A DNA stretch of 64,000 bases from Methylovulum sp. (GTDB lineage: Bacteria > Pseudomonadota > Gammaproteobacteria > Methylococcales > Methylomonadaceae): the NCBI RefSeq assembly GCF_028687615.1, contig NZ_JAQTZU010000007.1:1-64000 (forward strand), read 5' to 3'. The notes beneath the pieces are model-generated. The model did not search any database. It was not told where the DNA came from and worked only from the letters and a program-made list of their open reading frames with translations. The translations under genes were made by a program, and so were the position numbers. Positions 1-64,000 of the stretch are shown in pieces; position 1 is the stretch's first letter, and every line of letters begins with the position of its first letter.

Positions 1-1
1 T

Positions 2-928
2 GATGATGCCGCTGGCGTGAGCGAAGCGATTGCCACCATGCGGGTGCGCGGTGCGCCGGCGATTGGCATTGCGGCGGCTTATGGCGTGGTGTTGTCGGCG
101 TACCGGCACTATCCCGCCAGCCCCGATGTTTGGCGGGATAAGGTGGCTGAAGATATGGCGATGTTGGCAAAATCGCGGCCTACCGCAGTGAATTTGTTCA
201 CCGCCTTGGCAACGATGGAAGCCGCTTTGGATAGGATTTCCGAACAACCTTTGGTGGATTTGCTGGCCTGTGCCGAGCGGCTCCACGCCGATGATGTTGC
301 GGCAAACCATCGCATGGGCGAGTTGGGTGCGGATCTGATCGGCCAGGCGCGGGGCATTTTGACGCATTGCAACACCGGCGCGTTGGCGACGGGCGGTTAT
401 GGCACGGCTTTAGGTGTGATCCGTAGCGTCACAGGGCGACAAGCGGTGGCGGTGTATGCGGGTGAGACACGTCCGTGGTTGCAAGGTGCGCGGCTGACGG
501 TCTGGGAATTGGCGCAAGAAGGCATTCAGGTGACCTTGATTGCCGATTCGGCGGCGGCGTGGTTGATGAAATCGGGTGCGGTTGATTGGGTGGTGGTTGG
601 AGCCGACCGTATTGCGGCGAATGGCGACACGGCGAATAAAATCGGCACTTACGCGCTGGCGGTGTTGGCGCGGCAACATGGGGTAAAATTCATGGTGGTC
701 GCGCCGACCACGACGATAGATTGGAGCATCCAGTCCGGGGAACAGATTGAAATTGAACAACGCGATGCGCGGGAATTATTGCCCGCTTGTTACCACACGC
801 CGGAATCTTTGGTGAGTGCGTGGAATCCGGTGTTTGATGTGACGCCAGCGGAATTGATCACGGCGATTGTGACCGAACTGGGCGTGGTGATGAATCCAAC
901 CGAAGCGAATATGGGGAAATTAAAATGA
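2..928 (+). CDS. mtnA: S-methyl-5-thioribose-1-phosphate isomerase, 5' end cut by window
   Basis: Methionine salvage enzyme that converts the aldose 5-methylthioribose 1-phosphate to the ketose 5-methylthioribulose 1-phosphate in the cytoplasm. Visible family motifs are [16 protein letters not shown] near the start, [17 protein letters not shown] (the HCNTG cysteine is a catalytic residue in the family), [13 protein letters not shown], and [17 protein letters not shown] with the catalytic Asp. The frame is open from base 2, and the residues before the first GTG (base 17) still match the family, so the true start lies outside the window; roughly 40 residues are missing from the usual 345-350. 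Its stop overlaps the next start by 4 bases (ATGA), suggesting coupled translation with cysZ. Confidence 0.95.
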
Positions 929-1659
929 ATGTTTCTAAAAAATTGAATAATCCGTTGGTGGCTACAGGCTATTTTTTTACCGGTTTGGGCTGGTTGATGC
1001 GGCCTGAATTGCGTCCGTTTGTATTGATGCCTTTGCTGATTAATTTTTTGCTTTATGCGCTGGCTTTGGTGCTGGGTTACCACTACATCAATGCGCTGAT
1101 AGCCCAATTCATTCCCGATTGGTTAAATTGGTTAAGCTGGGTGTTGTGGCCTTTGTTTTTTATCTGTTTTTTTATCGCCGGATTTTTCACGTTTACCGTG
1201 ATGGCGAATCTACTTGCCGCACCTTTTTATGGCAAATTGGCGGCGAAAACGGCGGCCTTGCTGAATGGAAACGATGCCGTGACGATGGCGGAGCAGCCAA
1301 TTTCCAAGGTGATGGCGGCAGAATTTAAGCGCGTTTTGTATTTGGCCACCCGTGCCGTACCTTTGTTGGTGTTGTTTGTGATTCCCGGCCTGAATGTCGC
1401 CGCACCGTTTTTGTGGGCTTTGTTTGGTGCCTGGGGCATGGCTTTGGAATATCTGGCGTTTCCGTTGGAAAATGCAGGCGTGTTGTTTCCCGAACAAAAA
1501 CAACTGGCAAAAGACATGCGCTTGGGTTCGCTGAGTTTTGGTGGTGTGACCATGCTGGGTTTGACGCTACCCGTTTTGAACATTATCGTTGCACCGGCGG
1601 CGGTGATTGCGGCAACTATCTATGTCCATGCCGTCCAGGAAAATCAATCGGCGAATTGA
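925..1659 (+). CDS. cysZ: CysZ/EI24-family membrane protein
   Basis: Polytopic inner-membrane protein of the EI24/CysZ family, 244 residues, close to E. coli CysZ in length. The N-terminal part ([20 protein letters not shown], then hydrophobic segments around residues 30-55, 70-100, 140-165 and 205-235) is typical of the family, as is the [16 protein letters not shown] segment. In enterobacteria CysZ admits sulfate for cysteine synthesis. Coupling to mtnA, a sulfur-salvage gene, fits a sulfur role, but this is inferred from context. It could equally be an EI24 protein of another function. Confidence 0.75.
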
Positions 1660-1691
1660 ATTGGTCGAAGATTGGGGTATATTGCAGGTAA

Positions 1692-1851
1692 GTGCGTGTT
1701 TTAAAAGCCTCGATGTAGTGAAAATCGGTCAAATTTAACCGGGTTGTCTGAACATAACAAAGGAAAGTTGGATGAAATCACCTTGTTTCAAGATAAATTT
1801 TATCTAAAAAAATCTTTGTTTTTACCGCCACCAGACTTTTAAAACACGCAC
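1692..1851. mobile_element. MITE-like element C (160 bp) with terminal inverted repeats
   Basis: The ends are inverted copies: AGTGCGTGTTTTAAAAG at 1691-1707 is the exact reverse complement of 1836-1852, and similarity continues a further 10-15 bases inward. TAA lies directly outside each end (1689-1691 and 1852-1854), consistent with a 3-bp target duplication. No coding capacity inside. It abuts element A at 1855, sharing the middle TAA. Non-autonomous transposon is an inference from structure; only one copy is in this window. Confidence 0.65.
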
Positions 1852-1854
1852 TAA

Positions 1855-1953
1855 GGAATGTGCATGGAATAAATTCGCGGATCAAGACCTGTCAGGTTTT
1901 CAAAACCTGACAGGTCTGACGAGCCGGTGCGGAAATTATTTCATACACATTCC
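1855..1953. mobile_element. MITE-like element A, copy 1 (99 bp)
   Basis: Starts GGAATGTGCATGGAATAA and ends with the near-reverse complement, giving imperfect terminal repeats of about 18 bases around an internal perfect hairpin (GACCTGTCAGGTTTT and its complement, centred near 1898). TAA flanks both sides (1852-1854, 1954-1956). A second, 117-bp copy lies at 61099-61215 with GAA on both sides. Two copies with different flanking duplications are good evidence of mobility; no transposase is present in the window. Confidence 0.8.
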
Positions 1954-2059
1954 TAAGCAATAAACAGCCATGAAGATCTGGAAGATGCAAAACGGGTAAA
2001 ATCTTCAGATCCATTGTGATGCCTAACGGCCTGAACCCCAATATCGGAGTTTTCCACAG

Positions 2060-2203
2060 ATGAAATTCGGCTATGCCCTAATTCGCACTGCTTGCCGTAA
2101 CCGCAGAAATTTACGCTCCAAAACTAAACCTTGGGGAGGTTTGTCCCTTATCCTCGTTGTCGGCGGGACGCTTGTTGAACCTTGCATCCCGGTTGCTTCA
2201 TGA
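2060..2203 (+). CDS. Possible 47-residue small protein before ygfX
   Basis: An ATG-started reading frame of 47 codons (begins MKFGYALIRTAC, rich in Arg and Lys in its first half, hydrophobic SLILVVGGTLV in its second) ends exactly at ATGA with the ygfX start. The 4-base overlap is what makes it worth listing; there is no strong ribosome site and I recognise no family. In many gammaproteobacteria ygfX is preceded by sdhE, but this sequence does not look like SdhE. It may be a leader peptide or a chance frame. Confidence 0.3.
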   Translation: MKFGYALIRTACRNRRNLRSKTKPWGGLSLILVVGGTLVEPCIPVAS

Positions 2204-2703
2204 AAAAAGCCATTGAAAATACAGTCTTTTCGCTCAGCCCGTCCAAACGCTTGCAAATGTGCGCCAGAATCATGCACTTGCTGGCTTTGTACGCCTGCCT
2301 TGCCAATGCCCTGCCGTTAATGGTGCAATGTGGGGTGGCTATTGTTGTGATGGTGCATTATCGCTTGGCTTCGACGCGCTGCAAATTTGAGTGGCAAACA
2401 CTGAGATATACTGAGGCTTTCGGTTGGGAAATGGCAAAATCTGGAGAGTTTGTCGCAGTACGTCTATTGCCCGATACGGTGATAACGGCTTTTGCATTGT
2501 TTTTGCATGTTGAAATTTTGGATAGCCGTACCCATATCAAGCGTTCGAGTATCTTTGGCTACAACCAAACCCAAAATAAGCCGGCTTTGCTGATATTGCC
2601 TGACAGCTTGGCTCAGGATGGTTTTCGCGCCCTTGTCGTGAAACTGAAAACCACCTATAAAATTAAAAGCAAGTCATCGAATCTATTGGTAAAATCTGGT
2701 TAA
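2200..2703 (+). CDS. ygfX: YgfX-like small membrane protein
   Basis: A 167-residue protein with the YgfX layout: an N-terminal LSPSKRLQ motif, two adjacent hydrophobic helices (about residues 25-55, MHLLALYACLANALPLMVQ and the next segment), a central region with Trp (EAFGWEMAKSGEFVAVRLLP), and the family's C-terminal LLILPDSLAQDGFRALVVKL. YgfX (CptA) is an inner-membrane protein linked in E. coli to cell-division and cytoskeleton effects, and its neighbour SdhE is a flavinylation factor absent here. An upstream in-frame ATG at 2182 would add six residues; MKKAIENTVF is preferred because it matches the family start. Confidence 0.6.
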   Translation: MKKAIENTVFSLSPSKRLQMCARIMHLLALYACLANALPLMVQCGVAIVVMVHYRLASTRCKFEWQTLRYTEAFGWEMAKSGEFVAVRLLPDTVITAFALFLHVEILDSRTHIKRSSIFGYNQTQNKPALLILPDSLAQDGFRALVVKLKTTYKIKSKSSNLLVKSG

Positions 2704-2745
2704 GCGGCAAAGCATGAGGTTTTGTCCGCCAGATTATGATTGTAT

Positions 2746-2808
2746 GAGCGTCCCATCAGTTCGCACACAGTAAGCTCATCCTACTGTGTGCGAACTGATG
2801 GGACGCTC
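2746..2808. repeat. Perfect 27-bp inverted repeat, 9-nt loop
   Basis: The arms 2746-2772 and 2782-2808 are exact reverse complements, starting GAGCGTCCCATCAGTTCGC. Outside them GATTGTAT (2738-2745) and ATACAATC (2817-2824) pair again after a small bulge, so a transcript could fold into a stem of about 35 pairs. There is no T-run of the kind a simple terminator has. It lies between ygfX and hfq, directly before repeat B copy 1. Function is not known; a mobile-element remnant or a processing hairpin are possible. Confidence 0.8.
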
Positions 2809-2832
2809 ACTCATACATACAATCAATAAGTT

Positions 2833-2904
2833 ATTAATTATTTCATAAGTAATCGCCGGAACAATTTTGAAATTTAAGGTGCGATTACTTATGAAACAGT
2901 TAAT
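2833..2904. repeat. Palindromic repeat B, copy 1 (upstream of hfq)
   Basis: A 72-bp element with inverted ends: ATTAATTATTTCATAAGT on the left and the complement of ATTAACTGTTTCATAAGT on the right; the pairing continues through AATCGC. The core (CAATTTTGAAATTTA) is shared with copy 2 at 4795-4866 upstream of hflK. Two longer relatives are at 59674-59756 and 61444-61524. The window therefore holds four family members. Confidence 0.75.
2867..2895 (+). promoter_or_regulatory. Candidate sigma70 promoter inside repeat B, facing hfq
   Basis: TTGAAA (2867-2872), 17-base spacer, TATGAA (2890-2895), about 70 bases before the hfq start. The same arrangement recurs in the copy before hflK. The match is moderate (TTGACA/TATAAT would be ideal), so this is a hypothesis from sequence only. 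Confidence 0.35.
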
Positions 2905-2963
2905 ATTGACTGATTATTGCAGTTATCTTAACCAGCATTTCTATAAAAATAAGGAGAAATCGG

Positions 2964-3206
2964 ATGTCAAAAGGCCAAAATTTGCAGGACAATTTTTTAA
3001 ACACACTCAGAAAAGAACATACGCCAGTGTCCATTTTTCTTGTCAATGGCATCAAGCTGCAAGGTAAGGTCGATTCTTTTGATCAGTATGTCATTATGCT
3101 GAAAAATACCGTCAGCCAGATGGTATATAAACACGCCATTTCCACGATAGTGCCCAGCAAAGCGGTCAAAATGATGCGCGAAGGTGATGAAAGCGTTGAA
3201 GAATAA
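2964..3206 (+). CDS. hfq: RNA chaperone Hfq
   Basis: An 80-residue Sm-like protein that forms hexameric rings and pairs small RNAs with mRNAs. It begins [19 protein letters not shown] and carries the Sm1 segment [20 protein letters not shown] and the Sm2 signature YKHAIST. The C-terminal tail is short (ends [13 protein letters not shown]), as in many non-enteric gammaproteobacteria. A clear AAGGAG site precedes the ATG. It leads the hfq-hflX pair, and its expression may be driven from repeat B just upstream. Confidence 0.97.
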
Positions 3207-3271
3207 CGCCTTGCTTGCTACCCAAAACGGTCATAACATCTTTTCTTTTGATTTAATTAATGAGGCACTAA

Positions 3272-4540
3272 TTGTTTGACCGTCCCGATTCAGGTGAACG
3301 GGCCGTACTGGTTCATCTGACCTTTCACGCCGGACAGGAAGATCTTGCAGAACTGAAAGAACTGGCTAAATCCGCCGGAACAGACCCTGTCCATGTTGTC
3401 ACCGGTAGCCGAAAACGTCCCGACGCCAAATATTTTATGGGCATCGGCAAGCTCGAAGAGCTGAAAACGGCGGTGCAAACCTATTCCGCCGATGTCGTCT
3501 TAGTCAATCATCCACTTTCACCCAGCCAAGAGCGCAATCTGGAAAAATATCTGGAGGTGCGTGTCGTTGACAGGAATGGACTAATCCTTGATATTTTTGC
3601 CCAACGTGCCCAATCCTTTGAAGGTAAGTTGCAAGTCGAGTTGGCACAGCTCAAGCATTTGTCCACCCGTTTGGTGCGGGGATGGACACATTTGGAGCGG
3701 CAAAAAGGCGGTATCGGTTTGCGCGGCCCGGGCGAGACCCAGCTCGAAACTGACCGTCGGTTACTGGCCGTGCGTATCAAGCAAATCCAGCAACGTCTCG
3801 ATAAAGTCGAAAAACAACGCCATCAGGGACGCAGCCAACGTAAAAAAGCCGAAATCCCCACCGTGTCCTTAGTCGGTTATACCAACGCCGGCAAATCGAC
3901 CTTGTTCAACCAGTTGACCGGAGCGGACATTTACGCCGCCGACCAATTGTTTGCGACTTTAGACCCCACCTTGCGCAGCGTGCGGCTTGCCAACCATAGC
4001 GAAATCGTCCTTGCCGATACGGTCGGTTTTATCCGCCATTTACCGCATGAGCTGGTCGCCGCATTCAAATCGACGTTACAGGAAGCCAGCGAAGCGGATT
4101 TGCTGCTGCATGTCATCGACGCGAACAGTGATGACCGCGATACGATAATCAGCCAAGTCAACCAGGTTTTAACTGACATCCAGGCCGATAAGGTTAAACA
4201 AATCGAAGTGTTCAATAAAATTGACCTGCTTGAAGGTATAGTTCCGCATATTGACCGGGACGATGCAGGCAACCCGATACGGATATGGTTGTCGGCGGAA
4301 ACTGGCGCCGGTCTTGACTTGTTAGTGCAGGTTTTAGTTGAGTTGTTTGCCAGTAGCAAAGTGACCCGTCGTTGCTTCCTGACTCCGCAACAAGGCGATG
4401 TCAGGGCCAAATTATTTACTTGCGCAAAAATAATTGAAGAGCATATTGATGGCCTGGGTGCCAGCGAGTTGCTTGTCGAAATAGATGTAAAGCACTTGGG
4501 TTTGTTGAAAGAAGTTAAAACTGAAGATTGTAATCCTTAA
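3272..4540 (+). CDS. hflX: Ribosome-associated GTPase HflX
   Basis: OBG-HflX family GTPase that binds the 50S subunit and splits or rescues stalled ribosomes. The N-terminal domain contains GRVRGWTHLERQ-like sequence and the glycine-rich linker GGIGLRGPGETQLETDRR; the G domain has G1 GYTNAGKST (residues 202-210), G3 DTVGFI and G4 NKIDL. At 422 residues it is of normal length. The start is a TTG that gives MFDRPDSGERAVLVH, matching the family N-terminus, with TGAGGC a few bases upstream; no suitable ATG exists. It lies 65 bases after hfq, the standard order, and is followed by a terminator-like hairpin. Confidence 0.95.
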   Translation: MFDRPDSGERAVLVHLTFHAGQEDLAELKELAKSAGTDPVHVVTGSRKRPDAKYFMGIGKLEELKTAVQTYSADVVLVNHPLSPSQERNLEKYLEVRVVDRNGLILDIFAQRAQSFEGKLQVELAQLKHLSTRLVRGWTHLERQKGGIGLRGPGETQLETDRRLLAVRIKQIQQRLDKVEKQRHQGRSQRKKAEIPTVSLVGYTNAGKSTLFNQLTGADIYAADQLFATLDPTLRSVRLANHSEIVLADTVGFIRHLPHELVAAFKSTLQEASEADLLLHVIDANSDDRDTIISQVNQVLTDIQADKVKQIEVFNKIDLLEGIVPHIDRDDAGNPIRIWLSAETGAGLDLLVQVLVELFASSKVTRRCFLTPQQGDVRAKLFTCAKIIEEHIDGLGASELLVEIDVKHLGLLKEVKTEDCNP

Positions 4541-4586
4541 AAGCATGGTGGCAATAAGGCAAAACCGGTTGCCGCCATGCTTTTCG
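4539..4586 (+). terminator. Terminator-like hairpin after hflX
   Basis: AAAAGCATGGTGGCAA pairs with TTGCCGCCATGCTTTT (one G-T style mismatch) around a 14-base loop, beginning at the hflX stop codon. Because both arms end in A or T runs it could stop transcription from either side, separating hflX from hflK. Confidence 0.65.
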
Positions 4587-4794
4587 TGTTTTCAAGTATT
4601 TACGTTAGAATACCCTGACAAGCGCTAGGCAAGAAGCAAGCAATTTATAGCAAAATGTCTTACGGGATAATAGCCAGATATGCTGGATCATTAGTTTCTG
4701 GGTTGGACAAAATCATTAGGTTGATTGAAGCCTGTTAAAAGTTGCCAATATCCTGCTGGATGGCACAAAGTATTAATACATCCAATCAATAAGT

Positions 4795-4866
4795 TATGTG
4801 TGTTTCATAAGTCATCGCAAGACCAATTTTGAAATTTATGGTGCGATTACTTATGAAACAATTAAT
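4795..4866. repeat. Palindromic repeat B, copy 2 (upstream of hflK)
   Basis: Same length (72 bp) as copy 1 and close to it throughout: TTTCATAAGT on the left, GCGATTACTTATGAAACA on the right, with the shared CAATTTTGAAATTTA core. Similarity extends left of the element (CAATCAATAAGTTAT in both), so the true unit may be about 15 bases longer. It ends 25 bases before the hflK start codon. The region 4587-4794 in front of it holds no gene that I can see. Confidence 0.75.
4829..4857 (+). promoter_or_regulatory. Candidate sigma70 promoter inside repeat B, facing hflK
   Basis: TTGAAA (4829-4834), 17-base spacer, TATGAA (4852-4857). Predicted transcript start would be about 28 bases before the hflK ATG, a normal 5' leader length. 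Identical arrangement to the hfq copy. Confidence 0.35.
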
Positions 4867-4891
4867 ACAATAATCAATACGGAGCATAAAG

Positions 4892-6133
4892 ATGTCGTGG
4901 AACGAACCTGGTGGCGATAAAAAAGACCCGTGGAGCGGGCGGGGAGACCAGAATGGCCCTCCCGACCTTGACGAAGCCATACGCGCACTACAAGAAAAAT
5001 TAGGTAAGATTTTTGGTGGCGGTGGCGGCGATGGCGGCGACCGTTCCTCGGCAGATTCTGGCAGGCCAATGAAAAACCTAGGGTTTATTGTCGCGGGTGC
5101 GGCAGTTTTTTTATGGGGTGTTAGTGGTTTTTACGTTGTTGATGAAGGTAACCACGGTGTTGAAACCCGTTTCGGCAAATATATCGGCATCACCCAGTCC
5201 GGTTTGCATTGGCATATCCCCGCCCCCATCGAACAAGTCAATATTGTCAACGTCAAAGAACAGCGTTTTATCGAAGTCGGTTACCGCAGTATGGGCGGCG
5301 AACAAATGGCAGGATCGATTCCCAAGGTAGAGGAGGCATTGATGCTGACCAAAGACGAAAACTACGTCGATGTGCGCCTCGCGGTGCAGTACCAAGTCAA
5401 AGATGCCAAAGATTTTATTTTCAATATCGTCAATCCCGCTGCAACCTTGAAGCAAGTCACCGAAAGTGCCCAACGTGGCGTCATCGGCGGTAGCACAATG
5501 GATTTTGTCCTGACCGAAGGCCGTAGCGAAATCGTCACCCAGATCAAAAAAGAAATTCAGGATGTCATGGACAGCTATAAATCGGGTGTCCAAATCACTA
5601 GCGTCAACCTGCAAGACGCCCAGCCGCCCGAACAAGTGCAAAATGCCTTTGCCGATGCGATTAAAGCCCGCGAAGACGAACAGCGATTGATCAATGAAGC
5701 AGAAGCCTATTCCAATGATGTGGTGCCAAAAGCGCGTGGCGCGGCAGCGAGAAAAATGCAGGAAGCCGAAGGTTACAAAGAGCAGGTCATCGCCCAGGCG
5801 GAAGGTGAAACCAGCCGTTTTTCCAAATTATATGCAGAATACAGCAAAGCCCCTGATATTACCCGCAAACGTCTTTACATCGAGTCCATGGAAGCCGTTT
5901 TCTCTGAAACCAATACGGTTATGATTGATGTTAAAGGTGGCAATAACATGGTTTATCTGCCCTTGGATAAAATGATGCAACATAAGGCGCCAAACCAAGC
6001 CACACAAAATAATCCGGTGCAAACCAGCAATGAACCCACCGCCATGCCCTCACAATCGCCTGCAATGGCTATCGATGAACATGGTGTTGACCGGGCAGCC
6101 AGTCGTGGTCGTGATGCAAGAGGTCGTCAATGA
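4892..6133 (+). CDS. hflK: HflK, membrane regulator of FtsH protease
   Basis: SPFH/band-7 protein that with HflC forms a large membrane cage around the AAA protease FtsH. The 413-residue chain has a Gly-rich, charged N-terminus (residues 1-58, with GGGGGDGGDRS), one transmembrane helix at about 63-82, the band-7 domain (VDEGNHGVETRFGKY, GLHWHIPAPIEQV), a long helical region (NAFADAIKAREDEQRLINEAEAY) and a Pro/Gln-rich tail. GGAG stands eight bases before the ATG. Overlaps hflC by 4 bases. Confidence 0.96.
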   Translation: MSWNEPGGDKKDPWSGRGDQNGPPDLDEAIRALQEKLGKIFGGGGGDGGDRSSADSGRPMKNLGFIVAGAAVFLWGVSGFYVVDEGNHGVETRFGKYIGITQSGLHWHIPAPIEQVNIVNVKEQRFIEVGYRSMGGEQMAGSIPKVEEALMLTKDENYVDVRLAVQYQVKDAKDFIFNIVNPAATLKQVTESAQRGVIGGSTMDFVLTEGRSEIVTQIKKEIQDVMDSYKSGVQITSVNLQDAQPPEQVQNAFADAIKAREDEQRLINEAEAYSNDVVPKARGAAARKMQEAEGYKEQVIAQAEGETSRFSKLYAEYSKAPDITRKRLYIESMEAVFSETNTVMIDVKGGNNMVYLPLDKMMQHKAPNQATQNNPVQTSNEPTAMPSQSPAMAIDEHGVDRAASRGRDARGRQ

Positions 6134-6990
6134 TGCAAAATAAAATAGCCGCCGGTGTTGCGGGTTTGTTGTTGATCGCTGGCATGATGAGCATGTTCAC
6201 GGTCAAAGAAACCGAAAAAGCCATTAAATTCCGTTTCGGTGAGATCATCGAAAGCAACTATGAACCGGGCTTGCATTTTCGGATGCCGATCATCAACACC
6301 GTCAAGCTTTTCGATGCCCGCATCCAGACGATGGATTCCAGGCCGGAACGCTTCCTGACCGCCGAAAAGAAAAATGTCATTGTCGATTCTTTCGTGAAAT
6401 GGCGCATCGGTGATGTCACCAAGTTTTACACCGTGGTCGCCGGCGACATAGACCAAGCCAATTTGCGTTTGGATCAAATCATCAAAGACGCGTTTCGTGG
6501 CGAATTCAGCAAACGCAACATCAGGCAATTGGTTTCCACGGACCGTAGCGCGATACGCGAGATTCTAATCAATAATTCCAAACTGATTGCCGCCAATCTG
6601 GGCATGGAAATTATTGATGTGCAGGTCATGCGTATCGACTTGCCCGAAGAAGTCAGCGCATCCGTTTTCAGCCGGATGGAAGCCGAACGTGAGCGGGTCG
6701 CGCGGGAGTTCCGTTCGCAAGGTGCGGAAGCGGCGGAACGCATACGCGCAGATGCTGACCGGCAACGTGTCGTGACGCTGGCGAACGCCTACCGTGAAGC
6801 CGAAAAATTGCGCGGTGAAGGCGATGCCAGATCAGCAGAAATTTACGCGCAGGCTTACGGTCAGGATGCGGAGTTCTTCACTTTCTACCGCAGCTTGAAT
6901 GCGTATAAAAAAACCTTCTCAAATTCCAGCATGATGGTGCTGGATCCCGACTCTGATTTCTTCCAATATTTTAAGAAACAGACAAAATGA
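6130..6990 (+). CDS. hflC: HflC, partner of HflK
   Basis: Band-7/SPFH protein of 286 residues, the usual length. N-terminal signal-anchor helix (about residues 4-22, IAAGVAGLLLIAGMMSMF), then FTVKETEKAIKFRFGEI and the band-7 fold, and a helical C-terminal part with AERERVAREFRSQGAEAAER. It works with HflK to limit FtsH turnover of membrane proteins. Starts on the ATGA that ends hflK, so translation is coupled; a hairpin terminator follows. Confidence 0.96.
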   Translation: MMQNKIAAGVAGLLLIAGMMSMFTVKETEKAIKFRFGEIIESNYEPGLHFRMPIINTVKLFDARIQTMDSRPERFLTAEKKNVIVDSFVKWRIGDVTKFYTVVAGDIDQANLRLDQIIKDAFRGEFSKRNIRQLVSTDRSAIREILINNSKLIAANLGMEIIDVQVMRIDLPEEVSASVFSRMEAERERVAREFRSQGAEAAERIRADADRQRVVTLANAYREAEKLRGEGDARSAEIYAQAYGQDAEFFTFYRSLNAYKKTFSNSSMMVLDPDSDFFQYFKKQTK

Positions 6991-7028
6991 AGTAAGCTAT
7001 CCACTCTAGCGAATTGTCAAAACACCAA

Positions 7029-7057
7029 GACGCTCCGCCTATGCGGGGCGTTTTGTT
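7029..7057 (+). terminator. Rho-independent terminator after hflC
   Basis: ACGCTCCGC pairs with GCGGGGCGT around CTAT, with one T-G pair, followed by TTTTGTTT. Ends the hflKC unit just before hisZ. Confidence 0.75.
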
Positions 7058-7077
7058 TGAGTGGGACTTAAAAAAAC

Positions 7078-8268
7078 ATGCAACAAAAAGATTCGTGGCT
7101 ATTGCCCGAAGGCATAGAAGAAACCTTGCCGACTGAAGCAAAACATCTGGAAGCCTTGCGAAACAAGCTGTTAGGGATGTTTTCCTGTTGGGGTTATGAA
7201 CTCGTCATACCGCCTTTTATCGACTTCCTCGATTCCCTGTTGACCGGTTCCGGTCATGACTTGGATTTGCAAACCTTTAAGCTGACCGACCAAATCAGTG
7301 GTGAAATGCTAGGCATACGCGCCGATATGACGCCGCAAGTCGCCAGGATCGATGCCCATAATCTTAAACACGCTTGGCCGACCCGCCTATGTTATGCAGG
7401 TACGGTGCTGCACACGCGTGGCGATCCTCTGGAAAAAACCCGCAGCCCCATGCAAATCGGCGCGGAATTATACGGACATGCGGGCAAGGAAAGCGACCTT
7501 GAAGTGATTTGTTTGATGCTGGAAATGTTGGCTATAACCGGGCTGCAAAACGTGCATCTGGATTTGGGCCATGTCGGCATTTACCGGGCTTTGGCAGAAC
7601 AGGCGGGTTTGTCGGACGTGCAGGAAAGCGAATTGTTCGACATTTTGCAACGCAAAGCCCGGCCGGAATTAGCTGAACTGATGGATGGCTACGCCATTGA
7701 TGGTGCGCTTAAGCAACTATTTTTGAAACTGCCTGAATTAAATGGCGACCAAGCCATCCTCGAAAAAGCCAACGCGGTACTGGCAAATGCGCATGATCCT
7801 GTCAAACAGGCTTTGGCTGAATTAATCGCTATCGCCCAGCAACTGGCCCAACGTTTTCCAAGCCTGGCCATCAGTTTCGATTTAGCCGAATTGCGTGGCT
7901 ACCATTATCATACCGGCATAGTCTTCGCGGCGTTTGTACCTTCGGTGGGCAAAGAAATCGCCCGTGGCGGACGTTACGACAATATTGGCGCGGTGTTTGG
8001 CAGGGCGCGTCCGGCGACGGGTTTCAGTGCCGATTTAAAAGTATTGTCAGCCCTGGGCAAACACAGTTTCCAAGCACCGAAGAGGGAGTTGATTTTCGCA
8101 CCGTCCCTCGATGACGCCGCCCTTACTGAAGCCATCAGGGACTTGCGCGCCCGGCAACGGGCGGTCATCCAACAATTGCCCGGACAAACAGGCGGGGCCG
8201 CCGAATACGGTTGTACGGCGATTTTAGAACAAGAACAGCAACATTGGGTTGTCAAACCTCTTAACTAA
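7078..8268 (+). CDS. hisZ: ATP phosphoribosyltransferase regulatory subunit HisZ
   Basis: HisZ is a histidyl-tRNA synthetase paralogue that lacks aminoacylation and acts with short-form HisG in the first step of histidine synthesis. The 396-residue protein keeps class II synthetase motifs (WGYELVIPPFIDFLDSLL, IRADMTPQVARIDAH, TRLCYAGTVLHTR) and RGYHYHTGIVFAAFVP, but has no anticodon-binding domain, which separates it from HisS (about 420 or more residues). Placement between hflC and purA is characteristic. Its presence predicts a short HisG elsewhere in the genome. Confidence 0.94.
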   Translation: MQQKDSWLLPEGIEETLPTEAKHLEALRNKLLGMFSCWGYELVIPPFIDFLDSLLTGSGHDLDLQTFKLTDQISGEMLGIRADMTPQVARIDAHNLKHAWPTRLCYAGTVLHTRGDPLEKTRSPMQIGAELYGHAGKESDLEVICLMLEMLAITGLQNVHLDLGHVGIYRALAEQAGLSDVQESELFDILQRKARPELAELMDGYAIDGALKQLFLKLPELNGDQAILEKANAVLANAHDPVKQALAELIAIAQQLAQRFPSLAISFDLAELRGYHYHTGIVFAAFVPSVGKEIARGGRYDNIGAVFGRARPATGFSADLKVLSALGKHSFQAPKRELIFAPSLDDAALTEAIRDLRARQRAVIQQLPGQTGGAAEYGCTAILEQEQQHWVVKPLN

Positions 8269-8273
8269 TCTGA

Positions 8274-9584
<1,311 letters not shown>

Positions 9585-9627
9585 ATCTTAGCTTATCCAT
9601 CCTATCTAGGCGTCAAAGGTAATTATG

Positions 9628-9660
9628 GCAGACCTTAGGGTAAAATACTCGAAGGTCTGC
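9628..9660. other. 9-bp hairpin in the purA-hpnN gap
   Basis: GCAGACCTT and AAGGTCTGC pair around a 15-base loop. No T-run follows, so a simple intrinsic terminator is doubtful. The rest of 9585-9838 shows no gene that I can support. Confidence 0.45.
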
Positions 9661-9838
9661 ATTGGCTACTTTACTTGGCACTTTCCCCCAAACTACCTAT
9701 AGCCGGCCTTTTTTCTTGAACATGGGTGCATTGGGCGTCGGCTATTTTAACGACAGATTCCCCGTGGCGGCTCTTATGTTCTTTATAAACTTCCAATAAA
9801 AAACCAGCTATTTTTCACCTTAATTCAAATTGTCCGAA

Positions 9839-12499
9839 ATGTCATTTACAAGCCATAGCCAAGATTTGCTGTCTCGTTGGGGGAATTGGAGCGTAAAAAA
9901 TCCTTTGCTGGTGTTGCTCATCGTTAGTGTGGGCGTCATCTTGGCGTATTTCTATACCGCCAAGCATCTGAGCATCAACACGGATACCACTGAGCTGGTC
10001 GCCCCGGATGCCCCGTTTCAGCAAAACAGCCGTAAATTTGAAAAAGCCTTCCCCCAGGACATGCGCACCTTGTTGCTGGTGGTGGAGTCCGCCACCCCGG
10101 AACTGGCGAAGTCGGCAACCCAGCGTTTGGGTCGTTTGTTGGAGGCTGACAAAGCCCACTTCGAATCGGTTTATACGCCTAACGACAATGGGTTTTTTCG
10201 GAAAAACGGCTTGCTTTTCCTTGATATCGCGGACTTGCAAGACTTGTCTTCGACCATGTCCGAAGCGCAGCCGTTCATCGGCAGGATTTCGCAGGAAACG
10301 CATTTGTCAGGTTTTTTCTCGATACTTGATGACGCGTTTGTTTCTTCTGATGAAAATGGCAAATTACCGGTGGATTTACCGGCCTTAATCAGCAAAGTGT
10401 CCCTGGTTTTGCATCAAACGATGAATGGCGGCACGGCCTTGTTGTCTTGGGAAGAATTGATCACCAGCAGCAAAAAAATCACCACCAAGAATGGCTTTAT
10501 CGTGGTCCGGCCTAAATTTGATTATGCCCAGATCCGTCCGGCGGAAGAGGCCATCAATGCCGTGCATAAAGCCGTTGCAGGGATCCAGGAAGCCGATTTA
10601 CCTGAAGTCAAGGTCTGGTTAAGCGGCGAAGTGGGGCTGGAAGATGATGAATTGGCGGGCATGAGCACCGGCACGTTCAATGCCAGCTTGTTTTCGGTGG
10701 TGGTGGTCTTAGGTATTTTGCTGGTGGCCTACCGCTCCGTATTTTTAACGATAGCAACTTTAGTCACCTTGGCTTTAGGCATGGTGTTCTGCGGAGCCTT
10801 CGCGGCGGCGGCGGTCGGGGAGCTGAATTTGATTTCGGTGGCTTTTGCGGTCTCGAACATCGGTTTAGGGGTGGAATATGCGATACATTTTTGTCTGCGT
10901 TACCGTGACAACCTTGCCCGTCATATCGGCAAAGACCGGGCTATTATCGGCACCTTAACATCGACCAGCCCGTCGCTGTTGCTGTGTGCCGGAACGACGG
11001 CGATAGGTCTGTATGCGTTTATCCCCACCGATTATCAAGGGGTTTCTGAGTTAGGATTGCTGGCCGGCACCAGTTTGTTTATTTGTTTGTTGGTGACGTT
11101 GACCGTATTGCCGGTGATGGTCAAGCTAATGCCATTAAAAACGGCTGATAAGCCCGATGCAAGGCAAGTTTTACAAATTGAGCATTTGCCTGAGAAATTG
11201 GCCTTACTGACCCTACATCATGCCAAGCCCATTGCCTTGATGGTCGCGCTTCTGGCGGTAGTTTCGCTATTTTTGATGCCGCAGGTAGAAACCGATTTTA
11301 ACCCCATCAATCTGCGCGACCCTAACACCGAATCGGTGATTGCTTTTAAGGCCCTGACCCAGGATAAAGAAACGACTCCGATGACCTTGACGGTGTTAGT
11401 CAAAGATGCTGAAAAAGCCAAAGCCTTGCAGCAAAGGCTAGGCAAATTGGCAAGTGTTGACAAAACCATTAGTCTGTTTGATTTTCAACCTGGCGATCAG
11501 GAAGAAAAATTGGCATTGATTGAAGAAATGGATTTGACTATGGGTATGCAGACGCGTGAATTTCCAGCCTTGAACATGGACAACAACCCCATTCCGGCAA
11601 TCCAGCATTTGCTGAAAACATTGGACATTATTTTGCCGAAGACCAGCAACCCTCATGAGTTGGACGTTTTTTCGGCGTTTAAAAGTGAATTGCAGGGCTT
11701 GTTGAGGGAGCATGAAGCACGGTTGCAGCCTTATCGCCACTCGTTTTTGGCTAAGGTGCAAACGGCCTTGTTAGGGACTTTGCCGCAAGCGATGAATGGT
11801 ATGTTGGCCAGTTTTGACGCGGCTGAAATCACCCTTGATGACATCCCGCCTGATATTAAAGAGCGTTGGTTGAGCAAAGAAGGATGGTATCGTATCCAGA
11901 TATTTCCCCGCCAAGATTTGAACGATTTGGATAACCTTGAACACTTCATCACCGATGTGCAAACCCTGGAACCCGACGCCACCGACTTGCCGATACTGTA
12001 TTGGGAATCCATGAAAGCGGTGGTCGGGGCTTTTGAAGAAGCGATCACTATTGCCTTGGTCACCATCGCACTGGTATTGTTCAGCATCCGCCGTAATTTG
12101 ACCGATACCTTGCTGATTATGACGCCGTTGGTGTTGGCGGGATTGTTTACGATGGCGAGCACGGTGCTGACCCATACGCCCATCAATTTTGCCAATATTA
12201 TCGCGCTGCCGCTGTTATTGGGCTTTGGTGTTGACAACGGCATACACATGGTCGAAAAATTGCGGCATTCGGTTGCCGAAGAACAGAATATGTATCAATC
12301 CAGTACCGCCAGGGCGATGTTTTATGGGGCGTTGACCACCAGCTCCAGCTTTGCCGGCTTGGCGTTTTCTTCGCATCAGGGCATTGCCAGCATGGGTTTG
12401 GTGATTACGATAGGTATTTTCTGGATTATGGTCAGCACCTTCATCATTTTGCCGGCATTCAGCAAATTGGTTTTAAAAAACAACAAGGTCAATGTATAA
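9839..12499 (+). CDS. hpnN: HpnN-like RND/MMPL exporter (hopanoid transport)
   Basis: An 886-residue RND-superfamily integral membrane protein with two repeats, each a periplasmic loop and a bundle of helices: first helix near residues 23-41 (NPLLVLLIVSVGVILAYFY), bundles at roughly 280-440 and 740-880. Conserved segments include INTDTTELVAPDAPFQQ after helix 1, SNIGLGVEYAIHFCLRYRD and the matching LLLGFGVDNGIHMVEKLRH in the second half. This layout and the N-terminal wording fit HpnN, which moves hopanoids to the outer membrane; a generic MMPL lipid transporter is the alternative. A TTG three codons earlier is possible, but the ATG giving MSFTSHSQD is preferred. No squalene-hopene cyclase genes are nearby. 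Confidence 0.75.
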   Translation: MSFTSHSQDLLSRWGNWSVKNPLLVLLIVSVGVILAYFYTAKHLSINTDTTELVAPDAPFQQNSRKFEKAFPQDMRTLLLVVESATPELAKSATQRLGRLLEADKAHFESVYTPNDNGFFRKNGLLFLDIADLQDLSSTMSEAQPFIGRISQETHLSGFFSILDDAFVSSDENGKLPVDLPALISKVSLVLHQTMNGGTALLSWEELITSSKKITTKNGFIVVRPKFDYAQIRPAEEAINAVHKAVAGIQEADLPEVKVWLSGEVGLEDDELAGMSTGTFNASLFSVVVVLGILLVAYRSVFLTIATLVTLALGMVFCGAFAAAAVGELNLISVAFAVSNIGLGVEYAIHFCLRYRDNLARHIGKDRAIIGTLTSTSPSLLLCAGTTAIGLYAFIPTDYQGVSELGLLAGTSLFICLLVTLTVLPVMVKLMPLKTADKPDARQVLQIEHLPEKLALLTLHHAKPIALMVALLAVVSLFLMPQVETDFNPINLRDPNTESVIAFKALTQDKETTPMTLTVLVKDAEKAKALQQRLGKLASVDKTISLFDFQPGDQEEKLALIEEMDLTMGMQTREFPALNMDNNPIPAIQHLLKTLDIILPKTSNPHELDVFSAFKSELQGLLREHEARLQPYRHSFLAKVQTALLGTLPQAMNGMLASFDAAEITLDDIPPDIKERWLSKEGWYRIQIFPRQDLNDLDNLEHFITDVQTLEPDATDLPILYWESMKAVVGAFEEAITIALVTIALVLFSIRRNLTDTLLIMTPLVLAGLFTMASTVLTHTPINFANIIALPLLLGFGVDNGIHMVEKLRHSVAEEQNMYQSSTARAMFYGALTTSSSFAGLAFSSHQGIASMGLVITIGIFWIMVSTFIILPAFSKLVLKNNKVNV

Positions 12500-12625
12500 A
12501 AATGGGGCAGGCCCGGGCATCGGTTTTATGTGTTGTGCGTTAGCCGCAAATCCACAATCTGTGTAGTTGGGCAGGTCGGGTGGCTCCATCCATTCCGTTA
12601 GTTTGCTATAGGTTAATCTAAAAAT

Positions 12626-15010
12626 ATGAAATATAAGATACCTTTATGCTTATCAGTATTTGGCTTGGCAAATTTCTGCTATTTGATTCTGGCAAACTTT
12701 GTGCTGGAGGATTATTGGGTTCACCAAGACCAACTGGCGGATGGTTTGTTGGCCTTAAATGGTTTGTTCCTTACCTATTTGCTGTTTGAAAATATTCGGC
12801 AACAGCAACGCTACTACCTTAGTTTCGATGACGAACCGGCGGATAAACCGCTAGTCGAAATGCCGGTCATTTCCCCGCAAAATCAGGATTATTTAAGGAT
12901 TATCGAATACATACCCGATTTCCTTTGCCTCAAAGACCATCATGGGCACTGGTTGTGTGCCAGTAGTGCTTATTTGTTCAGCTTTAATTTGCAGGATGTA
13001 GATTATATCGGCAAGACCGATGAAGAACTGATCAGCAATTCCAACTGTAATGCCCGTGCTTTGCGGCTTAGTATCATCCAGGATAAAAGTGCCTGGCATC
13101 TTCGGCACAAGGTCAAGGAAACCCGGATTATTTCGCGTCTGGACAATAAGAACGAAATTCTTGAAATTAGCAGGACACCGATTTTTGATGTCCAACAAAA
13201 CCGTTCGCATTTGATCATTACCGGACACTTCGTTGACCAGACTGAAAAAACCCAACTGGAGCAGGTGGAGAAAGCCTTTCAAGTCTGTCATTTATGTTTT
13301 ATTTTTTTAGACAACCAGTTCAGGATTAGCCGCGTCAATCCTGCCTTTACCGAATTGACTGGTTACCTGTTTGATGAAATCGAACATCGGCAATTATCAG
13401 TGATTATCGACGACCAGCTTGAGTTGATCCGCGCGGATTTTTTTAATAACGAGCGGGAAGTGTTATGGTCTGGCGAAATGCATTGCCGCCACAAAAACGG
13501 CACACTTTTTCCGGTCAAGCTTGACATCATCGCTATCGCCAGGGAAGGCATGGATGTCAGTTATTTTGCCACGCTGTTTGACATAACTTTACAGAAGAAA
13601 TCCGAACAACGGGTTATGCAGATTGCCCATTACGATGATTTGACCGGGCTGGTGAACAGGGTCGTGTTTTTTGACCGGTTGAACGAGTTTTTAACATCGG
13701 CCAAATTTCAACATTATTATGCGGTGGTTTTCTTTGTTGACCTGGATCGCTTTAAAACGGTAAACGATTCGCTGGGGCATGACGCCGGCAATATGTTGTT
13801 GAAAGAAACCGGGGCCAGATTGTTGTCGATTATGCAGCATGACGATGTGGTGGCCCGTTTGAGCGGGGATGAGTTTGCCCTGTTAAGGCTCAACCAAACC
13901 GCCCATGAGCAAGCAATCTACACGGCTTCCATGATTGCCGGTGAAATCATCCATAAAATGTCAGAAGTGTTTTATATCCAAACCCGCGAAGTCTTCATCG
14001 GTGCCAGTGTCGGCATTTCCATTTATCCTGAAGACGGCTTGACCACTGAAGTGTTGCTCAAACATGCCGATATAGCCATGTATGAGGCTAAAAGGCAGGG
14101 GCGTAACAATTACCAGTTTTACAAAAAGGATTATACAACGGCCACCCAAGATCGCCTGCTCATGGAGTTGAATTTACGCAAGGCCATTGAAAAAAATGAA
14201 TTGCAGTTGTATTACCAGCCCCAGTATTACGCCGCCACCCGCAAGATTTTTGGTGCCGAAGTGCTGATCCGCTGGTTTCAGGGAACCGCCGGCCAGACCA
14301 AAATCATACCACCGGACAAATTTATCACGATTGCCGAGGAAACCGGTCTGATTGTCGAGATTGGCGAATGGATCATGCAAACCGCCTGTCTGCAAATGAA
14401 ACAATGGCTGTTGGCGGATTATCCCTTGCAGCAGGTTTCCGTGAATGTGTCGGCACGGCAATTTACCGATAATAACTTCCTCAAATCAGTAGAAGATGCG
14501 CTGGCAAAAGCAGAATTGGATGCCAAGCATTTGGAATTGGAAATCACCGAATCCATGCTGGTCGGTGATGTAAAACAAATTGAATTACAATTAAACCGGC
14601 TGAAAAAAATGGGCATCAAAATCGCGTTGGATGATTTTGGTACGGGCTATTCTTCACTCTCGTATCTGAAAAGTTTCCCCATTGATGTGCTAAAAATCGA
14701 CCAATCGTTTATTCGGGAAATGACGATTGAATCCAAAGATGCCCGTTTGGCTTCGGCGATTATTGAGATGGGGCATTCTTTGGGGCAAAAAATCATTGCC
14801 GAAGGTGTGGAAACGGAACATCAACTCGAATATCTGACCCATCGCGGCTGCGATATTATCCAGGGCTATTTTTTCAGCAAACCCTTGCCGGTGCAGGACA
14901 TGAGCATTTTGCTGGCTAAAGAGGCGCAATTGCTGGTCAATAGCAGCCAAAGAAGGGCCTTGCCAACGGCGCCGTTCGACAAAGATATTTTTGATAAAGA
15001 ACTTTTCTGA
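12626..15010 (+). CDS. PAS-PAS-GGDEF-EAL cyclic-di-GMP signalling protein
   Basis: A 794-residue membrane signalling protein. Two hydrophobic N-terminal helices (about 5-25 and 38-56) are followed by two PAS folds (about 84-200 and 212-325), a GGDEF domain (about 335-495) and an EAL domain (about 510-760). The diguanylate cyclase signature reads SGDEF (413-417), a variant often still active; DLDRFKTVNDSLGHDAG is intact. The phosphodiesterase signature reads EVL (545-547), and DDFGTGYSSLSYL (669 on) is intact, so hydrolysis of c-di-GMP is likely. Which activity dominates cannot be decided from sequence. It follows hpnN by 126 bases on the same strand. Confidence 0.93.
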   Translation: MKYKIPLCLSVFGLANFCYLILANFVLEDYWVHQDQLADGLLALNGLFLTYLLFENIRQQQRYYLSFDDEPADKPLVEMPVISPQNQDYLRIIEYIPDFLCLKDHHGHWLCASSAYLFSFNLQDVDYIGKTDEELISNSNCNARALRLSIIQDKSAWHLRHKVKETRIISRLDNKNEILEISRTPIFDVQQNRSHLIITGHFVDQTEKTQLEQVEKAFQVCHLCFIFLDNQFRISRVNPAFTELTGYLFDEIEHRQLSVIIDDQLELIRADFFNNEREVLWSGEMHCRHKNGTLFPVKLDIIAIAREGMDVSYFATLFDITLQKKSEQRVMQIAHYDDLTGLVNRVVFFDRLNEFLTSAKFQHYYAVVFFVDLDRFKTVNDSLGHDAGNMLLKETGARLLSIMQHDDVVARLSGDEFALLRLNQTAHEQAIYTASMIAGEIIHKMSEVFYIQTREVFIGASVGISIYPEDGLTTEVLLKHADIAMYEAKRQGRNNYQFYKKDYTTATQDRLLMELNLRKAIEKNELQLYYQPQYYAATRKIFGAEVLIRWFQGTAGQTKIIPPDKFITIAEETGLIVEIGEWIMQTACLQMKQWLLADYPLQQVSVNVSARQFTDNNFLKSVEDALAKAELDAKHLELEITESMLVGDVKQIELQLNRLKKMGIKIALDDFGTGYSSLSYLKSFPIDVLKIDQSFIREMTIESKDARLASAIIEMGHSLGQKIIAEGVETEHQLEYLTHRGCDIIQGYFFSKPLPVQDMSILLAKEAQLLVNSSQRRALPTAPFDKDIFDKELF

Positions 15011-15370
15011 TTTGGCCAATTTTCTATCTGAATAGCCAAAATGATTAAAACGGGTGCATTGCCAAGCTCCATTTGTATATACTATGCAGCACTAGCAGCA
15101 TAATTTTCTTAACAGGCTTTGTCGCCTAAGACCGGTCTCACCAGCCCATTTCCAGTAATGACATTCATTGAGCAATTTGCAAGCGTCCCCCGCCTGTCCA
15201 GTCCAGATATAAAAAATCAAAACCAGAGGGTCAGCAAGGCCAGGCATTGCCAGATGGCATTGGTGTTTTTTACCCAAATCAAATAAGTCACCGTCCGTTA
15301 TTAACCACGGTTAAGTCATACGCTTCGCTATATGATCAACCCATAGGATCAAACCCAACAGGATTACCCC
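15011..15370. other. Gene-free stretch before aceE
   Basis: Contains no convincing gene. Near its right end a TTAACC...GGTTAA inverted pair (15300-15313) and TATATGAT (15329-15336) lie where an aceE promoter would be expected, but no clear consensus can be read. A 61-codon minus-strand frame here has no family resemblance and is not called. Confidence 0.5.
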
Positions 15371-18049
15371 ATGAAGAATAGCCTAATTTCAGAAATTACC
15401 GGACAAAACGATATTGATCCGGCAGAAACCCGGGAATGGATTGAGGCTTTGCAGGCCGTACTGGAGCAAGATGGCAGTGAACGGGCGCATTTTTTGATTG
15501 AACAACTGGTGGCAGTCACCCGCCATTCAGGATTTGACATCCCGTTTAGTGCCAATACCGCGTATCTCAATACCATACCGGTTGAACGGCAAGCACAGTT
15601 TCCTGGTGACGCGACCATAGAACAACGGATCCGTTCTTATGTGCGCTGGAACGCGATGATGATGGTGTTGCGGGCGAACAAACACACCAATGTCGGCGGA
15701 CATATCGCCAGTTTTGCCTCGGCGGCGACGCTTTATGATGTGGGTTACAACCATTTTTGGCACGCCGCTTCCGAACAGCATGGCGGCGATTTGATTTACA
15801 CCCAGGGCCATTTGACACCAGGTGATTATGCCCGCGCGTTTTTGTTGGGCCGCTTCACCCAAGCGCAAATGGATAACTTCCGTCAAGAAGTGCATGGCGA
15901 TGGCTTGTCGTCATATCCCCATCCTTGGCTGATGCAGGATTTTTGGCAATTCCCGACCGTATCTATGGGCTTGGGTCCGATTATGGCGATTTACCAAGCA
16001 CGCTTCATGCGTTATTTGCAAGACCGTGGTTTCGCCGATACCGCAAACCGTAAAGTCTGGAGTTTCCTAGGCGATGGTGAGACGGACGAACCGGAATCGC
16101 TGGGCGCGATAGGCATGGCCGGTCGTGAAAAACTGGACAACCTGATTTTCGTCGTCAACTGTAACCTGCAACGGTTGGATGGCCCGGTACGCGGCAATGG
16201 CAAAATCATCCAGGAGCTGGAAAGCGAATTCCGTGGTGCGGGTTGGAATGTCATTAAAGTGGTTTGGGGGCAGCGTTGGGATATTCTCTTGGCGCGTGAC
16301 AAACAGGGCTTGTTGATCAAACGTATGATGGAGTGCGTGGACGGTGATTTCCAAACCTTCAAGGCCAAAGATGGCGCGTATGTCCGTGAGCATTTCTTTA
16401 ACAGCCCGGAACTGAAAGCGATGGTCGCCGACTGGTCTGACCGCGATATTTGGGAGCTGAACCGTGGCGGACATGATCCTGCCAAAGTTTATGCGGCATT
16501 CCACGCCGCCGTGAACCACCAAGGCCAGCCCACCGTGATTTTGGCGAAAACCATCAAAGGTTACGGCATGGGCGAATCAGGCCAAGCACAAAACATCACC
16601 CACCAACAGAAAAAAATGAGCCCCAGCTCGCTGACGCATTTCCGTGACCGTTACGAATTGCCGGTGACCGACGATGAATTGCATGAACTGCCTTACCTGA
16701 CCTTCCTCGAAGGTTCCAAAGAACTGGAATACATGCGTAAACGCCGCACCGAATTAGGTGGCAATCTGCCGTCACGCCGCAGCAAATCTTACGCGCTGGA
16801 CGTGCCGGTATTGAGCGATTTCAAACCCCTGTTGGAAGCCAGTGGCGAAGGCCGCGAAATTTCGACGACGATGGCGTTCGTGCGCTTGATCAACATTTTG
16901 ACCAAAGACAAAAACATCGGCAAACGTATCGTGCCTATCGTGCCGGATGAATCCCGCACTTTCGGCATGGAAGGCATGTTCCGGCAATTGGGGATATGGT
17001 CGCAAGTGGGCCAGCTTTATACGCCACAAGATGCCAAAGAATTGATGTTCTACAAAGAAGACAAGCACGGGCAGATTTTGCAGGAAGGGATTAACGAAGC
17101 GGGCGGTTTGTGTGATTGGATTGCCGCTGGTACGTCTTACTCCACGCACAACGTGCCGATGATCCCGTTCTTTATTTATTACTCGATGTTTGGTTTCCAA
17201 CGCGTCGGCGATTTGATCTGGGCGGCGGCAGACCAACGTACCCGTGGCTTCCTGATGGGCGGCACGGCGGGACGTACCACGCTGAACGGCGAAGGCTTGC
17301 AGCATGAAGACGGGCATAGCCATATCATGGCGGCGACCGTGCCCAATTGCGTCTCTTACGATCCGACCTACTCCTACGAATTGGCGGTGATTGTCCAAGA
17401 CGGCTTGCGGCGCATGTATGTCGAGCAAGAAGATGTGTTTTATTACATCACCGTGATGAACGAAAACTACGAACATCCGGCCCTGCCCAAAGGGGAAGAA
17501 CAAAACATCCTTAAAGGGATGTACAGTTTCCGTAAAGGGGCGGATAACAAAACCCCGCGTGTGCAATTGTTAGGCTCTGGCACGATTTTCCGCGAAGTTG
17601 AATTCGCCGCCGATTTGTTGCGTGATGATTGGGGCGTTGAAGCGGATTTGTGGAGTTGCCCAAGTTTCACCGAATTGGCCCGCGATGGGCAACTTTGCCA
17701 GCGTTGGAACCGCCTGCACCCGACCGAACCGCCTAAACAAGCCCATGTTGCGCATTGTTTGACAAACGCTGTCGGTCCTATCGTTGCCGCGACTGATTAC
17801 ACCCGTGCCTTTGCCGAGCAAATCCGCTTTTTGATTGCAGCCCCTTATACGGTGTTGGGGACTGATGGTTTTGGGCGTTCCGACACCCGCGAAAACTTGC
17901 GCCGATTCTTTGAAGTGGACCGTTACCATGTGACCGTCGCTGCATTGAAGGCCTTGGCGGACTTAGGCCAATTTGAGCCTGCCAAAGTTGAGGTGGCGAT
18001 TGCCAAATACGGCTTGGCGGCAGATGTTAAAGCACCGTGGCTAATCTAA
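15371..18049 (+). CDS. aceE: Pyruvate dehydrogenase E1 component, homodimeric type
   Basis: Thiamine-diphosphate enzyme that decarboxylates pyruvate and acetylates the lipoyl group of E2. At 892 residues it is the large single-chain gammaproteobacterial type. The ThDP/Mg site GDGETDEPES and NCNLQRLDGPVRGN are clear, with HIASFASAATLYDVGYNHFW near the N-terminus and GTDGFGRSDTRENLRRFFEVD near the C-terminus. AGGAT lies about eight bases before the ATG. It is the first gene of aceE-aceF-lpd, with 15 bases to aceF. No pdhR-type regulator is adjacent. Confidence 0.97.
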   Translation: MKNSLISEITGQNDIDPAETREWIEALQAVLEQDGSERAHFLIEQLVAVTRHSGFDIPFSANTAYLNTIPVERQAQFPGDATIEQRIRSYVRWNAMMMVLRANKHTNVGGHIASFASAATLYDVGYNHFWHAASEQHGGDLIYTQGHLTPGDYARAFLLGRFTQAQMDNFRQEVHGDGLSSYPHPWLMQDFWQFPTVSMGLGPIMAIYQARFMRYLQDRGFADTANRKVWSFLGDGETDEPESLGAIGMAGREKLDNLIFVVNCNLQRLDGPVRGNGKIIQELESEFRGAGWNVIKVVWGQRWDILLARDKQGLLIKRMMECVDGDFQTFKAKDGAYVREHFFNSPELKAMVADWSDRDIWELNRGGHDPAKVYAAFHAAVNHQGQPTVILAKTIKGYGMGESGQAQNITHQQKKMSPSSLTHFRDRYELPVTDDELHELPYLTFLEGSKELEYMRKRRTELGGNLPSRRSKSYALDVPVLSDFKPLLEASGEGREISTTMAFVRLINILTKDKNIGKRIVPIVPDESRTFGMEGMFRQLGIWSQVGQLYTPQDAKELMFYKEDKHGQILQEGINEAGGLCDWIAAGTSYSTHNVPMIPFFIYYSMFGFQRVGDLIWAAADQRTRGFLMGGTAGRTTLNGEGLQHEDGHSHIMAATVPNCVSYDPTYSYELAVIVQDGLRRMYVEQEDVFYYITVMNENYEHPALPKGEEQNILKGMYSFRKGADNKTPRVQLLGSGTIFREVEFAADLLRDDWGVEADLWSCPSFTELARDGQLCQRWNRLHPTEPPKQAHVAHCLTNAVGPIVAATDYTRAFAEQIRFLIAAPYTVLGTDGFGRSDTRENLRRFFEVDRYHVTVAALKALADLGQFEPAKVEVAIAKYGLAADVKAPWLI

Positions 18050-18064
18050 TCCAAGGATAAGAAT

Positions 18065-19441
18065 ATGACCGATAATAATAAAATAACTGGTTTGTGCGAA
18101 ATTAAGGTTCCTGATGTCGGCAACGTCCCGTCCATTGACGTTGTTGAAGTGCTGATTAAAGTCGGTGATGTCATAGCTTTGGAACAAACAGTTGCCACTT
18201 TGGAGACCGACAAAGCCACGATGGAATTGCCATCCAGCGCGTCTGGCACGGTCAAGGAAGTGTTCATCAAAGCGGGTGATAAAGTCACGGAAGGAACCCT
18301 GATTGCCACCGTGTTGACGGAAGATGCAGGGCTGGGCTGCGCCGGTTCCCTACCGGCTGGCGGCATTGCCACCGTCCCTGGCGGTCATAGTGCGGCGAAA
18401 CCGGCAGAAGTGCCCGCTCTTGAAGTTGCCGCGCCGCCAGTGCTTGCAGCAAGCCCGGTGCCAGTTGCCGGACCAGCCACCGCACCGATACCCAAAACCG
18501 TTGCGGTAGCCGCAGAACCATCTGCGCATATCACGGGCGTAAAGGCCCATGCCTCGCCATCAGTGCGTCTGTTCGCGCGGGAATTGGGTGTGGACATCGG
18601 TAAAGTCACGGTCGGTAGTGGACGCAAAGGCCGTATCCTGAAAGAAGATGTGAAGCTGTTTGTCAAAAAAGTCATGGCGGCAGGTTTGCCAAGCACAGGC
18701 GGTGCGGGCATTCCCGCCATCCCTGCTGTCGATTTTACCCAGTTCGGCGGGATTGAAATGCTGAAACTCAGCAAAATCAAACGCCTGACCGGACAGAATA
18801 TGACCCGCGTCTGGCTGAATTTGCCGATGGTGACTTACCACGACGAAGCCGACATCACCGATCTGGAAGCTTTCCGCACCGTGTTGAACGGCGAAAAAGG
18901 CAAGGACGACATTAAAATTACCCCGTTGTTGTTCGTCATCAAGGCTTTGGTTGCCGGAATGCAGCAATTCCCCCATTTCAACGCCTCGCTGTCCAGTGAC
19001 GGTGAAAGCCTGATCCTGAAAAAATATTGCCACATTGGCATTGCCGTCGATACCCCGAATGGTTTGGTCGTCCCCGTCCTGCGAGATGTCGATAAAAAAT
19101 CCATCAACCAATTGGCGGTCGAACTGGCGGAAAAGAGTGCGAAAGCACGGCAGGGTAAATTGATGCCTGCCGATATGCAAGGCGGTTGCATGACCATTTC
19201 CAGTTTGGGCGGCATCGGCGGCACGGCGTTTACACCTATTGTCAACGCGCCGGAAGTGGCGATTTTGGGCATTACCCGCCACAAAATGCAGCCGGTTTGG
19301 AACGGTAAAGAATTCGTCCCACGTCTGATGTTGCCATTGGATTTGACCTACGATCACCGCGTCATCGACGGTGCCGAAGGGGCGCGTTTTATGAACGTGA
19401 TCAAACAAAACCTGAGCGACATCCGCCGCTTGTTGCTTTAA
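18065..19441 (+). CDS. aceF: Dihydrolipoyl acetyltransferase (PDH E2), single lipoyl domain
   Basis: E2 core of the pyruvate dehydrogenase complex, moving acetyl groups to CoA. One lipoyl domain (about 9-85; lipoyl Lys50 in LETDKATME), an Ala/Pro-rich linker, a peripheral subunit-binding domain (SPSVRLFARELGVDIGKV, about 162-198) and the catalytic domain with DHRVIDG (catalytic His431). E. coli AceF has three lipoyl domains; here there is one, giving 458 residues. The linker begins with a palindromic repeat (AGSLPAGGIATVPGGH, residues 93-108) that recurs in lpd. Confidence 0.96.
   Translation: MTDNNKITGLCEIKVPDVGNVPSIDVVEVLIKVGDVIALEQTVATLETDKATMELPSSASGTVKEVFIKAGDKVTEGTLIATVLTEDAGLGCAGSLPAGGIATVPGGHSAAKPAEVPALEVAAPPVLAASPVPVAGPATAPIPKTVAVAAEPSAHITGVKAHASPSVRLFARELGVDIGKVTVGSGRKGRILKEDVKLFVKKVMAAGLPSTGGAGIPAIPAVDFTQFGGIEMLKLSKIKRLTGQNMTRVWLNLPMVTYHDEADITDLEAFRTVLNGEKGKDDIKITPLLFVIKALVAGMQQFPHFNASLSSDGESLILKKYCHIGIAVDTPNGLVVPVLRDVDKKSINQLAVELAEKSAKARQGKLMPADMQGGCMTISSLGGIGGTAFTPIVNAPEVAILGITRHKMQPVWNGKEFVPRLMLPLDLTYDHRVIDGAEGARFMNVIKQNLSDIRRLLL
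18341..18387 (+). repeat. In-frame palindromic repeat within aceF
   Basis: These 47 bases match 20315-20361 in lpd at 43 positions and are read in the same frame. The first 17 bases form a hairpin GCCGGT-TCCCT-ACCGGC. In lpd it reads GCCGAT-TCCCT-ATCGGC: the two changes fall on paired bases and keep the stem. It encodes part of the flexible linker between the lipoyl and subunit-binding domains. Confidence 0.8.
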
Positions 19442-19449
19442 CTGGTAGC

Positions 19450-19519
19450 TTGGGGTGAGGGTACGAACCCCAACGGCGTACCATGAATTGATTGTTGGGG
19501 AGTCTTTCGTCTCCCCAAC
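19450..19519. repeat. Two hairpins between aceF and lpd
   Basis: TTGGGGT/ACCCCAA (19450-19473) and GTTGGGGAG/CTCCCCAAC (19494-19519) form two separate stems of 7 and 9 pairs. Neither is followed by a T-run, so they are more likely intercistronic stability or attenuation structures, or repeat-element remnants, than terminators. Confidence 0.6.
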
Positions 19520-19546
19520 CTACGTTATAAATTCAAGGAAATTATC

Positions 19547-21013
19547 ATGACAGAAACAGTTTTGAATGCAGAAGTCGTCGTCTTGGGCGGCGGCCCAGGC
19601 GGTTACAGTGCCGCGTTCCGTGCGGCGGATTTGGGCAAGCAAGTGGTCTTGGTCGAGCGCGAACCCGTGCTGGGCGGAGTTTGTTTGAATGTCGGTTGCA
19701 TTCCGTCAAAAGCCTTGTTGCACACCGCCTTGATTATCCACGAGACGCAAGAAATGGCGGAACACGGCATTAGCTTCACTAAGCCGGAACTGGATTTGGA
19801 CAAAATCCGCTCTTGGAAAGAAAGCGTCACCAAAACCTTGAACGGTGGCCTGTCCGGCCTTGCCAAACAACGCCAAGTCACCGTGCTGCATGGCGTTGGG
19901 CAATTTACTTCTGCCAATAGCTTGTCGGTGCAAGGGGAAACGGAAACCACCGTGGTCAACTTCCAAAACGCGATCATCGCCGCCGGTTCCCAACCCACCA
20001 AGATTCCGACTTTTCCGAACGACGACCCGCGCTTGTGGGATTCCACCGACGCGCTGGCCTTAAGCCAAATCCCGAAAAAATTGCTCATTGTCGGTGGCGG
20101 TATTATCGGCTTGGAAATGGCGACGGTTTACCATGCCTTCGGTTCAGAAATCAGCGTCGTGGAATTGATGGACCAAATCATTCCCGGTTGTGACAAGGAT
20201 TTGATCACTCCGCTGTTCCGCCGTATCAAAAAACAGTACAAAGATATATGGCTGGAAACCCGCGTCACCGCGATTGAAGCGCAAGAGGATGGCTTGAAGG
20301 TTTCCTTTGACCGCGCCGATTCCCTATCGGCTGGCGGCATTCCCACCGTCCCTGGTGGTCAAGGTAAAGGCGCGCCGGAATCGGAATTATTTGATGCCGT
20401 GCTAGTTGCCGTAGGCCGCCGACCCAACGGCAAGCTGATTGCCGCCGACCTGGCGGGTGTCAACGTCAACGAACAGGGCTTTATCCCCGTTGACAAGCAA
20501 CAACGGACTAATGTGCCGCATATCTTCGCCATTGGCGATATTGTTGGCAACCCGATGCTGGCGCATAAAGCAGTTCATGAAGGTAAAGTCGCCGCCGAAG
20601 TCATCGCCGGGCATAAAGCCGGATTTGATGCGTTGACCATCCCGTCGGTCGCTTACACCGACCCTGAAATTGCTTGGATGGGCTTGACTGAAACCTGCGC
20701 CAAACAGCAAGGCATAGCCTATGACAAAGCCGCGTTCCCGTGGGCGGCTAGTGGCCGTTCCTTAAGCATGGGCCGTAAAGAAGGCATCACCAAGATCCTG
20801 TGTGAGAAAGAAACCGGCAGGATTCTGGGGGCGGGCATGGTCGGCCCGAATGCGGGCGAGTTGATTGCTGAAGCGGTGTTGGCCTTGGAAATGGGCGCGG
20901 ACGCGGAAGACATCAGCTTGACTATCCATCCGCATCCGACTTTATCTGAAACTTTTGCGTTCGCGGCGGAGATGATTACCGGCACGATTACTGATCTTTA
21001 CATCAAGAAATAA
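19547..21013 (+). CDS. lpd: Dihydrolipoyl dehydrogenase (E3)
   Basis: FAD enzyme that reoxidises dihydrolipoyl groups with NAD. FAD-binding VVLGGGPGGYSAAFRAADLG, redox disulfide GGVCLNVGC (Cys46, Cys51), NAD motif VGGGIIGLEMA, second FAD motif AIGDIVGNPMLAHKA and the C-terminal catalytic HPHPTLSE are all intact. Against the E. coli sequence there is an extra stretch of about a dozen residues (near 257-275, DSLSAGGIPTVPGGQGKGAP) just before FDAVLVAVGRRPNG, which is the palindromic repeat also found in aceF. Third gene of the PDH operon; length 488. Confidence 0.97.
   Translation: MTETVLNAEVVVLGGGPGGYSAAFRAADLGKQVVLVEREPVLGGVCLNVGCIPSKALLHTALIIHETQEMAEHGISFTKPELDLDKIRSWKESVTKTLNGGLSGLAKQRQVTVLHGVGQFTSANSLSVQGETETTVVNFQNAIIAAGSQPTKIPTFPNDDPRLWDSTDALALSQIPKKLLIVGGGIIGLEMATVYHAFGSEISVVELMDQIIPGCDKDLITPLFRRIKKQYKDIWLETRVTAIEAQEDGLKVSFDRADSLSAGGIPTVPGGQGKGAPESELFDAVLVAVGRRPNGKLIAADLAGVNVNEQGFIPVDKQQRTNVPHIFAIGDIVGNPMLAHKAVHEGKVAAEVIAGHKAGFDALTIPSVAYTDPEIAWMGLTETCAKQQGIAYDKAAFPWAASGRSLSMGRKEGITKILCEKETGRILGAGMVGPNAGELIAEAVLALEMGADAEDISLTIHPHPTLSETFAFAAEMITGTITDLYIKK
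20315..20361 (+). repeat. In-frame palindromic repeat within lpd
   Basis: Partner of the aceF repeat: same frame, 43 of 47 bases identical, encoding ADSLSAGGIPTVPGGQ. The hairpin stem GCCGAT/ATCGGC carries a compensated base pair relative to aceF. A second small stem, CCACC/GGTGG, lies in the right half. The insertion falls in a surface loop region ahead of a conserved strand, judging from alignment with the family by eye. Confidence 0.8.
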
Positions 21014-21038
21014 CCGTTACGGAACATTTTTTTAAACA

Positions 21039-21902
21039 ATGAAGCGCAAACTTATCGCCTTTGATTGGGCCATCAAACGTCTGTTACGCAGCAAAGCTAA
21101 TTTTGGCATTCTCGAAGGCTTTTTAAGTGAATTGCTAAAAGAAGACATTTTTATTTTGGAGGTGTTGGAAAGCGAAAGCAATCAAGATTATCAACGCGAC
21201 AAGTTCAGCCGCGTTGATCTCAAAGTTCGCAACAGCAACGGCGAAACCATCATTATCGAAATCCAGTACGATAGGGAGTTTGACTATCTGCAACGCATTT
21301 TCTACGCGGCTTCCAAAGCCGCGCTGGAATCGATGCAGGCGGGTAGCGAGTATGCCGACATCACCAAAGTCATTTCCGTCAACATCCTCTATTTTGATTT
21401 GGGGATAGGCAAAGATTATCTCTATAAAGGCAGCCCCCGCTTCATTGGTGTGCATGGGCATGACTTGCTCCAATTGAACGACAAACAAAAAAAGTTGTTC
21501 CAAAAAAACACCGTCGAGGCTCTGTATCCCGAATATTATTTGATTAAAATAAATAGTTTCAATGATATTGCCAAAGACACCTTGGATGAATGGATTTATT
21601 TCCTGAAAAATGAAGAAATAAAGCCGGATTTCACCGCCAAGGGCTTAAAAGAGGCGGAAGAAAAACTTAGCCTCATGAAATTGCCGCCAGAAGAACAGGC
21701 CGCGTATGAGCGTTATCAGGACGATTTGCATTATCAGGCCAGCATGTTCCAATCCACGTTTGTTGACGGCTATCTCGAAGCCACCCAAGATATAGCTTTG
21801 AACTTGTTGAAAAAAGGTACGTCCATTGGGGTTGTGTCAGAAGTGACGGGCTGGTCTGCAACCGAACTGAATGCTCTCGCCCTTAAGCCTGCCGACCAGT
21901 GA
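21039..21902 (+). CDS. Rpn/PD-(D/E)XK family nuclease-like protein
   Basis: A 287-residue protein of the Rpn (recombination-promoting nuclease, formerly putative transposase) family. The nuclease core is visible: FDWAIKRLLRSKANFGILEGFLSELL, then RVDLKVRNSNGETIIIEIQYDRE, giving the D...E-x-Q pattern of the family, and YYLIKINSFNDIAKDTLDEWIYFLKN. The C-terminus has the usual helical tail (GYLEATQDIALNLLKKG). In E. coli these proteins are DNA endonucleases linked to RecA-independent recombination. It sits between lpd and the polysaccharide region. No terminal repeats surround it. Confidence 0.8.
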   Translation: MKRKLIAFDWAIKRLLRSKANFGILEGFLSELLKEDIFILEVLESESNQDYQRDKFSRVDLKVRNSNGETIIIEIQYDREFDYLQRIFYAASKAALESMQAGSEYADITKVISVNILYFDLGIGKDYLYKGSPRFIGVHGHDLLQLNDKQKKLFQKNTVEALYPEYYLIKINSFNDIAKDTLDEWIYFLKNEEIKPDFTAKGLKEAEEKLSLMKLPPEEQAAYERYQDDLHYQASMFQSTFVDGYLEATQDIALNLLKKGTSIGVVSEVTGWSATELNALALKPADQ

Positions 21903-21919
21903 TAAATACCTCAATCTAA

Positions 21920-22714
21920 ATGTTATCCACATCAAAATTTGCTGGCATGGCCGATATTGCCCAAGCTTTTCAATGCACCCGCATTATTGTTTTTATGGCG
22001 TTCAGCGATGTCAAGGCCCGCTATAAGCGCAGTGTTTTAGGTCCGTTATGGCTAACATTAGGTACGGCGGGCGGTTCGGCGGGTTTGGGATTTATTTGGA
22101 GCGAACTGTTCCATGTGGATGCCACTACGTTTGTCCCTACACTGACTGCCGGACTGATTTTGTGGCAATTCATTTCCGGCATCATCACTGAATCCACCGT
22201 GCTGTTCAGCCGCCAAGCTTCGATTATCCGCAACCTTAATTTGCCGCTGGCAATCCATCCGGCGCAGTTGTTACTAAGGCACTTGATTAATCTGGCACAT
22301 AATGCGCCGGTTTTTTTTATAGTGGCCTTGGGTCTGGGGCATCCCATAACTTTAACTGCTTGGCTGGCCTTGCCCGGCCTTATCCTGCTTGCCTTAAACC
22401 TGCTTTGGCTGGCTTTGTTCATTGGCTTGGTCGGCGCGCGGTTTCGGGATATTGAATATCTCACGACGATGGTCATGCCGTTACTTATGCTGGTTAGCCC
22501 CGTATTTTACCGCCCCAACTATCTGCCATTCAGTGAGCATATTATATGGTTCAACCCGTTTTCGCATTTTATCGAAATTGTCCGCTATCCTTTATTAGGC
22601 TCGCCGCCGCCGATTTTTGTGGTTGAAACCCATTTGGTCATGCTGGTTGTTGGCTGGGGCGTAACGCTGTGGCTATTTAACCGCCAGCATCATCGCGTCG
22701 CATTTTGGGTGTAA
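21920..22714 (+). CDS. wzm: ABC-2 type polysaccharide exporter, permease
   Basis: Inner-membrane permease of 264 residues with six predicted helices and the ABC-2 family signature KARYKRSVLGPLWLTLGTA near the N-terminus and WFNPFSHFIEIVRYPLLG near the C-terminus. With the next gene it would form a Wzm/Wzt exporter that moves undecaprenyl-linked glycan across the inner membrane. The stop is two bases before the wzt ATG. The ribosome site is weak. Confidence 0.88.
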   Translation: MLSTSKFAGMADIAQAFQCTRIIVFMAFSDVKARYKRSVLGPLWLTLGTAGGSAGLGFIWSELFHVDATTFVPTLTAGLILWQFISGIITESTVLFSRQASIIRNLNLPLAIHPAQLLLRHLINLAHNAPVFFIVALGLGHPITLTAWLALPGLILLALNLLWLALFIGLVGARFRDIEYLTTMVMPLLMLVSPVFYRPNYLPFSEHIIWFNPFSHFIEIVRYPLLGSPPPIFVVETHLVMLVVGWGVTLWLFNRQHHRVAFWV

Positions 22715-22716
22715 GC

Positions 22717-23436
22717 ATGGCTATTCTTAAATTCGATAAAGTGACGGTGCAATACCCCATTTACAACAGCCGCAGCATGTCCTTGCGTAACCAATTGGTG
22801 CGTATCAGCACGGGCGGGCGTATTGAAAGTGAAGCCGGGCATATCCAAGTCGTCACTGCCCTCAATGAGGTCAGTTTCGGGTTGAAAGATGGCGATTCGG
22901 TGGGGTTGATAGGGCATAACGGGGCGGGTAAAAGCACGTTATTGCGCACAATGGCAGGTGTTTACCATCCGATCAGCGGCAGTGTTGTCCGGCAAGGGCG
23001 GGTCGCCACGGTGTTGGAACTGGGCGCGGGCATGGACCCTGAATTATCCGGTTACGAAAACATTATCCGCATGGGTATTTTAATGGGCTTGTCCATGGCG
23101 GAAATTCTCAGCAAAACGAAAGAAATCGAAGACTTTACCCAGTTGGGCGATTTTTTGCAGTTGCCAGTACGTACTTATTCGTCCGGTATGGCAACTCGGC
23201 TGATGTTCGCCGTCGCCACTTCCACAGCGCCGGATATTCTGCTGGTCGATGAAGTGTTTGGCACGGGCGACGCGGAATTTCAGGTTAAGGCTAAAGAACG
23301 TATGGAGGCGTTAATCAAATCAGTGGGGATTTTTGTGTTTGCTTCGCATAACCATGAGTTAGTCCGCCAGTATTGCAATCGGGTGTTTAGGTTAGAGCAT
23401 GGGTGTTTGCTAGAAGTTGATATAAATGCTATTTGA
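22717..23436 (+). CDS. wzt: ABC-type polysaccharide exporter, ATPase
   Basis: Nucleotide-binding subunit with Walker A GHNGAGKST (residues 66-74), signature YSSGMATRLMFA and Walker B ILLVDEVFGTGD. It is only 239 residues, so it lacks the C-terminal glycan-binding domain of O8/O9a-type Wzt and resembles KpsT/TagH-sized proteins; this suggests that export does not need a modified non-reducing end. The ATG after GTAAGC is preferred to a GTG four codons earlier that overlaps wzm. Confidence 0.9.
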   Translation: MAILKFDKVTVQYPIYNSRSMSLRNQLVRISTGGRIESEAGHIQVVTALNEVSFGLKDGDSVGLIGHNGAGKSTLLRTMAGVYHPISGSVVRQGRVATVLELGAGMDPELSGYENIIRMGILMGLSMAEILSKTKEIEDFTQLGDFLQLPVRTYSSGMATRLMFAVATSTAPDILLVDEVFGTGDAEFQVKAKERMEALIKSVGIFVFASHNHELVRQYCNRVFRLEHGCLLEVDINAI

Positions 23437-23489
23437 TAATCGATAAACTTGATAAAACTTGAATTAACTTATTGTTTTAATTAAAAAAT

Positions 23490-24800
23490 ATGAAAATTGC
23501 TATTGATGGGTTTAATCTTGGTTTTGCGCAAGGGACGGGAATTGCTACATACGCCCGCGAATTGTCAAAAATATTGGCTGCAAATAATCACGAAATTTAT
23601 ACCTGTTATGGTTTAAACGGAGTGGGTCAAAATCCTGAATTGGTTTGGTCGCACTTTATTCAAAGTTTGACCATCTATGGGGAAGCCAGCCGTCATGATG
23701 TTTCCAGATGGGCTGTATATAGTGGTCGCTACTTATTAAAGCATTTATTAAGGCAGCCAATACAGGCTAAGACTATTCCTGTAAATGCCCTGATTGATAT
23801 ATCTGCACTTAGGGAACGATTACCTCCTGCTGAGATATTGAATATCCCCTCTGTATTTAGGGTATCGCAATTCTATTCATTTATCCTAAATCGACCACTT
23901 GAAATAAGTTTTCCCAAAGACCAAAAAGTGGATATATTCCATGCGACGTGTCCTTTGCCAATTTCAATGAAAAATGTGGCAAATGTTGTTACTTTCCACG
24001 ATATCATTCCTTTGGTTTTGCCTCAAAGCACAGAGGTTAATCTACGGCATTATCAACGTATCCTTAAACTTTCGATTAAGAACGCTGACATGATTTTTAC
24101 GGTATCTGAACATAGCCGCCGCGACCTTATATCGTATTTTGATATTCCAGAAGACAAAGTTTATGTCACTTATCAAGCCGTTGATATTCCGAACCGTTAT
24201 CGGGAGTTAGATGATGAGTCAGTGTCATTGTTTTTAGAACGTAATTTTGGTTTGAAACGAAACAAATATTTTCTTTTTTTTGGCGCAGTCGAACCTAAAA
24301 AAAATATTGCCCGTATTATAGAAGCTATGACTATCGCCAAGACAGATTATCCAATCATTATTGTCGGTAAAGATGGTTGGCTCTATGATGATGTGAAACG
24401 CTTGATAGCCCAGCTTCATATACGATCTGCTGGAAAAAGGCGGTTTCGGCGTATTGAGTATTTACCATTCCGGCAGCTCATGTATCTTTTGAAAGGGGCA
24501 TGCGGACTTGTCTTCCCATCACTTTATGAGGGTTTTGGTTTGCCGGTTTTGGAAGCAATGACAATGAAATGCCCCGTTATCACTTCAAATGTCAGCTCTT
24601 TACCTGAAGTGGGCGGTGATGCCGTGATGTATGTTAATCCTCTTGATGTTGGAGAAATTGCTGCTGCTATAGATCGTCTGGCGAGTGACAATGCGTTGCG
24701 TACTGAACTGATAGCACGGGGCTTAAAACAAGCTGAAAAATTTTCCCCTGCCAATCATTTGCAGCGGCTTGAGATGGGTTATCAGCTCGCCATGAGATAA
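23490..24800 (+). CDS. GT4-family glycosyltransferase
   Basis: A GT-B fold glycosyltransferase of 436 residues. N-terminal DGFNLGFAQGTGIATYARELS is typical of mannosyl/rhamnosyl GT4 enzymes, FFGAVEPKKNIARIIEAM starts the nucleotide-sugar domain, and SLYEGFGLPVLEAM carries the E-x7-E retaining motif (E347, E355). Donor and acceptor cannot be told from sequence. It has visibly lower GC than lpd or aceE upstream. Two bases separate it from the next transferase. Confidence 0.9.
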   Translation: MKIAIDGFNLGFAQGTGIATYARELSKILAANNHEIYTCYGLNGVGQNPELVWSHFIQSLTIYGEASRHDVSRWAVYSGRYLLKHLLRQPIQAKTIPVNALIDISALRERLPPAEILNIPSVFRVSQFYSFILNRPLEISFPKDQKVDIFHATCPLPISMKNVANVVTFHDIIPLVLPQSTEVNLRHYQRILKLSIKNADMIFTVSEHSRRDLISYFDIPEDKVYVTYQAVDIPNRYRELDDESVSLFLERNFGLKRNKYFLFFGAVEPKKNIARIIEAMTIAKTDYPIIIVGKDGWLYDDVKRLIAQLHIRSAGKRRFRRIEYLPFRQLMYLLKGACGLVFPSLYEGFGLPVLEAMTMKCPVITSNVSSLPEVGGDAVMYVNPLDVGEIAAAIDRLASDNALRTELIARGLKQAEKFSPANHLQRLEMGYQLAMR

Positions 24801-24802
24801 CT

Positions 24803-25924
24803 ATGAAAGTTCTGCATGTCTACAGAACCTACTTCCCAGACCCCCCGGGTGGTTTGCAAGAAGCCATACGGCAGATTGCCCTTGCGTCAAAAGCATTAGG
24901 TATTGAATCGAGGGTATTTACCTTATCACCCACCCCCGTTCCCAGTGAAATTGATTTGCCCGAAGCTAAAGTGATCCGTTGCCGCTCACTTGCTGCACCG
25001 GCTTCTTGTAATGTGGGGGGGATAGATGCGGCCATTAAATTTCGGGAGCTAGAGAATTGGGCCGATATTGTCCATTATCATTTTCCTTGGCCTTTTGCCG
25101 ACATTTTGCGTTTATTCGGTCCGCACAGTAAGCCCGCAGTGATGACCTACCATTCTGATATTATAAGGCAGCGTTATTTGGGGTATCTCTATGCGCCATT
25201 AATGCGCACAACTTTACAGTCGATGGCAAGGGTCATAGCAACATCGCCTACTTATGCAGCAACCAGTCGTGTTTTGCAGAATGTAGTATCCAGCGAGAAA
25301 CTGCAAGTGATCCCTTTGGGGATTGCGGATTATCGGGATGAAGCTTTAGGCGACGATAGCGACTATTTGAAAACATTGTTGGTAGATAATGACCAGCCTT
25401 TTATACTGGCTTTGGGGGTTTTGCGTTATTACAAAGGTCTGCATGTATTGCTTGAGGCGGCGGCGGATATCAAAGCGAAGATCGTTATTGCCGGTTCTGG
25501 TCCAGAAGAAGGTTATTTGAGGGCGTTACTGGCCCGAAAAAAAATAACCAATGTTGTTTTTGCTGGTCAAGTTTCCAATGGGCAAAAACAAATCTTATTA
25601 GCAAGATGTTACGCTTTTGTTTTAACATCCCATCTTCGCTCCGAAGCTTTTGGAATGGTGTTGGTCGAAGCGTCTATGTTTGCTAAGCCAATGGTGTCCT
25701 GTGAATTAGGTACAGGGACATCGTTTGTGAATATTAATGGTGAAACGGGCTGGGTTGTGCCGCCGGAATCTCCCAAGCAATTAGCCCAGGCATTAAATAG
25801 TTTAATTGACGATGTGTCGTTAGCGTTGCGTATGGGAATTGCTGCACGGTGGCGCTATGAACGGTTATTTTCCAGCGAGGCATTAGGTGAAGCTTACGCA
25901 GAACTTTACAAGTCAGTAAATTGA
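24803..25924 (+). CDS. GT4-family glycosyltransferase
   Basis: A 373-residue GT-B enzyme. HVYRTYFPDPPGGLQEAIRQ is the acceptor-side loop of the WcaI/Mannosyl GT4 type, PAVMTYHSDIIRQ follows, FILALGVLRYYKGLHVLLEAA begins the donor domain, and SEAFGMVLVEASMF supplies the E-x7-E motif (E281, E289). Near-contiguous with the gene before it, so the two probably act in succession on the same lipid-linked glycan. Specificity unknown. Confidence 0.9.
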   Translation: MKVLHVYRTYFPDPPGGLQEAIRQIALASKALGIESRVFTLSPTPVPSEIDLPEAKVIRCRSLAAPASCNVGGIDAAIKFRELENWADIVHYHFPWPFADILRLFGPHSKPAVMTYHSDIIRQRYLGYLYAPLMRTTLQSMARVIATSPTYAATSRVLQNVVSSEKLQVIPLGIADYRDEALGDDSDYLKTLLVDNDQPFILALGVLRYYKGLHVLLEAAADIKAKIVIAGSGPEEGYLRALLARKKITNVVFAGQVSNGQKQILLARCYAFVLTSHLRSEAFGMVLVEASMFAKPMVSCELGTGTSFVNINGETGWVVPPESPKQLAQALNSLIDDVSLALRMGIAARWRYERLFSSEALGEAYAELYKSVN

Positions 25925-26014
25925 GGCAATTTTGACGTTTAAGCAAGGTTCTGAACAAATATATCATGGTAGTAGGATAATGATGAAGGTTAATTTGATT
26001 AAATAGGAGGGTTT

Positions 26015-26917
26015 ATGTTTTTTAAAAAGTTTAAAAATTTGTATAAATATCTGGTTTCGTGCAAACAGGTATCGGTTGATATTGAACGAATAAACGAGCT
26101 TGCTTTTTATATTAATATGATTAAAAACGGTATGTCTGTTTATTTAGGAGATAATTTGGCAATAACTCGGTTATTTACCGGACAAAAAATGTATGTCGAT
26201 ACCCGCGACGTATCGCTTGCCCCGCATATTTTATTAGAAGGTGAATGGGAACCACAGATAACATCAATATTTAGAAAATATGTTGAAGAGGTATCTACGG
26301 TTTTTGATATTGGTGCCAACTTTGGATTTTTTTCCTTAATGGCTGGGACTTCAAACCATAAAGGTTCTATTCATATTTTTGAAGCCAACCCAGACCTTAT
26401 TCACATAATTATTAAAAACGTTTCTGTTAATGGCTTGACTAACAGATCAAAGGTCAATCATTTTGCCGTCACTAACAAAAGCAATGAAAAAGTGACAATT
26501 AATATCTTTAAAGATTTATGGGGAAGTGCAACTCTCCATGATGTTAATGATAAGAGCTTGATTGATAATTCTTACGAGGTTGAGTCCATAACAATTGACG
26601 ATTACTGTAAAAAACAATTAATACAAAATATCGATATTATCAAGCTAGATATTGAAGGTTTTGAAGATAAAGCGTACGAAGGTATGCGAGAGATTATTGC
26701 TGCAAGTGATAACTTAAAGATGTTTATCGAATTCACTTTTTATGCATATGCTGAACCTGAAAAATTTTTGGAAAAAATATTTGAAGATTTTGATTTTGTT
26801 TATGCAATCAATGAAAATACCGGAGAAAAATCTAGGCTTGAAACCGTTAAACAAATGTTGCTGATGGGTTTAAACGATTGGATTATGTTGCTTTGCGCTA
26901 AAGTCCAATTAGATTAA
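26015..26917 (+). CDS. FkbM-family methyltransferase
   Basis: SAM-dependent O-methyltransferase fold of 300 residues: motif I FDIGANFGFFSL (Asp98), acidic loop IHIFEANPDL, then SITIDDYC and KLDIEGFED (210-218), the FkbM signature. Such enzymes methylate sugars in surface glycans. A strong AGGAGG site precedes the ATG. The gene is markedly AT-rich against its neighbours, implying recent transfer. A methyl cap on the glycan end often acts as a chain terminator in ABC-exported O-antigens, but the short Wzt lacks the domain that reads such caps, so that link is open. Confidence 0.88.
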   Translation: MFFKKFKNLYKYLVSCKQVSVDIERINELAFYINMIKNGMSVYLGDNLAITRLFTGQKMYVDTRDVSLAPHILLEGEWEPQITSIFRKYVEEVSTVFDIGANFGFFSLMAGTSNHKGSIHIFEANPDLIHIIIKNVSVNGLTNRSKVNHFAVTNKSNEKVTINIFKDLWGSATLHDVNDKSLIDNSYEVESITIDDYCKKQLIQNIDIIKLDIEGFEDKAYEGMREIIAASDNLKMFIEFTFYAYAEPEKFLEKIFEDFDFVYAINENTGEKSRLETVKQMLLMGLNDWIMLLCAKVQLD

Positions 26918-26971
26918 GCTTCGATCAACGGGAAGCCTATATGTATAGCTCCTTCTGTATTGTATCAATGA

Positions 26972-27059
26972 ATAGCGAAGTAACGGTTACGGATTTTGCC
27001 AAAATATCCAGTTCATCCTTATTTAACAGCCTGGGCAGATTTTCTTGATGGTGATTCAT
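26972..27059 (-). pseudogene. Truncated copy of the HepT-like gene start
   Basis: On the minus strand this stretch reads MNHHQENLPRLLNKDELD then ILAKSVTV, closely matching the first 25 residues of the intact gene at 27729-28187 (MNNHQENLFKLLNKELEL). At DNA level the similarity runs on through TGAATAGCGAAGTA with a one-base insertion, then stops. It is a broken, frameshifted duplicate about 1.1 kb from the intact copy. Confidence 0.8.
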
Positions 27060-27120
27060 AAATTTTACCTATGGGCTATCTGAATCCAGTATAGTGGACT
27101 CCAAAAAAAACAGACAGTAG

Positions 27121-27611
27121 TTTAACACGACCGAATATAATTATTTGTCTGACGAAAGGACTATTGATAGCTGGCCAACGGTGTTGTTTCTACGCGAGCA
27201 TTTTAAAGGGCTATGTTACCGTTAATTATGGAAATAAAAATCACTTATAAATTAGTGTGTTTTATGTAATTTCTAGCATGTCTATGTCTGATAAATTAAA
27301 AGCTTCAACAATGAAATGTATTTTTCCTATTGATAAGCCTAGAAATAACATAATGCCATGATATTTATAAATTTATATTTCAACAATTAACGGTAACATA
27401 GCCTTTTAAAGAGCTGGCACAATATCTTGCAAGTAAAGGACACCAAATGCTTGGGCCTGATTTTGATGTTGGCAAAGGTGTCTTAGATAAGTTTATAGAT
27501 GTTCCTCCGTACGCTTTGGGTGAAGGTTGGCTTTCACAAGATCAATGGTCTGATAACAATCAGGCTGCACATTTAAAATTAGCTATTGATGGTTTTGCTT
27601 GTACATGTTAG
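27121..27611 (+). pseudogene. Unknown gene fragment interrupted by a MITE
   Basis: Left of the element a frame reads 29 codons (ending TVLFLREHFK). If the 195-bp element and one copy of its 8-bp target are removed, the frame continues without a stop for another 66 codons (ELAQYLASKGHQMLGPDFDV, later PPYALGEGWLSQDQW) to TAG at 27609. The join restores codon structure exactly, so the element landed in a coding sequence. An in-frame TAG at 27118 precedes it, so the 5' part is already lost. I do not recognise the family. Confidence 0.75.
27209..27403. mobile_element. 195-bp MITE with 8-bp target duplication
   Basis: Ends are inverted copies: GGCTATGTTACCGTTAATT at 27209-27227 and its exact complement at 27385-27403, with looser pairing (GGAAATA, TTATAAAT) further in. 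TTTTAAAG stands on both sides (27201-27208, 27404-27411), a perfect 8-bp target duplication. The interior is AT-rich and non-coding. An 8-bp duplication is compatible with several families, IS1595 and IS66 among them; no matching transposase is in the window. Confidence 0.9.
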
Positions 27612-27728
27612 GGAATAATTGTTAGGAAAGCATCCTAACAACATTAGGATTTCTTACACTCTTGTTGTAGCGTATAACGTTTACTGCATAAAGGGTTTCA
27701 TATAGTTATCAATGGCATTGAGACAATT

Positions 27729-28187
27729 TTATCGTTTCGCCAGCTTTTGGATATAAGCCGCCACATCATCAATGATTTTTAACAGCAACCCGCTGTAATC
27801 CAACAGGGGTTTAAAAATGCTGGTTATATCGTCCAGGCAGTATTCATGGGCAATATCGTTCCTGAGTTTTCTGATCGCATATAAATCATCCGCGTTTTCC
27901 ACTAGCCCCATTTTTTCAGACAAATTGCAGCGGTCGATAAAAAACTTGGCATCTTCTTGAAGCAGGATAAACAGTGTTTTTAATACTTTTTGTGTCAAAA
28001 TGTCGCTGCTTCTGGCAAAGCGTCCGCTTAAGGATTCAAACTCGCTCAACTCTGGCATAGTGTAAGTGTTTTTTAAACCGATATGCTGGCATTGGGTAAA
28101 TGAATAGCGAAGTACGGTCACGGATTTTGCCAGTAACTCCAGTTCCTTATTTAACAGCTTGAACAGATTTTCTTGATGGTTATTCAT
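27729..28187 (-). CDS. hepT: HepT-like HEPN ribonuclease toxin
   Basis: A 152-residue helical protein carrying the full RX4HXY motif of HepT toxins (RNDIAHEY: Arg109, His114, Tyr116). HEPN nucleases cleave RNA; in the type VII MntA/HepT system the Tyr next to the active site is AMPylated by the antitoxin to silence the toxin. Starts at ATGA overlapping the end of the upstream mntA-like gene. A broken copy of its 5' end lies at 26972-27059, so the locus has been duplicated and decayed. Confidence 0.85.
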   Translation of the reverse strand: MNNHQENLFKLLNKELELLAKSVTVLRYSFTQCQHIGLKNTYTMPELSEFESLSGRFARSSDILTQKVLKTLFILLQEDAKFFIDRCNLSEKMGLVENADDLYAIRKLRNDIAHEYCLDDITSIFKPLLDYSGLLLKIIDDVAAYIQKLAKR

Positions 28188-28471
28188 AATTCTATGGCTT
28201 CGTTGAGGGCGATGTCTTTAAACACATCATTTGAGGAAAATTCAAAGCTGACCAAATCCAGTTTCTGTTCGCCAAATGCCCTGAAAAATTCGCGTTCAAT
28301 CGTTGCTTTTTCTAAAAAATCCAGTGTCCTCTCCCCTAAAATCAACAGGTCAATGTCGCCACCTTTTTTCGTGTCATCCACTCGGCTGCCGAACAGATAT
28401 ATTTTGGCAGTGGGCATAATCGCTTTGATTGCTGTTTTTAGGTGGTCAATTTTATTGCTGGCAAGTCTCAT
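28184..28471 (-). CDS. mntA: MntA-like minimal nucleotidyltransferase antitoxin
   Basis: A 95-residue minimal nucleotidyltransferase with the pol-beta motif LFGSRVDDTKKGGDIDLLIL (Gly28-Ser29 and Asp39, Asp41). In the family this enzyme transfers AMP to the HepT tyrosine. It precedes hepT with a 4-base overlap, the standard antitoxin-first order. The pair sits between gene debris and the divergent epimerase gene, a usual place for such cassettes in polysaccharide regions. Confidence 0.88.
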   Translation of the reverse strand: MRLASNKIDHLKTAIKAIMPTAKIYLFGSRVDDTKKGGDIDLLILGERTLDFLEKATIEREFFRAFGEQKLDLVSFEFSSNDVFKDIALNEAIEL

Positions 28472-28592
28472 GGCCTGTTCTCGTTGGGGTGCTGGATGTC
28501 TTGTTTACCATATTGCTTTCATTGGGTTGCCGGTTCGTATTATAACGCATAACAATAACCGCATGTTTGCTACAGATTGGGTGGCTTAGGTT

Positions 28593-29546
28593 ATGGATAA
28601 TGTGCTGGTGACGGGGGCGGCGGGTTTCGTTGGCAAAGCCTTATGTGTTGAACTAATCGCCAAAAACTTTAATGTCACGGAGGTTACCCGTTTATCCGGG
28701 GTGCTTGATTGCCAGGTGGGCAGGATCGGTATTGAGGGCATTGACGGTCACACCGATTGGCATACGGCACTAAAAAATATTGAGGTGGTTGTCCATCTTG
28801 CGGCGCGTGTCCATGTTTTGCATGAAACGGCGGTTGATGCGCTGGCGGAGTTCCGCAAGGTCAATGTTGAGGGAACGTTAAACCTTGCCAGGCAAGCCGC
28901 CGACGCAGGTGTCAAACGCTTTGTTTTTATCAGCACAATCAAGGTCAATGGTGAGAATACCCTGCCCGGACACGCTTTTACGGCAGATGATGAACCTAAC
29001 CCCGTTGATTTCTATGCAATTTCCAAGCGGGAGGCTGAAGATGGTTTACGCCAACTGGCTTTAGTTTCGGATATGGAAGTGGTGGTTATCCGTCCGCCTT
29101 TGGTGTACGGGGCGGGAGTCAAAGCTAATTTTCAGGCCATGATGCAGTATTTGGACAAAGGTTTGCCATTGCCGTTGGGCTTGCTTGCAAATAAGCGCAG
29201 CTTGGTCGCGTTGGATAATCTGGTCGATGTTATTATGCTTTGCATGACGCATCCGGCGGCGGCTAACCAGACGTTTTTGGTCAGTGACGGTGAAGATTTG
29301 TCCACTACCGAATTATTGCACCGTCTCGCTTATGCTATGGGTAAAAAAGCACGGTTGTTGCCGGTTCCGGTAAATTTATTGAAGGGTGCTTTGTTTTTAT
29401 GGGGTAAAGGGGCAATGGTCCAGCGTTTATGCGGCAATTTGCAAGTTGATGATGCTAAAACCCGTCAGCTTTTGGCGTGGGCTCCACGGGTGGATGTTGA
29501 CCTGGCCTTGTCCCAAACCGTACAGCATTATTTGGCGTCACATTGA
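28593..29546 (+). CDS. NAD-dependent nucleotide-sugar epimerase (WbpK/WbpV-like)
   Basis: Extended short-chain dehydrogenase of 317 residues: Rossmann motif VTGAAGFVGKAL at the N-terminus, VHLAARVHVL, and catalytic YAISK (Tyr-x3-Lys) around residue 140. Position directly before WbpL- and WbpM-like genes reproduces the wbpK-wbpL-wbpM order of Pseudomonas O-antigen loci, where WbpK acts with WbpM to make UDP/TDP-deoxy sugars such as FucNAc. The exact substrate is inferred from that context only. Overlaps the next gene by 4 bases. Confidence 0.85.
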   Translation: MDNVLVTGAAGFVGKALCVELIAKNFNVTEVTRLSGVLDCQVGRIGIEGIDGHTDWHTALKNIEVVVHLAARVHVLHETAVDALAEFRKVNVEGTLNLARQAADAGVKRFVFISTIKVNGENTLPGHAFTADDEPNPVDFYAISKREAEDGLRQLALVSDMEVVVIRPPLVYGAGVKANFQAMMQYLDKGLPLPLGLLANKRSLVALDNLVDVIMLCMTHPAAANQTFLVSDGEDLSTTELLHRLAYAMGKKARLLPVPVNLLKGALFLWGKGAMVQRLCGNLQVDDAKTRQLLAWAPRVDVDLALSQTVQHYLASH

Positions 29547-30562
29547 TGATTATGCTGATGTTGTTGTTGTCCGCTTTTTTTATAGCGGTGGTTTTGACGG
29601 GTATTTTGCGCCGTTACGCCCTTGCCAGCTCCCTGCTTGATATTCCCAATGACCGTAGTTCGCATCATATCCCTACGCCGCGTGGTGGTGGCTTGGCGAT
29701 TGTCGGCGTTTTTCTTGCCAGTGCGCCGGTATTTTTTGGCCTGGATATATTGACCTTAAATGAGCTGTGGGCTTTTTTAGGGGCTGGTGCATTGGTTGCC
29801 TTGGTGGGTTTTATCGATGACCGCCAACATGTCCCTGTCCATCTGCGTTTATTGGCGCATCTGTTTGCTTCCGCTTGGGCTTTGTTTTGGTTAGGTGTGC
29901 CTCCTATCCCTTTATTTGATTCGCCGCTGAGCTCAGGAATCGCCAGCTTGCTGGGTATTTTTTATCTGGTTTGGCTGTTGAATCTTTATAATTTTATGGA
30001 CGGAATTGATGGTTTTGCGGGTATTGAAGCTATCTGTGTTTGTTTCGGTGGCGGTTTATTGTACGGGTTGGTGCTTGACGGTAACGGGCATTATTGGCCG
30101 CTGTTTTTGCTGGCAATGGCGGTGGCGGGTTTTTTGTGCTGGAATTTTCCTCCTGCCAAAATATTTCTGGGTGATGGCGGCAGTGGTTTTTTAGGGATAG
30201 TATTAGGCATTTTTTCTCTTCAAGCCGCGTGGTGTTCCCCGCAATTTTTCTGGAGTTGGTTGATTTTGTTAGGTGTATTTATTGTGGATGCGACATGGAC
30301 TTTGTTGCACCGTCTATATCAAGGGGAAAAAGTTTATCAAGCACATCGCAGCCATGCTTACCAGAAGGCTGCCCGCCGCTACGGGGCGCATAAACCGGTA
30401 AGTTTGGCGGTGGCGATGATCAATGTATTTTGGTTGTTACCGATGGCTTTATGGGTAGGAATGGGTGGGATTAATGGCCTGTTTGGAATGCTGTTGTCTT
30501 ATGTTCCGCTGTTTATTTTGGCTGTAATTTTTAAAGCCGGTGCTAAGGAAGTGGCAGAGTGA
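29543..30562 (+). CDS. wbpL: WbpL-like polyprenyl-phosphate glycosyl-1-phosphate transferase
   Basis: Polytopic membrane enzyme of the MraY/WecA family (339 residues, about ten helices). Diagnostic segments are DIPNDRSSHHIPTPRGGGLA, FIDDRQHVP, NLYNFMDGIDGFAG, KIFLGDGGSGFLG and the basic HRSHAYQKAARR loop. It would put the first sugar phosphate on undecaprenyl phosphate, starting the glycan exported by Wzm/Wzt. Starts on the ATGA at the end of the epimerase gene and overlaps wbpM. Confidence 0.9.
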   Translation: MMIMLMLLLSAFFIAVVLTGILRRYALASSLLDIPNDRSSHHIPTPRGGGLAIVGVFLASAPVFFGLDILTLNELWAFLGAGALVALVGFIDDRQHVPVHLRLLAHLFASAWALFWLGVPPIPLFDSPLSSGIASLLGIFYLVWLLNLYNFMDGIDGFAGIEAICVCFGGGLLYGLVLDGNGHYWPLFLLAMAVAGFLCWNFPPAKIFLGDGGSGFLGIVLGIFSLQAAWCSPQFFWSWLILLGVFIVDATWTLLHRLYQGEKVYQAHRSHAYQKAARRYGAHKPVSLAVAMINVFWLLPMALWVGMGGINGLFGMLLSYVPLFILAVIFKAGAKEVAE

Positions 30563-32511
30563 AAACGCGGTTGGCGCATTGGTTTACGGAACTTTCCAGA
30601 CCTAAAAAAATAGGTATCCTCATCGCTACCGATGTGCTGTTTTCTGTGTTGGCTTTGTGGCTGGCATTTTCATTGCGCTGGGGGGTTTGGTATGCGCCCC
30701 GTGGTGAAGAATGGTATTTGTTTGTTGCCGCACCTTTTATCGCCGTGCCTATTTTTATTCGATTGGGCTTGTATCGCGCCATCGTCCGTTACATCGAGAT
30801 GCGTGCCTTATGGACAATTTTTCAGGCGACAACGCTATATGCGCTCGTTTTTGCATTTGTCATTTACCAATCCAGCATCCCGGTCATTCCACGGACAGTA
30901 GCACCGTTAAATGGTTTGTTAATGATGTTACTGGTCGGTAGCAGTCGTTTTTTTGCAAGATGGTGGTTATCCGATAATTATTCCAGCTTGTCTGGAACGC
31001 GTAATACCGCTTTGTGCAGTAAAAAGAATGTCATTATTTATGGTGCGGGAAGTGCCGGGATACAGTTGGCGGCGGCTTTAACGCATGGTCGGGAATACAA
31101 TCCCGTCGCTTTCATTGATGACAACCATCTGTTGCATAAACAAAAAATTAATGGCGTTAAGATTTATTCGCTCAGCTTGCTTGCTTACGTCATAAAGCGT
31201 TATCAAATTTCCGATATTCTTCTGGCGATGCCTTCAGTAAGCCGGTCGCGGCGAAGTGAAATTATCCGTTTGCTTGAACCCTATGCCGTCCACGTCAGAT
31301 CGATGCCGGGATTGGCTGATATAGCCCAGGGCAAGGTGACTTTTGATACCTTGCAAGAAGTGGATATTGCCGATCTTTTGGGGCGGTATTGCATTGATCC
31401 TGATCCTTCGCTGATCCAGTCTACGATTAACGGTAAAGTGGTCATGGTGACTGGTGCCGGCGGTTCAATAGGCTCCGAACTCTGCCGACAAATTATCCGT
31501 CTACAACCCACGTCATTGATATTGTTTGAAATATGTGAGTTTGCTCTGTACACCATAGAAAAAGAATTGCAACACTTGCTTTCTAAAATGGCCGGGTCAA
31601 CAACGTTTGAACTGGTTGCTGTGCTAGGTTCAGTCCTTGACTTTGAGCGGGTGGAAAAAATTTGCCAGACTTTTAAAGTACAGACGTTTTACCATACCGC
31701 AAGCTATAAACATGTGCCTATCGTGGAAAGGAATCCGGGTGAAGCGGTTTGGAACAATATTTTCGGAACCTTGCATACCGCCCAGGCCGCCATTGCCGCC
31801 CAAGTAGAAAAATTCGTGTTGATTTCCACCGACAAAGCGGTCAGGCCGACCAACACGATGGGGGCGACCAAACGTTTTGCCGAATTGATTTTGCAGGCGC
31901 TCAGCGTCAATCAGGAAGATACCCAGCAAACGTGTTTTACTATGGTGCGTTTTGGCAATGTCTTGGACTCGTCAGGTTCCGTAGTCCCCTTGTTCAGGGA
32001 GCAAATTGCCCGTGGCGGGCCGGTTACGGTGACCGATCCCCGTGTCATCCGTTATTTTATGACCATACCCGAAGCGGCGCAGTTAGTGATACAGGCGGCG
32101 GCGATGGGGCAGGGCGGCGATGTGTTTGTATTGGATATGGGCGAGCCTATCCGTATCCTTGATTTGGCCAAGCGGATGATCCATTTAAGTGGCTTGGAAG
32201 TAAAAAATGAAGACCATCCCGATGGCGAGATTGAAATCAGTTTTATAGGTTTGAGACCGGGCGAGAAGCTTTTTGAGGAATTATTGATTGGCGACCATGT
32301 TTCGGAAACCAGCCATCCTAGAATAATGCGGGCAAAAGAGCCGGTTATTTCTTGGGCAGAGTTGCAAATCATGCTCAAGCATTTGAAGGCGGCCACTGAG
32401 AATGACGATTATGTCCAGATTAGGAGTATTTTGACGAGTGCGGTGGCCGGCTTTGTGCCACAGTGTGGAATTAGTGATGTGTTGTGGGAAAAAAATCTGC
32501 GGAAAGATTAG
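30559..32511 (+). CDS. wbpM: WbpM-like nucleotide-sugar 4,6-dehydratase
   Basis: A 650-residue membrane-anchored dehydratase. Four N-terminal helices (about 15-130) precede a CoA-binding-like Rossmann unit (IIYGAGSAGIQLAAAL) and the catalytic SDR domain, VTGAGGSIGSELCRQI (from about 298) with STDKAVRPTNTMGATKRFAE. WbpM converts UDP-GlcNAc to the 4-keto-6-deoxy intermediate for FucNAc/QuiNAc. Start is GTG overlapping the wbpL stop (GTGA), chosen because it preserves the coupled operon and family N-terminus. Confidence 0.93.
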   Translation: MKTRLAHWFTELSRPKKIGILIATDVLFSVLALWLAFSLRWGVWYAPRGEEWYLFVAAPFIAVPIFIRLGLYRAIVRYIEMRALWTIFQATTLYALVFAFVIYQSSIPVIPRTVAPLNGLLMMLLVGSSRFFARWWLSDNYSSLSGTRNTALCSKKNVIIYGAGSAGIQLAAALTHGREYNPVAFIDDNHLLHKQKINGVKIYSLSLLAYVIKRYQISDILLAMPSVSRSRRSEIIRLLEPYAVHVRSMPGLADIAQGKVTFDTLQEVDIADLLGRYCIDPDPSLIQSTINGKVVMVTGAGGSIGSELCRQIIRLQPTSLILFEICEFALYTIEKELQHLLSKMAGSTTFELVAVLGSVLDFERVEKICQTFKVQTFYHTASYKHVPIVERNPGEAVWNNIFGTLHTAQAAIAAQVEKFVLISTDKAVRPTNTMGATKRFAELILQALSVNQEDTQQTCFTMVRFGNVLDSSGSVVPLFREQIARGGPVTVTDPRVIRYFMTIPEAAQLVIQAAAMGQGGDVFVLDMGEPIRILDLAKRMIHLSGLEVKNEDHPDGEIEISFIGLRPGEKLFEELLIGDHVSETSHPRIMRAKEPVISWAELQIMLKHLKAATENDDYVQIRSILTSAVAGFVPQCGISDVLWEKNLRKD

Positions 32512-32524
32512 CCGGAAGTTTTAG

Positions 32525-32550
32525 GCAAAAAAAAACCTCCCAAGGTTTTG
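32525..32550 (-). terminator. Terminator for the minus-strand small gene
   Basis: Read on the minus strand: AACCT-TGGG-AGGTT followed by TTTTTTT. It lies about 90 bases past the stop of the 50-residue gene and only a few bases past the wbpM stop, so it may also end wbpM transcription less efficiently from the other side. Confidence 0.65.
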
Positions 32551-32638
32551 CACGATGGAAGGCCGAAGTCCAAGCAGAGTATTATGAGGAGTAACTGCTT
32601 GAGGTATAACACCAGGAGGGTTGTTAAATGGTTTGAAC
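32551..32638 (-). ncRNA. Structured 3' region or small RNA candidate
   Basis: Between the small gene's stop and its terminator the minus strand can form CAAGCAG/CTGCTTG around a 16-base loop, followed by a short GGACTTCGGCC hairpin and then the terminator. A 3'-derived small RNA ending in a T-run would be a natural Hfq client. This is a structural guess from one sequence. Confidence 0.3.
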
Positions 32639-32791
32639 TCAACTTTTCAGTTGGGTTCTCATCACAATGTTGCTATAAATAGCCGCAGTTGCAAATAATA
32701 CGGTTGAGAAAATAAATTGACCGGAAATAAAACTCCAAATACCGGCAATAAACAGTAAACCAATCAATATGTCTTTCTTAAAGTCGTTCAT
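32639..32791 (-). CDS. 50-residue small membrane protein
   Basis: A 50-codon gene beginning MNDFKKDILIGLLFIAGIW with two hydrophobic stretches (about 8-24 and 27-43) and a basic end (MRTQLKS). AGGAATAAGACA places a ribosome site upstream of the ATG, and a T-run terminator lies downstream, so it has the parts of a complete small transcription unit. I recognise no family. AT-rich sequence between it and the lysR gene (32792-33084) holds no other gene but would contain both divergent promoters. Confidence 0.6.
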   Translation of the reverse strand: MNDFKKDILIGLLFIAGIWSFISGQFIFSTVLFATAAIYSNIVMRTQLKS

Positions 32792-33084
32792 TGTCTTATT
32801 CCTGTAAAGTAATTAAAAATCTTCAAACAGCGTTGGCAGTTGATAAATTTTGCTTTTTCACTAACTTGATGCTTACTATACAGAGATAAATTTTGGATAC
32901 AATACGCCAAATAATAAATTGATTGACTGCATTTAAGAAACAATTAAAATGTCAACATTTTATTGATAGAATGGTTACAGATTATGTAGCTAATTGAACA
33001 GATTTCATGAAAATGACCAAGAAAAGTTGTAAAAGGGTTTATTGGACGTTTTTGAGGTTGTTTTCAGGATATTGAGGAAATGAA

Positions 33085-33993
33085 GTGGACAAGTTAACCA
33101 GTATGAATGTTTTCGTTCGTGTCGCCAGGGCGGGAAGCTTTGCGGGCGGTGCGCGTGAACTCGGAATTTCGAGGGCTATGGCAACCAAGCACATTATGCA
33201 GCTTGAAGGGAGCTTGGGAACTCGGCTATTTAACCGGACCACCCGCAGTTTAAGCCTTACCGATGTCGGTGCGTCCTATCTTGAGCGTTGCCAACAGGTA
33301 TTGCTCGATGTTGAAGAAATGGAATCAGCGGTCACCCATTTGCAAACCGAACCGCGCGGTGTGCTAAAAATCAGTGCCCCGCCAGTCATTGGCGCAAGCC
33401 ATATCACCCGTGCAATTTCGCAATTTTTGAAAATACACCAAGACTTGACTGTGGATTTGATTTTGCAAAGCAGTCCTGGTGATTTGATTGATGAAGGCAT
33501 AGACGTTGCGATTTACTTGGGTGCGCTGGACGACACCAGCATGGTGGCAAGAAAATTGGCAAGTTCCTCTATGATTGTTTGTGGATCGCCCGATTATCTG
33601 GCCCGTTACGGTATACCACAAACGCCTGAGGATTTAATTGGACATAGCTGTTTGGTCAACTGGGCCAGTTCTCCAAGAAATAAATGGCAGTTTAAAAGCG
33701 AGTCCGGCCACACAGTGGTTACCGTTTCTGGACGTATGCAGGCCAATGTTGCCGATGCGAATCGGGTTGCCGCGATAGATGGTTTAGGCTTGGTGATGCT
33801 GGCTTCTTATGTGGTCGCCAGGGATATTGAAAAAGGTAAGTTAAAAGCCGTATTGGAAAATTACACGCTGCCGCCTTTAGATATCCATGCCGTGTACCCA
33901 CACCGGAAATATTTATCCGCCAAGGTAAGGCGTTTTTTGGATTTTTTACAGGAATGGTTGGGCCCACAAGTTACCATGCCAGGCTCCGAATAA
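33085..33993 (+). CDS. LysR-family transcriptional regulator
   Basis: A 302-residue regulator with an N-terminal winged helix-turn-helix (FVRVARAGSFAGGARELGIS then RAMATKHIMQLE) and a periplasmic-binding-protein-like effector domain (SQFLKIHQDLTVDLILQS onward). It is closest in wording to the CrgA/AaeR subgroup. GTG is used as start behind GAGGAAATGAA; an ATG six codons later is the alternative. It is divergent from the 50-residue gene, which could be a target; the effector is unknown. Confidence 0.9.
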   Translation: MDKLTSMNVFVRVARAGSFAGGARELGISRAMATKHIMQLEGSLGTRLFNRTTRSLSLTDVGASYLERCQQVLLDVEEMESAVTHLQTEPRGVLKISAPPVIGASHITRAISQFLKIHQDLTVDLILQSSPGDLIDEGIDVAIYLGALDDTSMVARKLASSSMIVCGSPDYLARYGIPQTPEDLIGHSCLVNWASSPRNKWQFKSESGHTVVTVSGRMQANVADANRVAAIDGLGLVMLASYVVARDIEKGKLKAVLENYTLPPLDIHAVYPHRKYLSAKVRRFLDFLQEWLGPQVTMPGSE

Positions 33994-34188
33994 TCAGCAA
34001 CAATGTTTTTTTAACGACCCAAAACCATCTTTACTGTCGGTTTTATCAGTAGATTTCTTGACCATGACTGTTTGGATGCGATAATAGGCGGACTTTGTCA
34101 CCGACAATTCAGCGCATTGGCCATTCAGTATTGGCTGAAAGCCTTCCTATCTTGATAAATTGTAAGAATAAATCCAATTGAGCGGTCA

Positions 34189-34581
34189 ATGATAATAAAC
34201 CTATCCCCACTTCAGGCTTGGGAATTAATGCAGCAACAGCCTGATGCCGTATTGATTGATGTCAGGACAAAATTTGAGCATAGCTTTATTGGGCACCCTG
34301 TGGGGGCGGTCCATGTCGCGTGGAAAGAACTTCCCGACTGGTTGTTAAATCCAGATTTTGTCCCCTTCGTCATCGAGTCCGTGCCAGGCCGCGACACGCC
34401 AATTTTGTTATTGTGCCGTAGTGGACAGCGTTCGTTGGAAGCCGCCAACGCTTTGCAGCAGGTTGGCTATACCCAGCTTATTAACATTGAAGGCGGTTTT
34501 GAAGGGCCATTGGATGATGATAAACATCGCAACTCCTTAGGCGGTTGGCGTTTTCATGGCTTACCGTGGCAACAAAACTAA
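34189..34581 (+). CDS. Rhodanese-like sulfurtransferase
   Basis: Single-domain rhodanese of 130 residues: LIDVRTKFEHSFIGHPVGAV (CH2A-type motif), active-site loop CRSGQRS with Cys76, and GYTQLINIEGGFEG. The loop size is that of sulfur rather than phosphate-handling homologues. Possible roles are sulfur relay or cyanide detoxification. It stands alone between lysR and typA with about 190 and 120 bases of spacer. Confidence 0.9.
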   Translation: MIINLSPLQAWELMQQQPDAVLIDVRTKFEHSFIGHPVGAVHVAWKELPDWLLNPDFVPFVIESVPGRDTPILLLCRSGQRSLEAANALQQVGYTQLINIEGGFEGPLDDDKHRNSLGGWRFHGLPWQQN

Positions 34582-34701
34582 AGCCTCGCCAGTATCCACT
34601 ATCCGTTCCTGATGGCGAACCGCCATCTTATTATCGAATCCAAGCCAGATTAAGCTGTTATCGGGCAAACCTGTTTATTTAACTTCTAGAGTACATCCAA
34701 A

Positions 34702-36513
34702 GTGATTGAAAAATTAAGAAATATCGCCATTATTGCCCACGTTGACCACGGTAAGACGACCTTGGTTGACAAATTGCTCCAACAATCCGGCACCTTCGCC
34801 GCACACACTAAAGTGACCGAACGGATGATGGATTCCAACGATATTGAAAAAGAACGCGGCATCACCATCCTGGCAAAAAACACCGCCTTGGATTGGAACG
34901 GCTACCATATCAACATCGTCGACACCCCAGGCCATGCTGACTTTGGTGGCGAAGTCGAGCGTGTGTTGTCGATGGTCGATTCGGTTTTGTTGTTAGTCGA
35001 TGCCGTTGACGGCCCCATGCCACAAACCCGATTTGTCACCCAAAAAGCCTTTGCCCTAGGTTTGAAACCGATAGTCGTCATCAATAAAATTGACCGTCCG
35101 GGCGCACGGCCTGACTGGGTTGTCGATCAAACTTTTGATTTGTTTGACCGCTTGGGCGCAACTGATGAGCAGCTCGATTTTCCTATCGTTTTTGCCTCGG
35201 CAATCAATGGTTACGCCGGTTTGGAACACACGATCACCGAAGGCGACATGACACCGTTGTTTGAAACCATCGTGTCCAAAGTGAATCCGCCGCCGGTTGA
35301 TATTGACGGCCCCTTCCAAATGCAGGTTTCCAGCCTCGATTACAACACTTATGTCGGCGTGATTGGTGTAGGCCGTATCCAACGGGGCACTATCAAACCC
35401 AACCAACCTTTGGTTATTGTCAACCGCGAAGGCGTGGAACGTAAGGGCCGTATGTTGCAGATTTACGGCTTTCACGGCCTAGAGCGCGTAGAAGTCAGCG
35501 AAGCGCGTGCGGGCGATATTATTGCTTTCGCCGGGATCGAAAAACTGGAAATTTCAGACACCATCTGTAACCCCGAAGCCGTTGAAATCATGAAACCGCT
35601 CACCGTGGATGAGCCGACCGTGACCATGACCTTCCAAGTCAACAACTCACCGTTTGCTGGCAGGGAAGGCAAGTTTGTCACCACTAGGCAAATCCGTGAC
35701 CGTCTTGAAAAAGAACTGCAACACAACGTCGCGTTAAAAGTTGAAGACACTGGCGACCCGGACAAATTTAAAGTATCAGGCCGTGGCGAATTGCATTTGT
35801 CGGTCCTGATCGAAAACATGCGCCGCGAAGGTTTTGAAATGGGCGTGTCGCGTCCAGAAGTTATCATCAAAGAAATTGACGGTAAAAAATGCGAACCCTT
35901 TGAAATGGTCACTATCGAAGTGGAAGAAGAACACCAAGGTACGATCATGGAAAAATTGGGCGACCGTAAAGGCGATTTGACCAATATGGTGCCCGACGGC
36001 AAAGGCCGCATCCGTTTGGAATACATGATGCCGTCACGCGGACTGATCGGCTTCCAAACCGAATTTATGACCGCAACCTCAGGTTCCGGCTTGCTCTACC
36101 ATGTCTTCGACCATTACGGCCCGATGAAAGCAGGTGAAGTTGGTAGCCGTCTGCGTGGCGTAATGATTTCCATGGTGGCAGGCAAAGCCGTGACTTATTC
36201 CTTGCATCCCTTACAAGAACGCGGCGAATTGCTGTTGGTCAATGGTGATGAAATCTACGAAGGCATGTTGGTCGGCTTGCATTCCCGCAGCAATGACTTA
36301 TGCGTCAACCCTTGCAAACCGAAACAATTGACCAACGTCCGCGCTTCCGGTACGGATGAGAGTTTGGTGCTGGCGCGTATCCAAAAAATGACTTTGGAAC
36401 AAGCGTTGGAATTTATTGCGGAAGACGAGTTGGTGGAAGTCACGCCTAAATCTATACGTCTGCGTAAGAAATTGTTGACGGAAAATGAGCGCAAACGCGC
36501 GGCGAAAAGCTAA
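34702..36513 (+). CDS. typA: Ribosome-binding GTPase TypA/BipA
   Basis: Translational GTPase of 603 residues that binds the 70S ribosome and aids 50S assembly and stress responses. G1 [16 protein letters not shown]2 [12 protein letters not shown]3 [15 protein letters not shown] and G4 [13 protein letters not shown] are intact, and the C-terminal domain ([17 protein letters not shown]) is the TypA-specific part. The start is GTG. A strong hairpin follows immediately. Confidence 0.97.
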
Positions 36514-36530
36514 CGTTATTTAGTAAGCAA

Positions 36531-36553
36531 GTGTGGGCGTTTTTCGCCCACAC
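36531..36553 (+). terminator. Hairpin after typA
   Basis: GTGTGGGCG and CGCCCACAC form a perfect 9-pair stem around TTTTT. No T-run follows the stem, so it may be a Rho-assisted or partial terminator, leaving possible readthrough into hicBA. Confidence 0.6.
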
Positions 36554-36568
36554 CAAGAGGTAATAACC

Positions 36569-36775
36569 ATGAATGAAATTATCTTCTTAGTTGAAGATGC
36601 GCCCGAAGGCGGATTTATCGCTAAAGCTTTAGGCGCATCCATTTTCACCCAAGCTGATGATATCAATGACTTGCATCATCAGCTCCGCGAAGCCGTAGAT
36701 TGCCATTTTGAGCCAATAGACAAACCTAAAATTATCCGATTGCATTTTGTCCGTGAAGAAGTGATTGCGGCATGA
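36569..36775 (+). CDS. hicB: HicB-like antitoxin
   Basis: A 68-residue protein with the HicB partial RNase-H-like fold: MNEIIFLVEDAPEGGFIAKA then DINDLHHQLREAVDCHFE. It ends at ATGA with hicA. HicB normally masks HicA and often represses the promoter, but this short form has no C-terminal DNA-binding domain. The ATG behind AAGAGGTAATAACC is used instead of an upstream in-frame ATG at 36533, which would fall inside the typA hairpin. Some databases label close relatives as an oxo-acid dehydrogenase, which the sequence does not support. Confidence 0.8.
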   Translation: MNEIIFLVEDAPEGGFIAKALGASIFTQADDINDLHHQLREAVDCHFEPIDKPKIIRLHFVREEVIAA

Positions 36776-37011
36776 AATTGCCCCGTGATATTTCTGGATT
36801 GGAGTCGGCTAATAAACTCGCTGTCTTAGGTTATGGGATTACGCGCCAGAACGGTAGCCATATCCGTTTAACGACTCAGCAAAAGGGTGAACACCATATT
36901 ACTGTTCCGCAACACGATCCGTTAAAAGTTGGGACGTTTTCGGCTATTTTGAGTGATGTTGCTAAACACTTTTCAATCAGTCGTGAAGATTTAATAAAGT
37001 GGCTGTTTTAA
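36772..37011 (+). CDS. hicA: HicA-like mRNA interferase toxin
   Basis: A 79-residue double-stranded-RNA-binding-fold toxin with the catalytic His in NGSHIRL (His30) and the family's HHITVPQHDPLKVGT. HicA cleaves mRNA and tmRNA when unbound. Here the antitoxin gene comes first, the reverse of classical hicAB, as seen in a number of genomes. Translationally coupled to hicB by a 4-base overlap. Confidence 0.88.
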   Translation: MKLPRDISGLESANKLAVLGYGITRQNGSHIRLTTQQKGEHHITVPQHDPLKVGTFSAILSDVAKHFSISREDLIKWLF

Positions 37012-37129
37012 GATTAAGAGATGGTAATTTTCGAATGTTAGGTTTCCACTATTGCTCCAACCCAAGAGCCATCATTTAACCTACACATAAAATAAATAGA
37101 AACACAACCTTAAACAAACAAAATAAAGT

Positions 37130-38452
37130 ATGGCTTCAAAATTTTTAAACTCTCTTGGTGATAAAGAATATGAAGATTTAACTCTTAAACTTTTAAGTAT
37201 CCAAAACCATTGCTGTTTCATTTGCATTGAGAAGATTGACTTAAAACTCCATACGACAAACATTGACCATATCACACCGCTTGCTAACAAAGGCAGAGAC
37301 AGTGAAGAAAATTTTGCGGTGACACACGAGAGTTGTAATAAATCAAAGCAAGATGCAGATTTAAAAATTGCAAGAATCCTTTTCAAGTTGAAAAAGATAC
37401 AAGAAGAAACTCTTATCAAAGAAAATAAATCAGCTTCACTTAAACAGGTTTTGAGATATTACAACGGTTCAAAGTTTGACTTCAAATACTCAGTTGACGG
37501 CAATAAATTAAAGTACAGTTTTTCCGACATTGGTGACAATGGTATTTATGAAACTGAAATACAAACCGACTATCTTTCAAAAGAACAAACTTGTTTCATT
37601 TCTCTGCCACTTGAATACATTTTTCACGATGAGTTAATAAACCCAAGAGGAATAAACAGCAGTATTAGCAAGCTTGTAAAAGAGTTTGAAAAGAAAAATC
37701 CTCAATTGCATTTGAGTTTGGGAAGAATTGAAGAAAATACAATCAAAATATTTGACGGGCAACATAAAGCCGTAGCACAAATACTTTTAGGAACTAAAAA
37801 GCTATTAATACGAGTTTTTCTTTCGCCAGACATTGATAGATTAGTAGAAACAAATACAAATGCAGGAAGCGTTTTAAGCCAAATTGCCTTTGACAAATCA
37901 GTAATGAGGCAACTGAATAACACACTCTACTATGAAAGAATTAAAAAGTATCAAGACGACCACAATTTAAAAGCAGATGATTTTTCTTTTTCAGAGCAAA
38001 AGTTAGTGGAGTATTTCAAAGGCGACAATGCAAATATTAAGAAGTACATCATCGACAGTATCAAACATTCAATAACTGAAGCTAATGAAAATAAATTGAA
38101 AGATTACATTGATAGGGAAGGGAAAGCTAAAGAGGTTCCCATATCGTACAGTGCATTTGATAAATCATTTCTCACCATTTTTATTGACAGCAAACTATTG
38201 CTCCCGTCCCCTATTAACTTCAATTCTGATGAAGGGCTCAACCCAAGAGAGTTAGAAATAAGTCAGATAATTACTTTGCTCAATATTATTGCGGAAGAAA
38301 TTTACATCAATAAATTCCTTCCTGAAATTGGAGTGGGGAAAATTGAAAATAAAATTATGGCTGGCAAGGACAATGATATTACAGACGACCATTTGATTGC
38401 TTTTCGTATGAGTAAAGAAGAAATTATGTTTAACTGGCTGGGCTATATCTAA
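37130..38452 (+). CDS. HNH nuclease fused to DGQHR-type domain, apparently frameshifted
   Basis: N-terminal HNH nuclease: CxxC (Cys29, Cys32), IDHITPL (Asp46, His47) and VTHESCNKSK (His66, Cys69). The rest has FDGQHK at 208-213, the DGQHR signature shared with DndB-like proteins of phosphorothioation and related defence loci. The 440-residue frame ends at TAA (38450), but coherent coding continues in the +1 frame to 38744, so the ancestral protein was about 537 residues. The gene is strongly AT- and Lys-rich and has no Shine-Dalgarno sequence, traits of Bacteroidota genes, suggesting transfer. No partner defence genes are visible. Confidence 0.7.
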   Translation: MASKFLNSLGDKEYEDLTLKLLSIQNHCCFICIEKIDLKLHTTNIDHITPLANKGRDSEENFAVTHESCNKSKQDADLKIARILFKLKKIQEETLIKENKSASLKQVLRYYNGSKFDFKYSVDGNKLKYSFSDIGDNGIYETEIQTDYLSKEQTCFISLPLEYIFHDELINPRGINSSISKLVKEFEKKNPQLHLSLGRIEENTIKIFDGQHKAVAQILLGTKKLLIRVFLSPDIDRLVETNTNAGSVLSQIAFDKSVMRQLNNTLYYERIKKYQDDHNLKADDFSFSEQKLVEYFKGDNANIKKYIIDSIKHSITEANENKLKDYIDREGKAKEVPISYSAFDKSFLTIFIDSKLLLPSPINFNSDEGLNPRELEISQIITLLNIIAEEIYINKFLPEIGVGKIENKIMAGKDNDITDDHLIAFRMSKEEIMFNWLGYI

Positions 38453-38744
38453 AGATGTCATCGTAAATTATTTCAGTAATACAGGAAAGAAATTCAACAA
38501 CAATTCTTTGTTTCAACAGAAATTTGACGATCAACTTTGGAGCAACATTAGAAACTTTGTAATAAATTTAAAAATGCTTCCATTATGGAAAGACCGGGCA
38601 ATAGCTAATACAACTTTTTCAGGAAAGAAAAATTATGACTATTGGAAAACAATTTTTGATACTGGAAAAAGTTTAGATAATGTTCCTGTTTTAACAAAGC
38701 CATTAAACTATGTTGAAATGATAAAGCTAAACCAAACCGATTGA
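38453..38744 (+). pseudogene. C-terminal continuation of the HNH/DGQHR gene in the +1 frame
   Basis: About 97 codons (DVIVNYFSNTGKK, then LWSNIRNFVINLKMLPLWKD and KKNYDYWKTIFDTG) with the same Lys/Asn-rich style as the gene before it and no start codon at the junction. A single-base change near 38450 would rejoin them. Either the gene is inactivated, or a +1 shift at ATC-TAA is used, or the base call is wrong. Confidence 0.65.
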
Positions 38745-38916
38745 TCAAGTGACTGCAAACCTTGGCCGACATATTCAATATTGCCGTAGATTGGGTTAGA
38801 GGTGGCGTACTAATAGTGGGCTTTTAGGCGGCTCAACATTTTGAGTTTCGATATGTTGGGTTATTACTGCATCGCATAATCCAACCTAAAAGTCTCTTAT
38901 CCGAAGAGGTTTCATA

Positions 38917-39345
38917 ATGAGCAATTATCAAAAAGACTTTTACGGTTGGACGTGCGAACAAGCTGAGTTGCTTAGGGCTGGGCGGTTTAACGAGTTGGAC
39001 GTGTTAAACCTTGTTGAGGAAATAGAAACAATGGGTAGAAGCGAAAAACGTGAGTTCGAAAGCCGCCTTACCGTTTTACTGGTGCATCTTTTAAAATGGC
39101 AGTACCAGCCGACTCGCCGTGGCCGTAGTTGGCAATTGACAATTCAAGAACAGCGTCTTGAGTTTTTTGATGTGCTAAACGACAATCCAGGATTAAAACC
39201 GCAATTACAGGCACTACTAACGCATTCCTATCGGAAGGCTAAAATCAGGGCATCGAAAGAAACAGGCTTGGATATGGATGTTTTTCCAATGGCTTGCCCT
39301 TGGGAATTTCCCCAACTTATGGACGATGCTTTTTTGCCTGATTAA
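38917..39345 (+). CDS. DUF29-family protein
   Basis: A 142-residue protein with all DUF29 marks: MSNYQKDFYGWTCEQAELLR, LVEEIETMGRSEKREFESRL, LLVHLLKWQYQPTRRGRSW and the C-terminal CPWEFPQLMDDAFLPD. The family is widespread in cyanobacteria and gammaproteobacteria and has no proven function. A good GAAGAGG site precedes the ATG. It stands alone upstream of hisB. Confidence 0.9.
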   Translation: MSNYQKDFYGWTCEQAELLRAGRFNELDVLNLVEEIETMGRSEKREFESRLTVLLVHLLKWQYQPTRRGRSWQLTIQEQRLEFFDVLNDNPGLKPQLQALLTHSYRKAKIRASKETGLDMDVFPMACPWEFPQLMDDAFLPD

Positions 39346-39379
39346 CCGCTCCTGAAATGGCTTCATTTTATTTAAAATT

Positions 39380-39973
39380 ATGACCCAAAGAATCGCCACC
39401 ATCGAGCGCAACACGCTCGAAACCCAAATCAAAATTTCCATTAACGTGGATGGCACAGGCCAAGCCAGTTTTACTACAGGCGTGCCGTTCCTAGACCACA
39501 TGCTAGACCAAATGGCCCGGCATGGTTTGATCGACATGGACATCGTCGCCCACGGCGATTTGCAAATTGACGCGCACCACACCGTGGAAGATGTCGGCAT
39601 TACGCTAGGGCTAGCGGTGGCGAAAGCCATTGGTGATAAAAAAGGCATCGTCCGTTATGGACATTCATACATTCCGCTGGATGAAGCCTTGTCGCGGGTG
39701 GTGGTGGATTTTTCCGGTCGTTCTGGCTTGTTTTACAATGTCACGTTTCCGCGTGGCATGATCGGCTCGTTTGATGTCGATTTGTTCCGCGAATTTTTCC
39801 AAGGCTTTGTCAACCATGCGGGCGTGACTTTGCATATTGACAACCTCAAAGGTGTCAACGCGCACCATATTGCCGAAACGGTTTTCAAGGCGTTTGGACG
39901 CGCTTTGCGGATGGCGATGACAGCCGACGAACGTATGGCGGGCATTATGCCTTCCACTAAAGGCACACTTTAA
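39380..39973 (+). CDS. hisB: Imidazoleglycerol-phosphate dehydratase
   Basis: Sixth step of histidine synthesis. The 197-residue monofunctional enzyme has the paired metal motifs [17 protein letters not shown] and HADIKG-type [17 protein letters not shown], and [15 protein letters not shown]. It lacks the histidinol-phosphatase domain of enterobacterial HisB. First gene of the his cluster, separated from hisH by a 215-base gap containing an inverted repeat. Confidence 0.97.
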
Positions 39974-39986
39974 TCTATACCGTTTA

Positions 39987-40155
39987 TTGTCCACGAAAAA
40001 CACGAAAGGCACGAAAGGCACGGAATTAATCCGTTTTAAGTATTTACATACCTGTTGGTGTAGGATTAACCTCAAGCAATCCTATTATTTTGCAAATTAC
40101 TTTTTCGTGCTTTTCGTGTCGCCTAATGCGCCTACTGTTGGCTTTCGTGGACAAA
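39987..40155. repeat. Inverted-repeat element between hisB and hisH
   Basis: TTGTCCACGAAA on the left (39987-39998) is mirrored by TTTCGTGGACAA on the right (40143-40154), and inside lie short direct units CACGAAAGG (left) and opposing TTTTCGTG units (right). The whole can fold on itself. It looks like a degenerate MITE or palindromic repeat; no clear target duplication is seen and it is the only copy in this window. Confidence 0.55.
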
Positions 40156-40188
40156 AATGATTTATAACATCATCTTTACTGAATTTTT

Positions 40189-40824
40189 ATGTCTTCTGTT
40201 GCTGTAATTGATTATGGAATGGGCAATTTGCATTCGATTGCCAAAGCCTTGCAACATGCCGCGTCTGATATGGTCGTGTGCGTCACCGCCGATGCCCGGA
40301 CGATCTTGCAAGCCGACCGCGTGGTGTTTCCAGGCGTTGGGGCGATACGCGATTGTATGCACGCTTTACATGAGTCCGGTTTGGCGGAGGTGGTTTTGCA
40401 AGTCGCCAAAACTAAACCCATGCTGGGCATTTGTTTGGGAATGCAGGCACTGTTGACTGATAGTGCAGAAAACGGTTTGACCTGTGGATTGAACGTTTTT
40501 TCCGGTCACGTTGTACGTTTTGCCGATGACCTCGCTGATGCTGATGGTACGCGTCTGAAAATCCCCCACATGGGGTGGAATCAGGTCCGGCAACAGCCGC
40601 ATCCTTTATGGCAAGGCATTCCCCAGGACAGCCGTTTTTATTTCGTCCATAGCTATTACGCTCAGCCTGATGAGGCGTCCATCGTTGCGGCGACCACCGA
40701 TTATCCAACCCCGTTTGCCTGTGCATTGGCGCAAGACAATGTCTTTGCCGTACAATTTCACCCCGAAAAAAGCCAGGCCGTAGGCTTGCAATTGCTGAAC
40801 AATTTTTTGCACTGGGATGTGTAG
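40189..40824 (+). CDS. hisH: Imidazole glycerol phosphate synthase, glutaminase subunit
   Basis: Class I glutamine amidotransferase of 211 residues supplying ammonia to HisF. Start motif VAVIDYGMGNLHSIAKAL, nucleophile elbow LGICLGMQAL (catalytic Cys), and the catalytic His and Glu in AVQFHPEKSQ. hisF is separated from it by hisA and two extra genes. Confidence 0.97.
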   Translation: MSSVAVIDYGMGNLHSIAKALQHAASDMVVCVTADARTILQADRVVFPGVGAIRDCMHALHESGLAEVVLQVAKTKPMLGICLGMQALLTDSAENGLTCGLNVFSGHVVRFADDLADADGTRLKIPHMGWNQVRQQPHPLWQGIPQDSRFYFVHSYYAQPDEASIVAATTDYPTPFACALAQDNVFAVQFHPEKSQAVGLQLLNNFLHWDV

Positions 40825-40887
40825 GGCCGTGAGAGGCGCGTCACCTAATTCCGGTCATGTCTTTATTGAGTTGAGGAACCACTTGTT

Positions 40888-41622
40888 ATGCTGTTAATCC
40901 CCGCTATCGATTTAAAAGAAGGGTTGTGTGTGCGCTTGCGCCAAGGCCGCATGGAAGATGATACGGTGTTTTCCGATGACCCGGTGGCGGTGGCGGGGCG
41001 TTGGGTGGCTGCGGGGGCAAAGCGTCTACATTTGGTTGATTTGGACGGGGCGTTTGCGGGCAAGCCCAGAAACGCCGAGGTAATCCACGCGATAGTCGAA
41101 GCCTACCCTGATTTGATCATCCAAATCGGCGGCGGCATCCGTGACGAAGAAACGGTTGAAGCGTACCTGAATGCAGGTGTCGAGTATGTGATTATCGGCA
41201 CCAAAGCGGTGAACGAACCGCATTTTGTCCGTGATGTGGCGATGGAATATCCGCGCCGTATTATCGTCGGCTTGGATGCCAAAGATGGCAGGGTTGCCGT
41301 GGATGGCTGGTCGAAACTGTCCAAACACGATGTCATTGATCTGGCCCGGCATTTTGAAGCCGATGGCGTGGAAGCGATTATTTACACGGATATTGCCCGC
41401 GATGGCATGATGCAGGGTGTCAACGTCGATGCCACCGCACGCTTGGCACGGGCAATTACAATTCCGGTGATTGCTTCGGGCGGCATCACCAATCTTGACG
41501 ATATTAGGGCATTGGGTGCTTTTGCCCATGAAGGCATTATGGGTGCGATTACCGGACGCGCCATTTATGAAGGCACGTTGGATTTTGCTGAAGGGCAAAA
41601 AATTGCGGAATGTTATTCATGA
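40888..41622 (+). CDS. hisA: Phosphoribosyl-formimino-AICAR-ribotide isomerase
   Basis: TIM-barrel Amadori isomerase, 244 residues. [20 protein letters not shown] has the catalytic base Asp, [14 protein letters not shown] has the general-acid Asp, and [13 protein letters not shown] is the phosphate loop. Its TGA overlaps the ATG of the HEPN gene (ATGA), so the inserted cassette is translated from the his mRNA. Confidence 0.97.
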
Positions 41623-42098
41623 ACAGTGCTGCTGAAATAAAACAGTTGGCTGATGTACGATTAGAAGAAGCGGAAATATTGTGTGTGGCGGGTAAATATG
41701 ATGGCGCATTTTACTTGGCGGGATATAGTGTCGAACTTATGTTAAAGGCTAAAATTTGTGAAAATTTTGGTATTGATGCTTTATTTGACGAAAGCTTACA
41801 AACGCCTTACGGCATTAGAGCCGTCAGGGACTCAGTCAAAAAACATGATATTAGGGTATTGTTCATTTACAGCGGGTTGTTAGCTAAGTTTCAAAAAGCA
41901 AAAGCATATAAACAAAAGCTAATGACAGCTTATAGTTATTTGATTAAGGCATCAGGGAAAGACACAAAAGAAGATACATTATGGAGCGAACAGGTTAGGT
42001 ATCTGCCCATCGGCTCTAAAAAACAGCAAGAAGTGCAAGAGCTTATTGAATTGCTAAAAGATAATGAAGGGTTATTGAAATGGATAAGAGACAATTAG
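41619..42098 (+). CDS. HEPN-domain protein inside the his operon
   Basis: A 159-residue helical protein with the HEPN pattern: [20 protein letters not shown] (helix carrying the Ala-Gly-Tyr-x-x-Glu core) and RDSVKKH (Arg70-x5-His76), which fits the R-x4-6-H ribonuclease motif. It does not match the HepT RX4HXY form. The ATG at 41619 overlaps the hisA stop; an ATG three codons upstream would lie inside hisA. The following unknown gene overlaps by 19 bases. Whether it cuts RNA is not shown. Confidence 0.75.
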
Positions 42099-42397
42099 AG
42101 TCAGAGCTGGAAACTTTCAAACAAGCGTGTATTGCTGAAGGCTGTATCCGTGCAGATAATGAATATGGCTTTGAGTTTGAAGAAACCTATCCAGGGATAT
42201 TCATTATTAATGTCAATGCTACAAAAAACTGGTTAAATGACAAATATCATGTTTCCGCATTAAATGATCTGATCGGGTTGCTTTATAGGACAACCGAACT
42301 TGAAACACGAGAAAGCATTCTTACCCTCCGGCTTTGCCAAGAAGATGAATTTAACCGAGTTTCCTACGATACCTTGCCTCCCCAAAAAGCCGCATGA
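42080..42397 (+). CDS. Unknown acidic protein, partner of the HEPN gene
   Basis: A 105-residue protein, acidic, with no nucleotidyltransferase motif (no G-S-x9-D-x-D) and no obvious DNA-binding fold. Segments such as [20 protein letters not shown] suggest an alpha/beta domain. It overlaps the HEPN gene by 19 bases and ends at ATGA with hisF, so it is part of the same mRNA. By position it may be an antitoxin or a partner protein, but I do not recognise it. Confidence 0.65.
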
Positions 42398-43167
42398 CCC
42401 TAGCCAAACGCATCATCCCCTGCCTAGACGTTGACAATGGCCGCGTCGTTAAAGGCGTAAAATTTGTCGATATCCGTGATGCAGGCGATCCGGTCGAAAT
42501 CGCCCGCCGTTATGACCGCGAAGGCGCGGACGAAATCACCTTCCTCGACATCACCGCCACCCATGACAACCGCGACACCATTGTCCATGTCGTTGAGCAA
42601 GTCGCCAGCGAAGTGTTTATTCCGTTGACTGTAGGCGGAGGCATCCGCACCTTGGATGATATTCGCCGGATGCTTAACGCCGGAGCGGACAAGGTCGGTA
42701 TCAATAGCGCGGCGGTGTTCCGCCCTGAATTTGTCCAAGAAGCGGCGGAGCGGTTCGGTTCGCAATGTATCGTCGTCGCCATTGATGCGAAAAAAACCAG
42801 CCAAGACGGTGCAGCGGCACGATGGGAAATTTTTACCCACGGTGGGCGTAAAGCCACAGGTATAGACGCAATCGAATGGGCGAAGAAAATGGTCGCTTAC
42901 GGGGCAGGGGAGATACTGCTGACCAGCATGGATCGGGATGGAACCCGCGAAGGTTTTGATTTGCCTTTGACCCGCGCGATTAGCGAAGCCGTTGCCGTGC
43001 CAGTGATTGCTTCCGGTGGTGTTGGTTTGTTGGATCATCTGGCGGATGGTGTCATACAAGGCAAAGCCGATGCGGTGTTGGCGGCGAGCATTTTCCATTT
43101 TGCCGAATATACGGTGCAGCAGGCCAAAGAACACATGCGCACCCGTGGCATTGAGGTGCGCTTATGA
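42394..43167 (+). CDS. hisF: Imidazole glycerol phosphate synthase, cyclase subunit
   Basis: TIM-barrel cyclase, 257 residues, which uses ammonia from His[16 protein letters not shown] holds the catalytic Asp near position 11 and [14 protein letters not shown] the second site; [13 protein letters not shown] binds phosphate. Start overlaps the preceding unknown gene by 4 bases, and its end overlaps hisI by 4. Confidence 0.97.
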
Positions 43168-43550
43168 ACTGGTTAGATGAAATTCGCTGGACAGCAGATG
43201 GTTTAATTCCCGTCATCGCCCAACAATCCGCTAATGGCAGGGTGGTGATGTTCGCGTGGATGAACCGTGAATCCCTGGTTTTGACCGCCCAAGAAGGCTA
43301 TGCCGTGTATTGGTCGCGTTCACGCAATAGGTTATGGCGTAAAGGCGAAGAATCAGGGCATCGGCAAAAAGTCATCAGCATCCAACTGGATTGTGACGAA
43401 GACGTGATTTTGCTGGAGATTGAACAAGAAGGCGGCATCGCTTGTCACACTGGGCGCGAAAGTTGTTTTTATCGGCAGTTGCGTGATGGGCAATGGCAAG
43501 TGATTGATCCGGTTATCAAAGATCCTGAAAGCATTTATAAAAAGCTATGA
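43164..43550 (+). CDS. hisI: Phosphoribosyl-AMP cyclohydrolase
   Basis: Third step of histidine synthesis; zinc enzyme of 128 residues. [10 protein letters not shown] and [18 protein letters not shown] are family signatures, and the metal ligands are in QLDCDED and [10 protein letters not shown]. Monofunctional, without the HisE domain that is fused in enterobacteria. Overlaps hisF and hisE by 4 bases each. Confidence 0.97.
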
Positions 43551-43867
43551 ACGACACCTTAAGCCAACTCGCCCAGGTCTTGGAAGAACGCAAACAACAA
43601 TCTGCCGACAAATCCTATGTCGCCAGTTTGTATGCAAAAGGTTTGGACACCATTTTGAAAAAAATTGGCGAGGAAGCGACAGAAACCGTGATCGCGGCGA
43701 AGAACGGCGATAAACAACAAATGGTTTATGAAACCGCTGATTTATGGTTTCATTGTATGGTGATGCTTGCCGATCAGGGCCTGCATCCTAATGATGTCTT
43801 AACAGAATTACAACGGCGTTTTGGTTTGTCCGGGCTTGAAGAAAAAGCCCTGCGTCATAATAAATAA
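43547..43867 (+). CDS. hisE: Phosphoribosyl-ATP pyrophosphatase
   Basis: Second step of histidine synthesis; all-alpha MazG-like fold of 106 residues. Signature residues lie in [33 protein letters not shown] and the metal-binding ETADLWFH. Last gene of the his cluster; tatA begins 27 bases later on the same strand, so read-through is likely. Confidence 0.96.
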
Positions 43868-43893
43868 ACAAATAACCATAGTGGAGTTTGAAA

Positions 43894-44109
43894 ATGGGTT
43901 TTAGTATTCCTCATTTGTTAGTTGTGTTGGCGATTGTCATGGTTGTTTTTGGGACAAAACGCTTGCGCAATCTAGGTACGGATCTGGGCGGTGCGATTAA
44001 AGGTTTCCGTACCGCGATTAAAGACGGAGAAGACGGCAAAAAGCTTGATGATGACGAAGACCAGGCCATTGATGGCGAAGTGACAGCCAAAAAAACCGAT
44101 AAGGTTTAG
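43894..44109 (+). CDS. tatA: Twin-arginine translocase subunit TatA
   Basis: A 71-residue pore-forming subunit: a single N-terminal helix ([20 protein letters not shown]) with the FGTKRLR hinge, amphipathic helix ([16 protein letters not shown]) and acidic tail. ATG at 43894 is preferred to a TTG two codons earlier; GTGGAG is about eight bases upstream. First of tatABC. Confidence 0.95.
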
Positions 44110-44116
44110 CCAAGCC

Positions 44117-44431
44117 ATGTTTGAAGTAGGATTTTCCGAGCTGTGCATGATAGCCCTGGTCGCTTTACTGGTGATCGGGCCGGAACGCTTGCCCAAGTTT
44201 GCACGTCTGGCAGGGTTTTGGATAGGCAAAACCCGCAATATGGTGGCGAACGTCAAGTCCGAAATCCATGCCGAGCTACAGGCCGAAGAAATGCGGCAGT
44301 TGCTGAAATCGCAATCCGGTTTGGATGAGCTGCAACAACTTCAAGATGAGTTTTCCCATACCATCCATTCTGTCAAATTATCTTCTGAAGTTTTGGAAGA
44401 CAGTAGCAAACAAAGCAATCCAGATGAATAA
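44117..44431 (+). CDS. tatB: Twin-arginine translocase subunit TatB
   Basis: A 104-residue Tat component with [20 protein letters not shown] then [12 protein letters not shown], where the Glu near position 8 and the G-P-E-R hinge distinguish TatB from TatA. It helps TatC receive twin-arginine signal peptides. Overlaps the tatC start by 8 bases. Confidence 0.94.
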
Positions 44432-45218
44432 CGGTGATTTTGAAGAATCGGTAGGACAGTCATTTATCAGCCACCTTGTTGAATTGCGTGACCGTTTGCT
44501 CAAGGTGATTTTGTGTGTGCTGTTGATCTTTATAGGCTTGGCATACTATGCCAATGAAATTTATAGTATTTTAGCAGGGCCTTTGCTACAGCATCTGCCC
44601 AAAAATAGCACCATGATCGCCATCGAAGTGGCGTCGCCTTTTTTCACGCCGTTTAAGCTGGCATTTATTGCCGCGATTTTTATCTCGGTCCCCGTCATAC
44701 TTTACCAATTTTGGGCATTTGTCGCCCCTGGCCTGTACAAGCACGAACAACGCTTGGTGTTTCCATTGCTAATCGCCAGCACACTGCTGTTTTATACTGG
44801 CGTCGCCTTCGCTTATTTTGTTGTGTTTCCGCTGATTTTCAGATTTTTGACCGCCGCCGCGCCAGTGGGCGTTACGGTTATGACCGATATTTCCCAATAT
44901 CTGGATTTTGTCCTGGCAATATTTTTCGCGTTCGGCGTGTGTTTTGAAATCCCGATATTCACCATTGTGTTGGTCTGGACCGGCTTCATTTCCTCGGACG
45001 ATTTGGCGGAAAAACGCCCTTATGTCATTGTCGGTGTGTTTGTCGTCGCCATGTTTTTAACGCCGCCTGACGCGCTGTCACAAACGTTGCTGGCGATACC
45101 TATGTGGATGTTGTTCGAGATAGGGTTGTTATGTTCACGGCTGTTTGTGCATAAAACCGAAGAAGATGACGATAACCTGCCGGTCAGGTTGGACGCTGTC
45201 CATAAACACGAAGAGTAG
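44424..45218 (+). CDS. tatC: Twin-arginine translocase subunit TatC
   Basis: Six-helix membrane receptor of 264 residues. [17 protein letters not shown] is the N-terminal signature, [20 protein letters not shown] the conserved cytoplasmic/periplasmic loop, and [12 protein letters not shown] lies in helix 4. ATG at 44424 is chosen; longer frames starting inside tatB add sequence foreign to the family. Confidence 0.96.
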
Positions 45219-45229
45219 GGTAGAAAAGT

Positions 45230-45382
45230 ATGGAAAACTACAAACAAAGCAAAAAAGCCAGATATGCTGCGTCGGTCATTTATTTGATGGTCCTGGCGTT
45301 CCTGGTCATAGGTACGCTTTTATCCAAAGACAACAAACTAGAAGCATCGTCACAACAAGAAAAACAGGCTGTGATTAAATAA
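45230..45382 (+). CDS. 50-residue single-span membrane protein after tatC
   Basis: A complete small frame: basic start MENYKQSKKARYAAS, one helix (VIYLMVLAFLVIGTLL, about 17-32) and a polar tail ending QEKQAVIK. Eleven bases follow the tatC stop and no terminator intervenes, so it is probably the last gene of the tat transcript. No family recognised; the positive-inside rule predicts the N-terminus in the cytoplasm. Confidence 0.55.
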   Translation: MENYKQSKKARYAASVIYLMVLAFLVIGTLLSKDNKLEASSQQEKQAVIK

Positions 45383-45465
45383 TCGTCGTGTGTCACTGCG
45401 AAAAAAGTGTAAATGACTTGACTAAACAGCCGTAATCGGGTCTAATAGCCGTCTTTTGTAGCTTC

Positions 45466-45541
<76 letters not shown>

Positions 45542-45589
45542 CTACAAAAACTGGCAATTCCCACATCGGAATTGTTTACCGAATATCAA

Positions 45590-45665
<76 letters not shown>

Positions 45666-45674
45666 TGATTATTA

Positions 45675-45701
45675 AAAAAACCGGCTTTTGCCGGTTTTTT
45701 T
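45675..45701 (+). terminator. Rho-independent terminator of the tRNA-Phe pair
   Basis: AAACCGGC-TTTT-GCCGGTTTTTTT: a 6 to 8 pair GC-rich stem with a following T-run, and an A-run on the other side so that it can also stop minus-strand transcripts. Confidence 0.9.
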
Positions 45702-45778
45702 ATGCCTGATGGTTTGGAATGTGTCAGGAATTCTGTGTAGGTGGCGGCGCATTGGATGCGCCGCCCCCCGTAATCAGC

Positions 45779-46783
45779 TTAGTTGAAGGATTTGCCAGGT
45801 GTGCCAGGCAGCGCTGGCATGGCTTGTTTGGGGAACTCGCCCGTCAAGGCATTCAAGAAGGCAACAATGTCGGCAATTTCTTCTTTAGCCAACTCTTTGC
45901 CTAGTTGTGCTTGCCCCATGATCATGACCGCTTGGTCAAGTGTTTTTACCGAGCCATTATGAAAATAGGGGGCAGTTAAAGCGATATTGCGTAAGGTCGG
46001 CACTTTCCACAGGTTTTCGTCAGCCGGATTTTTGCTGACTTCGGCAAGGCCTTTGTCTTTTTTGAAATGATATTGCGCTTCAAAATACGCATTGGGTATG
46101 ACTGGAAACTTTTGGAACATGCCCGGGCCATTGAATGCGGGGCCACTATGGCAAGCCGTACATCCGAGTTCGCCAATTTTCTCCATGCCGCGTACTTGTT
46201 GGGCGGTCAATGCCGCTTTATCGCCAGCAACATAGTTGTCATAAGGGCTGTTAGGTGTGATTAAAGTCCGTTCGTAAGCGGCTATGGCTTTGGTGGCGGT
46301 TTCTTTCGAAATGGAATCCTTACCAAACGCTTTTTCGAAAGCCTGTTGGTAACCTTCTATGGTTTTTAAACGGGCGACGACATCATCCCAGCTCTTCATG
46401 CCCATTTCGATAGGGTTGGTGACCGGGCCGGCGGCTTGTTCTTCCAGGCTGGCGGCACGGCCATCCCAAAACTGGACTTTGTTGAATGCCGAGTTCCACA
46501 CGGTCGGCGCACTACGACCGCCTGTTTGTCCATTTACCCCCATTGAGTTGGGGCGGTTGTCTTCACCGCCTAACATGGTGTTGTGGCAAGATGAACAGGA
46601 CACGGTACCGGTGGAAGATAAGCGCGGGTCATGGTAAAGCATTTGTCCGAGGGAGACTTTTTCTGCTGTAGTGGGGTTGTCTGAGGGTGCCGGTGCTTCT
46701 GTGGGCAGGGATTCCCAAGCGTAAGCGACAGACATTGAGCCAACTAAAGCCAGTGCGGAAACCAATAAGCGAGTTTTAAACAT
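45779..46783 (-). CDS. Periplasmic di-haem cytochrome c peroxidase (CCP/MauG family)
   Basis: Exported di-haem protein of 334 residues. Signal peptide at 1-22 (MFKTRLLVSALALVGSMSVA, cut after AYA), haem motifs CSSCH and CTACH, and family segments APTVWNSAFNKVQFWDGRA, NPIEMGM and TLRNIALTAPYFHNGS. It reduces hydrogen peroxide with cytochrome c in the periplasm; MauG-like modification enzymes are the alternative. ATG at 46783 with GGAGG six bases upstream is chosen over a TTG four codons earlier that lies in the ribosome site itself. About 270 bases to glnD hold no gene. Confidence 0.9.
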   Translation of the reverse strand: MFKTRLLVSALALVGSMSVAYAWESLPTEAPAPSDNPTTAEKVSLGQMLYHDPRLSSTGTVSCSSCHNTMLGGEDNRPNSMGVNGQTGGRSAPTVWNSAFNKVQFWDGRAASLEEQAAGPVTNPIEMGMKSWDDVVARLKTIEGYQQAFEKAFGKDSISKETATKAIAAYERTLITPNSPYDNYVAGDKAALTAQQVRGMEKIGELGCTACHSGPAFNGPGMFQKFPVIPNAYFEAQYHFKKDKGLAEVSKNPADENLWKVPTLRNIALTAPYFHNGSVKTLDQAVMIMGQAQLGKELAKEEIADIVAFLNALTGEFPKQAMPALPGTPGKSFN

Positions 46784-47064
46784 ACCATCCTCCAATATTA
46801 TTTTTATAGATTGACGTAAGGGCGATTAATGCCTTTACAAGAAAAACATAAGGTATAAACCGCCCGCGAAGCTTATTATACCTGTTTGAATTGTAGAATA
46901 TTACCTGTGCAACGTACAATCAAATTACGGTTAAACTCTAAAGTTAGCCAACCACAAAGAACAGGAGTTTTTTAGGTTCATGTCTTTGTGAATTTTAAGC
47001 CTGGCTGGTTTAAGCTAGAAATGATTGTTTTGCGAGCGATGGTTTTAGTGCTGATTTCTGGTTT

Positions 47065-49695
47065 TCATTGTTCAGCATCCAGCATATTTAACATTTCGTC
47101 GTGGATTTGTTGTTGCCGGTACGGATCGGTAATGGGCTGGTTTTGCTGGTCGGTCACATAAAACATATCCTCCGCCCGACTGCCAATGGTGGTGATTTTC
47201 GCGCTGTGCAAGTTAATGTTTTGCCTGATAAAGGCTTGGCCGATTTGCGAGAGCAAACCGGCGCGGTCGGTGGTGACCAGTTCAATAATGGTATGGCGGC
47301 CCAGTGGGTCGTCGTGGAACTGGATGCTGGTCGGTATCGGGAAATGCCTGGCTTGCCGGGACTGGCGATGAATGTTTTTGTGGCTTTTGATCTGTTGCTG
47401 GCGCAAATTGTTTTGCAAGGCGGCGCGGATATGGTCTTCCCGGCAATGGTCAAGAATCGGCTCGCCTGATTGCTCAAGCACCTGGAAACTATTAAGGATG
47501 TAGTCGTTCAACGTGGTCATGATGCGGGCATCGAGAATGGTCAATCCCAATTGGTCAAAAGTTGCGGTGCAGAGCGAAAAAATAGGGCCGATGTTTCTGG
47601 TGTAGACAAAAACTTCCGCACTGCCGCGTTGGGTTTGTGGTTCCAGGAGCACCAAAGGCAGGTCGTCGTCGGTCGAGGTCGCAATCGTCCGGGTGTGCCA
47701 GGCTATTTCATCGGCGGCATAGCGCAAAAAATAATCGTCGCTTAAATTTTGCCAGGTGGCATCAATCGTGTTTTCGCAAAACCCCGCGTGCAACAATTCT
47801 TCTCTGGCTTCCTTTTTATTTTCCAGTAGGCGTTCTGTTAAAGTGACCGGATTTTGTAGGCCCTTGCGTAACACGCTATGGGTTTTGTTGTAGAGATCCT
47901 TCAGTAGCACGTCTTTCCAGGAATTCCATAGTTCCGGGTTGGTGGCACGGATGTCGGCGACGGTCAACAGATAGAGATAATTCAGGTATTCGACAGAACC
48001 GACCCCTTGCGCAAATTCGTGGATGACATCGGCATCGCTGATGTCTTTGCGCTGTGCGGTCATCGACATAATTAAATGATTGCGCACTAGCCAGGCGATT
48101 AATCGGCTGTCATGGTTGGAAAGTTTGTGTTGGGCACAAAATTGCAAGGCGATTTCTTCGCCGACGGCGGAATGGTCGCCGTTGCGCCCTTTGGCGATGT
48201 CGTGGAACAGTGCGGCGAGATACAGCAGTTCCGGTTTGGGGATCAGCAAAAAGACGTTATGGCAAAACGGCAGTTCATCGTAATGCTCGTCAATGGAAAA
48301 GCGGCGCAAATTACGGATGACGAACAGCGTGTGTTCATCGACGGTGTAGATATGGAACAGATCATACTGCATCCGTGCAACAATATTGGCAAATGCGGGC
48401 AGGTAGGCGGCGAGTACGCCGTAGCGGTTCATGCGCCGCAGTTGTGTGGTGATGCCGCGTGGTTGCCGTAACAAATCAATAAACAAATGGTTGGCGGCGT
48501 TGTTCCTGCGGAAGCTATCGTCCATCAAATGCAGGTTTTTGCGGATCAGCCGGATCGTGGTTGCACGTATGCCTTTGAGGGTGGTATTTTTTTGTAGGAT
48601 GATAAAAATTTCGATAAGTAATAATGGGTTGCGGGTGAACACTTCTTCGTCTACCGCTTCCAGATAGCCGTTGATGGCGACAAAGTCATCGCTGATGTCG
48701 ATGGGTTTGCAGCCTGTTTCACCACAGATAAAACGTTCGTTAAAGAGCTGCAACAGCATTTCATTGAGCCGCTCCAGCCCTTGCACCGTTTTGTAATAAA
48801 ACTGCATGAACCGTTCAACATCCTGGTTATATTGCCGGTCTTCGCCGCTAAATCCGAATTGTTGGGCGAGGTCACGCTGGTAATCGAAAATCAGGCGGTC
48901 TTCGCCACGTTGGGTCAGCAAATGCAGGGCGTAACGGATACGCCACAGCACTTCGCGGGCCGCCATCAGTTCGTTGTATTCGGATTCGGGCATGAAGCCG
49001 TATTTGATCAGTTCCTTGAGCGTTGACGAGTGGTAGTGGCGTTTGAAGACCCAGGCGATCACCTGCATATCCCGTAAGCCACCAGGGCCTTCCTTGATAT
49101 TCGGTTCCAGATTGTAGGCGGTATGATGGGCCTTGGCGTGCCGTTGCCGCTGTTCAATCATCTTGGCTTGAAAAAACAAATCCGAAGGCCAGATATGGTC
49201 GGGCGAAGTCTGTCTTTTCAGGGTTTCAAAAAGGTCGGGGCAGCCCGTGATCAAACGGATTTCCATCAAGCTGGTCATGATGGTTTGGTCTTTGCCCGCT
49301 TCTTCGACGCACTCGGCTATGGTGCGTACGCTTTGCCCGGGTTTCAGGCCTATATCCCATAAAAACGTGAAGAAGTCCGCCAAGGTTTCTTGATACGCAG
49401 AAGTCTCGTTGGAATCCAGCAACACGACAATGTCTATGTCCGAATAGGGGAACAGTTCGCGCCGTCCATAACCGCCTACTGCGATCAAGCTGAGTTGCGG
49501 TGCGTAATTGCCTAGAAAATGTTGCCAGCCGCAACCCAAGAGCTCGTCAATAAAATCAGAACGTTCTTTAATCAGCGGGTAGACGGAGCTTTGCGGGTCA
49601 AATTTTTGTTTGAGATCGGCGTCTTTCTGCTTCAACAGGAGCTTGAATTGTTGCAGGCTGTCGGCTGTGTCGAATAGTTCGGAGTACAAGGCCAT
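47065..49695 (-). CDS. glnD: PII uridylyltransferase / uridylyl-removing enzyme
   Basis: Nitrogen sensor that adds or removes UMP on PII. The 876-residue chain has an N-terminal nucleotidyltransferase (GGYGRRELFPYSDIDIVVL, about 68-86), a linker (KEGPGGLRDMQVIAWVFK), an HD phosphohydrolase domain (ALFHDIAKGRNGDHSAVG, near 490) and two C-terminal ACT domains (around 680-760 and 790-865, LVTTDRAGLLSQIGQAFIRQ). Start shares one base with the map stop (TGATG), so the two are coupled. Confidence 0.96.
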   Translation of the reverse strand: MALYSELFDTADSLQQFKLLLKQKDADLKQKFDPQSSVYPLIKERSDFIDELLGCGWQHFLGNYAPQLSLIAVGGYGRRELFPYSDIDIVVLLDSNETSAYQETLADFFTFLWDIGLKPGQSVRTIAECVEEAGKDQTIMTSLMEIRLITGCPDLFETLKRQTSPDHIWPSDLFFQAKMIEQRQRHAKAHHTAYNLEPNIKEGPGGLRDMQVIAWVFKRHYHSSTLKELIKYGFMPESEYNELMAAREVLWRIRYALHLLTQRGEDRLIFDYQRDLAQQFGFSGEDRQYNQDVERFMQFYYKTVQGLERLNEMLLQLFNERFICGETGCKPIDISDDFVAINGYLEAVDEEVFTRNPLLLIEIFIILQKNTTLKGIRATTIRLIRKNLHLMDDSFRRNNAANHLFIDLLRQPRGITTQLRRMNRYGVLAAYLPAFANIVARMQYDLFHIYTVDEHTLFVIRNLRRFSIDEHYDELPFCHNVFLLIPKPELLYLAALFHDIAKGRNGDHSAVGEEIALQFCAQHKLSNHDSRLIAWLVRNHLIMSMTAQRKDISDADVIHEFAQGVGSVEYLNYLYLLTVADIRATNPELWNSWKDVLLKDLYNKTHSVLRKGLQNPVTLTERLLENKKEAREELLHAGFCENTIDATWQNLSDDYFLRYAADEIAWHTRTIATSTDDDLPLVLLEPQTQRGSAEVFVYTRNIGPIFSLCTATFDQLGLTILDARIMTTLNDYILNSFQVLEQSGEPILDHCREDHIRAALQNNLRQQQIKSHKNIHRQSRQARHFPIPTSIQFHDDPLGRHTIIELVTTDRAGLLSQIGQAFIRQNINLHSAKITTIGSRAEDMFYVTDQQNQPITDPYRQQQIHDEMLNMLDAEQ

Positions 49696-50459
49696 CAGCG
49701 TTCTTCTTGGCGTAACGTCAGAATTTCATAGCCGCCTGGGGTGACCAGCACGGTATGTTCCCATTGGGCAGACAAGCTATGGTCTTTGGTGACCGCCGTC
49801 CAGCCGTCAGCGAGGACTTTGACATGGTGTTTGCCCAGATTGATCATCGGTTCGATAGTGATGATCATGCCGGCGTCCAGCACTTCGCCGGTGCCGGTTT
49901 TGCCGTAATGCAAAACTTGCGGTTCTTCATGGAATTTTTTACCTATGCCGTGCCCGCAAAACTCCCTGACCACCGAATAGCGGTTGGATTCGGCGTGTTT
50001 TTGGATGGCATGGCCTATGTCACCCAGCCGTGCGCCGGGCTTGACTTGTTCGATTCCCCGGTACATGGCTTCCTGGGTGACTTTCACAAGCCGTTTGGCA
50101 AAGGGTGAAACGTCTCCGACACAGAACATTTTGCTGGTGTCGCCGTGGTAATTGTCTTTGATCACGGTAATGTCAACATTGACTATATCGCCTGGTTTCA
50201 ATTTTTTGTCGTTAGGAATGCCGTGGCAAATCTGTTGGTTCACGGAGGTGCAAATGGATTTTGGAAAGCCTTTGTAATTGAGCGGGGCGGGGATGGCGTT
50301 TTGCACATTGACAATAAAATCGTGGCATATCCGATCCAGCTCGTTAGTGGTGACACCAGGTACAACATGGGGTCCAAGCATTTCTAGCACATCGGCGGCG
50401 AGTTGTCCGGCAACGCGCATTTTTTCGATTTCACTTTCAGTTTTTATAATGATGCTCAT
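49695..50459 (-). CDS. map: Methionine aminopeptidase type I
   Basis: Removes initiator Met. 254 residues, type Ia without insertions; metal-binding residues appear in NVDITVIKDNYHGDTSKMF (two Asp), GHGIGKKFHEEP (His), ITIEPMI (Glu) and SAQWEHTVLV (Glu). Divergent from rpsB across 265 bases, the common arrangement. Followed by glnD. Confidence 0.96.
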   Translation of the reverse strand: MSIIIKTESEIEKMRVAGQLAADVLEMLGPHVVPGVTTNELDRICHDFIVNVQNAIPAPLNYKGFPKSICTSVNQQICHGIPNDKKLKPGDIVNVDITVIKDNYHGDTSKMFCVGDVSPFAKRLVKVTQEAMYRGIEQVKPGARLGDIGHAIQKHAESNRYSVVREFCGHGIGKKFHEEPQVLHYGKTGTGEVLDAGMIITIEPMINLGKHHVKVLADGWTAVTKDHSLSAQWEHTVLVTPGGYEILTLRQEER

Positions 50460-50599
50460 AGTTAGGGTAGAAACGCTTGCGCTAGAAAGGCAATATTTTA
50501 GCTTGCAAAAGGTAAAAGAACTGAAGAGTTTAACAGAGTTCGGCTTGTTGTAGAAAGCTTATTGTGGTATAAAGATAAGTTCATTTTTGTATCAATACT

Positions 50600-50724
50600 C
50601 ACATTTATCGTCACGTTTGGAAGGGTGCTGGTTTGTCTTGTGCAGGCTGGTTTTCAGGCGGGGTAAGTGGAGGCGCAACCCACTCGGAACGGGTGTTCCG
50701 ACAATTAAATCTTAGGAGAAATAA
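50600..50724 (+). promoter_or_regulatory. Probable rpsB 5' leader
   Basis: The bases before rpsB include short self-pairing segments (GGTGCTGGTT..., GCGGGGTAAGTGG... with CCCACTC, and GAACGGGTGTTC). In gammaproteobacteria the rpsB leader binds S2 and represses rpsB-tsf. I cannot confirm the motif without a covariance model. Confidence 0.35.
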
Positions 50725-51471
50725 ATGGCAGCAGTATCTATGCGTCAAATGCTTGAAGCGGGCGTTCACTTTGGACACCAAACCCGTTACTGGAACCCCA
50801 AAATGGCTAACTACCTGTTTGGTTCACGTAACAAAATCCATATCATCGATTTGGAAAAAACGCTTCCATTGTTTAATGACGCTATGAACTATCTTGGTCA
50901 AATGGCGGCGAACAAGGGCACTATCCTGTTTGTCGGCACTAAAAAAGCCGCGCGTAAAGTGGTTGCTGAAGAAGCGGCACGTTGCGGTATGCCTTATGTC
51001 AACCATCGTTGGTTGGGCGGCATGATGACCAACTTCAAAACGATCAAAAAATCAATCAACCGCCTGAAAGAATTGGAAGCGATGAAAGCGGACGGTACGC
51101 TTTACCAACGTTTCGGCAAAAAAGAAGCTTTAGGGATGGAGCGCGAGCTGGAAAAACTGGAACGCAGCTTAGGCGGTATCAAGGACATGAAAGGCGTACC
51201 TGATGTGATTTTCATCTTGGATGTCGGCTACGAGAAAAATGCCATTAGCGAAGCCAAAAAATTGGGCATTCCAGTGGTCGGTGTGGTTGATTCCAACAAT
51301 TCACCGGAAAAAGTGGATTACATCATTCCTGGTAATGATGATTCAATCCGCGCCGTCAAACTTTACTGCGAAAGCGTGTGCGCGGCGGTATTGGAAGCTA
51401 AAACAGCAACCTTGGGCTTGTCAGCAAAAGCCGATGACTTTGTTGAAGAAGCCCCGATGCTGGAGGAATAA
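50725..51471 (+). CDS. rpsB: 30S ribosomal protein S2
   Basis: S2 of 248 residues. [37 protein letters not shown]-type sequence, [16 protein letters not shown] and [14 protein letters not shown] are conserved. TAGGAG is about eight bases before the ATG. A hairpin separates it from tsf. Confidence 0.98.
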
Positions 51472-51525
51472 ATAAACCCCTGTCTTTACAGCATAAACTG
51501 TAAAAATGTAGGGATTAAGTCCGAT

Positions 51526-51552
51526 AACGCCTCCTTAACGGGGGCGTTTTTA
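51526..51552 (+). terminator. Hairpin between rpsB and tsf
   Basis: AACGCCTCC-TTAAC-GGGGGCGTT followed by TTTATA. In E. coli a similar attenuator lowers tsf relative to rpsB. It is probably partial because tsf has only about 45 bases left for its own promoter. Confidence 0.75.
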
Positions 51553-51597
51553 TAGTGGCAATACTATTTTTTAAGCAAACAGGCGAGGAATCAAATA

Positions 51598-52488
51598 ATG
51601 ACTATCAATATTAGTGCGGGTATGGTTAAAGAGCTGCGTGAGCGCACCAGCTCCGGCATGATGGAATGCAAAAAAGCCTTGGTCGAAGCCAATGGCGATA
51701 TGGAATTGGCGATTGAAAACATGCGCAAGGCCGGTTTGGCTAAAGCCGACAAGAAATCGGGCCGTATTGCCGCCGAAGGGATTATTGGTGTGCAGGTCAG
51801 TGAAGACGGCAGGGCTGTCGCCATTGTCGATATCAACTGCGAAACGGACTTTGTTGCCAAAGCCGATGATTTTGTCAGCTTTGTCAAAAGTGTCACCGTT
51901 GCCTTGTTGAATGCGGATGGTATCGAAACTGAAGAACAATTGCTGGCGATGCCGCTTGAAGACGGCGTCACTGTTGATGAAATGCGCCGTGGCCTGATTT
52001 CCAAATTGGGCGAAAATATCACCGTCAGACGTTTTGAAAGATTCAAAACTGCAGAAGGTGGTACAGCCTGTTACCTGCATGGCAGCAAAATCGGTGTTAT
52101 CGTTGAATTGGCCGCCGCCGACGCGGAATTGGGCAAGGATATTGCTATGCACATTGCCGCAAGCAAACCCATGTGTGTTTCTGAAGAGCAAGTGGCGGCG
52201 GAAACTATTGCCAAAGAAAAAGAAATTTTCATGGCCCAAGCGGCAGAAAGCGGTAAGCCTATCGAAATTATCGAAAAAATGGTGGTTGGACGGATCAGCA
52301 AGTTTTTGGCGGAAGTCACCTTGTTGGGCCAACCTTTCATTAAAGACGATAAAGTCACCGTCGGTAAATTAGCCGTATCAAAAGGCAACAACGTCATCCG
52401 TTTCAGCCGTTTTGAAGTGGGCGAAGGTATCGAGAAAAAAGAAGAAAACTTTGCCGAAGAAGTGATGGCACAAGTACGCGGCCATTAA
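51598..52488 (+). CDS. tsf: Elongation factor Ts
   Basis: Nucleotide-exchange factor for EF-Tu, 296 residues. [19 protein letters not shown] (UBA-like start), CETDFVAK and MHIAASKPM are signatures. GAGGAATCAAATA precedes the ATG. Followed by a strong terminator. Confidence 0.98.
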
Positions 52489-52494
52489 TGCGTT

Positions 52495-52525
52495 TGCCCC
52501 AATATACGAGTATTGGGGCATTTTG
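52495..52525 (+). terminator. Terminator after tsf
   Basis: GCCCCAATA-TACGAG-TATTGGGGC followed by ATTTTG: a perfect 9-pair stem. Ends the rpsB-tsf unit before pyrH. Confidence 0.8.
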
Positions 52526-52568
52526 CTATCTATAATGTTGTAATCCTAAAGCCTACCCTCGAAAAATT

Positions 52569-53282
52569 ATGACTAAACTGATTTGCCAAAGAATCTTGCT
52601 GAAATTAAGCGGTGAAGCCTTAATGAGTGAAACGGGCGGCAGTATTGATGCCAACATAGTTCATCGACTGGCGACCGAAATTAAAGAATTGTGTGACTGC
52701 GGTGTTCAGGTGGGGCTTGTTATCGGGGGCGGCAATATCTTGCGCGGTGCGGAAAAAGCTTCCCAAGGCTTGGATCGCGTCACTGGCGACCAAATGGGCA
52801 TGTTGGCGACCGTGATCAATGCCTTGGCTATGCAGGACGCCATCGAGCATTTAGGCCAGCCGGTGCGGGTGATGTCCGCACTAAAAATAAACCAGGTTTG
52901 TGAAGATTATATCCGCCGTCGTGCAGTCCGGCATCTGGAGAAAGGCCGGGTGGTCATCTTTGCCGCCGGTACCGGCAACCCGTTTTTTACCACCGATTCG
53001 GCAGCCAGTTTGAGGGCTATCGAAATTAACGCCGAATTGATGATCAAGGCGACTAAAGTGAAAGGCGTTTATTCCGCTGATCCAGAAAAAGACAAAAACG
53101 CCGTGTTTTATTCCCGTTTAAGTTATGACGAAGCTTTGGACCAGCGTCTTAATGTCATGGACACCACCGCGCTTGTGTTGTGCAAGGAAAATAACATGCC
53201 GATGCGGGTCATGAACATTTTTGAGCAGGGAGCGGTTATGAGGCTGATGATGGGCGAAGAGATAGGCTCACTTATTCAATGA
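52569..53282 (+). CDS. pyrH: UMP kinase
   Basis: Hexameric bacterial UMP kinase of the amino-acid-kinase fold, 237 residues. [41 protein letters not shown] and [16 protein letters not shown] are characteristic. Regulated by GTP and UTP in the family. Ten bases precede frr, suggesting one transcript. Confidence 0.97.
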
Positions 53283-53292
53283 GGAACAAGAA

Positions 53293-53850
53293 ATGATTAA
53301 CGATATTCAACAAGATGCGGCAACTCGTATGGGCAAAAGCATAGATGCGCTGAAACATGAATTCTCCAAAATCCGCACAGGCAGGGCGCATCCTAGTCTG
53401 CTGGATCAAGTGACGGTATCTTATTACGGCACTGATTCATCCGTTTCCCAAGTGGCTAATGTGGCGGTTGAAGATGCCCGCACCTTAACCATTACGCCTT
53501 GGGAAAAAGGCATGGTGCAGGCCATTGAAAAAGCCATTTTAAAATCCGATTTGGGCTTGAATCCTAGCACTAACGGCATGGTCATCCGGGTTCCGCTACC
53601 GTCTTTGACGGAAGAACGCCGTCGCAGCCTGGTGAAGGTCGTCAAGCATGAAGCGGAAAATGGTCGTGTCGCGATCAGGAACATCCGCCGTGACGCTAAC
53701 TCCGAAATTCAAAAGGCTTTGAAAGAAAAGTTGATTTCTGAAGATGAAGCGCGCTCAGGTGAAGACAAAATCCAAAAACTCACCGACCAGTTTGTTAAAG
53801 ATGTAGAAAAGTTACTGGAAGCAAAAGAAGCCGATTTGCTGTCCCTTTAA
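53293..53850 (+). CDS. frr: Ribosome recycling factor
   Basis: A 185-residue tRNA-shaped protein that splits post-termination ribosomes with [40 protein letters not shown] and [18 protein letters not shown] are conserved. Follows pyrH in the classical order. Confidence 0.98.
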
Positions 53851-53865
53851 ATTGAGATTGAAGTT

Positions 53866-54627
53866 ATGTCCTATGATGACCTTAACCCGTCAGGGGCGGC
53901 TAATCCCCGCCATATCGCCATTATCATGGATGGTAATGGGCGATGGGCGCAACAACGTTTTATGCCCCGCGCCTTCGGTCATCAAGCAGGTGTCAAAGCC
54001 GTCAGAAAAATTGTTGAATATTGTGCACAGCAAAAAGTTGAAGTGTTGACCTTGTTCGCTTTTAGCAGTGAAAATTGGCGGCGGCCGGAAGACGAAGTGT
54101 CGATGTTGATGGGCTTGTTTTTGGCAACGCTCCAAAGCGAAATCAACAAGCTGGACCGCAACAATATCCGCTTGCGATTTATTGGCAATAGAAGCCAATT
54201 TTCCGAAAGCCTGCAAAAAAAAATGGCGGAAGGTGAAGCGCAAACCCAAGGCAATGATGCCCTGACTTTGGTGATTGCCGCCAATTATGGTGGTCGCTGG
54301 GATATGTGCCAAGCTTTCCAGCAAGTATTGGATAAAATGGCGGCAGGGCGGTTGCCACGGCAAAACATTACCGAGCAGTTGGTCAACCAGCATCTTAGCA
54401 CCACCGATATACCCGAACCCGATTTGTTCATCCGCACCGGCGGGGAGCAGCGGGTCAGCAATTTTATGCTCTGGCAACTCGCTTACACGGAAATGTATTT
54501 TACCCCTACGCTTTGGCCTGATTTTGACGAACAATCGCTGGAAACGGCAATTACCAGCTTTAAAGGCCGGCAACGGCGGTTTGGCCATACTGGCGAGCAA
54601 ATCCTCAATAAATTAGTCACCTTATAA
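53866..54627 (+). CDS. uppS: Undecaprenyl diphosphate synthase
   Basis: cis-Prenyltransferase, 253 residues, which makes the C55 carrier for peptidoglycan and the O-glycan of the 22-32 kb region. IAIIMDGNGRWAQQRFMPRA has the catalytic Asp, GHQAGVKAVRKIV and LTLFAFSSENWRRP follow, and PEPDLFIRTGGEQRVSNFML carries the metal site. GAAG lies before the ATG. Confidence 0.97.
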   Translation: MSYDDLNPSGAANPRHIAIIMDGNGRWAQQRFMPRAFGHQAGVKAVRKIVEYCAQQKVEVLTLFAFSSENWRRPEDEVSMLMGLFLATLQSEINKLDRNNIRLRFIGNRSQFSESLQKKMAEGEAQTQGNDALTLVIAANYGGRWDMCQAFQQVLDKMAAGRLPRQNITEQLVNQHLSTTDIPEPDLFIRTGGEQRVSNFMLWQLAYTEMYFTPTLWPDFDEQSLETAITSFKGRQRRFGHTGEQILNKLVTL

Positions 54628-54660
54628 CTTGTCTACCTAACTTATTTACATACCCACAAC

Positions 54661-55533
54661 ATGTTACTTACGCGAATTATCACAGCATCCGTTCTGGCTT
54701 CCCTGATTGCTTTGGCTGTATTCCAGTTGCCAAGCGATTTTTTTTCCTTGATTTTGGCTATTATCGCACTCTTGGCTGGCTGGGAATGGAGCAATCTGGT
54801 CGGGGTCAATTCGCTGGTAAAGCGCGGATTGTTCCTGGTGTTGATGGTCATCCCGATGTTGGGCATTCATTTTTGGACGCAATTGCTGGAATTGACAGCG
54901 ACTGTTTTTGATTTCACCGATATCAGGTCTTATTCCGGCGCGTTGGAGTGGCTAGTGATTGCCCCGGTGCTGTTCTGGATTATGATGATGGTCATGATCC
55001 GCAACGCACCAGGCGGGGTGTTGAAATTACAGATGAAAACGCGCTACAAACTTTTTGTGGGCTGGTTTGTACTGGTGGCGGCCTGGATGTTCCTGTCAAG
55101 ATTAAGGGCGTTTTATGATTCGGAAATGACCATGTATTTTCTGTTGCTCATTTGGACGGCTGATGTGGCGGCCTATTTTGTCGGCAAGAAATTTGGGACG
55201 GTCAAATTATCACCTGACATCAGTCCGGGTAAAACCGTCCAGGGCATGTATGGTGCGTTAATTTCAGGTGCGGTTTGCGGAGTCATTTTAAGCCTGATTT
55301 TTAAGTTTCCGATGATGATAGCCTCCGATTTTGTCTTGTTATCCGCGTTGACCGTGTTGGTTTCGATTTATGGCGATTTGTTTTTCAGTGTCGTCAAACG
55401 CCAGCGTGGTGTCAAAGATAGCGGTTCCTTGCTGCCAGGACACGGCGGTATTTTGGATAGGATAGACAGCGTGGTTGCCGCCGCCCCGTTCTTTTATGCG
55501 GGGGTTTATTTGATTTACCGGAGCATATCATGA
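54661..55533 (+). CDS. cdsA: Phosphatidate cytidylyltransferase
   Basis: Polytopic membrane enzyme of 290 residues that forms CDP-diacylglycerol. About eight helices; signature in the C-terminal part [19 protein letters not shown], preceded by [14 protein letters not shown], and [14 protein letters not shown] in the middle. Overlaps dxr by 4 bases. Confidence 0.96.
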
Positions 55534-56714
55534 AGGGCATTTGCATACTCGGCGCCACCGGTTCAATCGGCGTCAGCACTCTGGATGTGGTGGCGAGGCA
55601 TCCCGATTTATACCGTGTCGTCGCCTTAACCGCCAACACCAATACCGATGCCTTATTCGAACAATGTTTGGAGCATCATCCCGAATATGCCGTGGTGGTC
55701 GATGAAAAACGGGTGCAAGGCTTCAGGGAAAAGATTAAAGCCTCCATCGTGGCGGATATTAAAATCTTGTCGGGTGTAAAAGCGTTGGAACAAGTGGCGG
55801 CATTGCCGAATGTTGACTCGGTCATGGCGGCGATAGTCGGGGCGGCCGGGTTAATGCCAACCCTGGCGGCCGCCAAATCCGGCAAGACGGTCTTGTTGGC
55901 CAACAAAGAAGCCTTGGTGATGTCCGGCGACATTTTTATGCAGACAGTCGCAGAATCAGGCGCACAATTGTTGCCTATCGACAGCGAACACAACGCGATT
56001 TTCCAGTGTATGCCCGCCGCCTATAAAACCGGTATGCGCAGCCAACAAGTTAGACGCATTTTATTGACTGCTTCCGGCGGGCCTTTCCGTACCACGCCAC
56101 TGGCAGAGCTGCCCAATGTCACCCCCGCGCAAGCGGTGGCCCATCCCAACTGGGACATGGGCAAAAAAATCTCCGTCGATTCGGCGACCATGATGAACAA
56201 AGGTTTGGAAATGATCGAAGCCTGTTTATTGTTCAGTATGAAGCCGGAGCAAATCCAAATTGTCATCCATCCGCAAAGCGTGATCCATTCGATGGTCGAT
56301 TATGTCGATGGCACGGTGTTGGCGCAAATGGGTAATCCCGACATGCGCATCCCGATAGCCCATGCCCTCGCCGCCCCTGAGCGGTTTGAATCAGGTGCCG
56401 GGCCCTTGGATATTTTTAAAGTCGCGCGTATGGATTTTGAAGCCCCCGATTTCCAACGCTTCCCGTGTTTGCGCCTTGCCTACGAAGCGATTAACGCAGG
56501 TGGTATCATGCCCACGGTCTTAAACGCCGCCAATGAAATCGCTGTGGAAGCCTTCTTGGACGGACAACTCCGTTTTACCGACATCGCGCGGGTCATCGAA
56601 CGCTGCATGGACGCCATTGCCGTCCGTCCGGCAAACACCTTGGAATTTATCCTTGACGCTGACCAACAGGCCAGAAGTGTTTCCAAACAATTGATCACTG
56701 AGCTGGACGGCTAA
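55530..56714 (+). CDS. dxr: 1-deoxy-D-xylulose 5-phosphate reductoisomerase
   Basis: First committed step of the MEP isoprenoid route, feeding UppS and hopanoids. 394 residues; NADPH site [44 protein letters not shown] and [20 protein letters not shown] (metal ligands) are intact. Shares one base with the rseP start. Confidence 0.97.
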
Positions 56715-58081
56715 TGGACACCTTGCATACGCTGTTTTACTTTATTGTTGCCATCGGGCTGTTAGTGTCCATCCATGAATTTGGGCATTTTTGGGTGGCC
56801 CGTAAGGTCGGTGTTAAGGTGTTGCGGTTTTCGGTTGGTTTCGGCAAAATCTTATGGTCTTACCAAAAATCACCTGAAGACACCGAATATGCCTTGTCGG
56901 CGATACCCTTCGGCGGCTATGTGAAAATGGTCGATGAGCGTGAGGGCGAAGTCAAAGCTGAAGATTTGCCGTTTGCCTTTAACCGTCAGCCGGTGTGGGC
57001 AAGGACTGTCATTGTCGCAGCAGGGCCCATTTTTAATCTGGTGCTGGCGATGGCCTTATTTTGGTCAGTGCTGGTGATTGGTGAAGAGGACATCAAACCG
57101 ATACTCGGTGTTGCCGAACAAGGCACCTTGGCCGCGCAGTCAGGTTTTGTTGAAGGTGATGTCATCCTCTCAGTCAACGGCAAAACCACGCCGACATGGA
57201 CGGAAGCCATGAGTGTGCTCATGGCGGCCGCTTTGGATGGCGAACAAGCCATCAGCGTCGCTGTAAAAGGCCAAGATGATGAATCGCTGGAAAGAATTAT
57301 CCATCTAGCGGAAGGTGATGCACAAAATCCCGAAAAACTTTTCCAACATGTGGGGTTTAAACCCTGGTCGCCTAAATTAAAACCGATTATCGGCAATGTC
57401 CTGCCCGACAGTGCCGCTTTGGAAGCCGGTCTCAAAAAAGGTGATTTAATTGTCAGTGCCGATGATGTTGCCATCAAGGACTGGATGCAATGGGTGGACA
57501 TTGTCAAAAAGCATCCAGGCAAGCCCATCAAATTAAGCCTGGAGCGTGATGGCTTGCCGCTGGTCTTGACGATTATCCCCAAAGCGACGCCAATCACTGG
57601 CAGCGGGCAAAAAGAAGGCAAAATTGGCGCATCAGTTTATGTGCCTGGGGATCTGCTCAAATCCATTAAGGTCGATTATGTCTTGTCGCCATTGGCTGCC
57701 ATTCCGGTTGCATTTGAAACAACATATTATTATTCCATCACGACGTTAAAAATGATGGGCAAAATGTTCATCGGCAAAGCGTCAGTGGAAAACTTAAGCG
57801 GGCCCATCAGCATTGCCCAATACGCCGGACAATCCGCCAGCATGGGCTTGGTGCATTTCCTGAAATTCCTGGGTTTGGTCAGCGTCAGTTTAGGGGTGTT
57901 AAATTTACTGCCGATACCGGTGCTGGATGGTGGGCATTTGCTGTTTTTCGGGTTGGAGGCCATTAAAGGCAGTCCCATTCCAGAAAAAATCCAAATGGCA
58001 TTCCAGCAAGTCGGCATCGCGCTTTTACTTTCTGTTATGGCTCTGGCGATGGTGTTGGATTTGCAGCGCCTCTTCCAATAA
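56714..58081 (+). CDS. rseP: Site-2 intramembrane protease RseP
   Basis: Zinc protease of 455 residues that cleaves anti-sigma factor RseA and remnant signal peptides. HEFGH in helix 1 (His21, Glu22, His25) and LLPIPVLDGGH (near 397-407) form the active site; two PDZ domains lie between (about 115-290). In E. coli bamA follows; here a dsbC-like gene does. Confidence 0.96.
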   Translation: MDTLHTLFYFIVAIGLLVSIHEFGHFWVARKVGVKVLRFSVGFGKILWSYQKSPEDTEYALSAIPFGGYVKMVDEREGEVKAEDLPFAFNRQPVWARTVIVAAGPIFNLVLAMALFWSVLVIGEEDIKPILGVAEQGTLAAQSGFVEGDVILSVNGKTTPTWTEAMSVLMAAALDGEQAISVAVKGQDDESLERIIHLAEGDAQNPEKLFQHVGFKPWSPKLKPIIGNVLPDSAALEAGLKKGDLIVSADDVAIKDWMQWVDIVKKHPGKPIKLSLERDGLPLVLTIIPKATPITGSGQKEGKIGASVYVPGDLLKSIKVDYVLSPLAAIPVAFETTYYYSITTLKMMGKMFIGKASVENLSGPISIAQYAGQSASMGLVHFLKFLGLVSVSLGVLNLLPIPVLDGGHLLFFGLEAIKGSPIPEKIQMAFQQVGIALLLSVMALAMVLDLQRLFQ

Positions 58082-58169
58082 GACCCATCATCTATTCGCC
58101 TAAGGATGAACAAAACCTAGCCATTGCTGTCCGACAACCAAATTACTCAAAGCAACCAACGGGAAAATC

Positions 58170-58892
58170 ATGAAAAAACTACTTAAGATCGCCGCGTTTT
58201 CAATCACGGCAGTGGCTTTAGCGGCAGCCCATGCCGATGAAAACGCCATTAAACAATCGATTGCCAAGTCCATGCCGGATGTCAAGATTGATTCGGTCAA
58301 GCCTTCCGAAGTTAAAGGCATTTTTGAAGTCGCAGTGGGTTCCACCATCCTTTATGCCACCGAAGATGGCAAATATTTATTCCAGGGACGTTTGATTGAT
58401 GTTGAATCCCGCACCGATTTGACGGAAAGGAAATTAGCCGCCACCCGTCTTGCCGCACTCGACAAAATCGGTGAAGACAAGATGATCATCTTCAAGCCCA
58501 AAATAAATAAATACACCGTTTCAATTTTTACTGATATTGATTGTGGCTATTGCCGCAAGCTGCATTCAGAAATTGACCAGTACATGGCCCAAGGCATCAC
58601 CATCCGCTACCTGTTTTACCCACGGGCGGGCAAAGGCTCAGAATCTTACAACAAAGCCATTTCAGTTTGGTGTGCAAAAGACCGCAACGCCGCCTTAACT
58701 GCTGCGAAAAAAGATCAGAAAGTGGAAACGAAGACTTGTGAGAATCCAGTCGACGAACACATGAAACTCGCCGCCGATTTTGATGTTAAGGGCACACCGA
58801 TGATTGTGACGGAAAAAGGCAATATCTACCCAGGTTACCTGCCTGCCAAAGAATTGGTCGAGGCATTGGAAACCGAGAAAAAATTGCACTAA
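58170..58892 (+). CDS. dsbC: DsbC-like periplasmic disulfide isomerase
   Basis: Signal peptide at 1-22 (MKKLLKIAAFSITAVALAAA, cut after AHA), N-terminal dimerisation domain, then a thioredoxin fold with CGYC (Cys125, Cys128) in FTDIDCGYCRKLH and the cis-Pro loop VKGTPMIV. 240 residues, standard for DsbC, which reshuffles wrong disulfides. A second cysteine pair (Cys at about 173 and 190, WCAKD and TCENP) is also family-typical. Terminator follows. Confidence 0.95.
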   Translation: MKKLLKIAAFSITAVALAAAHADENAIKQSIAKSMPDVKIDSVKPSEVKGIFEVAVGSTILYATEDGKYLFQGRLIDVESRTDLTERKLAATRLAALDKIGEDKMIIFKPKINKYTVSIFTDIDCGYCRKLHSEIDQYMAQGITIRYLFYPRAGKGSESYNKAISVWCAKDRNAALTAAKKDQKVETKTCENPVDEHMKLAADFDVKGTPMIVTEKGNIYPGYLPAKELVEALETEKKLH

Positions 58893-58912
58893 AGGGTTTA
58901 CATTAAAATTTA

Positions 58913-58938
58913 GGGACAGTGTAAGCTGTCCCTTATTT
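58913..58938 (+). terminator. Terminator after dsbC
   Basis: GGGACAG-TGTAAG-CTGTCCC followed by TTATTT; 7 pairs. It closes the rpsB-side gene block before the convergent dedA gene. Confidence 0.75.
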
Positions 58939-58960
58939 GCAAGTTCTGCGCTAATGCGTA

Positions 58961-59575
58961 TTAAGACTGGCTCGATTTTTTATGGTGGTAATACCATTTA
59001 CCTATCATAAAGGCGATGCCGGCAACGATAGCAAAAACAATAAGATGTTCGACATCACTAATCGCGGTAAACACTTCATCGGCTAAATGCCCAAAATGGT
59101 ATACAACCCAAACTATTCCGGGCACGCTGATTAACGCCGCCAGACCATCATAAAATAAAAACACATCAAAAGGTAAGTGCAAGGTTCCGGCACAGAAAAA
59201 TGTAGGCGCACGCAAACCAGGCATAAAACGGGATACAAAAATGACTTTATTGCCGTTTCTATGAAGTTTTTCCTTGATGCCGTCAAGGCGTTCCGGCGTT
59301 AAAATTTTACTGAAAAAAGGTTTTTGTGTTATTTCCCGCCCGTATTTTGCCCCTAGCAGAAAAATGGTGCTATCGCCAATTAACACCCCCGTCATGCAGA
59401 CGACGACCATGGCCCACACGTTTACTATGCCGTAATAAGCTAACATGCCTCCTACGAACAAGGTGATGTCTTCAGGAATCGGTAAGCCCAGACCACAGGC
59501 CAGCAAGATTACAAACACCAGCACATAAGGCATAATCCCACTGAAAGTCAGCGCGAAATTTAATAAGTCCTGCAC
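58961..59575 (-). CDS. DedA/VTT-domain membrane protein
   Basis: DedA-family protein of 204 residues with GLPIPEDITLFVGGML (family entry motif), GDSTIFLLGAKYGREI, FVSRFMPGLRAPTFFCAG, and a C-terminal helix. DedA proteins move lipid carriers such as undecaprenyl phosphate or phospholipids across the membrane. Start is GTG behind AGAGGGGGGTG. Confidence 0.9.
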   Translation of the reverse strand: MQDLLNFALTFSGIMPYVLVFVILLACGLGLPIPEDITLFVGGMLAYYGIVNVWAMVVVCMTGVLIGDSTIFLLGAKYGREITQKPFFSKILTPERLDGIKEKLHRNGNKVIFVSRFMPGLRAPTFFCAGTLHLPFDVFLFYDGLAALISVPGIVWVVYHFGHLADEVFTAISDVEHLIVFAIVAGIAFMIGKWYYHHKKSSQS

Positions 59576-59673
59576 GGTTCACCCCCCTCTTTTATAAATA
59601 ATTGTTTGCCAACAAAAACCGCCGCCCGTTCGGACTTGCTTGTCACCTTTGGCGTTTTTGCGGGACGATTTTT

Positions 59674-59756
59674 ATTAATTTTCCCATAAGTGCTTGCCCC
59701 AAAAAGCGCGGGTGAGGCATTCCCTGTTCAAGGCAAGCACTTATGAAACAATTAAT
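59674..59756. repeat. Palindromic repeat B, copy 3
   Basis: 83-bp relative of the hfq/hflK element. Left ATTAATTTTCCCATAAGTGC and right complement ATTAATTGTTTCATAAGTGC agree at all but three positions, and TTGCC continues both; the centre differs from copies 1-2 and contains AAAAAGCGCGGGTGAGG. The surrounding 59576-59985 contains no gene. The repeat is on the divergent side between dedA and the membrane-protein gene. Confidence 0.75.
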
Positions 59757-59985
59757 GGTATCCACGCTTCAATAAAGCATAGTCTGAAGATAATCGCTGA
59801 TAGTGGCGGGATTGTCAATTGACTGCTTGTTGGGTAGTGATTCATTTTATGTTGAATAATGACTTGAAACGACCGCTTTTGGAGATTTTTTAGTGGCAGG
59901 TTTGAGCACCCCCATCTTAAAACGGGCATCTTCCTAAATACCATGAAACCCGAAACCTAAAAGCACTGTTGTTTTAGCCGTCAAG

Positions 59986-61032
59986 TCACTGCGAAAAGCC
60001 AATATACTTCCGGTAAGGCGAATCCTGTTTCCAGGTGAAACTTTCTGTGTAATAGTGCATTAACGCCAGATAACCGAGCAGTCCTAACGTGATGGCTTTA
60101 TGGATTTCCACACCAAAGAAAAATTGCGCCAGTTGCTTGACCAACTCGTCACCATAGGCTTGCAAGCCAAATGCCAGTGCGAACGACAATACAGGCAGCA
60201 CGATAAAAATGGGCAGATGGCAGGCCCTACTTAAATGGTAAATGATATTTTGTGGCTGTGGACGATGTTTGTTGTAATCGTGGGTGACGTAAAAAATATA
60301 GGCGGTGACATCATGTACCAAGCGCGGTACGAGTATCGCCAAAAAATAATACTGCTGGGCGAACAGATAAAAACTGCTTAATACCAGCAAGACATTCGCC
60401 CACATAAAGCACTTGCCAAAGCGGGTTTTGATATATCGCTGGCATAACACCGCGCTCCCTGCCAAACCAATGCACAAACCGCCGATGATATGTTTTAGCC
60501 ATTCGACTTGTTGCGCGTCCAAGCTGTTTTTTAGAAAAATGCCGATGTAAATAAAAATGCCTGCAACGACGCTTAACCACAACAACAAATGGTAAGCCCA
60601 AGCGGGCAGGCGGCAAATTCCCCGCGCGACACCATGCTGCTGTTTTAGCACATGCAGCACCGTCCATGATGCGACCAAGATGTACAAGGCTTTGTAGGGG
60701 ATAAATAAGCTGCCGACGCCAAAAAACACGGCCAAAACGAGCGTCATCAATAAAATGTTGCGTTGGTAACGTTGCCAATAATCCGCGTTACTGACCAACA
60801 ACACGGCACTGGCGACGATATGTGGCGTACCGAATAAAATTTGGAACAGAAAAAAATGCGACGGACTGTTTGGCAAATGGATTTTTAAATAATCTTGCCA
60901 AAGTCCTGCATCCAGTAGTTGCAACAATAGGCAGACAGGGATGATCAGGTACAAGCTTAATAACAGTCGGAATGACACGGTCAACTGAGTGTTGAGCGCC
61001 ACGTCATGGAAAGAAGCGGTAGGTGCAGACAT
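59986..61032 (-). CDS. Polytopic membrane protein of unknown function
   Basis: A 348-residue protein with about nine hydrophobic segments. Polar motifs at membrane edges are unusually rich in His: FGTPHIVASA, LKQQHGVARG, VHDVTAYIFYVTHDYNKHRP and HYYTESFTWKQDSPYRKYI. Clustered His in TPH, HD and HDYNKH resemble metal sites of membrane oxygenases or desaturases, but no family is recognised and this is a guess. It is monocistronic on the minus strand. Confidence 0.7.
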   Translation of the reverse strand: MSAPTASFHDVALNTQLTVSFRLLLSLYLIIPVCLLLQLLDAGLWQDYLKIHLPNSPSHFFLFQILFGTPHIVASAVLLVSNADYWQRYQRNILLMTLVLAVFFGVGSLFIPYKALYILVASWTVLHVLKQQHGVARGICRLPAWAYHLLLWLSVVAGIFIYIGIFLKNSLDAQQVEWLKHIIGGLCIGLAGSAVLCQRYIKTRFGKCFMWANVLLVLSSFYLFAQQYYFLAILVPRLVHDVTAYIFYVTHDYNKHRPQPQNIIYHLSRACHLPIFIVLPVLSFALAFGLQAYGDELVKQLAQFFFGVEIHKAITLGLLGYLALMHYYTESFTWKQDSPYRKYIGFSQ

Positions 61033-61098
61033 GGGGATTACCTTTTTAGGGTATTATAATTATGGGTTTGTCATAAACATATTGGTGCCAATCACGAA

Positions 61099-61215
61099 GG
61101 AATGTGCATGGAATAAATTCGCGGATCAAGACCTGTCAGGTTTCTTGTGCCCCAGAGGGTATCAAAACCTGACAGGTCTGACGAGCCGGTGCGGAAATTA
61201 TTTCATGCACATTCC
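61099..61215. mobile_element. MITE-like element A, copy 2 (117 bp)
   Basis: Matches copy 1 (1855-1953) nearly base for base at both ends and in the hairpin arms, but carries an 18-19 base insertion in the central loop (around CTTGTGCCCCAGAGGG). GAA flanks both sides (61096-61098 and 61216-61218), a 3-bp target duplication different from TAA at copy 1. Confidence 0.85.
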
Positions 61216-61443
61216 GAAAGACCTTGGGATTTTTGCTTATTTTAATTTTTTGATGCCGTGATTTATTTGCTAAGCCGATGTTTATGGGTACGTTTTCCAG
61301 CCGCCACGTTAAGATGTTGTTGCTATTGGGCCAAGCTGGTGGCAAATCCTCTCTTAACTATATGACAGCGGGATGAATATTTGTGGTTTTGTCCATATTT
61401 TGTTAATTGCCTGAAAAGCGGATTTTTTACCGATAGCCGATAC

Positions 61444-61524
61444 ATTAATATTCCCATCAGTGTTTGCCAAAAAAGCGTGAACGGGGTGCATCTGTCCAAT
61501 GCAAGCGCTTATGGAACAATTGAC
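61444..61524. repeat. Palindromic repeat B, copy 4
   Basis: 81-bp copy close to copy 3 (TTCCCAT, GTTTGCC, AAAAAAGCG, then GCAAGCGCTTATGGAACAAT) with more decay in the ends. It lies 127 bases before smc. The rest of 61216-61650 has no gene; a promoter for smc should be in 61525-61640. Confidence 0.7.
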
Positions 61525-61650
61525 AAGTAAAACCGATTAGGGCCTGCATTTAAGCGGGGTATGAAAAATTACCATTTAAAGGTCGAAATTCCTTTAAATA
61601 TCGTTGATAATGTTAGCTTTTGCGCGTAGTGCCAGAGTTGTTTGTCCGTT

Positions 61651-64000
61651 ATGAAGTTGGAAAAAATCAAGCTGTCAGGATTTAAATCGTTTGTAGACCC
61701 GACGACCATTCCGATCAATGGCAATTTGACGGCGATTGTCGGCCCTAACGGTTGCGGCAAATCCAATATCATTGACGCGGTGCGCTGGGTCATGGGCGAG
61801 AGTTCCGCTAAACATTTGCGTGGCGGCAATATGGCGGATGTCATTTTCAACGGCTCATCAGGCCGCAAGCCCGTCAGCACGGCCTCCGTGGAATTGGTGT
61901 TCAACAACAGCGAAGGCAAATTGGGCGGCGAATACGCGCAATACGATTCCATCGCCATCAAACGCCAGATCAGCCGCGACGGTCAGTCACTGTTTATGTT
62001 GAATGGTGCCAAATGCCGCCGTAAGGACATCACGGATTTGTTTTTAGGCACGGGCTTGGGTTCGCGTAGTTATGCGATTATCGAGCAAGGCACGATCTCG
62101 CGCATGGTCGAAGCCAAACCGGAAGACTTGCGCCTGCATATCGAAGAAGCGGCGGGCATTTCCAAATACAAGGAACGGCGCAGCGAAACGGAAACCCGTA
62201 TGCAGCACACGCGGGAAAATCTCGAACGGCTCGATGATTTGCGCGAAGAAGTTGATAAACAGCTCAAACACCTACAAAAACAAGCCGAAAAAGCCGAAAA
62301 ATACACCGCGCTGAAAAAACAGGAACGCCAATTTAAGCTGGAATTGCTGGCTTTACGCTGGCAAGCCTACCAACTGGCCGCCGACATGCTGGAAACCACG
62401 CTGCATGAAGTCGCCGCCGGACATAACCGTCTGTTCATGCAATTGCGCGAATTGGATATTACGCTCGCCGAGCAACGTGCCGGGCATAAACTTCAGCAAC
62501 AGCAGTTTAACCAAGTCCAAGGCGATTACTACACCATTGCCGCCGATGTGGGCCGCCTTGAGCAAACCATCATCCATCAGCAAACCAGCCACCAGCAAAT
62601 GCTGCAAGACATCAACCGCAGCCGCCAGCAAATCGAACAATTGCACAGCGAAATTGCCGCCGATACGCAAACCTTGGAAGAGCTTAAGGAGGATTTGGCG
62701 GTTGCCGAAGAAGAGCTGGCTATGGCCCAAGACAGCCAGGACGGGTGGCTGGACAAACAGCAGGACATGCAGCAACAACGCTTGCTGTGGCAGCGGCAAT
62801 GGGACGGCTACCGCACCGAAAGCGCGAAATACCGTGGTCAAGCCGATGTGCAGCGCGTCAAGTCCGAACAATTGGCAAACCAAAACCGTCAGTTGCAAAG
62901 CCGTTTGGAAAAATTGCTGTATGAACGCGATGAGCTTGCCGCCCGTGATTTGGCGGAAGAGATCGCGATGCTGGACGAAGCCATCCAAACCATCGCCAGT
63001 GAACGCGAAAGCCTGCATGGACAATTGGAAGCGCAGAACCACATTATCCGTGAACAGCGGCAACAATTAAAAACCTGCCAAGCCGATTTGAATAGCCGCC
63101 GCTCCGAATTGCACGGGGCCACGGGGCAAATCACCTCGCTGGAATTGTTGCAGCAACATGCGATGGGCAAGGCCAACGAAAATCTGCAAAATTGGCTGGC
63201 GGCCTTGGGCTTGGACAAACAGCAACGCCTGGCGGAATATCTGGACGTGCAAACGGGTTGGGAAAATGCCGTGGAAACCGTGTTGGGCAATACCTTGGAA
63301 GCCGTTTGTGTCACGGATATTGCTTCGCTGTTGGCCCAATTGTCCGCGCTGACCCAAGATTCCCTGACCTTGTTCAAATTTCCGGCAAGTGCGGCAACGG
63401 CAAATTCTGATGCGGTCAAGATGCCACGTTTGTTGGATAAAATTAGCGCACCGTCGCCGTTAAATGGATTGTTGACTGGCGTGTATTGTGCCGATGACCT
63501 CGCCACGGCGGAACGTTTGTCTGGGTTATTGCAAGCCCATGAATCCATCATTACCCCTGAAGGTATTTGGCTGGGCGCGGATTGGGTCAAAGTCAGCCGC
63601 ACCCAGGACAGTAAAATGGGCGTGTTGCAGCGCGAAAAAGCCTTGCGTACCCTGAAGCAACGTCAGGACGAGTTGCGGGAGTCGATTGACGGGCTGGAAG
63701 AGCGGTTGGAAAGCAGTGAAGCGGCGTTAAAAACCGCCGAGCAACTGCGTGAATCCCTGCAAATCCAACTTAACCACGTCAATACCGAATGGTCACAGAA
63801 AAATGTCCAGCACAGCGCACAATCGGCGCGGCTGGAACAGCAGCAACGGCGTTTGCAGCAAATCCGGCATGATGTGGACAGCATCAACGAAGAACTCACC
63901 GAAAATTCGGAAACCATCGCCGAAGCGCGTTTATTGCAGGATGAAGCCGAACAAGTTTTGTTTGACCAAGACGGGCAACGCGAAGGCTTGGAAGCCCTGG
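61651..64000 (+). CDS. smc: Chromosome segregation protein SMC, 3' end outside window
   Basis: The frame is open to the window end (783 codons). N-terminal ATPase half: IKLSGFKSFVDPT, Walker A GPNGCGKSNIID and the Q-loop region, then GSRSYAIIEQGTISRMVEAK and EEAAGISKYKERR. A long coiled coil follows (about 170-500), then a hinge-like domain (NLQNWLAALGLDKQQ on, about 510-640) and the second coil. The family is about 1160-1190 residues, so about a third is missing. SMC condenses and aligns sister chromosomes with ScpA/ScpB. Confidence 0.95.
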   Translation, partial: MKLEKIKLSGFKSFVDPTTIPINGNLTAIVGPNGCGKSNIIDAVRWVMGESSAKHLRGGNMADVIFNGSSGRKPVSTASVELVFNNSEGKLGGEYAQYDSIAIKRQISRDGQSLFMLNGAKCRRKDITDLFLGTGLGSRSYAIIEQGTISRMVEAKPEDLRLHIEEAAGISKYKERRSETETRMQHTRENLERLDDLREEVDKQLKHLQKQAEKAEKYTALKKQERQFKLELLALRWQAYQLAADMLETTLHEVAAGHNRLFMQLRELDITLAEQRAGHKLQQQQFNQVQGDYYTIAADVGRLEQTIIHQQTSHQQMLQDINRSRQQIEQLHSEIAADTQTLEELKEDLAVAEEELAMAQDSQDGWLDKQQDMQQQRLLWQRQWDGYRTESAKYRGQADVQRVKSEQLANQNRQLQSRLEKLLYERDELAARDLAEEIAMLDEAIQTIASERESLHGQLEAQNHIIREQRQQLKTCQADLNSRRSELHGATGQITSLELLQQHAMGKANENLQNWLAALGLDKQQRLAEYLDVQTGWENAVETVLGNTLEAVCVTDIASLLAQLSALTQDSLTLFKFPASAATANSDAVKMPRLLDKISAPSPLNGLLTGVYCADDLATAERLSGLLQAHESIITPEGIWLGADWVKVSRTQDSKMGVLQREKALRTLKQRQDELRESIDGLEERLESSEAALKTAEQLRESLQIQLNHVNTEWSQKNVQHSAQSARLEQQQRRLQQIRHDVDSINEELTENSETIAEARLLQDEAEQVLFDQDGQREGLEAL

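What the first reader, a model, noticed from the sequence alone, without database searches (positions are those of the whole stretch)
18341..20361. Palindromic repeat in the same reading frame of aceF and lpd, with compensated stem changes
47-base copies (43 identical) encode AGSLPAGGIATVPGG in the AceF linker and ADSLSAGGIPTVPGG in Lpd. The hairpins GCCGGT/ACCGGC and GCCGAT/ATCGGC differ at a base pair that changed on both sides. The lpd copy is extra relative to the family. This resembles protein-coding palindromic elements described in Rickettsia, but in a PDH operon. It may affect RNA folding or add a flexible loop to both partners.
Basis: partly seen in the sequence, partly recalled or inferred. 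Interest (0 to 1): 0.85.

Follow-up and report, generated by a model that had tools for sequence, protein, structure and literature searches.

The report
In-frame mobile palindromes in methanotroph genes
A 51-base DNA element that folds into two hairpins has repeatedly inserted itself, without breaking the reading frame, into core genes of methane-eating bacteria, adding 17-amino-acid stretches to enzymes such as pyruvate dehydrogenase and valyl-tRNA synthetase.

Summary
The aceF and lpd repeats are two copies of a dispersed 51-nt, two-hairpin element. The window's genome (a Methylococcaceae methanotroph) holds 18 A/B-type copies at 12 sites, all in ORFs. Related copies occur in 70 of 201 sampled genomes of the order. 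Units can be tandem (2-4). 108 of 114 A/B sites lie in an ORF of at least 150 aa; hosts include Lpd, AceF, AceE, ValS, GatB, AcnB, PolA and RNase R. The lpd insert needs at least 6 gains or losses among 60 lpd genes; the aceF insert was seen only in this genome, and its nearest matches are lpd copies. Stem changes are compensated, but wobble pairs are not enriched on the mRNA strand. 'Always one frame' is wrong: five of six frames occur, with strong bias. No REP transposase was tied to it. Verdict: a new variant of the Rickettsia-type protein-coding palindrome / intragenic REP kind, in non-endosymbiont bacteria. The mobilising enzyme is unknown; an IS200/IS605-like single-strand mechanism is my guess.

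The parts
15371..18049 (+). aceE (PDH E1), no element here; carries the element in some Methylobacter (L024, two units; L274, one unit)
   Evidence: TIGR00759 1516 bits; insert comparison; no further match in the window at E<=1
18065..19441 (+). aceF (PDH E2), host gene of one copy, in the linker after the lipoyl domain
   Evidence: TIGR01348 541 bits, just under the family cut-off of 552; ORF; alignment
18335..18385 (+). 51-nt element copy in aceF; read as CAGSLPAGGIATVPGG
   Evidence: CM R2 70.4 bits, E 3.0e-10; not in 50 readable relatives
18337..18363 (+). hairpin 1 of the aceF copy (inner stem 18341-18346 / 18352-18357, loop TCCCT, 2-nt bulge on the 3' side)
   Evidence: DNA fold; covariation
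18370..18383 (+). hairpin 2 of the aceF copy
   Evidence: model columns 36-49; DNA fold
19547..21013 (+). lpd (PDH E3), host gene of the second copy
   Evidence: TIGR01350 495 bits
20309..20359 (+). 51-nt element copy in lpd; read as DRADSLSAGGIPTVPGG
   Evidence: CM R2 71.9 bits, E 1.5e-10; insert/empty comparison; at least 6 gains or losses
20311..20337 (+). hairpin 1 of the lpd copy (outer CCGC/GCGG, inner GCCGAT/ATCGGC, loop TCCCT, bulge TG)
   Evidence: DNA fold z -3.71 for the unit; covariation
20344..20357 (+). hairpin 2 of the lpd copy (CCACC/GGTGG)
   Evidence: model columns 36-49; DNA fold

Best explanation
The two repeats are copies of a non-autonomous mobile element of Methylococcales methanotrophs: a 51-nt unit made of two hairpins (stem 1 of about 10 bp with a 2-nt bulge, stem 2 of about 5 bp, mostly with TCCC in the loop). 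SHOWN: it is dispersed, in 1-4 tandem units of 51 nt; type-A units are followed by A (then mostly A or T) at the host junction; at the aceE site it lies in the empty sequence with no duplication and no deletion; the unit is a multiple of 3 and the type-A consensus is open in all six frames, so an insertion adds 17 aa without a stop; most sites found are inside genes. INFERRED: copies spread through a single-stranded hairpin intermediate, cut and joined next to a short A-rich target by an enzyme acting in trans, most like the Y1 (IS200/IS605-type) mechanism, a new unit going in beside an old one to make tandems. Insertions survive where the 17-residue peptide is a tolerated surface loop or linker, which would explain the strong bias to Ala/Gly/Ser/Pro-rich frames. 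Compensated stem changes come from constraint on DNA folding, hairpin-templated correction or replacement by another copy, rather than from a role of the fold in host mRNA. The aceF copy most likely descends from the lpd copy or from a common source in this lineage.
For: Dispersal: (reversed-pattern control 0 in the 5 genomes). Covariation: 11 of 16 pairs with changes on both sides, 93.2% of cells paired against 28-46% for slid versions. Empty sites: lpd, ValS N- and C-site, aceE L022 empty against L024 filled. Recurrence: at least 6 changes for full-length lpd inserts, 6-6 over bootstrap trees. 3' flank A in 67 of 69 type-A units counted as terminal. Intragenic: 108 of 114 A/B sites; Pfam hit for 25 of 28 host ORFs submitted. 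Frame bias S0 11, S1 10, S2 3, R0 23, R1 3, R2 0, chi-square p 5e-8. No mRNA-strand wobble excess. aceF copy nearest to the lpd copies of the own genome and of G012, 45 of 49.
Against: No mobilising enzyme identified: 50 Y1 loci searched (20, 30), none bracketed by elements; G002 and G015 carry elements (4 and 1 matches) but no Y1_Tnp hit (G015 is 76% complete). The A flank was scored only on 93 type-A copies ending in GAT; the window's own two copies end GGT followed by C, so they do not show it, and it might be an element end lost at tandem junctions. No transposition was observed; the lpd pattern could be losses or recombination of the gene. Frame bias could reflect a phase-dependent target. 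The single-copy folds of the aceF unit (z -1.70) and of one type-A unit (z -1.35) are not exceptional.
Confidence: 0.78

Rival explanations
1. REP/RAYT elements: the repeats are an intragenic branch of a classical REP family moved by a dedicated REP-associated tyrosine transposase.
For: Size, hairpins, multicopy, and known intragenic REPs (PMC3733652, passages and section 15 read). A cousin (type C) is mostly outside genes in the loci examined. Y1_Tnp genes occur in 21 of 26 genomes, own included.
Against: No conserved GTAG/GTGG head in the copies listed; two different hairpins per unit; no Y1 gene bracketed by elements in 50 loci; most A/B sites found are genic, not extragenic.
Confidence: 0.25
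2. Selected RNA hairpins: the insert is kept because its fold regulates the host mRNA (stability, translation).
For: Strong two-sided stem changes.
Against: Both orientations are common (49 sense, 29 antisense of 97 matches with a host ORF assigned by length). Helix-1 cells read on the host's mRNA strand: 23 wobble against 40 A-C mismatches. No Rfam match in 18000-21100. Unrelated hosts and frequent absence in close relatives.
Confidence: 0.06
3. One ancient insertion per site, then loss in most lineages; no recent mobility.
For: The same sites recur in several species (lpd, ValS N, heptosyltransferase, Mur ligase, RNase R); degraded remnants exist (L021, L082; G011).
Against: aceF and ValS C-site inserts seen only in the window's genome; close lpd sisters differ in presence (L030/L046); the aceF copy is closest to lpd copies.
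Confidence: 0.17
4. The insert is removed or skipped after transcription (mini-intron, or ribosome bypass as in mitochondrial byps, the latter recalled), so in-frame openness is incidental.
For: Hairpin-rich inserts in core genes at precise sites; conserved loops with variable stems.
Against: Intragenic A/B units stay multiples of 3 and stop-free in the host frame, and the frames used are biased, which removal would not require.
Confidence: 0.04
5. aceF and lpd became alike by gene conversion rather than insertion.
For: 92% identity between neighbouring genes.
Against: Similarity ends with the unit, flanks are unrelated, and many other copies exist.
Confidence: 0.03

Closest known systems
Rickettsia (RPE) and Wolbachia protein-coding palindromic elements (Ogata et al. 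2000, 2002, 2005; known here through passages of PMC2229807)
   Same: Palindromic repeats inserted in frame in conserved protein genes, also found outside genes, with neutral or slightly detrimental effects proposed.
   Different: RPE: 105-146 bp, long stem-loops with terminal inverted repeats, obligate intracellular hosts. Here: 51 nt, two short hairpins, tandem units, methanotrophs, A flank after type-A units, freely varying stems.
Intragenic REPs (GTAG- and CGTC-tagged; Di Nocera et al. 2013, PMC3733652, passages and section 15)
   Same: Small palindromes inside ORFs of repair, tRNA-synthetase and other genes, often as dimers or groups, encoding 20-30 aa.
   Different: No conserved GTAG or CGTC tag recognised; sites found are mainly genic; 'Methylo' has 0 hits in that paper's main text.
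IS200/IS605 elements and their non-autonomous derivatives (passages of PMC2817692; details recalled)
   Same: Hairpin ends, no larger target-site duplication, fixed short flank (recalled).
   Different: No linked Y1 transposase; 51 nt only; membership not shown.
Coding palindromes of nematomorph mitochondria (PMC6649704, start of abstract in a search listing only)
   Same: Inverted repeats inside protein-coding genes.
   Different: Perfect inverted repeats of up to 284 bp in animal mitochondria; I did not read further.

Membership tests
Protein-coding palindromic elements (RPE-like kind) | Palindromic repeat dispersed in many unrelated ORFs | tested here: met
   67 host-site clusters; Pfam hit for 25 of 28 host ORFs
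Protein-coding palindromic elements (RPE-like kind) | Inserted in frame, absent from orthologues | tested here: met
   lpd 74 of 80 empty; ValS; aceF 50 of 50 readable empty; aceE
Protein-coding palindromic elements (RPE-like kind) | Translated into the mature protein | not testable with these tools
   Needs proteomics
Rickettsia RPE families proper | 105-146 bp with terminal inverted repeats of about 12 bp (as given in PMC2229807) | tested here: not met
   51-nt unit, two separate hairpins
REP (RAYT-associated) | Conserved GT(A/G)G head next to the palindrome | tested here: not met
   No such invariant head in the alignment or the copies listed; GTAG occurs in the loop of some type-B copies on the other strand only
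REP (RAYT-associated) | RAYT gene flanked by two inverted copies | tested here: not met
   0 of 50 Y1_Tnp loci; several loci are cut short by contig ends, and 12 of the 42 Y1 places had no locus
REP (RAYT-associated) | Mostly extragenic | tested here: not met
   108 of 114 A/B sites in ORFs of at least 150 aa
IS200/IS605-derived MITE | No target-site duplication, fixed short flank on one side | tested here: inconclusive
   aceE site clean; A flank in 67 of 69 type-A units but not at the window's two copies
IS200/IS605-derived MITE | Shares ends with an autonomous element encoding TnpA | tested here: inconclusive
   No Y1 gene of the 50 loci is bracketed by it; not all Y1 genes and no other transposase types were searched

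The most novel reading that the evidence does not exclude
A still-active hairpin transposon adapted to life inside genes: 51 nt, no stop in any of six frames (type A), inserted cleanly before A-rich codons and able to stack in tandem, so that it acts as a natural 17-residue linker generator that keeps testing loops in core enzymes (PDH subunits E1, E2 and E3 in different species, ValS, PolA, RNase R) of methanotrophs, while a slightly shorter cousin whose length would shift the frame is mostly found outside genes.
Probability: 0.35. Interest if true: 0.8.

Novelty: new variant of a known kind. Interest (0 to 1): 0.62.

Why it matters
Protein-coding palindromes are known best from Rickettsia and Wolbachia, where they can be put down to relaxed selection in obligate intracellular life (my reading). 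A family with dozens of in-frame sites in methanotrophs, one of them a cultured species (Methylobacter tundripaludum SV96, 20 type-A pattern matches), makes the question testable: how they move, why they sit in genes, and what 17-aa insertions do to essential enzymes. Sites that differ between close relatives give natural with/without pairs of Lpd, ValS and AceE.

Tried and rejected
Rejected: an mRNA-folding role (wobble test); RAYT association; an Rfam family (none in 18000-21100); a plasmid or phage reservoir (no match with one type-A copy); gene conversion.

Weak points of my own counts. Notebook entry 3 calls one host 'HemA'; Pfam shows Fer2/NADH-G-type domains instead. In one search the frame of L124 (R0) is wrong: that site lies in a 518-aa ORF read in frame S0; L290:1214 and L161 (R1) have uncertain hosts; L260, L284 and L289 were merged into one cluster although L289 looks different; several type-B copies were typed as A. 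The 114 sites leave out 15 type-C sites and 5 duplicates that I chose by hand, and repeat orthologous sites. The flank count covers 93 copies that matched an end pattern and counts two copies twice (L018/L120, L041/L259). The first tree missed the G001 insert; one search corrects it. G012's aceF linker could not be read by my pattern in L299, though no element matched there. The type-C count (10 of 30 in ORFs of at least 150 aa; 30 of 57 matches examined) includes four copies in one transposase-like gene where the insert looks out of frame, one type-B copy and one doubtful match. PDH genes are over-represented in my sample because loci were fetched around lpd. One search scored at most 150 candidates per genome and at most 27, so copy numbers are lower bounds. 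E-values of models R1 and R2 are rough. Ogata 2002 is not held and a search on Wolbachia palindromes failed, so RPE facts come from passages of PMC2229807.

Print: the listings (top rows only) and the term look-ups showed no description of these elements in Methylococcales; the library holds open-licence papers only.

Full report
OBSERVATION. The 49-nt repeat is real (18339-18387 / 20313-20361, 92%) and lies in the same frame of aceF and lpd. Querying the genome with the aceF copy returns the lpd copy at E=6.9e-14 and six weaker copies. The window is part of contig C19 of a 3.49-Mb genome whose nearest named lpd relatives are two Methylovulum MAGs (91% and 86%).

ANATOMY. Copies from the window, its genome and relatives align as a 51-nt unit with two hairpins. 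On 23 distinct copies, 93.2% of paired cells are standard pairs (28-46% when the partner strand is slid), 11 of 16 pairs show changes on both sides, and the covariation score exceeds all 500 shuffles (that alignment was fitted to a model of 13 of these pairs, which leans towards the structure). As single-stranded DNA the lpd unit folds well below its shuffles (z -3.71), the aceF unit less so (z -1.70), one type-A unit not clearly (z -1.35), one type-B unit strongly (z -4.57). Period 51 appears in tandem arrays: 4 units in a molybdopterin-oxidoreductase gene, 3+2 units in ValS of the window's genome and 4 in ValS of G009, 2 units in Mur-ligase and M3-peptidase genes.

CENSUS. Own genome: 21 matches at E<=1 with model R1, 24 at E<=10 with R2. 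Of these, 18 copies at 12 sites are of types A/B, all 12 sites in ORFs of 203-943 aa; five of the other matches are type C. 11 of 26 genomes (own included) match at E<=0.01, all 11 among the 16 genomes of the window's genus, 0 of 10 from other families. In a sample of 201 genomes of the order 70 match, in 19 of 48 genera; only up to 27 candidates per genome were scored there, so the counts of 20-28 in genus g11 are lower bounds. Genome G126 of that genus is M. tundripaludum SV96 (same places as the genome of L041). A 24-nt type-A pattern with up to 2 mismatches finds 20 copies in SV96, 61 in G156, 24 in the M. oryzae genome and 1 in the Methylovulum MAG, with 0 for the reversed pattern.

HOST GENES. 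25 of 28 host ORFs submitted had Pfam hits: helicase/DUF3418, U32 peptidase, TonB receptor, aconitase B, CcmH, Fer2/NADH-G, squalene-hopene cyclase, heptosyltransferase; RNase-R-type RNB, DNA polymerase I, type II secretion ATPase, helicase C, RapA, Mur ligase, histidine kinase, M3 peptidase; MerR regulator, AcrB-type transporter, HlyD-type protein, PLP enzyme, SRAP, PDH E1, GatB, molybdopterin oxidoreductase. No hit: L133, L161, L174. Leaving out type C and duplicates, 108 of 114 sites lie in a stop-to-stop ORF of at least 150 aa; 84.7% of window positions do so. The sites are not independent, because some recur across species. So the elements are not kept out of genes as small repeats usually are.

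EMPTY SITES AND HISTORY. Lpd: full insert in 4 of 80 relatives, shortened in 2, none in 74. On a tree of 60 lpd genes with sparse (insert) columns removed, 8 full-length inserts need at least 6 gains or losses, 6-6 over bootstrap trees; 7 if the two remnants count. ValS: the N-site is occupied in 6 of the 12 genomes readable by my pattern among 26 (G000 3 units, G001 2, G009 4, G012 2, G008 2, G011 a remnant), the C-site in 1 of 23 (the window's genome); a further genome, G156, has the N-site insert. AceF: the window only, against 50 readable relatives. The aceF copy is nearest to the lpd copies of its own genome and of G012 (45 of 49). At aceE, empty L022 and filled L024 differ by exactly two units with no lost or duplicated base, apart from one substitution nearby.

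JUNCTIONS. Scored on 93 type-A copies with a clear GAT end: of 69 counted as terminal, the next base is A in 67; the other two (L156, L300) are one tandem copy seen in two loci. The second base is A in 44 and T in 18. Within arrays the next base is the start of the next unit. A new unit therefore appears to enter between an old unit and the A. The window's own copies end GGT followed by C and do not show this. Hairpins, lack of duplication and the flank recall IS200/IS605 transposition (passages of PMC2817692; details recalled). This is inference: 20 Y1_Tnp loci in the window's genus hold no element; 30 in Methylobacter (two of them pieces of one gene) hold 3 convincing copies, none bracketing the gene.

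FRAMES. Over 50 type-A host-site clusters the frames are S0 11, S1 10, S2 3, R0 23, R1 3, R2 0 (chi-square p 5e-8; some assignments are doubtful, see Tried and rejected). The frames most used give IARDGVYAASQSGTGAA, RRASSRLACGIHTIPGD and AAPVPDWLAAYTPSLAI; the unused one gives RQGWCVCRKPVGNWRG. Selection on the peptide is the simplest reading; a phase effect of the target is not excluded. In the E3 model the insert is a low-confidence stretch (260-273, pLDDT <50) between strands 249-256 and 279-282; five other segments are also under 50 and the mean pLDDT is only 74.7 (30 sequences), so the model says little more than that the insert is not predicted to be ordered.

WHY STEMS COVARY. Helix-1 cells of copies in genes: element sense to the gene 13 G-U and 26 A-C; antisense 14 G-U and 10 A-C (96 distinct rows, host assigned by an ORF of at least 225 aa). 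Read on the mRNA strand this is 23 wobble against 40 A-C. RNA selection should favour wobble; it does not. DNA-level constraint, hairpin-templated repair or replacement by another copy fit better; I cannot separate these.

OUTSIDE GENES. A related type C (pattern matches: 36 in SV96, 14 in G156, 6 in the window's genome, 1 in G010) is mostly extragenic: 10 of 30 examined loci have a covering ORF of at least 150 aa, four of these in copies of one transposase-like gene where the insert looks out of frame (its length of about 49 nt was read by eye and the IS3-like label is recalled).

COMPARISON. The kind is known: RPE in Rickettsia (passages of PMC2229807) and intragenic REPs (PMC3733652, passages and section 15). 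The size, double hairpin, tandem habit, hosts and taxon differ, and the REP-defining features tested here were not met. Hence a new variant of a known kind.

Noticed in passing
L305:2016-2073 and L328:796-853: A type-B-like element sits in the centre of a second, longer inverted repeat (GACCTTCCAGGTTTT...AAAACCTGGAAGGTC) in Methylobacter genomes, just 5' of the A-run.
   Followed up: partly
L151, L152, L153, L154 (G000:C25, C42, C12, C8): Four copies of one transposase-like gene in the window's genome carry a type C element that looks out of frame, so the copies probably spread after the insertion.
   Followed up: no
L183, L187: Two Y1_Tnp genes in the window's genus lie between their own inverted repeats containing GGGGTCAG, unrelated to the element.
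   Followed up: partly
L261 and L279 (995-aa ORF): A 995-aa gene carries two elements in opposite orientations at the same two sites in two Methylobacter genomes, in the rare frames S2 and R1; probably glnE (recalled, no family search run).
   Followed up: no
window 21039-21902: A 287-aa ORF after lpd looks like a Rpn/PD-(D/E)XK-type nuclease (recalled from its sequence, no search run).
   Followed up: no
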